Below, piece after piece: positions 1 to 28,458 of a DNA stretch of 28,458 bases. Made by a program: the position numbers and the translations under genes. Source of the stretch: a virus; the IMG/VR virus record IMGVR_UViG_3300044846_003701, positions 1 to 28,458 of that record. The stretch is one strand, 5' to 3'. Every line of letters begins with the position of its first letter. Position 1 is the stretch's first letter. The notes beneath the pieces were generated by a model. That model was given only the letters and a program-made list of their open reading frames with translations, did no database searches and had not been told where the DNA came from.

Positions 1-60
1 AGGAAGTTTTGACATAACCTCCACGCAATCCCCATTTAATATTTTTCCTGTCTCTATCAT
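1..60 (-). CDS. DNA methyltransferase, N-terminal 20 codons (runs off window)
   Basis: An ATG at 60 (minus) opens a frame that leaves the window after 20 codons. The visible peptide contains ILNGDCVEVMSKLP, which matches the usual opening of amino-group DNA methyltransferases of the alpha/beta type (a GDC(L/V)EVMxxLP segment shortly before the DPPY motif). The catalytic motif itself lies outside the window, so the assignment rests on this short match. It begins 9 bp after the stop of another methylase gene and is probably the next gene of the same leftward operon. Confidence 0.66.
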   Translation of the reverse strand, partial: MIETGKILNGDCVEVMSKLP

Positions 61-69
61 TTTATAATT

Positions 70-861
70 TTAATAATTTTTCCACAAAGTTTCAACCTTT
101 GTTTTCTTTTTAAACGCACCATCAACAGTTTTAACTTCAAATTGAACTTTGGTGAATCCATTATCTGTTAACCTATCGTACAACTCACAGTCGTACCCAC
201 TTATTAGTATTTTTGCTTTTGATTTTATTACAACATCCAAAAATTTTTCGTGTTGTTCTGTTTCCATATCAACATTATATCTTGTATCGGTTCTTGTTGA
301 ATGGACGTATGGTGGGTCACAATAAAAAAATACATTTTCATTATCGTATTTTTCAATCAAACCAATACCATCCCTATTTAACATAATGACTTTTGACAAC
401 CTTTGGTGTAACTCTGGTAACCTGTCAATTGCAGAAAGAAAATCTGATGTGGATTTACTCATTTTTCTTCTAATAACCATATTCAAAGTAATCCCACCTA
501 TACCATTTCTTGATGTTCTATTAACGTAGAAAAAATAAAACGCCCTATCTAAAACTGAAAGTTCTTGTTTTAATTTTTCTTTATATTCTTTTCTTAAATC
601 TTCAGAAAAATGAACCAAGTCACATTTCATTTTGAATTCCTCAAACAAATCCTTATCGGATAATACTTTATATAATGAATAAACGTTTTGCTCCAAGTCA
701 TTATATATTTCAATTTCTGTTTCAGGTTTTTTTAAACCAACTGAAAATGAACCACCAAAAGGTTCAACATATGTGTTATATGTCCCTTCTTCAGGGAAAT
801 GTTTTATTATATTATTAAACATAGTTCCTTTCCCTCCAAAATATTTTATTGGTGTGTTCAT
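70..861 (-). CDS. Dam-family (D12 class) adenine-N6 DNA methyltransferase
   Basis: The 263-aa product should transfer a methyl group from S-adenosylmethionine to N6 of adenine in DNA. The SAM-binding motif is at the N terminus (KYFGGKGTM, residues 6-14), followed by VEPFGGSFS (32-40), and the catalytic DPPY is at 182-185. This order (motif I, target domain, motif IV) and the length of about 270 aa are typical of the D12/Dam class. The target sequence cannot be read from the protein; GATC is only the best-known case. The gene starts 5 bp after the rmlB-like stop and has no restriction enzyme next to it, so it is an orphan methylase. A second D12 enzyme at 10863-11702 differs clearly from this one. 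Confidence 0.93.
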   Translation of the reverse strand: MNTPIKYFGGKGTMFNNIIKHFPEEGTYNTYVEPFGGSFSVGLKKPETEIEIYNDLEQNVYSLYKVLSDKDLFEEFKMKCDLVHFSEDLRKEYKEKLKQELSVLDRAFYFFYVNRTSRNGIGGITLNMVIRRKMSKSTSDFLSAIDRLPELHQRLSKVIMLNRDGIGLIEKYDNENVFFYCDPPYVHSTRTDTRYNVDMETEQHEKFLDVVIKSKAKILISGYDCELYDRLTDNGFTKVQFEVKTVDGAFKKKTKVETLWKNY

Positions 862-866
862 TTGTT

Positions 867-1814
867 TTAATGTTGTTGTTCTTTTTCTTTTGAATATTGT
901 TTTTCCAAAAACTCATATAGGTTTAAAAATTTTGGTAACCCATCTTCTTTTTCCATGTAGTATGTTCTCATTTTAGAAGAATTTAAACCATATCTAACGT
1001 CATGACCTAATCTATCTTCAACGTGTTTAATTTTAACTTCTTTTTCTAAAAGATTTGAAATCTTTTTTACAATGTCAATGTTTGAGACTCTAAATCCGGT
1101 TCCAATGTTATATATTGTGTTTTTAACATTATCATCGAACATTAAATCACAGATGACTTTAACATTATCATACACGTACATCCATTCTCTAATTTGTTTA
1201 CCATCACCATACACAGGTATTTCAACATCATTTTGAATAGACTTAGCGATTTTTGGTAAAAATTTTTCTTCGTACTGATGTTCTCCGAAATTATTACAAG
1301 TTCTCGTAATTAAATAGGGTAAACCGTATGTTCTATTTGCAGACAAAACTAATAAATCAGAGGATGCTTTAGTTGCTGAGTAATAAGAACTTGTTTTTAT
1401 TTTTTCATTTTCATCGGCGGTGTGGTTCATTGAGAAATGTTCGTCCATATCACCGTATACCTCATCGGTAGATATATGTATGAATTTTTTAAGATTTTTA
1501 TTTTTTCTTGATATTTCAAGTAAATTAAAAGTTCCTTCTACATTTGATTTTATAAAAGGTAATCCATTTTTGATTGAGTTGTCTACATGAGACTCTGCTG
1601 CAAAATGAACAATATAATCATATTCACCTAACTCATCTTCCGTGACATCGCAAATGTCTTTATGTAAAAATGGTACATTATACTTCAAATTTTTTCGATT
1701 TCCAGCATATGTAAGTTTATCAACACAAAGCACCTCACACCCATAATTATCAATTACGTGATTTATAAACGCAGAACCTATAAATCCTAAACCTCCCGTT
1801 ACTACAATTCTCAT
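867..1814 (-). CDS. rmlB: dTDP-glucose 4,6-dehydratase-like SDR enzyme
   Basis: This 315-aa extended short-chain dehydrogenase has the NAD-binding glycine motif GGLGFIG (residues 7-13), a HFAAESHVDNS segment (70-80), the STDEVYGD motif (115-122) and the catalytic YSATK (Y145, K149). The adjacent Asp-Glu pair in STDEVYG is the acid/base pair of dTDP-glucose 4,6-dehydratase, which favours RmlB over a UDP-sugar epimerase. The family normally has about 340-360 residues, so this is a compact version. The enzyme would make dTDP-4-keto-6-deoxyglucose, a precursor of rhamnose and other deoxysugars. No other step of that pathway is in the window, so its purpose (host surface glycans, or sugars on virion or DNA) is open. 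Its start overlaps the stop of the DUF3310 gene by 4 bp (ATGA). Confidence 0.88.
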   Translation of the reverse strand: MRIVVTGGLGFIGSAFINHVIDNYGCEVLCVDKLTYAGNRKNLKYNVPFLHKDICDVTEDELGEYDYIVHFAAESHVDNSIKNGLPFIKSNVEGTFNLLEISRKNKNLKKFIHISTDEVYGDMDEHFSMNHTADENEKIKTSSYYSATKASSDLLVLSANRTYGLPYLITRTCNNFGEHQYEEKFLPKIAKSIQNDVEIPVYGDGKQIREWMYVYDNVKVICDLMFDDNVKNTIYNIGTGFRVSNIDIVKKISNLLEKEVKIKHVEDRLGHDVRYGLNSSKMRTYYMEKEDGLPKFLNLYEFLEKQYSKEKEQQH

Positions 1815-2038
1815 ATATTATTTTTTAAATTATTAATGTGATGTTCTAAATACCACAACGCCTTTTTAAGGTCTTGTAATTCTTTATCTTTTTCTTTTTT
1901 CCCGGCTCTTGAAATATACTTTACCGTATTTCCCAATGAAAACCCAAGATTCCAAGCATCTATTACTTTTATCGCCTCGTATGGGTTTGTTTCTCCACCA
2001 TAATGACTAGGGTGGTTAACTTGTTCTTTATTTTCCAT
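1811..2038 (-). CDS. DUF3310 small phage protein
   Basis: This 75-aa protein has the hallmark DUF3310 opening (VNHPSHY at residues 7-13), then a conserved helical part ending in KYISRAGKK and a DLKKALWYLEHHI helix. DUF3310 proteins are widespread in phages and are sometimes annotated as nucleotide kinases by transfer, but no kinase motif is visible here and no function is assigned. The gene lies 2 bp after the gene at 2041-2808 and overlaps rmlB by 4 bp, so it is translated as part of the operon. Confidence 0.85.
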   Translation of the reverse strand: MENKEQVNHPSHYGGETNPYEAIKVIDAWNLGFSLGNTVKYISRAGKKEKDKELQDLKKALWYLEHHINNLKNNI

Positions 2039-2040
2039 AT

Positions 2041-2808
2041 TTAAGAAACTATTTGTTCGTTTTTGAGTTCTATTTGTTTTCTGAAATTAATATAAGAAAT
2101 TAATTTTCTTTTGAAAATAGGAAGGAGTGTTTCGTCTATTGGGAATTCCCCTTTACTAACCATTTCAAACACTGGTAAACTTTTTTTACCTTTATTCCAA
2201 TTAGAATTTTGATTTATAATTTTAGTGATTGTTGCATTTTTTTCACCAGAATATATTAAATTGACAAGTGTTTTACTTTCAGGTGAGTTTTTGGTTGCTG
2301 GTTTTACTAAAAATTCCCAAACATAACAAACTTCATTATTTTTGGTATTAAAAAAGAAGTATCCAATGTCAGATAAAACTTCTTTTGCTCTTTTGTTTGG
2401 CTTCATAGTTACACTATCATAAACGATTGTCCATACTGACTTAGCGATATTGAAATACTCGTACATTCTTGGTGCTGAATATGTTAGGATTTTTGCAAAT
2501 TCTTGATATTCATCATTTGTCATTTCGGGAACGTCTCTGATTTTTAAATCTTTAACGAGTAATTCATCATCTACAGATGAGAACTTCTTATCGGTATATA
2601 TAATTTTTTTATCTTTGATTAGAGTTTGGACGTTTGCCAAATGTAACGATAATTCAATGAAACCAGGATATAATTCCATTTTGTCTAACTTATCTCCCAT
2701 CTTTTGGAAGTATGAAAGTAACTTGTATTCCTTGTGTTCTCTGTCAATTGGTTTTTCGAACATCCAATCGGTGTTCATCAAAAATTCTATTTTCTTTTTT
2801 CTTGCCAT
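2041..2808 (-). CDS. Uncharacterised 255-aa phage protein
   Basis: I do not recognise a function. The protein begins with a basic patch (MARKKKIEF) and is soluble and mixed alpha/beta in composition, with no membrane segment, signal peptide or nucleotide-binding motif. A Trp/aromatic-rich central part (about residues 120-175) and a Lys-rich C-terminal helix are the only notable features. It is the first gene of the leftward run 2808-1 and is followed after 2 bp by the DUF3310 gene. No host-type or TATTTAT promoter is obvious in the 39 bp upstream, so transcription could also read through from 2848-4341. Confidence 0.75.
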   Translation of the reverse strand: MARKKKIEFLMNTDWMFEKPIDREHKEYKLLSYFQKMGDKLDKMELYPGFIELSLHLANVQTLIKDKKIIYTDKKFSSVDDELLVKDLKIRDVPEMTNDEYQEFAKILTYSAPRMYEYFNIAKSVWTIVYDSVTMKPNKRAKEVLSDIGYFFFNTKNNEVCYVWEFLVKPATKNSPESKTLVNLIYSGEKNATITKIINQNSNWNKGKKSLPVFEMVSKGEFPIDETLLPIFKRKLISYINFRKQIELKNEQIVS

Positions 2809-2847
2809 TTGACATAATAATAACCAATTTGTTTTTTTCTGTAAAGA

Positions 2848-4341
2848 TTAATCAATCCTCATTACAATGTAATAATTATCATTAACTCTTATTTCATCAT
2901 ACGAACCATCATACCCATTAAGAGCATTTCCATAATCGTCACTATTTATCAAATCTTCTAATAAAGAATCTTTATCCATATATTCAAAATAATCTAATCC
3001 CAACTCATCTAAAAAGTCCGTTGGGTTTCTTCTTATATCATTAAGTCTATCCTCAATTAATTCTTCAATTTCATCTTCATTATACTCACCATCTGGATCA
3101 TTTTTGATACTTTCTATTTCGTATTCAATATCACTTATTCTACTTTCACGGTCATCTTCGTGTTCTTGGGTGTCCTCATCCTCATATATTTGGTGTGGTG
3201 ATACTACTTGCCCATTTTTATATAAAACCCAATTACCTCTATGTGAGCCAGTACTAGTATTTCTATACTGAAACCTATTACCTTCTACGTCTTCAAAATC
3301 AAATACATCACCTTCCTCTCTTGTTGCTTCAGAAATTGGGGCTCTCACTCCTTCATTTTCATATACCCACTTTTCCATTTCAAGTAACCATATTTCTTCT
3401 TCTTGGTTTGAACTTAAATTTCTTGTGACATTATAGTTACTCGGATCTTCCTCATACCATTCTCTTATTACATATTCAAACTCGTCAGCAACAGTATCAC
3501 CATCTATATGGTTTGATGCGGTATCTCTATTTATATAATGCTCAGGACTATCAACCCATTCTTGAAAATAGTCTCTCATTGATTTATCGGCTTGGTATTC
3601 TGTTCCAACGGCAATTTCAAATCCTTCACTCAAAGACATGAATCTATGTAAGTAATAGTGATTACCTTCAGGATATAAATCATAAACGTCTGTAGTGTTT
3701 TTCAACTCATCAAGTCTTTCTTCGAGTTCGTCATATTCACTACTCATTTCATCATATAATTCCTCATCCTCTTCTGCTTCCATTCTATCTTTGATTTCTT
3801 CCATTCTTCTTTCTAACTCTTGATATTCTTCTTCCTCTTCTTCTGTTCTCGCTTTTAATAACCCTAGTCCAACCGCGTAATCAAATGCCGCATTTGCCAT
3901 TTCACCTTCCTCATCTGTATTACTTAAATCCCATTCTTTGTCTTCTCTTCTTTGTTCGTTTTCCGCAATTCTTTTTTGTTGTCTGATTTGTAATTCTTTT
4001 TGATGTAAAGGTGTGTTCCAATATGTAAATCTTCCCGTATAATTTAAATTTTTAATATCTCTAATACTTGTTCCTTGAACATTAACATTACCATCAACTT
4101 TTACATCTCCTAAACTAATAATTTTTTTATTTCCACTTAAATCTAAATTACCTTTTATGATTAATTTTTTTCCTCTGAATTTAGGTAATTGTGGTATAGC
4201 ATGTGCCATGTTACCAACCTGTTTCAAAAGTGCATAATATTCATCAGGCGTAATATAAACTTCATCCACACCCTCTTCTTCTTTAATAATATTGTTTACC
4301 AATCTTTTAAACTGGTCTTCAGAAACTACTAATTTTCTCAT
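2848..4341 (-). CDS. Very acidic 497-aa putative internal virion protein with capsid-targeting-like N terminus
   Basis: The N terminus (MRKLVVSEDQFKRLV...IIKE) forms a short amphipathic helix ending in I-K-E at about residues 19-21, like the T4 head-targeting peptides cut after [I/L]-x-E. Residues about 55-105 look like a short beta-solenoid or LRR-like stretch (LIIKGNLDLSG, DVKVDGNVNVQG). Two Glu-rich coiled-coil parts follow (about 155-215 and near 395-440). The C-terminal third is full of Asp and Glu and ends with NDNYYIVMRID. No enzyme motif is visible. The gene stands alone with a GATATTTATTTATTA element right before the start codon. An internal head protein is an inference from the N terminus; a DNA-mimic role is also possible because of the acidity. 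Confidence 0.72.
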   Translation of the reverse strand: MRKLVVSEDQFKRLVNNIIKEEEGVDEVYITPDEYYALLKQVGNMAHAIPQLPKFRGKKLIIKGNLDLSGNKKIISLGDVKVDGNVNVQGTSIRDIKNLNYTGRFTYWNTPLHQKELQIRQQKRIAENEQRREDKEWDLSNTDEEGEMANAAFDYAVGLGLLKARTEEEEEEYQELERRMEEIKDRMEAEEDEELYDEMSSEYDELEERLDELKNTTDVYDLYPEGNHYYLHRFMSLSEGFEIAVGTEYQADKSMRDYFQEWVDSPEHYINRDTASNHIDGDTVADEFEYVIREWYEEDPSNYNVTRNLSSNQEEEIWLLEMEKWVYENEGVRAPISEATREEGDVFDFEDVEGNRFQYRNTSTGSHRGNWVLYKNGQVVSPHQIYEDEDTQEHEDDRESRISDIEYEIESIKNDPDGEYNEDEIEELIEDRLNDIRRNPTDFLDELGLDYFEYMDKDSLLEDLINSDDYGNALNGYDGSYDEIRVNDNYYIVMRID

Positions 4342-4343
4342 AC

Positions 4344-4358
4344 TAATAAATAAATATC
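4344..4358 (-). promoter_or_regulatory. Candidate late-promoter motif (GATATTTAT) before the 2848-4341 gene
   Basis: The minus strand reads GATATTTATTTATTA, directly followed by GT and the ATG at 4341. The core TATTTAT ends 8 nt before the start codon. The same core precedes many other genes in the window. Role as a promoter is inferred. Confidence 0.45.
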
Positions 4359-4386
4359 AAATGATTTACAAATATAATTCTATTGT

Positions 4387-4395
4387 GATATTTAT
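4387..4395 (+). promoter_or_regulatory. Candidate late-promoter motif GATATTTAT before the 47-aa gene
   Basis: GATATTTAT lies 31 nt before the ATG at 4427 in the 85-bp divergent gap between genes on opposite strands. It matches the motifs at 4344-4358, 10831-10839 and 21129-21137 exactly over nine bases. Confidence 0.45.
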
Positions 4396-4426
4396 ATAAA
4401 TAAATAAACTACAAAAAACAAATACT

Positions 4427-4570
4427 ATGGGTTGTGGTTGTAAAAATAAAGGAAATCAACAGGCTAGCGCCCCTCAACAGGTACCTAGACCTCAACAAGA
4501 GACGGTTAAGAACCAATCTGTTCAAGAATCTGTTAAAAAAATTGTTGAGAAATATTATAATAAAAAATAA
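4427..4570 (+). CDS. 47-aa Cys/Gln-rich small phage protein (MGCGCK start)
   Basis: An ATG at 4427 opens a 47-codon frame ending at TAA 4568-4570, flanked by a GATATTTAT motif upstream and a strong terminator downstream, which makes a complete small transcription unit. The peptide starts MGCGCKNKG, continues with a Gln/Pro-rich linker (QQASAPQQVPRPQQE) and ends with a basic helix (VKKIVEKYYNKK). There is no hydrophobic signal, so the Cys residues are not a lipobox; a metal site or disulfide is possible. Similar MGCGCK-type peptides occur in phages without known function. Confidence comes from the tidy unit and codon use rather than from homology. Confidence 0.65.
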   Translation: MGCGCKNKGNQQASAPQQVPRPQQETVKNQSVQESVKKIVEKYYNKK

Positions 4571-4593
4571 TTTCCTTTGGCCAAAGAAAAATT

Positions 4594-4619
4594 AAAGGTG
4601 GAATTTTCCACCTTTTTTT
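4594..4619 (+). terminator. Intrinsic terminator after the 47-aa gene
   Basis: A 9-bp perfect stem (AAAGGTGGA / TCCACCTTT) with a 4-nt loop is followed by a run of seven T. An A-rich tract before the stem may let it work in both directions. It separates 4427-4570 from the gene starting at 4632. Confidence 0.85.
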
Positions 4620-4620
4620 A

Positions 4621-4627
4621 TATTTAT
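4621..4627 (+). promoter_or_regulatory. TATTTAT motif abutting the start of the 4632 gene
   Basis: TATTTAT ends 4 nt before the ATG at 4632. The stretch TTTATTAGTATG from here into the start codon is identical to that at the start of the 2848-4341 gene. If it is a -10 element, the mRNA would have almost no leader. Confidence 0.4.
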
Positions 4628-4631
4628 TAGT

Positions 4632-5726
4632 ATGACTATTAATAATTTTATAGAATGGTTTCACCAAGACAGATTTAAGGAACGAATAAAACCAGTTTTT
4701 AATACAGTTCAGAACTTTCTTAAAGTAGTAAAATCAAAAGGTAGAGAATCTCAAATTGATATCGGTTATATTCCAATTGAAGAACTTGATGAAGAATTAT
4801 TTGATTATTTGGGTAAAAACGGGTTTTTAGAAAATGTTGTCTATAAAGATTTACCTGATGAATTTAGAAACCTATATCTTCTTTGGTGGACAGAGAACAA
4901 ACCAGAGGAATCCTATCAATATATTTGTGATAATATTTTAACAGATGTGACAAAAAGTGGTAATGACTACTGGATGTATTTGAGTAGTAGGGAAGATTTA
5001 GATGTATTATTTTATGATAGCACCCGTGGCACAAGTGCTCGTGATGTTGCAAGACGAGTATTAAGTGATGATTGGTTTGACTGGTTTGATGATACTACTT
5101 ACGACATCTATGAAGATGTAATTGAGGACTTGGATGAGTCAAATACCGTTAGGTTAGCTGAATACATCTTAAGGGCAATTGGCAATCAAGATTTAAACTC
5201 GGAGGACTATAGTTCTGATTTCTTTCACGAATTAGCTGAAGTTCAGGCAAGGGAAGGATTTTTTCAAATAACAAGTGAGGATGTTTATAGTTTAATAAAA
5301 GATAAAGAAGCTATGAACGAATTACTTAATGATGAACTAAATGATTTGAAATACGAATTAAGGGGTATTCATTATAACTCATATAATTCCGCTTTTGGGG
5401 ATGAATTATATGATTTAGTTATGGATGGTTTAAGTGAATTTTTTTCATCAAACTTTGATGAACGTCAGGTTAAGGTTGGTGACAAGGTAAAATACCACAC
5501 CTATATAAGAATTAGAGATTTTAAAAATGTTGTTAGGGAATTTCTTTCTGAAACCAAAATTCCATCATACTATGATGTTTTAGAATACTGGGGTAGTTAT
5601 GAGGGGGTTTTAAAGGAATTAATGGATAGGGGTGTTTATGAAAAAATTAATTTTAGAATCCCTGATTATCCTGACTACGAAAAAGTTAGAGAATATGTTA
5701 ATGACGGTTTCAGAGACAATATTTAA
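4632..5726 (+). CDS. Uncharacterised acidic 364-aa protein
   Basis: I do not recognise a family. The protein is strongly acidic with many aromatic residues, for example SDDWFDWFDDTTYD followed by an Asp/Glu-rich helix (about residues 143-170), and looks mostly helical. There is no signal peptide, membrane segment or catalytic motif. The first 40 residues are basic and amphipathic. The start at 4632 is fixed by the terminator ending at 4619 and the TATTTATTAG element directly before the ATG. Its acidity resembles that of the 2848-4341 product, though I see no clear shared domain. Possible roles are an internal head protein or a DNA mimic; both are speculative. Confidence 0.7.
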   Translation: MTINNFIEWFHQDRFKERIKPVFNTVQNFLKVVKSKGRESQIDIGYIPIEELDEELFDYLGKNGFLENVVYKDLPDEFRNLYLLWWTENKPEESYQYICDNILTDVTKSGNDYWMYLSSREDLDVLFYDSTRGTSARDVARRVLSDDWFDWFDDTTYDIYEDVIEDLDESNTVRLAEYILRAIGNQDLNSEDYSSDFFHELAEVQAREGFFQITSEDVYSLIKDKEAMNELLNDELNDLKYELRGIHYNSYNSAFGDELYDLVMDGLSEFFSSNFDERQVKVGDKVKYHTYIRIRDFKNVVREFLSETKIPSYYDVLEYWGSYEGVLKELMDRGVYEKINFRIPDYPDYEKVREYVNDGFRDNI

Positions 5727-5742
5727 CAACACACACATTAAC

Positions 5743-5749
5743 TATTTAT
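5743..5749 (+). promoter_or_regulatory. TATTTAT motif upstream of the 5791 gene
   Basis: TATTTAT lies 41 nt before the ATG at 5791, in the 64-bp gap after the 4632-5726 gene. It is farther from the start codon than most copies and could be chance in this AT-rich gap. Confidence 0.28.
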
Positions 5750-5790
5750 TTATCAAATTAAAAATCATATTCATTATAAAAAATTGATAT

Positions 5791-6486
5791 ATGAGAAAAT
5801 TAGATAAAAATTCAAGAAGAGGTGTTGTAAACCTATTTGCCGATTTTATTTTATCAAAAATTGATAAGAAAGAAAAATCAATTATCCAAGTTACAGATTT
5901 TGAGAAGTTTTTTGTAATAAGGGGAATCACAACGAGTAAAGAAATTTTGGATACTCAAGTAATTAAGTTTGAATTCTGTGAAAAATTTAAAGAGGAAATA
6001 GAATTATCTGAAATATCTTACATGAATATTATAGATATTATTGATTATAATAAATCATTAAAAAATGACGATAATGTTCAGTTTGAAATATCTAAAAATA
6101 TTTATAAGGATGTAACTAATAATAATTTAGACGTATCAATATCCTCTGAGTTTCCTTACGGTTATAGTTTAGAATATAATCGATTGAAGTACTATTACTC
6201 ACATTATATTTTTAATCATATGTATTCTCTTTTGGGTGTAGATAATGTTTCTTTTACATATAGTACAGAAAAAAATGAAGAAGACGAATTTATGATTGAT
6301 ATTAATTGTAACTCAAGAATTGTGAAGGAAAAGATACTATCTTTGATATTAGATGTTTTTGATTTTGATTTAGAGTCTTTTAGTAAAAAAATACATGATT
6401 ATAATTTAATTGATGATATAATACATCAAGATAAAATAAAACCTTATTTAGTTCAAGATTTATTAAAACACGTAATCATTATTTAA
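5791..6486 (+). CDS. Uncharacterised 231-aa protein
   Basis: No recognisable family. The protein is soluble, rich in Ile, Asp, Lys and Tyr, with a basic first 20 residues (MRKLDKNSRRG) and alternating helix and strand character. No nucleotide-binding, metal or membrane motif is visible. It is the last gene of the rightward set 4632-6486, and a strong hairpin begins 4 bp after its stop. The low G+C content and codon use match its neighbours. Confidence 0.68.
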   Translation: MRKLDKNSRRGVVNLFADFILSKIDKKEKSIIQVTDFEKFFVIRGITTSKEILDTQVIKFEFCEKFKEEIELSEISYMNIIDIIDYNKSLKNDDNVQFEISKNIYKDVTNNNLDVSISSEFPYGYSLEYNRLKYYYSHYIFNHMYSLLGVDNVSFTYSTEKNEEDEFMIDINCNSRIVKEKILSLILDVFDFDLESFSKKIHDYNLIDDIIHQDKIKPYLVQDLLKHVIII

Positions 6487-6489
6487 AAT

Positions 6490-6517
6490 AAAACCCCATT
6501 TTTAAATGGGGTTTTTT
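6490..6517. terminator. Bidirectional terminator between convergent genes
   Basis: A perfect 12-bp inverted repeat (AAAACCCCATTT / AAATGGGGTTTT) with a 2-nt centre ends in a T run on the plus strand and an A/T-rich tract on the minus strand. It separates the converging 5791-6486 and 6502-6804 genes. The last codons and the stop of the minus-strand gene lie inside the stem. Confidence 0.88.
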
Positions 6518-6804
6518 GTGTTGTCAAAAAATTCTTTTATTATACTTACACCCTCTTCTAGCTCGTCAAAATCTCTTTCAGGGGCATATAATTGTGTTTC
6601 AGGAGACTCGCTCTCAGGATTTTCAATTGTCATAAAAGCGGGTACATATTCATTGCCAGTTATCTCAGAAAAAATTTGATACTCTTGTTCATGCTCATGA
6701 ATATCTCTTTCAAAAAACTCTATATTTTCATTAACTAACATTTCCTTTAAGTCCTGACAATAAGGACAGGTTTTCATAGTAAATAAAACAACAATCTTAT
6801 CCAT
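6502..6804 (-). CDS. Glutaredoxin-like protein
   Basis: This 100-aa protein has a thioredoxin fold with the glutaredoxin active site CPYC (C13, C16) after a beta strand (VVLFTMKT), and the expected cis-proline in the segment EYVPAF (P55). It has an insertion rich in Glu, Ser and Pro (about residues 60-72) before the last helix. It would reduce disulfides using glutathione or a host reductase, for instance to supply electrons to ribonucleotide reductase, which is a common role in T4-like phages. Its start overlaps the thioredoxin gene by 8 bp. The C-terminal residues are encoded by the terminator stem. Confidence 0.88.
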   Translation of the reverse strand: MDKIVVLFTMKTCPYCQDLKEMLVNENIEFFERDIHEHEQEYQIFSEITGNEYVPAFMTIENPESESPETQLYAPERDFDELEEGVSIIKEFFDNTKNPI

Positions 6805-7111
6805 TTATCAATTCTTTTAACATATCGTTTATTTGGGCTTCTGACAAAACTCCAACTCTAGTATCGACAATTTCTCTATTATTGAAAACCTTAATTGTTG
6901 GGATGCTTCTTATACCCATTGACATAGCAATTTCTTTATTCATGTCAACATTCATTGTATACATTTCAACCTCAGATTTATTCTCGTTGGCAACCTTTTC
7001 AAATTTTGGTTTCATCATTTTACATGGTCCACACCATTCAGCCCAAAACTCAACCATAACTTGTTTACCGTCATTTATTTTTTTTTGTAATTCTACACTA
7101 TTGATTTCCAT
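6797..7111 (-). CDS. trxA: Thioredoxin
   Basis: This 104-aa protein is a full-length thioredoxin. The active site WCGPCK spans residues 26-31, preceded by the core strand VMVEFWAE, and the cis-proline follows in IRSIPTIKVF (P71). It should be a cytoplasmic dithiol reductant, probably for nucleotide metabolism or, as with T7 polymerase, as a processivity partner, though no such partner is in the window. It overlaps the gene at 7098-7367 by 14 bp and the glutaredoxin gene by 8 bp, so the three are probably co-translated. Confidence 0.95.
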   Translation of the reverse strand: MEINSVELQKKINDGKQVMVEFWAEWCGPCKMMKPKFEKVANENKSEVEMYTMNVDMNKEIAMSMGIRSIPTIKVFNNREIVDTRVGVLSEAQINDMLKELING

Positions 7112-7367
7112 AATTTGTTTTTATTAACTCTTTTATTCTATCATCCATTTTATAAGTATTTTCGTAATAGTTTGATTTCTTTCCATTATTTCGTTCTCTA
7201 TCGTAATATCCAACATCGTAAGCCCTATTGATTGTGTGTTTTTCTGTACTTTCTAAATCAACTAATTTGTTTTTTAATTCAAGAATAAACCCATTAATAT
7301 TATTCTCAAAGTCTACATCAGTTTTAGATTCTAACCAACTAGTAAGTTCTTGACGAAATGTTTTCAT
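7098..7367 (-). CDS. Uncharacterised 89-aa protein, first gene of the redox operon
   Basis: No function is recognised. The protein looks helical, with a Trp-containing amphipathic N-terminal helix (MKTFRQELTSWLE) and a Tyr/Arg/Asn-rich central part (AYDVGYYDRERNNGKK). It has no Cys, so it is not a redox protein itself. It leads the operon with thioredoxin and glutaredoxin and overlaps trxA by 14 bp. A TATTTAT element lies one base before its ATG. Confidence 0.68.
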   Translation of the reverse strand: MKTFRQELTSWLESKTDVDFENNINGFILELKNKLVDLESTEKHTINRAYDVGYYDRERNNGKKSNYYENTYKMDDRIKELIKTNYGNQ

Positions 7368-7368
7368 A

Positions 7369-7375
7369 ATAAATA
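7369..7375 (-). promoter_or_regulatory. TATTTAT motif directly before the 7098-7367 gene
   Basis: The minus strand reads CTACTATTTATTATG, so the motif ends 1 nt before the start codon. If it acts as a -10 element, transcription would start inside the coding region; an alternative reading is a translation-initiation signal. Confidence 0.32.
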
Positions 7376-7405
7376 GTAGTTTATTTTATATTAAAATTAA
7401 TAGTT

Positions 7406-7738
7406 TTATTTCATTTTTATTAAATTCTTAATTAAGAATTCTACCTCATCCAAATTTTCAATTTCATAATAAACTTTTAACTGAAATGTTGCTTCCATAG
7501 TATTCGCTTTGGACAAGTACAAATAAATATTTGATTTATGTTTAAATATACCTTCTAAATGAACAAAAGATCCACTTATCTCCACGCTATCTAAGTATTC
7601 TACATTGTAATTTTTTGTAAATAACAAATCCGGAGTAATTGGGATATAACTTGATACTTTCAACTCACAAAAAACTTTTCCGTATTTTTGAGTAAGTGAG
7701 TTTTTGAATTCTCTATCTATTTTAAAAAGTGTTGACAT
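7406..7738 (-). CDS. Uncharacterised 110-aa protein
   Basis: No family is recognised. The sequence suggests a small beta-rich domain (strands CELKVSSY, VEISGSFVHLEGIF, NIYLYLSKA, TFQLKVYYEIE) with a C-terminal Lys-rich helix. There is no membrane segment or catalytic motif. Its start lies about 10 bp after a GGGGGA/TCCCCC hairpin that follows the DUF932 gene, so it may be expressed by read-through of that hairpin. Confidence 0.62.
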   Translation of the reverse strand: MSTLFKIDREFKNSLTQKYGKVFCELKVSSYIPITPDLLFTKNYNVEYLDSVEISGSFVHLEGIFKHKSNIYLYLSKANTMEATFQLKVYYEIENLDEVEFLIKNLIKMK

Positions 7739-7747
7739 AACAATAAA

Positions 7748-7773
7748 GGGGGATATTACTCCCCCGTTTTTTT
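7748..7773. terminator. Hairpin with T run after the DUF932 gene
   Basis: GGGGGA / TCCCCC forms a 6-bp G+C-rich stem with a 6-nt loop. The T run (seven T) follows on the plus strand, where it would stop transcription entering the DUF932 gene from the left. On the minus strand, the direction of the neighbouring genes, the stem is followed only by TTTATTG, so termination there may be partial. Confidence 0.6.
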
Positions 7774-8527
7774 ACATTACAGTTTCTGCTAATTCCCAAA
7801 GTTTAGTGTTGATTGTATTTTGTGCGATGATGTTATCAATTTTTCTCATCTTTACATTTTTACCTCGTGTGTTGTTAACACTTACGCCTCCACGAATAAA
7901 CTTTTCTTGTACGGTGTTAAATACTTGCCACAAAGAGTTTCCTTCATCCTCAACTCTGTTTGGTTGTAACAATCCAAGTACTTCCATGTCATTGAATGTT
8001 TTTTCTGTATTGAATCTGATTTTAGCGGATTGTTGTACAAATCGTATTTTTTCATCGTCTGACATTTCTCTTGACATCATTCGACCAACAGATTGTTCAA
8101 TCATTGGTAGTTTCTTTGAAAAGGACTCTGCCAAGCCTTTTACCTCATCAAATGTAAAGTGATTGTGTCTCATAGTAAATCTGTCAGCAACTGACGTTGG
8201 TACAGTCAAACCATTTGAACAAACTAATCTGAACAATCCTGCGCTCAATGAAAACGCCGCTGAACCATTGTGTGAGTTTCGTATAATTGCCTCAACAACA
8301 GTGTCACCAACTTTTGGTAATTCACCATTTCTGAATTTGATTTCGTGAAGTGAGTGAATCCCACGTCCTGTTTGTTTAACAGAAGATACTTGCCATCCCT
8401 CACGATCGAAGAATTCTAAAACTTGGTCTGTTGGTACGAATGTGTATTTGTTAGTCATCTTAGGAGATGGACTAGTTGCAAACACAGAAGGAGCTACGGA
8501 TTTGATAAGTTCTGGTGTGTGAATCAT
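7772..8527 (-). CDS. DUF932 family protein
   Basis: This 251-aa protein fits the DUF932 / phage-plasmid-like family. Residues about 83-114 carry the family core: N-S-H-N-G-S followed by FRLVCSNGLTV, with the conserved VC(S)N(G)L segment. The rest is helical with a run of charged residues. DUF932 proteins are found on plasmids, phages and integrative elements, often close to DNA-processing genes, but their activity is unknown. The gene is a single-gene unit with its own host-type promoter (8554-8584), which suggests expression early after infection by unmodified host polymerase. The G+C content appears somewhat higher than in neighbouring genes. Confidence 0.85.
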   Translation of the reverse strand: MIHTPELIKSVAPSVFATSPSPKMTNKYTFVPTDQVLEFFDREGWQVSSVKQTGRGIHSLHEIKFRNGELPKVGDTVVEAIIRNSHNGSAAFSLSAGLFRLVCSNGLTVPTSVADRFTMRHNHFTFDEVKGLAESFSKKLPMIEQSVGRMMSREMSDDEKIRFVQQSAKIRFNTEKTFNDMEVLGLLQPNRVEDEGNSLWQVFNTVQEKFIRGGVSVNNTRGKNVKMRKIDNIIAQNTINTKLWELAETVM

Positions 8528-8553
8528 ACGTTTTATGTTTTAAGATTAGAATA

Positions 8554-8584
8554 CAAAGATAGTGTTTTTTTTCAATATTCCAAA
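8554..8584 (-). promoter_or_regulatory. Bacteroidota-type promoter for the DUF932 gene
   Basis: On the minus strand TTTG (8584-8581), a 19-bp spacer and TATCTTTG (8561-8554) match the Bacteroidota housekeeping consensus (TTTG at -33, TAnnTTTG at -7) exactly. The predicted start would leave a leader of about 20 nt before the ATG at 8527. The 15-base core CACTATCTTTGTATT is identical to that of the promoter at 11772-11802. Confidence 0.82.
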
Positions 8585-8585
8585 C

Positions 8586-8876
8586 TTAATTTAAAAATAT
8601 TTCTCCAAATTTTGTTTTTTGTATTATTCTATCAATTTCAGACTTTTTTTCCTTTTTTATCTCAGGAATTTTTAATTCAACAACAATTTCAACTATTTGA
8701 TTTCTTGTTAAAATAAAATCATCACCATTACTATAATTCTTTTCAGATCTTTCTCTTAACTTTTCATAAAATTCTTGTTTTTGTAAATCACCAATCAAAC
8801 TCATCAAATCGTTTGGGTTATTTTCAAAAAAATTAATAAGGTTTGTAATGTAAATTTCTAAATCTACGTTTTTCAT
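8586..8876 (-). CDS. Uncharacterised 96-aa phage protein
   Basis: No function is assigned. The protein starts with an acidic helix (LEIYITNLINFFENNPNDL), continues with LIGDLQKQEFYEKLRE, and ends KFGEIFLN. This order resembles small conserved proteins of unknown role in other large phages, from general recollection only. It follows the LRR protein gene after 12 bp and probably shares its transcript. Confidence 0.68.
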   Translation of the reverse strand: MKNVDLEIYITNLINFFENNPNDLMSLIGDLQKQEFYEKLRERSEKNYSNGDDFILTRNQIVEIVVELKIPEIKKEKKSEIDRIIQKTKFGEIFLN

Positions 8877-8888
8877 TTTTTTTAAATT

Positions 8889-10814
8889 TTAAGATTCACA
8901 ACCATTTCTAACTCTCAACTCCTCTGGAAAATCAACAATAAAGAAATCTTCTGTAGGTGTCATATATTTGTACAATTCTTTTGGTAAGTTCTCAACGTCC
9001 ACACTAGAACCTAATACCGATAGGAAAGTTAAGCAATATAATTTAGATATTGACTTTGGTAACGTAGTTAATTCTTTATTATCTGTTAAATTCACAAAAC
9101 TTAACATTCTACATTCTCCAATAGACTCCGGTAAACTTTTAATTAGATTATCGGCAACCAATGTGTTCAATCCTTTAAATCTTGAAATATTAGACGGTAT
9201 ATCAAAAGGTTGTAGTTTTTCTGATTTGTTTTCTAAATTTATAAATCGGGTTTCTTCTGGTAATATTTCAAACAAGCTATCTAAACCAAACATCATTGCA
9301 TATTTTGCGTGTGCATCATTTGGGAAAGTAATTGGTAGATAATCCATATCCAAATCTTTTTTAACGATTTGTTCTGTATATTTCTTCATGAGTGAATTAT
9401 GGTAAGGTGCCATTTCTCTACTCATAATTAAACTCACATCCGCCTCACTTAATTTTTCGATAGGTGTCAATAATAATGCCTTTCTTTTCTTAGAAAGGTA
9501 ATATCCTTTACTTTCTTCATCAGAATCACTTAACATTTGACCGTTAAGTTTACCGTCTAAACCTATATATTTGTGTCTTAAATATGGTGTGAAATTCCTA
9601 TAAATTTCTTCACCATTTCTAGTTGTAGTCAAATCGGGACTTCTTAGTTCTAACCATAATTCCGCATTTTCTTCTGAACCTAATTCTTTAATGGCGTCTG
9701 ACTCTATGTTTTTTCGTTCAAAAGTCATCATCATCTGTTGTTGTTCTGATGAATACGGGTTTGGTTTGAAGTACTGCTCTTTTCCTCTTAAATTAGGTAC
9801 TTTATCCGTCACTTCACTCCAAGGTATTACTGTTGACCCAGCATATCTTCCTGAGTTTGTTCCATCTGCCAATCTGAATCTTACTTTATTTCCGTAATCA
9901 TAGTCAGTCAAAATCACTACTGCGTAATTCACATCACTTTCTTTCATGTTTTTATTAATAACATAGTAAAGTGTTAAATTTTGTCTTAATCTATAATTGT
10001 AGTAATAATTAGATGACCCTTCCCAAGACGTACACCATCTTCTATCTGGTGCAAATTTCTTACGAATGTTAATGCATTTATGTTTTTGGTCAGGAGCAAA
10101 GATAAGTACATTATCATCTTCGTAAGCTATATCAACATCACTTGTATCTACTTCTGGTAACTTATATTCATCCTTAATTGGTAGTGCATCAACAACGTGT
10201 TCGAACTCTTGGAAATTCATCATCCCCGCAGGTTTTGTGTTAATCGGAACTAAAGGATAGTTTGCTATATACCTATCAACTCTTGTAACTATTTGTTCAA
10301 TGTTTTCGTCAGAATTTTCTTTTACTAATTTAGCGGTCAATTTGTCTTTCAATACATTTTCAAAATCTCTCCTTATCAAAGCATTAAGTTCCATAGAAGT
10401 CATGGACAAAACATCCTTTTCATATCTTCTTTTATCCAAAGCCTTCAATTCAAAAAATTTCTTTAAATTCAATTTAACTAAATTTTTATCAGAACCTTTG
10501 TTTTTCTTAATAAAGTTTTGATATACTTCATTGAAAGTTTTCTTTGCCTTCTGAGCGTCTAATTTTGTTGTTACAAAACTTTTCAATTTTTCATAATCAT
10601 AAGTGAAAATATCCCTTTCATTACCTGGTAATGTATCTTTGAATTTTTCAAAATCTTGTATAATTTGTGTTATCTCTTCCGCTGAGTCTTCAGTATCCCC
10701 TGAGAATTTACCTATCAATTTTTTAACCGTAGATTCTGGGTATTCCAATAAGATGTAACCTCTTTTCTGTTTTGTTTCTTTTACTATTTTAGATAGAATA
10801 TTTACTAACTCCAT
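8889..10814 (-). CDS. 641-aa LRR-containing putative virion protein with targeting-like N terminus
   Basis: The start is placed at the ATG at 10814, giving MELVNILSKIVKE, rather than at an upstream in-frame GTG (10841), because GATATTTAT lies just before this ATG and because the resulting N terminus resembles those of other proteins here (helix ending V-K-E). The middle part has a charged segment with VLIFAPDQKHKC and WCTSWEG (WCTS at about 260-263) followed by a Tyr-rich stretch and alternating beta strands; the domain is unnamed. About residues 530-620 are leucine-rich repeats (LPESIGE, LPKSISK, LPKELYK). LRRs suggest protein binding. I infer an internal or structural virion protein; no enzyme motif is visible. 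Confidence 0.75.
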   Translation of the reverse strand: MELVNILSKIVKETKQKRGYILLEYPESTVKKLIGKFSGDTEDSAEEITQIIQDFEKFKDTLPGNERDIFTYDYEKLKSFVTTKLDAQKAKKTFNEVYQNFIKKNKGSDKNLVKLNLKKFFELKALDKRRYEKDVLSMTSMELNALIRRDFENVLKDKLTAKLVKENSDENIEQIVTRVDRYIANYPLVPINTKPAGMMNFQEFEHVVDALPIKDEYKLPEVDTSDVDIAYEDDNVLIFAPDQKHKCINIRKKFAPDRRWCTSWEGSSNYYYNYRLRQNLTLYYVINKNMKESDVNYAVVILTDYDYGNKVRFRLADGTNSGRYAGSTVIPWSEVTDKVPNLRGKEQYFKPNPYSSEQQQMMMTFERKNIESDAIKELGSEENAELWLELRSPDLTTTRNGEEIYRNFTPYLRHKYIGLDGKLNGQMLSDSDEESKGYYLSKKRKALLLTPIEKLSEADVSLIMSREMAPYHNSLMKKYTEQIVKKDLDMDYLPITFPNDAHAKYAMMFGLDSLFEILPEETRFINLENKSEKLQPFDIPSNISRFKGLNTLVADNLIKSLPESIGECRMLSFVNLTDNKELTTLPKSISKLYCLTFLSVLGSSVDVENLPKELYKYMTPTEDFFIVDFPEELRVRNGCES

Positions 10815-10830
10815 TTCTGTATTTTTATAA

Positions 10831-10839
10831 ATAAATATC
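10831..10839 (-). promoter_or_regulatory. Candidate late-promoter motif GATATTTAT before the LRR gene
   Basis: GATATTTAT ends 16 nt before the ATG at 10814. It argues for that start over the upstream GTG, which would overlap the motif. Confidence 0.45.
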
Positions 10840-10862
10840 ACCTGAGATTAAAAACTTATGAA

Positions 10863-11702
10863 TCAGTAATTCATTAACAAAAGTTCTTCCCCCATATTCT
10901 GTTTTGTCCCTTTTTTTGCTGCTGCGGCTTTGGCAAATTGTTTTCTTTCCCATCTGTATTTATCTTCAGGAAACCATTCGTGAAGTAACTCAAAATCATA
11001 ATACGATAGACTAAATTTTCCTTTTACATTGTGTAATACATTCGCAAGTCTTTCATGGTCTTGTCTATCAAAATCGTGATTTGAATAGTAATTTTCCGTT
11101 TTCCAATACGGTGGATCGACATAAAAATATGTTGTTGGTGAATCATACTTTTTAATGACATCCTCAAAATCCATATTTTCAACATCCGTAATTTTCAAGA
11201 AATGTTCTACCCAATCAGGTTTAGCCAATTTATCTCTAAATGTAAGATATTTTGATTTGTAATTACCTTTCAAGTCAATAAATGAACTTGTTTCAGGTTT
11301 AGAACCACTAAAAACCTGTGTAAGAACATAAGCGTATTTAGCGGCAACTTCATAATTACCAGGTTCTACGCTGAAACCTTCACTAAAAATTTCAGTCTGA
11401 AACCTGATAAACTGTTCTTTATAAATTGGTGGAGTTACTTCTACACCAAATTTCTGACAATCAATTGTGTTAATTGCACTCAATAATTCAGTTGGATTCT
11501 GAATACATTTAAAAAGATTGTAATTGAGTGGATTAAAGTCGTTATAAACAACTTTCTTTAGGTTTGGGAACTGTTTTAAGTCCATGTTAAAAAAACACCA
11601 AAACATCCCTCCAAATGTTTCAACATATGTTTCCATATTATTATCATAGAAAGGGACTATCCACTTTCCAATTTTACTCTTACCTCCGATATAACTTAAC
11701 AT
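10863..11702 (-). CDS. Second Dam-family (D12 class) adenine-N6 DNA methyltransferase
   Basis: This 279-aa protein has the D12 layout: YIGGKSKIG at residues 4-12 (SAM binding), VETFGGMFW at 27-35, and the catalytic DPPYW at 196-200, followed by a Tyr-rich segment. A basic C terminus (KQFAKAAAAKKGTKQ) may contact DNA. It is only distantly related to the methylase at 70-861, so the two probably recognise different sequences or came separately. It is a single gene facing left, next to the repeat RNA region, with no restriction enzyme nearby. Its upstream region (ATAAATATC about 20 nt before the start) lacks a clear TATTTAT or host promoter. Confidence 0.92.
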   Translation of the reverse strand: MLSYIGGKSKIGKWIVPFYDNNMETYVETFGGMFWCFFNMDLKQFPNLKKVVYNDFNPLNYNLFKCIQNPTELLSAINTIDCQKFGVEVTPPIYKEQFIRFQTEIFSEGFSVEPGNYEVAAKYAYVLTQVFSGSKPETSSFIDLKGNYKSKYLTFRDKLAKPDWVEHFLKITDVENMDFEDVIKKYDSPTTYFYVDPPYWKTENYYSNHDFDRQDHERLANVLHNVKGKFSLSYYDFELLHEWFPEDKYRWERKQFAKAAAAKKGTKQNMGEELLLMNY

Positions 11703-11771
11703 AGATGAAATATAAGATATTTATGATAATCAGTCAATGAATATTTTTTTTTAAAAAAAGATTACAAAAGT

Positions 11772-11802
11772 TTTGGCAGAACCAAAAACTTCACTATCTT
11801 TG
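11772..11802 (+). promoter_or_regulatory. Bacteroidota-type promoter for the repeat RNA
   Basis: TTTG (11772-11775), a 19-bp spacer and TATCTTTG (11795-11802) match the Bacteroidota consensus exactly. The -33 element lies in a small inverted repeat, TTTTGG-CAGAA-CCAAAA (11771-11787), which could be an operator. Transcription should start near 11808. Confidence 0.82.
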
Positions 11803-11835
11803 TATTGTCGATGTAGGTAACACTATTGAAAACAA

Positions 11836-11947
11836 GGATGTCAGTACTCCTAATTAACAATCTGAACGCCTGATGTTGGGTGTGTCAACATAGGATGTCA
11901 GTACTCCTAATTAACAATCTGAACGCCAAGTGTTGGGTGTGTCAACA
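11836..11947 (+). repeat. Two tandem 57-bp repeats
   Basis: Copy 1 spans 11836-11890 and copy 2 11893-11947. The 55-base units differ only at three adjacent bases (TGA versus AAG) after the shared GAACGCC. Both begin GGATGTCAGTACTCC and end TGTTGGGTGTGTCAACA. Weakly similar sequence before copy 1 (from about 11811) and after copy 2 (to about 11973) may be decayed outer copies. The period of 57 is a multiple of three. Confidence 0.95.
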
Positions 11948-11985
11948 CGGGTTGATACCCTCAATTGAATAAATGAAATAATCTA

Positions 11986-12013
11986 AAAACCCTTCCGATA
12001 ATGGAGGGGTTTT
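11986..12013 (+). terminator. Terminator of the repeat RNA
   Basis: AAAACCCTTCC pairs with GGAGGGGTTTT (11 bp with one G-U pair) around a 6-nt loop, followed by TTTTATATTTAT. The TATTTAT motif of the next gene begins right behind it. Confidence 0.8.
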
Positions 12014-12014
12014 A

Positions 12015-12021
12015 TATTTAT
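12015..12021 (+). promoter_or_regulatory. TATTTAT motif before the 12028 gene
   Basis: TATTTAT ends 6 nt before the ATG at 12028 and directly follows the terminator stem, so the gene probably has its own signal rather than relying on the RNA upstream. Confidence 0.42.
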
Positions 12022-12027
12022 AGTAAT

Positions 12028-12519
12028 ATGAAGTTACTATCTTTAATAAAGTCGTTAATAACCGAGGCTAAACAACTAATTGACAGGTACGAAATTGATG
12101 GTCAAAATGTTAGCATATTCTATAACGACCATTCAAATTTAGCTCAAAATTCATCAAAATATGGTAGACAATCAATTGAGGATATAAAAGAATCAATGGT
12201 TGATATTTTAGATGTTATCGTTGAAGTATCTATGGACATACTTAGTTCTCCAAGTAAAGTAAAAGATAAAGACCATTCAATATTGGTTAAGGATCATATG
12301 ATAGGTATTGATTATCATTTTTGGGTTACAACATCCTCAAATGGTGATTTATTTTTAATTATTAATACATCTATTAGTCACCCAAAAAATTTACCGACTA
12401 AAAAAAATGATAAAAAAATAATCATAACTAAAAATGGTGACACAATAATAAAAGAAGGTATCAATCTTAATGTATTTACTAAAATAATCAAAGGTGATAT
12501 TATTATTTATTACAATTAA
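12028..12519 (+). CDS. 163-aa putative packaged protein with targeting-like N terminus
   Basis: The start is placed at 12028 rather than at an in-frame ATG at 12001, because the latter lies inside the terminator hairpin and the TATTTAT motif falls between the two. From 12028 the protein starts MKLLSLIKSLITE, a short amphipathic helix ending in I-T-E, as in T4 internal head proteins. The rest has a helical part (about residues 40-75) and beta strands (YHFWVTTSSNGDLFLIINTS). No family is recognised. The gene at 12532 follows after 12 bp. Confidence 0.7.
   Translation: MKLLSLIKSLITEAKQLIDRYEIDGQNVSIFYNDHSNLAQNSSKYGRQSIEDIKESMVDILDVIVEVSMDILSSPSKVKDKDHSILVKDHMIGIDYHFWVTTSSNGDLFLIINTSISHPKNLPTKKNDKKIIITKNGDTIIKEGINLNVFTKIIKGDIIIYYN
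12504..12510 (+). promoter_or_regulatory. TATTTAT motif before the 12532 gene
   Basis: TATTTAT ends 21 nt before the ATG at 12532 and lies inside the end of the preceding gene, so it may be coincidental (it encodes Ile-Ile-Tyr). Confidence 0.25.
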
Positions 12520-12531
12520 ATTATTTTAACT

Positions 12532-12684
12532 ATGGAAGAAAAAAAACAAGCAACACAAGTTACAGGATGTAGAAAATGTAATAAAGGACAAGAAAAACTT
12601 CAAACATTTTTAGTGGTTTTAGGAACAATTATGTTTTTTTTGGCAATATATGGTGTTGTTAGATTGGTACAGGACATTTTTTAA
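12532..12684 (+). CDS. 50-aa single-pass membrane protein with CxxC
   Basis: An ATG at 12532 opens a 50-codon frame ending at 12684. The N-terminal half is polar and has a CxxC pair (GCRKC, C13 and C16). The C-terminal half is one clear membrane helix (about residues 25-47, FLVVLGTIMFFLAIYGVVRLV). It follows the 163-aa gene by 12 bp and its stop overlaps the stop of the convergent dnaJ-like gene by 4 bp. Possible roles include a small membrane regulator or a holin-like protein; nothing shows which. Confidence 0.62.
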   Translation: MEEKKQATQVTGCRKCNKGQEKLQTFLVVLGTIMFFLAIYGVVRLVQDIF

Positions 12685-13604
12685 TTCCTATCATATTTTA
12701 AAAATTGATTTATTAATAAATCACCTACAGTTCCAGTATATCTAAACCCTTTACCTTTAACTCTTAATGGTTTTGATGTATCCATATTTTTAGGGAAATT
12801 TATTGACAAATCACCATCAGGGTGAGGTATTACAAAACTTTCCTTTTTTAAATCATCCAGTGTAAAAAATTTGTGATATAATAAATGTTCACCCATTTTA
12901 CCAAAACCATTTTGAGATTTTAAATCTATTTTTACAGATAAATCACCATATTCCCCATTAAGGTAGTCTCCCATTCCTTGTATCCTTAATAATTGACCAT
13001 CTTCAATACCGTGTGGAACTCTTATTTCCAATTCTTTAAACTCTTCTTTTGAGGATGCTCCTCCGCAAACATGACATGGGTCAACAATTTGTTGACCAGT
13101 TCCACCACAAGTGTTACAAGTCATCGCAACCGCTTGAACGAACATCCCACTACCTATTTGTTGTATTATTTGCCCATGTCCCTTACAAGTTGGGCATACA
13201 ACTTTTTTTCCTCCTGTTCCGTTACATGGTTCACATTTTTCATGTCTTCTATAATTCAAAGGTATTTTTTTATTCAAATATGAATCAACAATTCCAACAT
13301 CTATTTTGATTACTTTAGATGGTTTAGATTGTCTTCTAAATTGATTACCGAACATTTCAAACATATCGTTGAAATTAGAAAACCTCGAATCACCAAAAGG
13401 GTTTTTTCTTTGCAAATCATATTGTCTGCGTTTACCTTCATCTCCTATGGTGTCATAAGCTACCGATATTTGTTTAAAGGTATCCTCATCTCCACCAGCA
13501 TCTGGATGATTTTCTTTTGCTAATTTTCTATATGCTTTTTTAATTTCATCTTGTGTTGCTTCTTCTGTAACACCTAAAACACTATAATAATCTTCAGTAT
13601 TCAT
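12681..13604 (-). CDS. dnaJ: DnaJ-like co-chaperone
   Basis: This 307-aa protein has all DnaJ parts in compact form. The J domain (residues 5-65) holds the HPD motif at 33-35 that stimulates DnaK ATPase. A short G/F-like linker rich in Phe and Asn follows (about 68-95). The zinc region has four Cys pairs (C124/C127, C137/C140, C163/C166, C177/C180); the last repeat is degenerate (CHVCGGAS). The substrate-binding C-terminal domain runs from about 185 to the end. Bacterial DnaJ has about 375 residues, so the linker and C terminus are shortened. No DnaK is in the window; it probably recruits host DnaK to fold or assemble phage proteins. Confidence 0.95.
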   Translation of the reverse strand: MNTEDYYSVLGVTEEATQDEIKKAYRKLAKENHPDAGGDEDTFKQISVAYDTIGDEGKRRQYDLQRKNPFGDSRFSNFNDMFEMFGNQFRRQSKPSKVIKIDVGIVDSYLNKKIPLNYRRHEKCEPCNGTGGKKVVCPTCKGHGQIIQQIGSGMFVQAVAMTCNTCGGTGQQIVDPCHVCGGASSKEEFKELEIRVPHGIEDGQLLRIQGMGDYLNGEYGDLSVKIDLKSQNGFGKMGEHLLYHKFFTLDDLKKESFVIPHPDGDLSINFPKNMDTSKPLRVKGKGFRYTGTVGDLLINQFLKYDRN

Positions 13605-13617
13605 TTAATCTTCATTT

Positions 13618-13624
13618 TATTTAT
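13618..13624 (+). promoter_or_regulatory. TATTTAT motif in the dnaJ / 13649 divergent gap
   Basis: TATTTAT ends 24 nt before the ATG at 13649 in the 44-bp gap between divergent genes. A TATAATA stretch lies between the motif and the start. Confidence 0.35.
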
Positions 13625-13648
13625 TATTGGTAGTATAATAAAAAATTT

Positions 13649-14287
13649 ATGAATTATCTAATCGTTCTTTTCAAAAATAAAAAAAGAAAAAAGATTATAA
13701 ACAAATTTGTAAAATCAGATAAAGCCAAAACTTATTTTGATAAACTTAAAAAAGATAGTTTATTGATAAATTTTGAGGTTAAGGTTGAGAATGGAAAAGA
13801 ATGTGTTTATGAATTGGCCTTACTTGAAAGGAACTCATTAGATTTCCAACCGTTATTTGTTAAAGATGAATTGGGTAGACAAGTTGAGATTAATTTAGAT
13901 GATTCAGATTATAAAATAATAGATATATCTTATTACAAAAAAGAAGAAACGGTATTTCATTACAAAACAAAAAATAAAATAAGTTTTGATTTTTTTGTGA
14001 AAAGATTTTTACCAAAAACTGGTTTAAAACTTATATCTAAAATTAATAATAAATTAGTGGTTCAAAACGACGATGTCTTTGAGATATTTTCTTGTAAAAG
14101 TTCTGAAGACTCAGAACGTTTTATTGAGTCTTTAGAAGAGTTTTTAATAGATAATAATAGAATTGATTGTTTAATAGTTAAAGATGTCTCTAAACAACAA
14201 AAAAAATATTTATATGATTTGTTAGAAGAACAAGGTGTAAATAAATCATTTCTTTATAGAACTTCTACGACTTATTTTAGAAAATAA
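13649..14287 (+). CDS. Uncharacterised 212-aa protein
   Basis: No family is recognised. The first 35 residues are very basic (KNKKRKKIINKF), followed by alternating strands and helices and a Ser/Glu-rich helix near residues 148-165. A basic N terminus could bind nucleic acid, but no DNA-binding motif is visible. It is a single rightward gene; its last 42 bp overlap the end of the convergent gene at 14246-14578, so the two mRNAs are complementary there. Confidence 0.66.
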   Translation: MNYLIVLFKNKKRKKIINKFVKSDKAKTYFDKLKKDSLLINFEVKVENGKECVYELALLERNSLDFQPLFVKDELGRQVEINLDDSDYKIIDISYYKKEETVFHYKTKNKISFDFFVKRFLPKTGLKLISKINNKLVVQNDDVFEIFSCKSSEDSERFIESLEEFLIDNNRIDCLIVKDVSKQQKKYLYDLLEEQGVNKSFLYRTSTTYFRK

Positions 14288-14578
14288 CTTTTTAAAAAAA
14301 CCTATTTTAGGTTCTTCAACTGTCTCAGTTGTTTGTTCTTTTTCCATTGTATATATCTTTTCATTTATAAAAACAACTTCTGAACCTGAAATATCTATTT
14401 TAAATTTCATCCTACCTCTATCTATTTCTCTGAAATTTCCTTGTACTGTTTGAAAATCTTCCTCATTTAATTCAAACAAAATTATATTTTTCCCGTTTGG
14501 AAATAATTCTTGAGCTCCTTCCGTTAACAACATAAGTTTATTTAAGATATCATCAATATTTTTTTCATTTTTTGCCAT
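14246..14578 (-). CDS. Uncharacterised 110-aa protein with LLTE near the N terminus
   Basis: Residues about 8-20 form a helix ending L-L-T-E (ILNKLMLLTE), like the capsid-targeting peptides seen elsewhere in the window, but less clearly because it starts with a polar stretch. The middle is beta-rich (NIILFELNEEDFQ, MKFKIDISGSEVVF), and the C terminus is basic (KKLFSKISRRSSIKK). No family is recognised. It is the last of a run of overlapping leftward genes (16024 to 14246): it shares 37 bp with the gene before it and 42 bp with the convergent gene 13649-14287. Confidence 0.62.
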   Translation of the reverse strand: MAKNEKNIDDILNKLMLLTEGAQELFPNGKNIILFELNEEDFQTVQGNFREIDRGRMKFKIDISGSEVVFINEKIYTMEKEQTTETVEEPKIGFFKKLFSKISRRSSIKK

Positions 14579-14739
14579 AATGTTAGTTTTTTTGGTTTTG
14601 GTAAAATATCTTGTTTTTTAAACTTTTTAATCGAATTGATAAATTCTTCTTTTTCTAAATCAATTTCTAAAGAATCTTTTTTTATTTCACTTTTCAACCA
14701 ATTAATCTGGGTTTCCAACTTTGTTTGTCTCTTCTTCAT
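14542..14739 (-). CDS. Small basic coiled-coil protein (65 aa)
   Basis: This Lys/Glu-rich peptide is almost entirely helical, with heptad-like spacing in the first 40 residues (LETQINWLKSEIKKDSLEI), and contains a Pro-Lys stretch (LPKPKKL) before a basic tail. It overlaps genes on both sides by 37-38 bp in other frames, which is unusual; support is mainly its position in a tightly packed gene run. It could be a minor structural or scaffold component. Confidence 0.5.
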   Translation of the reverse strand: MKKRQTKLETQINWLKSEIKKDSLEIDLEKEEFINSIKKFKKQDILPKPKKLTLWQKMKKILMIS

Positions 14740-15127
14740 TGTCTTCTAAATCTATTTTATCTGTTAACAAATCAAATTTAAGATTTTGTAATTCATCTAA
14801 CTTTTGTTTTTCAAATATGTTTTTCAATTCATTAATCTTTTGTTGGAAGAGCTTATCTTTTGCCTCTCTTTCTTTGTTGTAAGAAATTATATTTTTAATG
14901 TTCGATATTTGTTTTTCAACATTTAATTCTTTAAATTCACTAACGAATGTGAATGACCTTGAATTTGTGTTTGTTGTTTCGTTTTCCATTACACTTTTTT
15001 CATCCACATATTTTTTTGGTAGTTTCCATGTACTGGGAAACTCAACATCGAAAGTAAGATAATTCTTTAATTTTCTTACTGATTGTAGGTAAGGGAATAA
15101 TATATTAAATTCACTAAATAAACTCAT
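14702..15127 (-). CDS. Coiled-coil protein (141 aa)
   Basis: No family is recognised. The first 45 residues have aromatic and hydrophobic character (FSEFNILFPYL, YLTFDVEFPSTWKLP), followed by a Ser/Thr/Asn linker and a long charged coiled coil (about residues 68-125), ending in an acidic tail. It follows the small membrane protein gene by 1 bp and overlaps the 65-aa coiled-coil gene by 38 bp. Confidence 0.64.
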   Translation of the reverse strand: MSLFSEFNILFPYLQSVRKLKNYLTFDVEFPSTWKLPKKYVDEKSVMENETTNTNSRSFTFVSEFKELNVEKQISNIKNIISYNKEREAKDKLFQQKINELKNIFEKQKLDELQNLKFDLLTDKIDLEDNEEETNKVGNPD

Positions 15128-15128
15128 T

Positions 15129-15317
15129 TTAATTTTGTATTATATATGTTATTATGTAAGAAATCAAACACCCATAAAAAATAAGTTCCCTACCACCAAA
15201 CATCATCGGTTTTGGATTAGTTTGTAGTAGGGAAAATATAAATCTAAGTACAACTCTTGTTACGGACAGTATTGAAAATATAAAAACAAATAAAAATATT
15301 GTCCCTAAACTACTCAT
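15129..15317 (-). CDS. Small membrane protein (62 aa, two membrane segments)
   Basis: Two hydrophobic segments are visible (about residues 4-30, TIFLFVFIFSILSV, and 45-60, LIFYGCLISYIITYII), separated by a loop with NPKPMMFGGRE. No family is recognised. It lies between the histone-like gene (1 bp) and a coiled-coil gene (1 bp) and is therefore co-transcribed. A holin-like role cannot be excluded, but it is far from the endolysin gene. Confidence 0.62.
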   Translation of the reverse strand: MSSLGTIFLFVFIFSILSVTRVVLRFIFSLLQTNPKPMMFGGRELIFYGCLISYIITYIIQN

Positions 15318-15318
15318 A

Positions 15319-15489
15319 TTATGCCTTTTTAGATTCTAATACTTCACCTCTCAACTGTTGTAGTAAAGATTTCAATTCTTGTGCTGATTTTCTAGCTCTA
15401 GTACCTGCACTTTTGTTTCCAGCATAAAATTTTGTTGTGTCAACACTTAATTGTTCTGTCAAAACTTTAATTTTTTCTAATGTCTCCAT
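15319..15489 (-). CDS. Hc1-type histone H1-like DNA-binding protein
   Basis: The start is placed at the ATG at 15489, giving 56 aa; an upstream start at 15570 would add a hydrophobic stretch foreign to the family and overlap the preceding gene. The core KFYAGNKSAGTRARKSAQEL and the following LLQQLRGEVLE match the short histone H1-like (Hc1) proteins that are common in Bacteroidota, which carry a GNKAAGTRARK(A/T)S-type signature. The basic GTRARK segment should contact DNA. The long Lys/Ala tail of chlamydial Hc1 is absent. It may compact phage DNA or alter host nucleoid structure. It sits in a run of small genes with the same direction. Confidence 0.8.
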   Translation of the reverse strand: METLEKIKVLTEQLSVDTTKFYAGNKSAGTRARKSAQELKSLLQQLRGEVLESKKA

Positions 15490-15550
15490 TTTAGTTTTTA
15501 TGAAATGTTTATTTGTCAAAATAATACCAACAAGATGTTTGTAGTAAACA

Positions 15551-16024
15551 TTAAATGTATAAATTATCATCTAAGGCTTTATATATACCCAACATTAAGT
15601 CTAAATCAGACTTAGTAAACGTCTTTTCAATATTAAAAATATCGTTAAAAAAATCCCCTATTGAATTTTTTATTTTTTTATCGTTTTGGGAATAATATAT
15701 GTCCATAAAAAAGGTGCTAAAGTAGACGTAATGGTCTCCTTCTTTATTGAAAAAGATTTTTTCTTTCTCGAAATTATCAATTGTTTTTTTCCAACACCAA
15801 TTGAAGTGGTTTGTTAAGTCTTCTTCTGACATCACAACTTTTGTATCTGACGAATCTTCGTCACCCAAAAAAGTCTTTCTTATTAAATCAAAAAGGGAAA
15901 ATGAGAAATCATAATATAATTCTAACTTTTCAGGTATTATATTATTTATTCTAAACCAAATATCGATATCCTCTTTATTCACAGGTTTAGTAACGTAATT
16001 AATAAAATTATCCATAGACAACAT
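15551..16024 (-). CDS. Uncharacterised 157-aa protein with start codon in an inverted repeat
   Basis: No family is recognised. The protein is acidic and aromatic-rich (FSFSLFDLIRKTF, YVYFSTFFMDIYY) and probably helical, with no membrane segment or active-site motif. It opens the leftward run of small genes ending at 14246. Two in-frame ATGs (16024 and 16015) lie within an 11-bp inverted repeat, so either could be the start and both could be hidden when the RNA folds. Confidence 0.65.
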   Translation of the reverse strand: MLSMDNFINYVTKPVNKEDIDIWFRINNIIPEKLELYYDFSFSLFDLIRKTFLGDEDSSDTKVVMSEEDLTNHFNWCWKKTIDNFEKEKIFFNKEGDHYVYFSTFFMDIYYSQNDKKIKNSIGDFFNDIFNIEKTFTKSDLDLMLGIYKALDDNLYI

Positions 16025-16034
16025 CTATGGATAA
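16008..16034. promoter_or_regulatory. 11-bp perfect inverted repeat over the start codons of the 15551-16024 gene
   Basis: TTATCCATAGA and TCTATGGATAA are perfectly complementary around a 5-nt loop (CAACA on plus). In the minus-strand mRNA, the first ATG lies at the stem-loop junction and the second lies inside the stem. This could block translation or bind a protein dimer as DNA. There is no T run, so it is not a terminator. Confidence 0.6.
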
Positions 16035-16061
16035 TTATAAGTTATGAAAAATTAATGTAAA

Positions 16062-17213
16062 TTATTGAGTTTTTTCTTGATAACCCATCAAACCTTTAAT
16101 CCTATCAAATTCCTCGTTCAAATTTTTAGTTTTGGTTGATTCAAGTTTCATCATAATTTTACTCGCTTTATCAGTTTCATTACCTGTTTTATCACTAACA
16201 ACAGGTTGTGCTGATTTATTATAGGCTTTTCTTTTTAATTTACCAAGTAAGTTATCTTTTCTTATTTTGTTTCTCTTTTTGTTTGTTGGTGTTTCAACTG
16301 CGTTTGCCCATTTAGGGTTATTCCCGGTTCTTGAAGACCCTTCAATGTTATCATCCATCCATTTTTCATTTGGTGTTATCCCATCATTAAAGTCTAAGTT
16401 TTCTAATGCGGCCGCGGTAAAATTGTCAATATACTCTTGAACCGCATCAGATGGTACATAAGCCATTTTATCCATCTTTTTCAATTCACCGTTACCCATT
16501 GGGAAATGTTTAGCATCCATAGTAAAAGATTCTTCAGAACCATCTTTCATGTAGTCTTTCATTTTTTTGGTAACGTCTTTAAAATAGTCATCATTTTCTT
16601 TTCCAGACCTCCTGTGTGATTTTTCATACTCTTCGTATCCTCTTGTTTTTTTCAATTTTTCTTCGGTTAATCTTTCTATTAAATTAACAACTTGTTCTTC
16701 AGAAAGTACTAAATTTGTACCTAATTCTTCGTGATAAATTTCGTATATTATTGTGTCAAAATCAGAATCATCAATAACCATTTCATATGTTGTTTCACCT
16801 TCTTTTCTTAACATTTTAAAATCTTGAGCGTCAATTTTATTATTTTTATTTTTGTCTATTTTATATTGTTTACCATAAAGTTTTTCTTTTACTTCACGTT
16901 TTCTTCTTAACATTCTAAAATCCTCTGAATCTAATTTTCCGTTTTTATTTTTGTCCAATCTGTGTTGTTTACCATACAATTTCTCATAAATTTCAGATTC
17001 TTTCATACTACATTGTTCACAAGTTTCACCTTCTTTTAATACATTACCACATTGTTCACAGGTTTCACCTTCATCTAACATAATTTCATACATAGGTTCA
17101 GAAGAAAACATTTCATTTTCCTCCACATAATCAAATGAGTTTCCTTTATATAAACTTGACTCACCTTTTTTTTCCAATAAAATATTTCTTAGAACTCTAT
17201 TTAAATTTCTCAT
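16062..17213 (-). CDS. EF-hand / zinc-ribbon putative virion protein with targeting-like N terminus
   Basis: This 383-aa protein starts MRNLNRVLRNILLE, a helix ending L-L-E as in T4 internal head proteins. Two CEQC pairs in a duplicated GETCEQC segment (about residues 51-70) could form a zinc site. Two tandem copies of a 33-residue unit follow (LYGKQ...DKNKNGKLDSEDF and ...DKNKNNKIDAQDF), each an EF-hand-like or dockerin-like calcium loop. The C-terminal half has KHFPMGNGELKKM, NFTAAALENLDF and NNPKWANAVETP, segments that I recall from uncharacterised proteins of marine myoviruses, and ends with a helix (EEFDRIKGLMGYQ). The gene has a TATTTAT motif upstream and is probably a single-gene unit. 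Confidence 0.75.
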   Translation of the reverse strand: MRNLNRVLRNILLEKKGESSLYKGNSFDYVEENEMFSSEPMYEIMLDEGETCEQCGNVLKEGETCEQCSMKESEIYEKLYGKQHRLDKNKNGKLDSEDFRMLRRKREVKEKLYGKQYKIDKNKNNKIDAQDFKMLRKEGETTYEMVIDDSDFDTIIYEIYHEELGTNLVLSEEQVVNLIERLTEEKLKKTRGYEEYEKSHRRSGKENDDYFKDVTKKMKDYMKDGSEESFTMDAKHFPMGNGELKKMDKMAYVPSDAVQEYIDNFTAAALENLDFNDGITPNEKWMDDNIEGSSRTGNNPKWANAVETPTNKKRNKIRKDNLLGKLKRKAYNKSAQPVVSDKTGNETDKASKIMMKLESTKTKNLNEEFDRIKGLMGYQEKTQ

Positions 17214-17228
17214 TTTGGTTTTTATTAA

Positions 17229-17235
17229 ATAAATA
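17229..17235 (-). promoter_or_regulatory. TATTTAT motif before the EF-hand gene
   Basis: The minus strand reads AATATTTATTTAATAAAA; the motif ends 15 nt before the ATG at 17213 in the 27-bp gap after the upstream gene. Confidence 0.42.
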
Positions 17236-17240
17236 TTTCA

Positions 17241-17981
17241 TTAACTTGATTTGTTCATTTCTGTAATGATAATATCTTTGATTATATCTTCGTGAATACC
17301 ATATCTATCACTAATATTCTTGATTGTATTTTTTAACGTTTCATTTTCAAAAATATTAAGAGCTTTGATATCCCCTTGATTACAATATGGAAAACGTTTA
17401 CATTTTTTTTTAACCTGAACGAATTTTCCTCCTGGTATTTGTGTTCTTGATTTACCTCTCCAATCCTTTTTACTTAAAGATTTAGCCCAAACTTTATTTG
17501 TGGTATATTGTCCTGATGATGCGGTTGATGTTGCTTCTGTCGCTTCTATTTTTTTTGTTTCATTAGAGAATAAAGGTGCTTCATATCCTCCGGCAGATAC
17601 TGCGCCAGTTGTTTCTTTTGTCTCTTTTTTTGAGAATCTTTTTTCTAAAATGGAATTAAGGAATTTTTTTAAATCCTCTGGGTCTTTAAGATATTTTTTT
17701 ATTTCCGTTTTAATTTTATTATTTGATATTTTCTTATTCTTTATTAATTCAGAAATTTTTATAATATCTTTTTTGTTTTTTAAGTAATCTAAATAATCTA
17801 CTGTTTCCTCATCTAAACTTTGACTCTCAGTTTTAATGCTGGATAACAAGTCCACCTTTTGGTTGATAAGTTCTGTTGGGTCTTCGTTTTTTCCGTCCCA
17901 TCCCCTGTAGTCTCTTACCGCATCATTAAAAGATTTTGATATATGTGATTTCCAATCTTCTCCCACTTTATTTAAAAGCAA
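17241..17981 (-). CDS. Uncharacterised 246-aa putative virion protein
   Basis: The N-terminal half is helical and Lys/Glu-rich. The centre has a Gly/Ala/Ser/Thr-rich linker (TGAVSAGGYEAPLFS, then SSGQYTTNKVWAKS), followed by GGKFVQVKKKCKRFPYCNQGD (two Cys, C-x5-C) and a C-terminal helical domain. I recall the AGGYEAPLF and FPYCNQGD segments from uncharacterised proteins of other marine or flavobacterial myoviruses, but cannot check this. The gene overlaps the signal-peptide protein by 14 bp and is last in the lysis-like operon. Function unknown. Confidence 0.68.
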   Translation of the reverse strand: MLLNKVGEDWKSHISKSFNDAVRDYRGWDGKNEDPTELINQKVDLLSSIKTESQSLDEETVDYLDYLKNKKDIIKISELIKNKKISNNKIKTEIKKYLKDPEDLKKFLNSILEKRFSKKETKETTGAVSAGGYEAPLFSNETKKIEATEATSTASSGQYTTNKVWAKSLSKKDWRGKSRTQIPGGKFVQVKKKCKRFPYCNQGDIKALNIFENETLKNTIKNISDRYGIHEDIIKDIIITEMNKSS

Positions 17982-18384
17982 TTACACCTGTTAATACCGC
18001 AATAATCGATCCTGAAACAATTTCTATGATAGTATTTTTCCTTCTTATTTTTTTAATATCTTTACGTAATTCTCCATTTTCATCTTTTAAAATTGTAACT
18101 TTGTTTTCTGTTTCTTTAACAATTTCTTCACAAACATTAAATTTTTCATTTTGTAATTTTATGATTGTATCTTGTTTGTTAATTTTTGTATTTAACAATT
18201 CTATTTCTGCGTTATATAATTTTTTTTCTTCTTTCAATCTATCAAATTCATTTAAATCTAATAAAATTTGTTTTCCAATTTCAACAGGAAAACACATGAT
18301 TGTTGAGTCTTCTTTTTGACAACTTTCTTGTCCAAAAGAAAATGTTGAGGTGATTATAAAAAATAAAATAAGAATCTTTTTCAT
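17968..18384 (-). CDS. Secreted coiled-coil protein with C-terminal membrane helix (spanin-like candidate)
   Basis: Residues 1-19 (MKKILILFFIITSTFSFGQ) are a clear signal peptide of the flavobacterial type. The mature part has two Cys (C22, C31), a long coiled coil (about residues 45-115) and a hydrophobic C-terminal segment (IIEIVSGSIIAVLTGVIAF). The protein should cross or line the periplasm. It follows the N-anchored coiled-coil gene (18386-18739) by 1 bp and lies three genes after the endolysin, which suits a role in outer-membrane disruption or host-envelope interaction. No lipobox is present, so it is not a standard outer-membrane lipoprotein spanin. Spanin function is inferred from position and architecture. 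Confidence 0.72.
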   Translation of the reverse strand: MKKILILFFIITSTFSFGQESCQKEDSTIMCFPVEIGKQILLDLNEFDRLKEEKKLYNAEIELLNTKINKQDTIIKLQNEKFNVCEEIVKETENKVTILKDENGELRKDIKKIRRKNTIIEIVSGSIIAVLTGVIAFK

Positions 18385-18385
18385 A

Positions 18386-18739
18386 TTAATAATTGTATCT
18401 TTTTCTAAAAGTGCTGTCCACTTGTTTTTTATCCATTTGAGTTATGGTTGTCTTTTTTTCGTCGTAGTAATTATTTATAGTTTTTCTTTCGACTTTTAAA
18501 TCCGAAAGTTTTGTATCAATCAATTCAATACTTTTTTGGTATGATATTATAGAATCGTTAAGGGTTTTTTGTTTTTCTTTCAGTTCCCCGATTTTAATAT
18601 CAATTTGATTTAACTTATAATCTACCAACTTACTTCTATCTTCCACAGGAGTAAATCTATCATATAAAAGAAAACAAGCTATTATCAGTAACAATATTTG
18701 TATAATTTCTCTATAATATTTTTTTAAAAAATTAATCAT
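18386..18739 (-). CDS. N-anchored periplasmic coiled-coil protein (inner-membrane spanin-like)
   Basis: The start is the ATG at 18739, which leaves 1 bp after the preceding gene; an upstream TTG (18766) would overlap it. The 117-aa protein has a basic N terminus (NFLKKYYRE), one membrane helix (IIQILLLIIACFLLY, about residues 13-28) and a charged coiled coil to about residue 90, with a basic C-terminal tail (STFRKRYNY). N-in, C-out with a periplasmic coil is the architecture of inner-membrane spanins such as lambda Rz. Its neighbours are the amidase endolysin and a secreted coiled-coil protein, so a spanin role is plausible but unproven. Confidence 0.7.
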   Translation of the reverse strand: MINFLKKYYREIIQILLLIIACFLLYDRFTPVEDRSKLVDYKLNQIDIKIGELKEKQKTLNDSIISYQKSIELIDTKLSDLKVERKTINNYYDEKKTTITQMDKKQVDSTFRKRYNY

Positions 18740-18740
18740 G

Positions 18741-19304
18741 TTATTTAGTTTTTTTTCTGTTAGCAATCACTTTCGCCCATTTAGCTTTGAATTTCTCATA
18801 ATAGGTTCTCAACTTAGTAATGAACTCATTAAATTCATCGTTAATTTGAATCATGTCTCCATTAATATAGATTCCATTTGTTTCACCTATTGAAAAGAAA
18901 AATTCAATGTCTAAGTTTTGTATTTTTCCTGACCATTCAACATTATTTTCCAGTAGATTTAGTTTGTTGAAATCGACTAAATCTGAAACTTCATCAACAA
19001 ATTCATCCATAGTTTCTTGGAACGCGGTTTTGTCATCTGTAGTAAGCTGTAAACCGTTCTTATCTTTAGAACTAATACTCATTAATCCACCTGATATTCT
19101 ATATGTTTTTGTTTTTTCAAATTTTCTATCTGATGGTGTTTCTCCAGTTGTTTTTACATCTGTAGACATATCTTTTTCCTCATCCTCTTCAGTTAAGATA
19201 CCATAATATTTATCCAAAATTTTATGGTTCTCTGTGATTGATTCTTTTTTTAATAAGTTTCTTGATGCAGTAAGTAAATTTTTTATTTCTTCTTGTCTAT
19301 TCAT
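18741..19304 (-). CDS. Uncharacterised 187-aa protein between endolysin and spanin-like genes
   Basis: No family is recognised. The first 40 residues are helical and contain an I-L-T-E site (about 36-39) that could be a prohead-protease cleavage site, followed by an acidic stretch and a Thr/Lys/Ser-rich segment. The rest looks like one alpha/beta domain (GKIQNLDIEFFFSIGETNGIY) with a basic C-terminal helix (KWAKVIANRKKTK). It overlaps the amidase by 8 bp. Its place in the cluster does not by itself show a lysis role; a packaged protein is equally possible. Confidence 0.66.
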   Translation of the reverse strand: MNRQEEIKNLLTASRNLLKKESITENHKILDKYYGILTEEDEEKDMSTDVKTTGETPSDRKFEKTKTYRISGGLMSISSKDKNGLQLTTDDKTAFQETMDEFVDEVSDLVDFNKLNLLENNVEWSGKIQNLDIEFFFSIGETNGIYINGDMIQINDEFNEFITKLRTYYEKFKAKWAKVIANRKKTK

Positions 19305-19893
19305 CTTTCAAATATTTTTCAAATAGTTCAAAATCAAAAGCCGGACTTAAATCTGTAACTTCACTTGTGTAATTACTTTTAGTCACAATACCTTCAAACT
19401 TTTCTACCCCATTTATCTTAGTATTATGTCCCAACATATTCAAATTGATGGAGTTTTCTTTACACAGTTTTACACATAATTTAGACGTTAGTATAATCTG
19501 TTCTTTTGTGTAAGGTTGCCAAAAAAATCTATCCCTCCATTTCTTTTCAAATACATTACTATTATAAATATAACCTAACCAGTTATTGTATCCTTTATTA
19601 AAAGATAATCTTTCTAACCAACCCAAATTTTCCAAACAAACTATTATTGAGTTTTGGTTTAGGTGTTTTTTCACAAAAAAATTGGAGTACTTTTTATCGT
19701 CCAACAATTTTAATACTTTACCATTCCTTGATATAAAATAATTTGGTATTTTGTTGTATTTTCCGTTGTGTCTATATTTCAATGATGTTAAATATTCATC
19801 TGAGTTTCTTCCACTATGAATTAAAACAATTTGTTTTTTATCAGAACTAATAAAATCCGATTCAAACTCCCCAAAATTTATAATATTTATCAT
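19297..19893 (-). CDS. N-acetylmuramoyl-L-alanine amidase (endolysin)
   Basis: This 198-aa protein has the zinc amidase (amidase_2 / PGRP) fold. The first zinc ligand is in IVLIHSG (H26), the second in GHNT (H156), and the third is probably D181 in DLSPAFDF, the counterpart of the D-P-G-P-x-F-D segment in this family. PNYFISRNGKVLKL (50-63) is the typical strand pair after the first ligand. It should cut the amide bond between muramic acid and the stem peptide and act as the endolysin. There is no signal peptide, so it needs a holin or other export. It overlaps the multi-pass membrane gene by 4 bp (ATGA), which would couple the two. Confidence 0.88.
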   Translation of the reverse strand: MINIINFGEFESDFISSDKKQIVLIHSGRNSDEYLTSLKYRHNGKYNKIPNYFISRNGKVLKLLDDKKYSNFFVKKHLNQNSIIVCLENLGWLERLSFNKGYNNWLGYIYNSNVFEKKWRDRFFWQPYTKEQIILTSKLCVKLCKENSINLNMLGHNTKINGVEKFEGIVTKSNYTSEVTDLSPAFDFELFEKYLKDE

Positions 19894-21110
19894 TCTTTCC
19901 TATAAACCAATCTTTTTTTATTATCAGAAATTATTTGTTCTGTTGTTTCATTTTCAAATTGGTCGGTTACTTCAATTTCATCATCTATGATATCTTCTTC
20001 TTCGTAATACGGTGTAAATGCTAACGCACTTGGTTCATCCATAATTTCTTCTTCGGTTGATTCTGTAAATATACCCTCTTCTTTTAATTGTTTAACTTTA
20101 TCCCAAACTCTATCGGCTTCTTTTTGTAAATGTGTTTTTGGGGAATCAATTTCCTTTAAATCCACATTATCTTCTACTTTGGGGGTAACTTGGGGGGTTT
20201 CTGTCTTCTTCTTTCTACCTCTTTTTTTAGGTTTATCACTTTCAATATGTTCGATTTTTTCTACATCAAAAATAATTTCTGTTTCTTCAATTTCTGGTTC
20301 AATAACACTTTTCCTTTTTGAGGAGAACGCTTGATTAGTTGCTATAACAAGAGTAATTGCTAAAGGATCGAAAACAAAAATCAAAATTAAAATGAAAAAG
20401 TTTGCCGTTTTTTTAATATCCCAATCCAACAATTCACTAACATATTTAATTGCTCCGAGTTCACTACCTGATATCTCAACAGATTCCAAATCAAGTACTT
20501 GTACTTCAAGAGTTGTGATACTATCATTCATACTATCAATTCTTTTTGATATATCATCCCTCCTTACTTGCGCTTCCTTCAATTGATTTTCAAATGATTT
20601 TCGATTTGCATTATTTGCTTTAGTTATAACCTGCCCTGTTTTTCTGTCAACAGATTGTGTGGTAGTGTTATTAGATAAACCATCACGCAATTTTGTAATA
20701 TCACCATCCAAAATGGTTTTTTCTTTTGTTAGTTCGTCTTTTATTTGAACAAATCTATCTTTTTTAACCTCGATATTTTTGATTTTCTTTTCATTAATTT
20801 CAAGTTTTGCAATGTTTCCTTGAAATCCTGTACTTAAAAGTCCGTATATACCAAGAGATGTAATTAAAGATAATGTAACAAGGGCAATTGTCATATATAT
20901 TTTTAACGCTCCATATGTTTCTCTCCATTTGTCATGAAGATATGTTGCTATTGCAATCTTAGATATCTCTAAGAATGAACCCATAATAATCACTGGTATT
21001 GCAACTCCAACAAAAACAATAGATAAACCAACAACACTGTAATAGGCGGCAGTACCGGATAACCCAACAGCACAAAACAATAAAAACCAAGGTAAAAATT
21101 TTTCTTTCAT
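19890..21110 (-). CDS. Multi-pass membrane protein with central coiled coil (406 aa)
   Basis: Three membrane helices lie in the first 92 residues, followed by a charged coiled coil (about 96-225), a fourth helix (FFILILIFVFDPLAITLVIA, about 235-254) and a long acidic tail with an AT-hook-like patch KPKKRGRKKK. The coil between helices 3 and 4 is unusual. I recall similar proteins in marine and flavobacterial phages, without known function. It heads the operon with the endolysin, translationally coupled to it, so it could act in endolysin release, membrane remodelling or superinfection exclusion. The AT-hook-like patch might also link DNA to the membrane. A GATATTTAT motif precedes it. None of these roles is shown directly. 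Confidence 0.75.
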   Translation of the reverse strand: MKEKFLPWFLLFCAVGLSGTAAYYSVVGLSIVFVGVAIPVIIMGSFLEISKIAIATYLHDKWRETYGALKIYMTIALVTLSLITSLGIYGLLSTGFQGNIAKLEINEKKIKNIEVKKDRFVQIKDELTKEKTILDGDITKLRDGLSNNTTTQSVDRKTGQVITKANNANRKSFENQLKEAQVRRDDISKRIDSMNDSITTLEVQVLDLESVEISGSELGAIKYVSELLDWDIKKTANFFILILIFVFDPLAITLVIATNQAFSSKRKSVIEPEIEETEIIFDVEKIEHIESDKPKKRGRKKKTETPQVTPKVEDNVDLKEIDSPKTHLQKEADRVWDKVKQLKEEGIFTESTEEEIMDEPSALAFTPYYEEEDIIDDEIEVTDQFENETTEQIISDNKKRLVYRKE

Positions 21111-21128
21111 AATATCAAATTATAAACA

Positions 21129-21137
21129 ATAAATATC
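21129..21137 (-). promoter_or_regulatory. Candidate late-promoter motif GATATTTAT before the membrane/lysis operon
   Basis: GATATTTAT ends 18 nt before the ATG at 21110, in a 69-bp divergent gap. Lysis genes are normally late, which fits the proposed class. Confidence 0.48.
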
Positions 21138-21179
21138 AAAAAAACAAAACAAAGAAAAATAACATTAATATTTAATAAT

Positions 21180-21647
21180 ATGGATATTTTATATTTTGAC
21201 GATTTTTTATCTGACGAGGTTTTGAAAACTTGTCAAGATTATATTGAGTCTTTTAGTGGTCAGGATATTGAGGTGGATGAGGAGTTTGTTTCGTATTTTT
21301 GGGAAAAAAATAGTAAAAAGATTCAAGATATTAATCCTGAGTGGGTTGGTTTATATAATAAGATAACAAAAACAAACAACTCAAAACCTTTAAATAAACA
21401 TAAGGATAAAAAATTATTTGATGAAAAATATAAAATGTTTATTTATCTAAATGATGTTGAGAATGGTGGTACTATATTTTTTGTCGATGATAAAGAAATA
21501 TTAATTGAAAATAAAATAAATCGTTTAGTTATTTTTAACATTGATATACTACACGCAAGTCAGTATTTTATAGAAAAAAAAGTAATTAAAAAGAAAAACG
21601 TAATTAAAAAGAAAAAAGTGATTGGTTTTAGGTTGAGGGGTAAATAA
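21180..21647 (+). CDS. 2-oxoglutarate / Fe(II)-dependent oxygenase
   Basis: This 155-aa protein has the iron and 2-oxoglutarate ligands of the prolyl-4-hydroxylase-like family: HKD (H74, D76), a distal His in DILHASQ (H125) and the 2OG-binding Arg in GFRLRG (R151). The strand YKMFIYLNDVENGGTIFF between them is typical. It probably hydroxylates a protein or nucleic acid; the substrate is unknown. It is small for the family (usually 180-220 aa). A Lys-rich loop just before the last strand is made of a tandem 18-bp repeat (21582-21617). The gene stands alone on the plus strand; TATTTAA rather than TATTTAT lies just before the ATG. Confidence 0.82.
   Translation: MDILYFDDFLSDEVLKTCQDYIESFSGQDIEVDEEFVSYFWEKNSKKIQDINPEWVGLYNKITKTNNSKPLNKHKDKKLFDEKYKMFIYLNDVENGGTIFFVDDKEILIENKINRLVIFNIDILHASQYFIEKKVIKKKNVIKKKKVIGFRLRGK
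21582..21617 (+). repeat. Two tandem 18-bp repeats inside the oxygenase gene
   Basis: GTAATTAAAAAGAAAAAC and GTAATTAAAAAGAAAAAA follow each other in frame and encode V-I-K-K-K-N and V-I-K-K-K-K. A third partial match (GTGATTGG) follows. It looks like a recent slippage duplication. Confidence 0.9.
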
Positions 21648-21684
21648 CATTTTTAAATCACAGTATTCTGACATTAATAAAATG

Positions 21685-21714
21685 AAAAACCCCACCATAT
21701 ATAAATAGTGGGGT
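21685..21714 (-). terminator. Terminator after the sigma factor / structured RNA
   Basis: ACCCCAC / GTGGGGT forms a 7-bp stem with a 12-nt loop; on the minus strand it is followed by TTTTTC. It ends the leftward transcript from the sigma-factor operon. Confidence 0.82.
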
Positions 21715-21816
21715 AAATTGTTTCATTGCACCATGTAGATACAATTGAGGTATTTCACCCTGAGATCCTCGTGTCTCATTCCGCCGAGTTATAAGGGGTT
21801 ATCTCGGTTCGACCCA
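21685..21816 (-). ncRNA. Putative structured RNA downstream of the sigma factor gene
   Basis: The 173-bp gap after the sigma gene is unusually G+C-rich (44 of 100 bases at 21721-21820) compared with its surroundings. On the minus strand it can form CCGAG-ATAA / TTAT-AA-CTCGG around a CCCC loop (21788-21807), then TGAGA/TCTCA, and finally the terminator hairpin. There is no plausible open frame. A TATTTATAG motif overlaps the last codons of the sigma gene and may start it. It could be a separate small RNA or a structured 3' end of the sigma mRNA. A tRNA was considered and rejected. Confidence 0.45.
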
Positions 21817-21820
21817 AAAA

Positions 21821-21829
21821 CTATAAATA
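21821..21829 (-). promoter_or_regulatory. TATTTATAG motif at the end of the sigma gene
   Basis: The minus strand reads GATTATTTATAG; the final TAG is the stop codon of the sigma factor. The motif is the same as in front of many genes, but it is partly fixed here by the protein ending (Asp-Tyr-Leu-stop), so a promoter role is uncertain. Confidence 0.3.
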
Positions 21830-22621
21830 ATCAAATAATTCTGAAGAGTCATTTCTAAGTCTCCTAAGAGCCTTTTCTTTGATTTGTCTAACTCTTTCTT
21901 TTGTTAATCCGAAATCACTACCAATGTCTTCTAAAGTTCTTGGTGTTCCAGTTAGACCAAAATAATCACCTATGATTGATTTTTCTCTTTCATCTAAGAC
22001 ATTCAATAATGACACTAACTTATCTTTAAGAATGTCTTTAGTATTAAATACAGAATCTGGTAAGTCTGCGTCAGGATTTGATATCATATCAATTAATGTG
22101 TCACCATCTTCATTAATTTTCATGTCTAAATCAATTATTGATGGTAATGTTGATAACTTATCACTCATTTTTTTACCAGTCTGCTCAACTTCTTTTTTTG
22201 CTCTTTGTAAATCTTGAACAACATTTACTGGTAGTCTGATGGTTCTTGCGTTATCATTTAAAGATTGGATTATTGATTGTTTAACCCACCACACAGCATA
22301 TGAGATAAATCTTAAGTCTTTATTCCAATCAAAGTTTTTAATTGCCTTCATAAGACCTAAATTTCCTTCAGCAATTAAATCAGATAAGTCTAGCCCTTGA
22401 TTTTGATATTGTTTTGCAACCGTAATTACAAAACGAAGATTACCAACTAACAGTTCTTTTTCAATTGTTTCTCTTTCAGATTTAGACAAAGTATCAGTCT
22501 TCATCTTCTTTGCCAATTCTTTTTCCCTTTCAGGTGTCATTACTTTAATCTTACGAATATCTTTAAGATAGTGTTGAATCTCTTCCTGATTAATTGGTGC
22601 TCCGATGTTTCTGTCCTTCAT
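21821..22621 (-). CDS. Phage-encoded RNA polymerase sigma factor (sigma-70 family, primary type)
   Basis: This 266-aa protein has region 1.2 (about residues 10-40), region 2 (about 50-125, with NLRFVITVAKQYQNQGLDLSD, the core-binding part, and RFISYAVWWVKQSI in 2.3-2.4), and region 4 (about 205-258, with RTLEDIGSDFGLTKERVRQI as the -35-reading helix-turn-helix). Its sequence is closest to the Bacteroidota primary sigma factor of about 287 residues, but the region 3.1 helices appear deleted by roughly 20 residues, leaving only the 3.2 finger (DGDTLIDMI). It should redirect host polymerase to phage promoters. Which promoters is not shown; the TATTTAT class is the main candidate. The gene is the second of an operon with a host-type promoter. 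Confidence 0.95.
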   Translation of the reverse strand: MKDRNIGAPINQEEIQHYLKDIRKIKVMTPEREKELAKKMKTDTLSKSERETIEKELLVGNLRFVITVAKQYQNQGLDLSDLIAEGNLGLMKAIKNFDWNKDLRFISYAVWWVKQSIIQSLNDNARTIRLPVNVVQDLQRAKKEVEQTGKKMSDKLSTLPSIIDLDMKINEDGDTLIDMISNPDADLPDSVFNTKDILKDKLVSLLNVLDEREKSIIGDYFGLTGTPRTLEDIGSDFGLTKERVRQIKEKALRRLRNDSSELFDYL

Positions 22622-22622
22622 A

Positions 22623-23129
22623 TTATATAGATTTTGAATAAATTTCTAGTTTTGTTTTTTCTGATTTACTAAGTGACTCTATACCACAATCACTAATTTT
22701 ATCTAAAATTTCGTCAATAGTCAAATCACACTGATTATTTTCTTTAAAATTTACAACAAAATTAATTTCATCATCAATTATTTCGTCATCTAATTCTTCA
22801 TAGAAAAGGTTTTTCTCATTTTTTGTTTTCTCTACATTTTTTAGATACTCTAAATGACCTTCAATCATATTGGACATGATAGACCCTATGGATGGTGTGA
22901 TTACATACATAAATTGGTCTGAATCCTCAACTACTAATCTCAAATAAATATCTAACTCATCAAAACTAAGTGATGTCTCAAAATGAAAAATACCGTGATT
23001 TTCCCCATACACATATTTTACTTGGTCTGATGTTGTAATTTTAGATATTTCTTCAGCAATTAAGTTATTAAGTGATTGACCCTCCATTTCTGTGTCTTCA
23101 CATTTGTAAACAAACAATAGATATTTCAT
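22623..23129 (-). CDS. 168-aa protein with DUF6576-like C terminus, partner gene of the sigma factor
   Basis: The first 110 residues form an alpha/beta domain of unknown type, followed by an acidic linker (EELDDEIIDDEI). The last 32 residues (TIDEILDKI-SDCGIESLSKSEKTKLE-IYSKS) match the short tail found on rhomboid-like and other Bacteroidota proteins (DUF6576), with the pattern ILDKIxxxGIxSLxxxEKxxLxxxSK. This is a strong lineage marker but has no known activity. The gene is directly upstream of the sigma factor (1-bp gap) and is read from a host-type promoter, so a role in sigma control or appropriation is possible but not shown. Confidence 0.75.
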   Translation of the reverse strand: MKYLLFVYKCEDTEMEGQSLNNLIAEEISKITTSDQVKYVYGENHGIFHFETSLSFDELDIYLRLVVEDSDQFMYVITPSIGSIMSNMIEGHLEYLKNVEKTKNEKNLFYEELDDEIIDDEINFVVNFKENNQCDLTIDEILDKISDCGIESLSKSEKTKLEIYSKSI

Positions 23130-23148
23130 ATTTTTGATTTTGATATTA

Positions 23149-23180
23149 CAAATATACTGACATTTCCTTAATCCACCAAA
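23149..23180 (-). promoter_or_regulatory. Bacteroidota-type promoter for the 168-aa / sigma factor operon
   Basis: On the minus strand TTTG (23180-23177), a 20-bp spacer and TATATTTG (23156-23149) match the host consensus. The start would lie about 13 nt before the ATG at 23129. The -33 element lies inside the end of the SbcC-like gene. Confidence 0.75.
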
Positions 23181-25546
23181 ACTTTTGAAATATTATTTTC
23201 CTTATTTATCTTAATGATTGTGTCAGCCCACTGACTTACCATCGGATTATGTGTGATTACAAATATCTTTTCAAAATATTCTTTAATCTTAATAAAGAAT
23301 TCTGATACAAGTTCCAAATTATCGTTGGATATTTTTCCGAACACCTCATCAAAAACAACCACATTTGGTTTTGGTAGTGAGCATACCTTACTTAATACTG
23401 AACGAAGAGCAAGTGATGCGATTGTCTTTTCATAACCTGAACCTGACACCATTAGTTTCTCAACACCAGTTCCATTATCAATCATAACAAACTCAACCTC
23501 ATTCTTATCGTTGATTCTGATTTCAAGTTTGAAATAACAACTATCTTCCATTAATCTCTGAAGTTCTGAATTGATAAGTGGCATCATACTTTTCATAATC
23601 ATTTTTCCAACACCATTCTTACCATACGACTCCAAATACATTTTATAAATCTTGTCTTTACCTTCTTCTTCCGAAATCTTTTCAATAAGAGACGTGTTGT
23701 TTGTAATCTTGTCCTCGTTTGTTTTGATACTGAAGTTGTTCGTTGATATCTTATTTTGTTTTTCCTTTAATAGTTGTTCATAACTTTCCAACTTCAAGTC
23801 GGCTTTGATAAGTAAGGAATCAATTTTGTCGTTTGTTTGAATCTTATCTTGGACTTCTTCCCATCTTTTAAGTTTGTCTTTTAAAGAACTTATTTTCAAA
23901 TCACAACTTTCAATACTCAAGTCATATTTTTCTTTGATAAGTTTGTTTTTTTCATACTCATCAAAATCTTTTTTAAGTTTTACAAAAGATTGTTCTTTGA
24001 CGGATAAATCCGTCATTAACCCCACTTTTTCATCTTTGTGTTGGATTAACCCGTCAAGTTCGGCAATTTTTTGTTGTGTAATTGCTGCATTCATAAGTTC
24101 AATACCGCAGTGTTCACACTTTATTCCGCCTTTAACGGAACTCTTTAATTTTTCAATTGCAGATATTTCTGTTTCAAGTTTTATTTTTTCAGTGTTAACC
24201 TTGTTGTATTCTTCTTTTACCTTGTCATGTTCATCTTCGTGGTAATAGTTTTCAGGTTCAACAACTTGTAAATCAGAAAGTTTTTTGATGTAGGACTCCT
24301 TATCAAACTCAATTGTGTCAATTTCTTGTTGTGTCTTTTCAGGGTTCAACAAGGTGATGTCTTTATCAATGTCAGAATGTTTTTTCTTCAACATATCATC
24401 ACGATAGTTTTTACCTTTTGTAATACCATCTTCAATTTCTTTCACGTCATCCTCTAATGATTTGATTTCATCTTTGAGTTCAGTGATTGTGTTTTGATAT
24501 GTTTCAATATCAGTTTTGAGTTGTTCTGAATTATAAAGGTTGGAAATTTTAGATTTACTAAATGTTGAATAAATTTCTTTTGCTACCTCCTCTTTCTTTT
24601 TTAGAAACTCCAATCCCATAAACCTTGAAAGTACTTGTCCTCTCGCAGTAGGTTTTGACTCAAGTAACTCTTCTAAGTTTGTCGCGGTTGTGAGGATTGT
24701 AATTAAGAAATCCTCTTTTGTTCCAATTGAGTTTTTAATGAATGTTTCAGTTTCTCTTCTTTGTTCACCAGTAAAGTTTAGTAAACTACCATCGTGAAGT
24801 TTCTTAAAGAAGTCCAACTCGGTTTTTACATTCCATTCACCTTTCTTGGACTTCTTTCTTTCGATATTTCTTATGATAATATAATCTTCACCATCAATTG
24901 TTATTTCACCTTTGACAACTACCGAGTTTTTATCGGTAAATCGATTAAATATTTCTTCGGCTTTTGATGTTTTGGTTGTTTCATTAAAGAATAGGAACAT
25001 TAACAAATCCACAGTAAGAACCGTCTTACCACCAAAGTTAGGTGGGTTTGATTCAACAACCACAAGTCCATTACATTTGTCAAAATCCAATCTTTGATTT
25101 TGTCCATAGGAAAGAAAGTTTGAGAACTCAATGTTTCTGATATACCACTTATTAAACTGTGATGTATCAGAATCTCCTTCCTTCATCTTGTTTTCTACAA
25201 TCTGATTAAGAGATAGAATTTCATCCAAATTTTTACCATACCCTTTTGATTCAACGAACTTTTTAAGTAAGTCAAGTTGATAGTTAACATCAGTAATGTT
25301 TGTTGACACATCAACACTTTGCATAGTTTCATTATCAACATTCTTAACTTTTGTTAATACATTAACATTGGTTGTGTTATACTTCTTTTGGAAGTAGTGT
25401 TTAACACTTTTGATTTTATCTTGTGTAAAGTGTTCTTGTATGTCTTCCCAAACAACTTGAATGGAGGGATTTTCAAATTTAGAAAAGTCCAAATCTTTTA
25501 TCATAATATTGTAATTAAATAATTTTGGCGGATTGAATAAATCCAT
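23168..25546 (-). CDS. sbcC: SbcC / T4 gp46-like recombination nuclease ATPase
   Basis: This 792-aa Rad50-type ATPase has an N-terminal lobe starting near residue 134 (IRNIEFSNFLSYG), a P-loop (NPPNFGGKT, 167-175), a long coiled coil interrupted by the zinc hook CEHC (in KCEHCGIEL), and a C-terminal lobe with a signature-like VSGSGYEKTIASL, a Walker B (VVVFDEVFG) and an H-loop (VITHNP). It should pair with the SbcD-like nuclease to resect DNA ends for recombination-dependent replication. Two oddities: the first Gly of the Walker A (GxxxxGKT) is Pro168, and an extension of about 130 residues precedes the ATPase core. An alternative start at residue 15 (25504) would shorten it slightly. Confidence 0.93.
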   Translation of the reverse strand: MDLFNPPKLFNYNIMIKDLDFSKFENPSIQVVWEDIQEHFTQDKIKSVKHYFQKKYNTTNVNVLTKVKNVDNETMQSVDVSTNITDVNYQLDLLKKFVESKGYGKNLDEILSLNQIVENKMKEGDSDTSQFNKWYIRNIEFSNFLSYGQNQRLDFDKCNGLVVVESNPPNFGGKTVLTVDLLMFLFFNETTKTSKAEEIFNRFTDKNSVVVKGEITIDGEDYIIIRNIERKKSKKGEWNVKTELDFFKKLHDGSLLNFTGEQRRETETFIKNSIGTKEDFLITILTTATNLEELLESKPTARGQVLSRFMGLEFLKKKEEVAKEIYSTFSKSKISNLYNSEQLKTDIETYQNTITELKDEIKSLEDDVKEIEDGITKGKNYRDDMLKKKHSDIDKDITLLNPEKTQQEIDTIEFDKESYIKKLSDLQVVEPENYYHEDEHDKVKEEYNKVNTEKIKLETEISAIEKLKSSVKGGIKCEHCGIELMNAAITQQKIAELDGLIQHKDEKVGLMTDLSVKEQSFVKLKKDFDEYEKNKLIKEKYDLSIESCDLKISSLKDKLKRWEEVQDKIQTNDKIDSLLIKADLKLESYEQLLKEKQNKISTNNFSIKTNEDKITNNTSLIEKISEEEGKDKIYKMYLESYGKNGVGKMIMKSMMPLINSELQRLMEDSCYFKLEIRINDKNEVEFVMIDNGTGVEKLMVSGSGYEKTIASLALRSVLSKVCSLPKPNVVVFDEVFGKISNDNLELVSEFFIKIKEYFEKIFVITHNPMVSQWADTIIKINKENNISKVLVD

Positions 25547-25555
25547 GTTTGATTC

Positions 25556-25783
25556 TTACTGGTTTTCTCCTTTTACTTCATCCTCATCAGTTATTTTATC
25601 AACAACTTCAAAGTTCAAAGACTTACCATCTAAATCAACATTCATTTCTTCATTACCAGTAAGTTTTTGTGTTTGTGCTTTTAGTAATTCATCAAATTTT
25701 CTTTGTATTGCACTTTTTTGTTGATTAACTTTAGCGTTTCTTTTTGCAACTTTTTTTCTGTGTTCTTTTTCTCTTTTTCCCAT
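25556..25783 (-). CDS. Small basic protein (75 aa)
   Basis: The first half is strongly basic and helical (MGKREKEHRKKVAKRNAKVN); the second half is acidic. This bipolar build suggests nucleic-acid binding or a protein partner. Similar short proteins occur in other large phages, without known function. It sits 9 bp before the SbcC-like gene in the recombination operon. Confidence 0.7.
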   Translation of the reverse strand: MGKREKEHRKKVAKRNAKVNQQKSAIQRKFDELLKAQTQKLTGNEEMNVDLDGKSLNFEVVDKITDEDEVKGENQ

Positions 25784-25793
25784 TTTTTATTTT

Positions 25794-26201
25794 TTAATCA
25801 TTTAAAACTTGTTCCTCATCTTCATTTGTTATATTATAGATAACCTCTTGTTTTTGATTTGATAATCTATTTTCTTCAAACCATTCCACAATAGAATTTA
25901 TCATCCAAACAAATCCTGCAGATAACATTCCATCAAAAAATACTGAAATAAATTCATTAATTCCAACCAAATTTAAATTTGGTGAAAAATAAGCTATTGA
26001 GAGGAAAAACCCAACCCAAGTGCTTGTACATAACACACACTGTATTAAACTTGATAAAAACTTACCAAGATAATTAAATGGTAGTGTTTCTGAGTTTCCC
26101 CAATTGTGTATCCCATTTCTTAAACCATTAAAAATGGATCCATAAACTAAAATGTTTGTCATTCCGTAGGCGACCATCACCCAAATTAATAATTGCATCA
26201 T
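25794..26201 (-). CDS. Membrane protein resembling DUF1360
   Basis: This 135-aa protein has three hydrophobic segments (about residues 2-24, 50-75 and 88-110) and the motif CVLCTSTWVGFFLS (C55 and C58), which resembles the CxxCxSxWxG signature of DUF1360 membrane proteins. The C terminus is acidic and cytoplasmic. Its function is unknown. It overlaps the coiled-coil gene by 4 bp (ATGA) and lies inside the recombination operon, which is unexpected for a membrane protein. Confidence 0.7.
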   Translation of the reverse strand: MMQLLIWVMVAYGMTNILVYGSIFNGLRNGIHNWGNSETLPFNYLGKFLSSLIQCVLCTSTWVGFFLSIAYFSPNLNLVGINEFISVFFDGMLSAGFVWMINSIVEWFEENRLSNQKQEVIYNITNEDEEQVLND

Positions 26202-26872
26202 AATAAATCTTTTAAATTAGACCCCTTCATAAAAATTGCGTTTACCGCATCTTTAGGTCTTTGGTTTATTTTTTCTAACTCCTCTATCTTTTTGTTCTTA
26301 TCTGATAGTTCTTTTCTTAGTTTTTGTAAAGTCTCCCCCATTAATTTTAACTTTTCACTATTCTCAACCTCTCTAATTACTTCTACTTCTTTTATAATCT
26401 CAACTGGTGGTTTGTCTAAAATAATGTCTAAATTACGTCTAAGTTCGTCTAATTCTTCATTCTTCTTAGACATTTCATTTTTCAAATTGGTGATTATTCC
26501 TCCAAGTTCATCTTCTGTTGTTTTGTCACTTATATATTCTATTTTTGTGACAACTTTTTCAACAGGAACTTCAATAATTTTTTCAACTTCCTTAATTATT
26601 TCTTTCTCAACTATAACCTCTTTAATGACTTCAACAGGTATTTCCACTAGTTTTTCAACTATTACCTCTTTTTCCACCCATTTTTCTTCAATCCCGCTTG
26701 TTTTTAACTGTTTTTCACCTTCATTAAGTGGTTCTCCCAAGAAACCATATTTTTTAATATCATACCCTTGTTTGAAACATTGATAAACAAAATCTTCTAC
26801 GTTGTCAATGTTGTTTTTTGAACAATACAGATTAACCCCATCTATGATTTGTTTACTTAACTTTAACTCCAT
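26198..26872 (-). CDS. Coiled-coil protein with Val/Glu/Lys repeats (224 aa)
   Basis: The first 60 residues form a small helical domain (SKQIIDGVNLYCSKNNIDNVEDFVYQ) ending in GYDIKKYGFLGE. Residues about 68-115 are a low-complexity repeat of VE(K/I)xVxVEK units (EKEVIVEKLVEIPVEVIKEV). A coiled coil follows to about 205. The C terminus has a basic patch. It looks structural or like a scaffold. It overlaps the methylase gene by 20 bp and the membrane protein gene by 4 bp. No enzymatic motif is seen. Confidence 0.72.
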   Translation of the reverse strand: MELKLSKQIIDGVNLYCSKNNIDNVEDFVYQCFKQGYDIKKYGFLGEPLNEGEKQLKTSGIEEKWVEKEVIVEKLVEIPVEVIKEVIVEKEIIKEVEKIIEVPVEKVVTKIEYISDKTTEDELGGIITNLKNEMSKKNEELDELRRNLDIILDKPPVEIIKEVEVIREVENSEKLKLMGETLQKLRKELSDKNKKIEELEKINQRPKDAVNAIFMKGSNLKDLL

Positions 26873-27518
26873 TGGATTCCATTCGGTTTTTTATGATTTC
26901 ACAATAGTGGGAATCAATCTCATAACCAATACTTTCATATCCAAGACGATTGGCAACTTTTAATGTTGTTCCACTTCCGGCAAAGACATCAATAATTAAA
27001 TCTTCTTTGTTTGCGGTCGTAAGAATTATCTTTTCAATAAGTTCTTCAGGTATTTGACAAGGATGTTCTGTCTTTTCTTTACTAACATTTTTGACTTGAT
27101 TTATCTCCCACCAATCATAAAGTTTTGCCCCTGTCTTACCTTCTGAAATTCTTTTTTGTATTCGTTTGTCATTAAGGTTCTTATAAGGTTGTCTTACTTT
27201 TCTGAAGTCAGGTTTACATCCCCACCAAGAAACCAACCTTGATTGTTTTCCTGTATTTGAATTATACACCCAACAAACAACTTGTTCGCACTTGTCTTTA
27301 ATCGCTTTGGGTAAAATGTTGATTGTTTCTTCAGGGTAGTGAATAATCACACAAGGTGTTGGTATTTCAGAAAGAAGTTTGATATATTCCTCTTCTGACA
27401 ACCTATCCTTATAATCATTATACTTATAACCTTGATTATATGGGGGATCAGTTATGACAATCCCTTTTGGAATTTCATAATCTCTATAGTCTCCATTAAT
27501 AACCTCATACTTAATCAT
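26853..27518 (-). CDS. Beta-class DNA methyltransferase
   Basis: The motifs occur in the beta order: catalytic DPPYN at residues 24-28, the target region in the middle (SRLVSWWGCKPDFRKVRQPY), then HPCQIPEEL (152-160, motif X-like) and the SAM-binding DVFAGSGTT (177-185). DPPY suggests N6-adenine, though N4-cytosine enzymes can share it. The length of 221 aa is short for the class, leaving a small target-recognition part. It overlaps the SbcD-like gene by 4 bp (ATGA), so it is expressed in the same operon, probably early. The recognised sequence is unknown. Confidence 0.9.
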   Translation of the reverse strand: MIKYEVINGDYRDYEIPKGIVITDPPYNQGYKYNDYKDRLSEEEYIKLLSEIPTPCVIIHYPEETINILPKAIKDKCEQVVCWVYNSNTGKQSRLVSWWGCKPDFRKVRQPYKNLNDKRIQKRISEGKTGAKLYDWWEINQVKNVSKEKTEHPCQIPEELIEKIILTTANKEDLIIDVFAGSGTTLKVANRLGYESIGYEIDSHYCEIIKNRMESNGVKVK

Positions 27519-28294
27519 ACATTAACCAACTTTTCAATCCCATTTTCAATATCTTCAAATGACTTTATGGAAAACTTTAAGAATGGTTTTGGGTTAAATA
27601 AATCCGTGTAAGTATATTCCTTTGTTTCAACATTATATACCCCATACCCGTGTCTTCCAACACTTTCTCCAATGTTGTTTTGAATTGTAGAACCAATCAT
27701 ATAACCTTTACCAGTACTAAACTTGAACTCTGCTCGTTTGTGAATGTCACCACATAAAACAACATCAAGTCCGTCAAATTTTTCAACATCATACGCTTCT
27801 TCACCAAACTCAAATCCCAAATCTGTTTTAAGTCCTGAAATCGGTCCGTGAAATAAACCAATTTTGATTCCTGTCGCATCATTCAAATCAGGTGGAATAT
27901 TTGCTTGGTATTGCGAATATACACACCAACTAACATTCTCATCTTCATAAACACCTCTGTCTTTGTAATAGAAGATTTTTTTGTTATTTAATGAATTAAT
28001 AATTGGTGAGAGTGCGTCCAACCTTTCTGTGTTATTCACAAGGAAGTCGTGATTACCTGGTATGATAATAGTTGGTGCAACATAAGAACATTCTTTTAGA
28101 ATCCAAGAGACCATTTCAATTAACTCTGGTGTCATCTGATTTTTTGAGTGAACCAAATCTCCTGTAAACACAATTCTATCAGGTTCAAGTTCTCTCCATT
28201 GATTAATTGCTTCTTCTAAAATTGATTTATATAAATCATGGTCTTTAAACAATCTGATATGTAAGTCAGAAAAATGTACAATAGTTTTTATCAT
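27515..28294 (-). CDS. sbcD: SbcD / T4 gp47-like nuclease (metallophosphoesterase)
   Basis: This 259-aa protein has the two-metal phosphoesterase motifs of Mre11/SbcD: FSDLH (D10, H12), VFTGDLVH (D46, H49), PGNHDF (N81, H82, D83), LFHGP and LCGDIH near the end. It is short compared with bacterial SbcD (about 400 aa) and ends soon after the nuclease domain, with only a small C-terminal capping and ATPase-binding region. It should form the nuclease half of the complex with the SbcC-like protein five genes downstream. It is the first gene of the operon, directly behind a strong promoter. Confidence 0.93.
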   Translation of the reverse strand: MIKTIVHFSDLHIRLFKDHDLYKSILEEAINQWRELEPDRIVFTGDLVHSKNQMTPELIEMVSWILKECSYVAPTIIIPGNHDFLVNNTERLDALSPIINSLNNKKIFYYKDRGVYEDENVSWCVYSQYQANIPPDLNDATGIKIGLFHGPISGLKTDLGFEFGEEAYDVEKFDGLDVVLCGDIHKRAEFKFSTGKGYMIGSTIQNNIGESVGRHGYGVYNVETKEYTYTDLFNPKPFLKFSIKSFEDIENGIEKLVNV

Positions 28295-28298
28295 ACAT

Positions 28299-28329
28299 CA
28301 ATTATAAACTATTTTTTACAAAGAGTCAA
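28299..28329 (-). promoter_or_regulatory. Promoter of the recombination operon
   Basis: On the minus strand TTGACT, a 17-bp spacer and TATAAT (28306-28301) fit the general sigma-70 consensus, while TATAATTG differs in one base from the Bacteroidota TAnnTTTG, with TTG 20 bp upstream. It lies so close to the ATG (28294) that the predicted transcript would have almost no leader. Confidence 0.68.
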
Positions 28330-28337
28330 TTAACAAA

Positions 28338-28362
28338 AAACCCACCTTTATGGGGTTATTTT
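28338..28362 (-). terminator. Terminator after the gene at the right edge
   Basis: On the minus strand AACCC pairs with GGGTT (extended by a further pair with a bulge), followed by TTTTTT. It lies right after the stop at 28363 and before the recombination-operon promoter. Confidence 0.7.
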
Positions 28363-28458
28363 TTACATTTCATTAAATATACTACTGAAAATTGCATTTT
28401 GATCGTCCCCATAATGTGGTCCAGAAACAACATTATTACCATCTCCACTAATAATCAT
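28363..28458 (-). CDS. C-terminal end of a minus-strand gene (runs off window)
   Basis: An open frame enters from the right edge and ends at the TAA 28365-28363. The 31 visible residues include NNVVSGPHYGDDQNAIF and end FNEM. There is an ATG at the very edge, but the gene may well start farther right. The terminator right after the stop supports a real gene end. No family can be named from this piece. Confidence 0.55.
   Translation of the reverse strand: MIISGDGNNVVSGPHYGDDQNAIFSSIFNEM

Follow-up and report, generated by a model that had tools for sequence, protein, structure and literature searches.

A double-pseudoknot RNA and its neighbouring protein gene in huge phages: a possible antitoxin-like pair

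Organization of the locus

The window, which is the whole 28,458-nt (28-kb) stretch of phage record IMGVR_UViG_3300044846_003701, carries on its minus strand a D12-class methyltransferase gene (10863-11702; Pfam MethyltransfD12) whose start at 11702 bounds a gap of 325 bp extending to an ATG at 12028. Within the gap are two direct copies of a 57-nt unit on the plus strand, at 11835-11891 and 11892-11948, which are 93% identical. The near-identical units with their 57-nt period, the gap and a terminator had been described in an earlier note, together with a host-type promoter, and these descriptions hold. The promoter (11772-11802, plus strand) is of the Bacteroidota type, with TTTG at -33, a spacer of 19 nt (N19), and TATCTTTG at -7. 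Although sequences of this pattern are not unusual in the window (4 found versus 1.8 expected), the promoter is retained in most homologues at the window-type locus.

Transcription from the promoter would begin at about 11805-11810. A putative small hairpin near the 5′-end of the transcript (11813-11826, plus strand; unscored) pairs GTAG with CTAT, or GTGG with CTAC in relatives, and another, read by eye and likewise unscored, follows the units at 11949-11960 (plus strand) with the pairing GGGT/ACCC (AGGTC/GACCT or GGTT/AACC in relatives). The sequences flanking the array, GTAGGTAACACTAT on the 5′ side and GGGTTGATACCC on the 3′ side, had been suggested as possible decayed partial copies of the unit, which was not confirmed; they look instead like separate small hairpins, which most relatives have too. 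The RNA ends at a predicted intrinsic (Rho-independent) terminator (11986-12013, plus strand), which has counterparts of different sequence in the homologues; two terminators were found in the window versus 0.5 expected.

The terminator is followed by a TATTTAT element (12015-12021, plus strand), putatively a late promoter from which the phage expresses the downstream gene (12028-12519, plus strand), which encodes a protein of 163 aa with the N-terminus MKLLSLIKSLITE. The family alignment indicates that translation probably starts at 12028 and not at 12001. The heptamer is found at window positions 4621, 7375, 10833, 12015, 13618, 17235 and 21135 as well as in related loci, in each case closely 5′ of a start codon; the genes behind it often have L-x-E N-termini, and it may serve as a late promoter throughout this huge-phage group. 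Other features of the surrounding region include a second host-type promoter (TTTGGAATATTGAAAAAAAACACTATCTTTG; 8554-8584, minus strand) upstream of a DUF932 gene (7772-8527), and a 650-aa ORF (8889-10841, minus strand) for which an internal ATG (MELVNILSKIVKETKQ) is a likelier start than the GTG from which it was called; this ATG sits behind a TATTTAT and gives a capsid-targeting-like end. A DnaJ-like phage protein (12681-13604, minus strand) is a stable neighbour of the RNA locus.

A family of structured RNAs

Each unit had been assigned a single hairpin. That last hairpin is real, and so is the compensatory change at its base, from A-T in copy 1 (11873/11891) to G-C in copy 2 (11930/11948); the unit as a whole has four helices, which form two pseudoknots. 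In unit 1 (82 bits with covariance model R1) the first pseudoknot pairs AGGA with TCCT (11835-11838 with 11848-11851) and GTCAG with CTGAA (11840-11844 with 11862-11866), and the second pairs CGCC with GGTG (11867-11870 with 11879-11882) and ATGTTG with CAACAT (11873-11878 with 11886-11891). Unit 2 is predicted to fold in the same way.

Homologous units were found by a DNA pattern, by protein neighbourhood and by model R1, which matches units in related phages in the manner of the covariance search that had been proposed. They occur in about 25 phage contigs, mostly members or relatives of a group of phages of 634-735 kb; the nearest relatives of the methylase in annotated collections are likewise from uncultured phages of this size (LR745206 and LR756501-3). 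A weak covariance-model match in the 634-kb phage LR745206 itself lies inside an apparent coding sequence and was rejected. Homologous loci have one or two units, the window two.

When 14 units are aligned with MAFFT, 95.1% of the predicted pairs are maintained and seven pairs have changed on both sides, and all slid registers are much worse. With 21 distinct units, parsed by hand, 95.2% are paired and nine pairs are double-changed, with compensatory changes in 4/4 helices. None of 2000 shuffles equalled this level of pairing and one of 2000 equalled the number of double-changed pairs; hand parsing may bias the figures toward structure, and the shuffles take no account of how closely the units are related. 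Helix P1 is AGGA/TCCT, or GGGA/TCCC in some units; PK1 is GTCAG/CTGAC, replaced by GTTAG/CTAAC in the branch of G040, G044 and G045; PK2 is CGCC/GGTG, replaced by CACT/AGTG in L162; and P3 has changes at 6/6 pairs. Because covariation covers four helices, the prediction that each unit consists of two consecutive H-type pseudoknots is supported. The whole transcript is also more stable than its shuffles (z -3.1).

An alternative source of conservation is a short coding frame. Unit 2 is open in one frame (MSVLLINNLNAKCWVCQHGLIPSIE), but this mini-ORF is stopped or shifted in L024, L028, L095, L105, L158, L162 and L165, as it is in unit 2 of L001, L054 and L096. In-frame stops and indels among the homologues exclude coding, the frame being interrupted in most of the divergent relatives. 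On these comparative grounds the RNA is a real structured family, and the earlier description of a phage small RNA from a host-type promoter is strongly supported by the covariation and the exclusion of coding. Nothing in the window reached an Rfam gathering threshold, sub-threshold matches falling far under each family's gathering score, and no known riboswitch matched in the window even at lax thresholds. If the antitoxin-like reading given below is right, the locus would add a new structured RNA family that has a clear protein partner.

The downstream protein

The 163-aa protein, whose family is referred to here as A3, gave no match in Pfam, PADLOC or PDB sequence searches, nor did tblastn find it in 50,697 records of named phages; its best viral matches are uncharacterised. 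AlphaFold models of moderate confidence (pLDDT 77 and 68) suggest an N-terminal helix followed by a beta-alpha-alpha-beta-beta-beta core. No significant fold match was found in the PDB, a second structure model likewise giving none. ToxN, RegB and other RNase folds were considered as candidates and rejected; none matched significantly, RegB appearing first at rank 23 with an E value of 0.27.

The capsid-targeting propeptides of phage T4 end in L/I-x-E. They are N-terminal and 10-19 residues long (PMC9026906). The N-terminus of the window protein resembles them, and relatives have comparable ends. Among the fetched loci, L-x-E N-termini are encoded by 133 of 193 genes that start 8-35 nt behind a TATTTAT versus 206 of 722 other genes, an enrichment that counts related genes more than once, so that its p-value is inflated. 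From the promoter element and the N-terminus we infer late expression and packaging into the phage head.

Linkage of RNA and protein

A full-length A3 protein has the RNA beside it in 22/22 records and in the window. The 22 comprise 20 records with an R1 match together with G054 and G055, and form a non-random sample, since records were retrieved by RNA or by protein; nine of them (G040-G048) were retrieved by protein sequence alone, yet carry the RNA. Among 28 other records examined, a strong RNA match was found in G038 and G039 only.

The pair occurs in three arrangements. In the first, which is that of the window, the RNA is next to the methylase and 5′ of the protein gene. In G041, G042 and G048 the intact RNA and protein gene have moved together to a position about 9 kb from the original site, where a C-terminal fragment of the protein gene is all that is retained of it. 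In G040 and G043-G047 the RNA is on the opposite strand and is transcribed toward the protein gene, an arrangement that excludes an mRNA leader there. RNA and protein could share a transcript by read-through in the tandem loci, not in the convergent ones. In the convergent branch (L158/L159 and L165-L167), a short basic ORF (MSKKRGGNPNTSKDGDKEC or similar) comes directly after the RNA promoter.

In the records examined, the RNA is found without the protein, and an intact A-type protein is not found without the RNA. In L145 an internal deletion has reduced the protein gene to ATGAAATTCTAA and the RNA is intact. L105/L107 (G038 and G039) have the RNA and lack the A3 family; their unit lies between genes with capsid-targeting-like N-termini (VNLRESIRKVLREE and MNLKESIKRILKEE) and has no obvious promoter of its own. 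More distant, B-type relatives of the protein are intact in L008, L009 and L067 and have no RNA or host-type promoter nearby. An obligate antidote is therefore not universal in the wider family, and these three loci are the main evidence against one.

At a further set of loci (L035, L055-L058, L061-L068, L205-L217 and others) a different RNA replaces the unit at the same locus. Its core of about 70 nt (ATGGATGATTTGGTACACCATTTAAAAAACGCAAGTCGTGATGTCATC...) is identical in all contigs seen despite differences among the proteins next to it, and similarity of the downstream protein to the A3 family is weak (E 3e-7 to 5e-3). The B-type proteins of L008, L009 and L067 are further relatives of this protein. 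The replacing RNA could instead encode a peptide of 23-32 aa.

Co-divergence of the 3′ unit and the protein

Across 16 loci, the distance between 3′ units follows the distance between the resident proteins (r=0.86, 0/5000 permutations). When the comparison is restricted to the shared locus, the Mantel r with the protein is 0.87, versus -0.03 for the methylase, 0.05 for DnaJ, 0.07 for the gene at 13649 and 0.17 for the gene at 8889; the methylase control is the neighbour on the side away from the protein and is separated from the RNA by about 100 bp. Judging from these distances, the RNA and the protein gene are swapped together, as a single cassette. Part of the co-divergence comes from physical linkage, since selection could act on such an exchange only as a block, and the correlation could arise partly from exchange of linked cassettes rather than from contact between the two molecules. 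A functional bond is nevertheless the simpler reading because the pair is conserved in all arrangements.

The 5′ units behave differently. Each of L001, L054 and L096 has a 5′ unit of the window type, at a distance of 0.05-0.14 from units in loci whose encoded proteins are 60-70% different from the resident one. The fit of the 3′ unit to the resident protein subtype is clear in L054 and L096. Such mixed arrays may simply be remnants of recombination. A more elaborate and rather doubtful idea is that one unit of an array serves the resident protein and the second the protein of a rival allele, in which case the array would confer immunity to effectors that competing phages inject, each effector being delivered in the head and having an RNA antidote.

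Possible functions of the pair

The RNA is quite probably a cognate partner of the protein in some sense. That the two form an antitoxin-like pair, in which the RNA holds the neighbouring protein inactive, is a narrower proposal whose chances we regard as evenly balanced. Under this proposal, host RNA polymerase would make an RNA of about 205 nt with one or two double-pseudoknot units, which would bind the 163-aa protein directly and keep it inactive in the producing cell, much as a type III toxin-antitoxin RNA does. The protein, presumed to be toxic and perhaps a nuclease, would be produced late from its own phage promoter, enter the head through its N-terminal capsid-targeting sequence, and arrive in the next host with the DNA and without the RNA. 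If right, it would be a virion-delivered effector with a phage-made RNA antitoxin, extending RNA-antidote logic from bacterial defence loci to huge-phage cargo; it would also account for one class of proteins packed into phage heads, a class whose function is puzzling even in T4, and suggest a mechanism, open to experiment, by which co-infecting phages compete.

All of the linkage and co-divergence data would fit equally well with a cognate RNA that is not an antidote, for example an aid that brings the protein to the prohead during assembly, or a cargo or cleavage substrate of the protein, and the capsid-targeting-like N-terminus suits such a role. That L145 has kept the RNA although its protein is lost is less expected on that account, and the host-type promoter suggests transcription early, before assembly, so this alternative seems unlikely. 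A cis-acting leader, in which tandem aptamers sense a ligand or a protein and set read-through of the terminator into the protein gene as a riboswitch or attenuator, would account for a terminator immediately 5′ of the ORF in the tandem arrangement and for pseudoknotted modules that look like aptamers. It is quite unlikely given the convergent loci, the TATTTAT element that the protein gene has for itself, the lack of a riboswitch match and an RNA that outlives deletion of the ORF.

The earlier suggestion of a decoy, sponge or riboregulator is not favoured, since co-occurrence, joint relocation and co-divergence tie the RNA to one downstream protein family. Mimicry of a host type III RNA antitoxin, by which the RNA would act as a decoy and shield the phage from the host toxin, has a precedent in the pseudo-ToxI of PhiTE (PMC3475682), and the host-type promoter and the repeat number of one or two are in keeping with it. 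An exact-type pattern search of 84,980 bacterial species genomes yielded 23 matches, all scoring like chance, so no bacterial RNA that might be mimicked was found, and a decoy leaves unexplained why the 3′ unit tracks the phage's own neighbouring protein; we consider it improbable to the same degree as the leader. Antisense control of the neighbouring mRNA was rejected, as cognate duplexes are no better than those with the mRNAs of other loci. An independent trans-acting sRNA (sponge or antisense) that is a mere neighbour in an exchangeable cassette would agree with the presence of the RNA without the protein family in L105/L107; it is very unlikely in view of the unexceptional complementarity to the cognate mRNA, the joint relocation, and a pairing of RNA and protein gene that is conserved over three arrangements.

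Comparison with known systems

The antitoxin-like pair can be set beside several characterized systems. The T4 internal proteins are not known to have an RNA partner. Presence in the mature head and cleavage by the prohead protease are characteristic of them. Those proteins (IPI, IPII, IPIII and Alt) are small, carry an N-terminal propeptide, are packed in the head and are ejected into the host (PMC9026906). The window protein and its relatives share with them a short hydrophobic/basic N-terminal propeptide-like segment ending in L/I-x-E; they are unrelated in sequence, and packaging of the window protein is an extrapolation from that segment. The pseudo-ToxI repeats of PhiTE are similar to an antitoxin encoded at a host locus and act on the toxin of that locus (PMC3475682). 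Both are phage small RNAs with short repeats of variable number (PMC3475682), and differ in that a host counterpart was found for the PhiTE RNA and not for the one described here. The RCd22 RNA of a Clostridioides difficile prophage contains two motifs and neutralises AbiF by direct binding (PMC12373285). As at the present locus, the RNA is carried by a phage, has two conserved motifs and is encoded next to a protein (PMC12373285); AbiF is Abi_2/Cas13-like, whereas the A3 protein has no match.

A type III toxin-antitoxin system has one promoter for both genes and, as its toxin, an endoribonuclease that is toxic alone and is neutralised by the RNA. Such loci have been sought as a tandem array followed by a terminator, before a toxin gene (PMC5086642). 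The locus in the window resembles ToxIN, CptIN and TenpIN in its promoter, tandem pseudoknot units, intrinsic terminator and gene for a protein of about 165 aa, and RNA and protein co-diverge in both (PMC5086642). It has two 57-nt units (one or two in relatives), pseudoknots supported by comparative covariation, and a Rho-independent terminator (11986-12013) between the repeats and the protein gene. It differs in having two pseudoknots per unit and at most two units, in the putative late promoter that belongs to the protein gene, in the occurrence of a convergent arrangement, and in its carriers, which are virulent-looking huge phages. Because the protein has no homology or fold match to ToxN, CptN or TenpN, with their Kid/MazF-like core, the pair does not belong to type III as defined. 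By analogy, a type III toxin-antitoxin pair is nonetheless the closest working model and the one favoured here.
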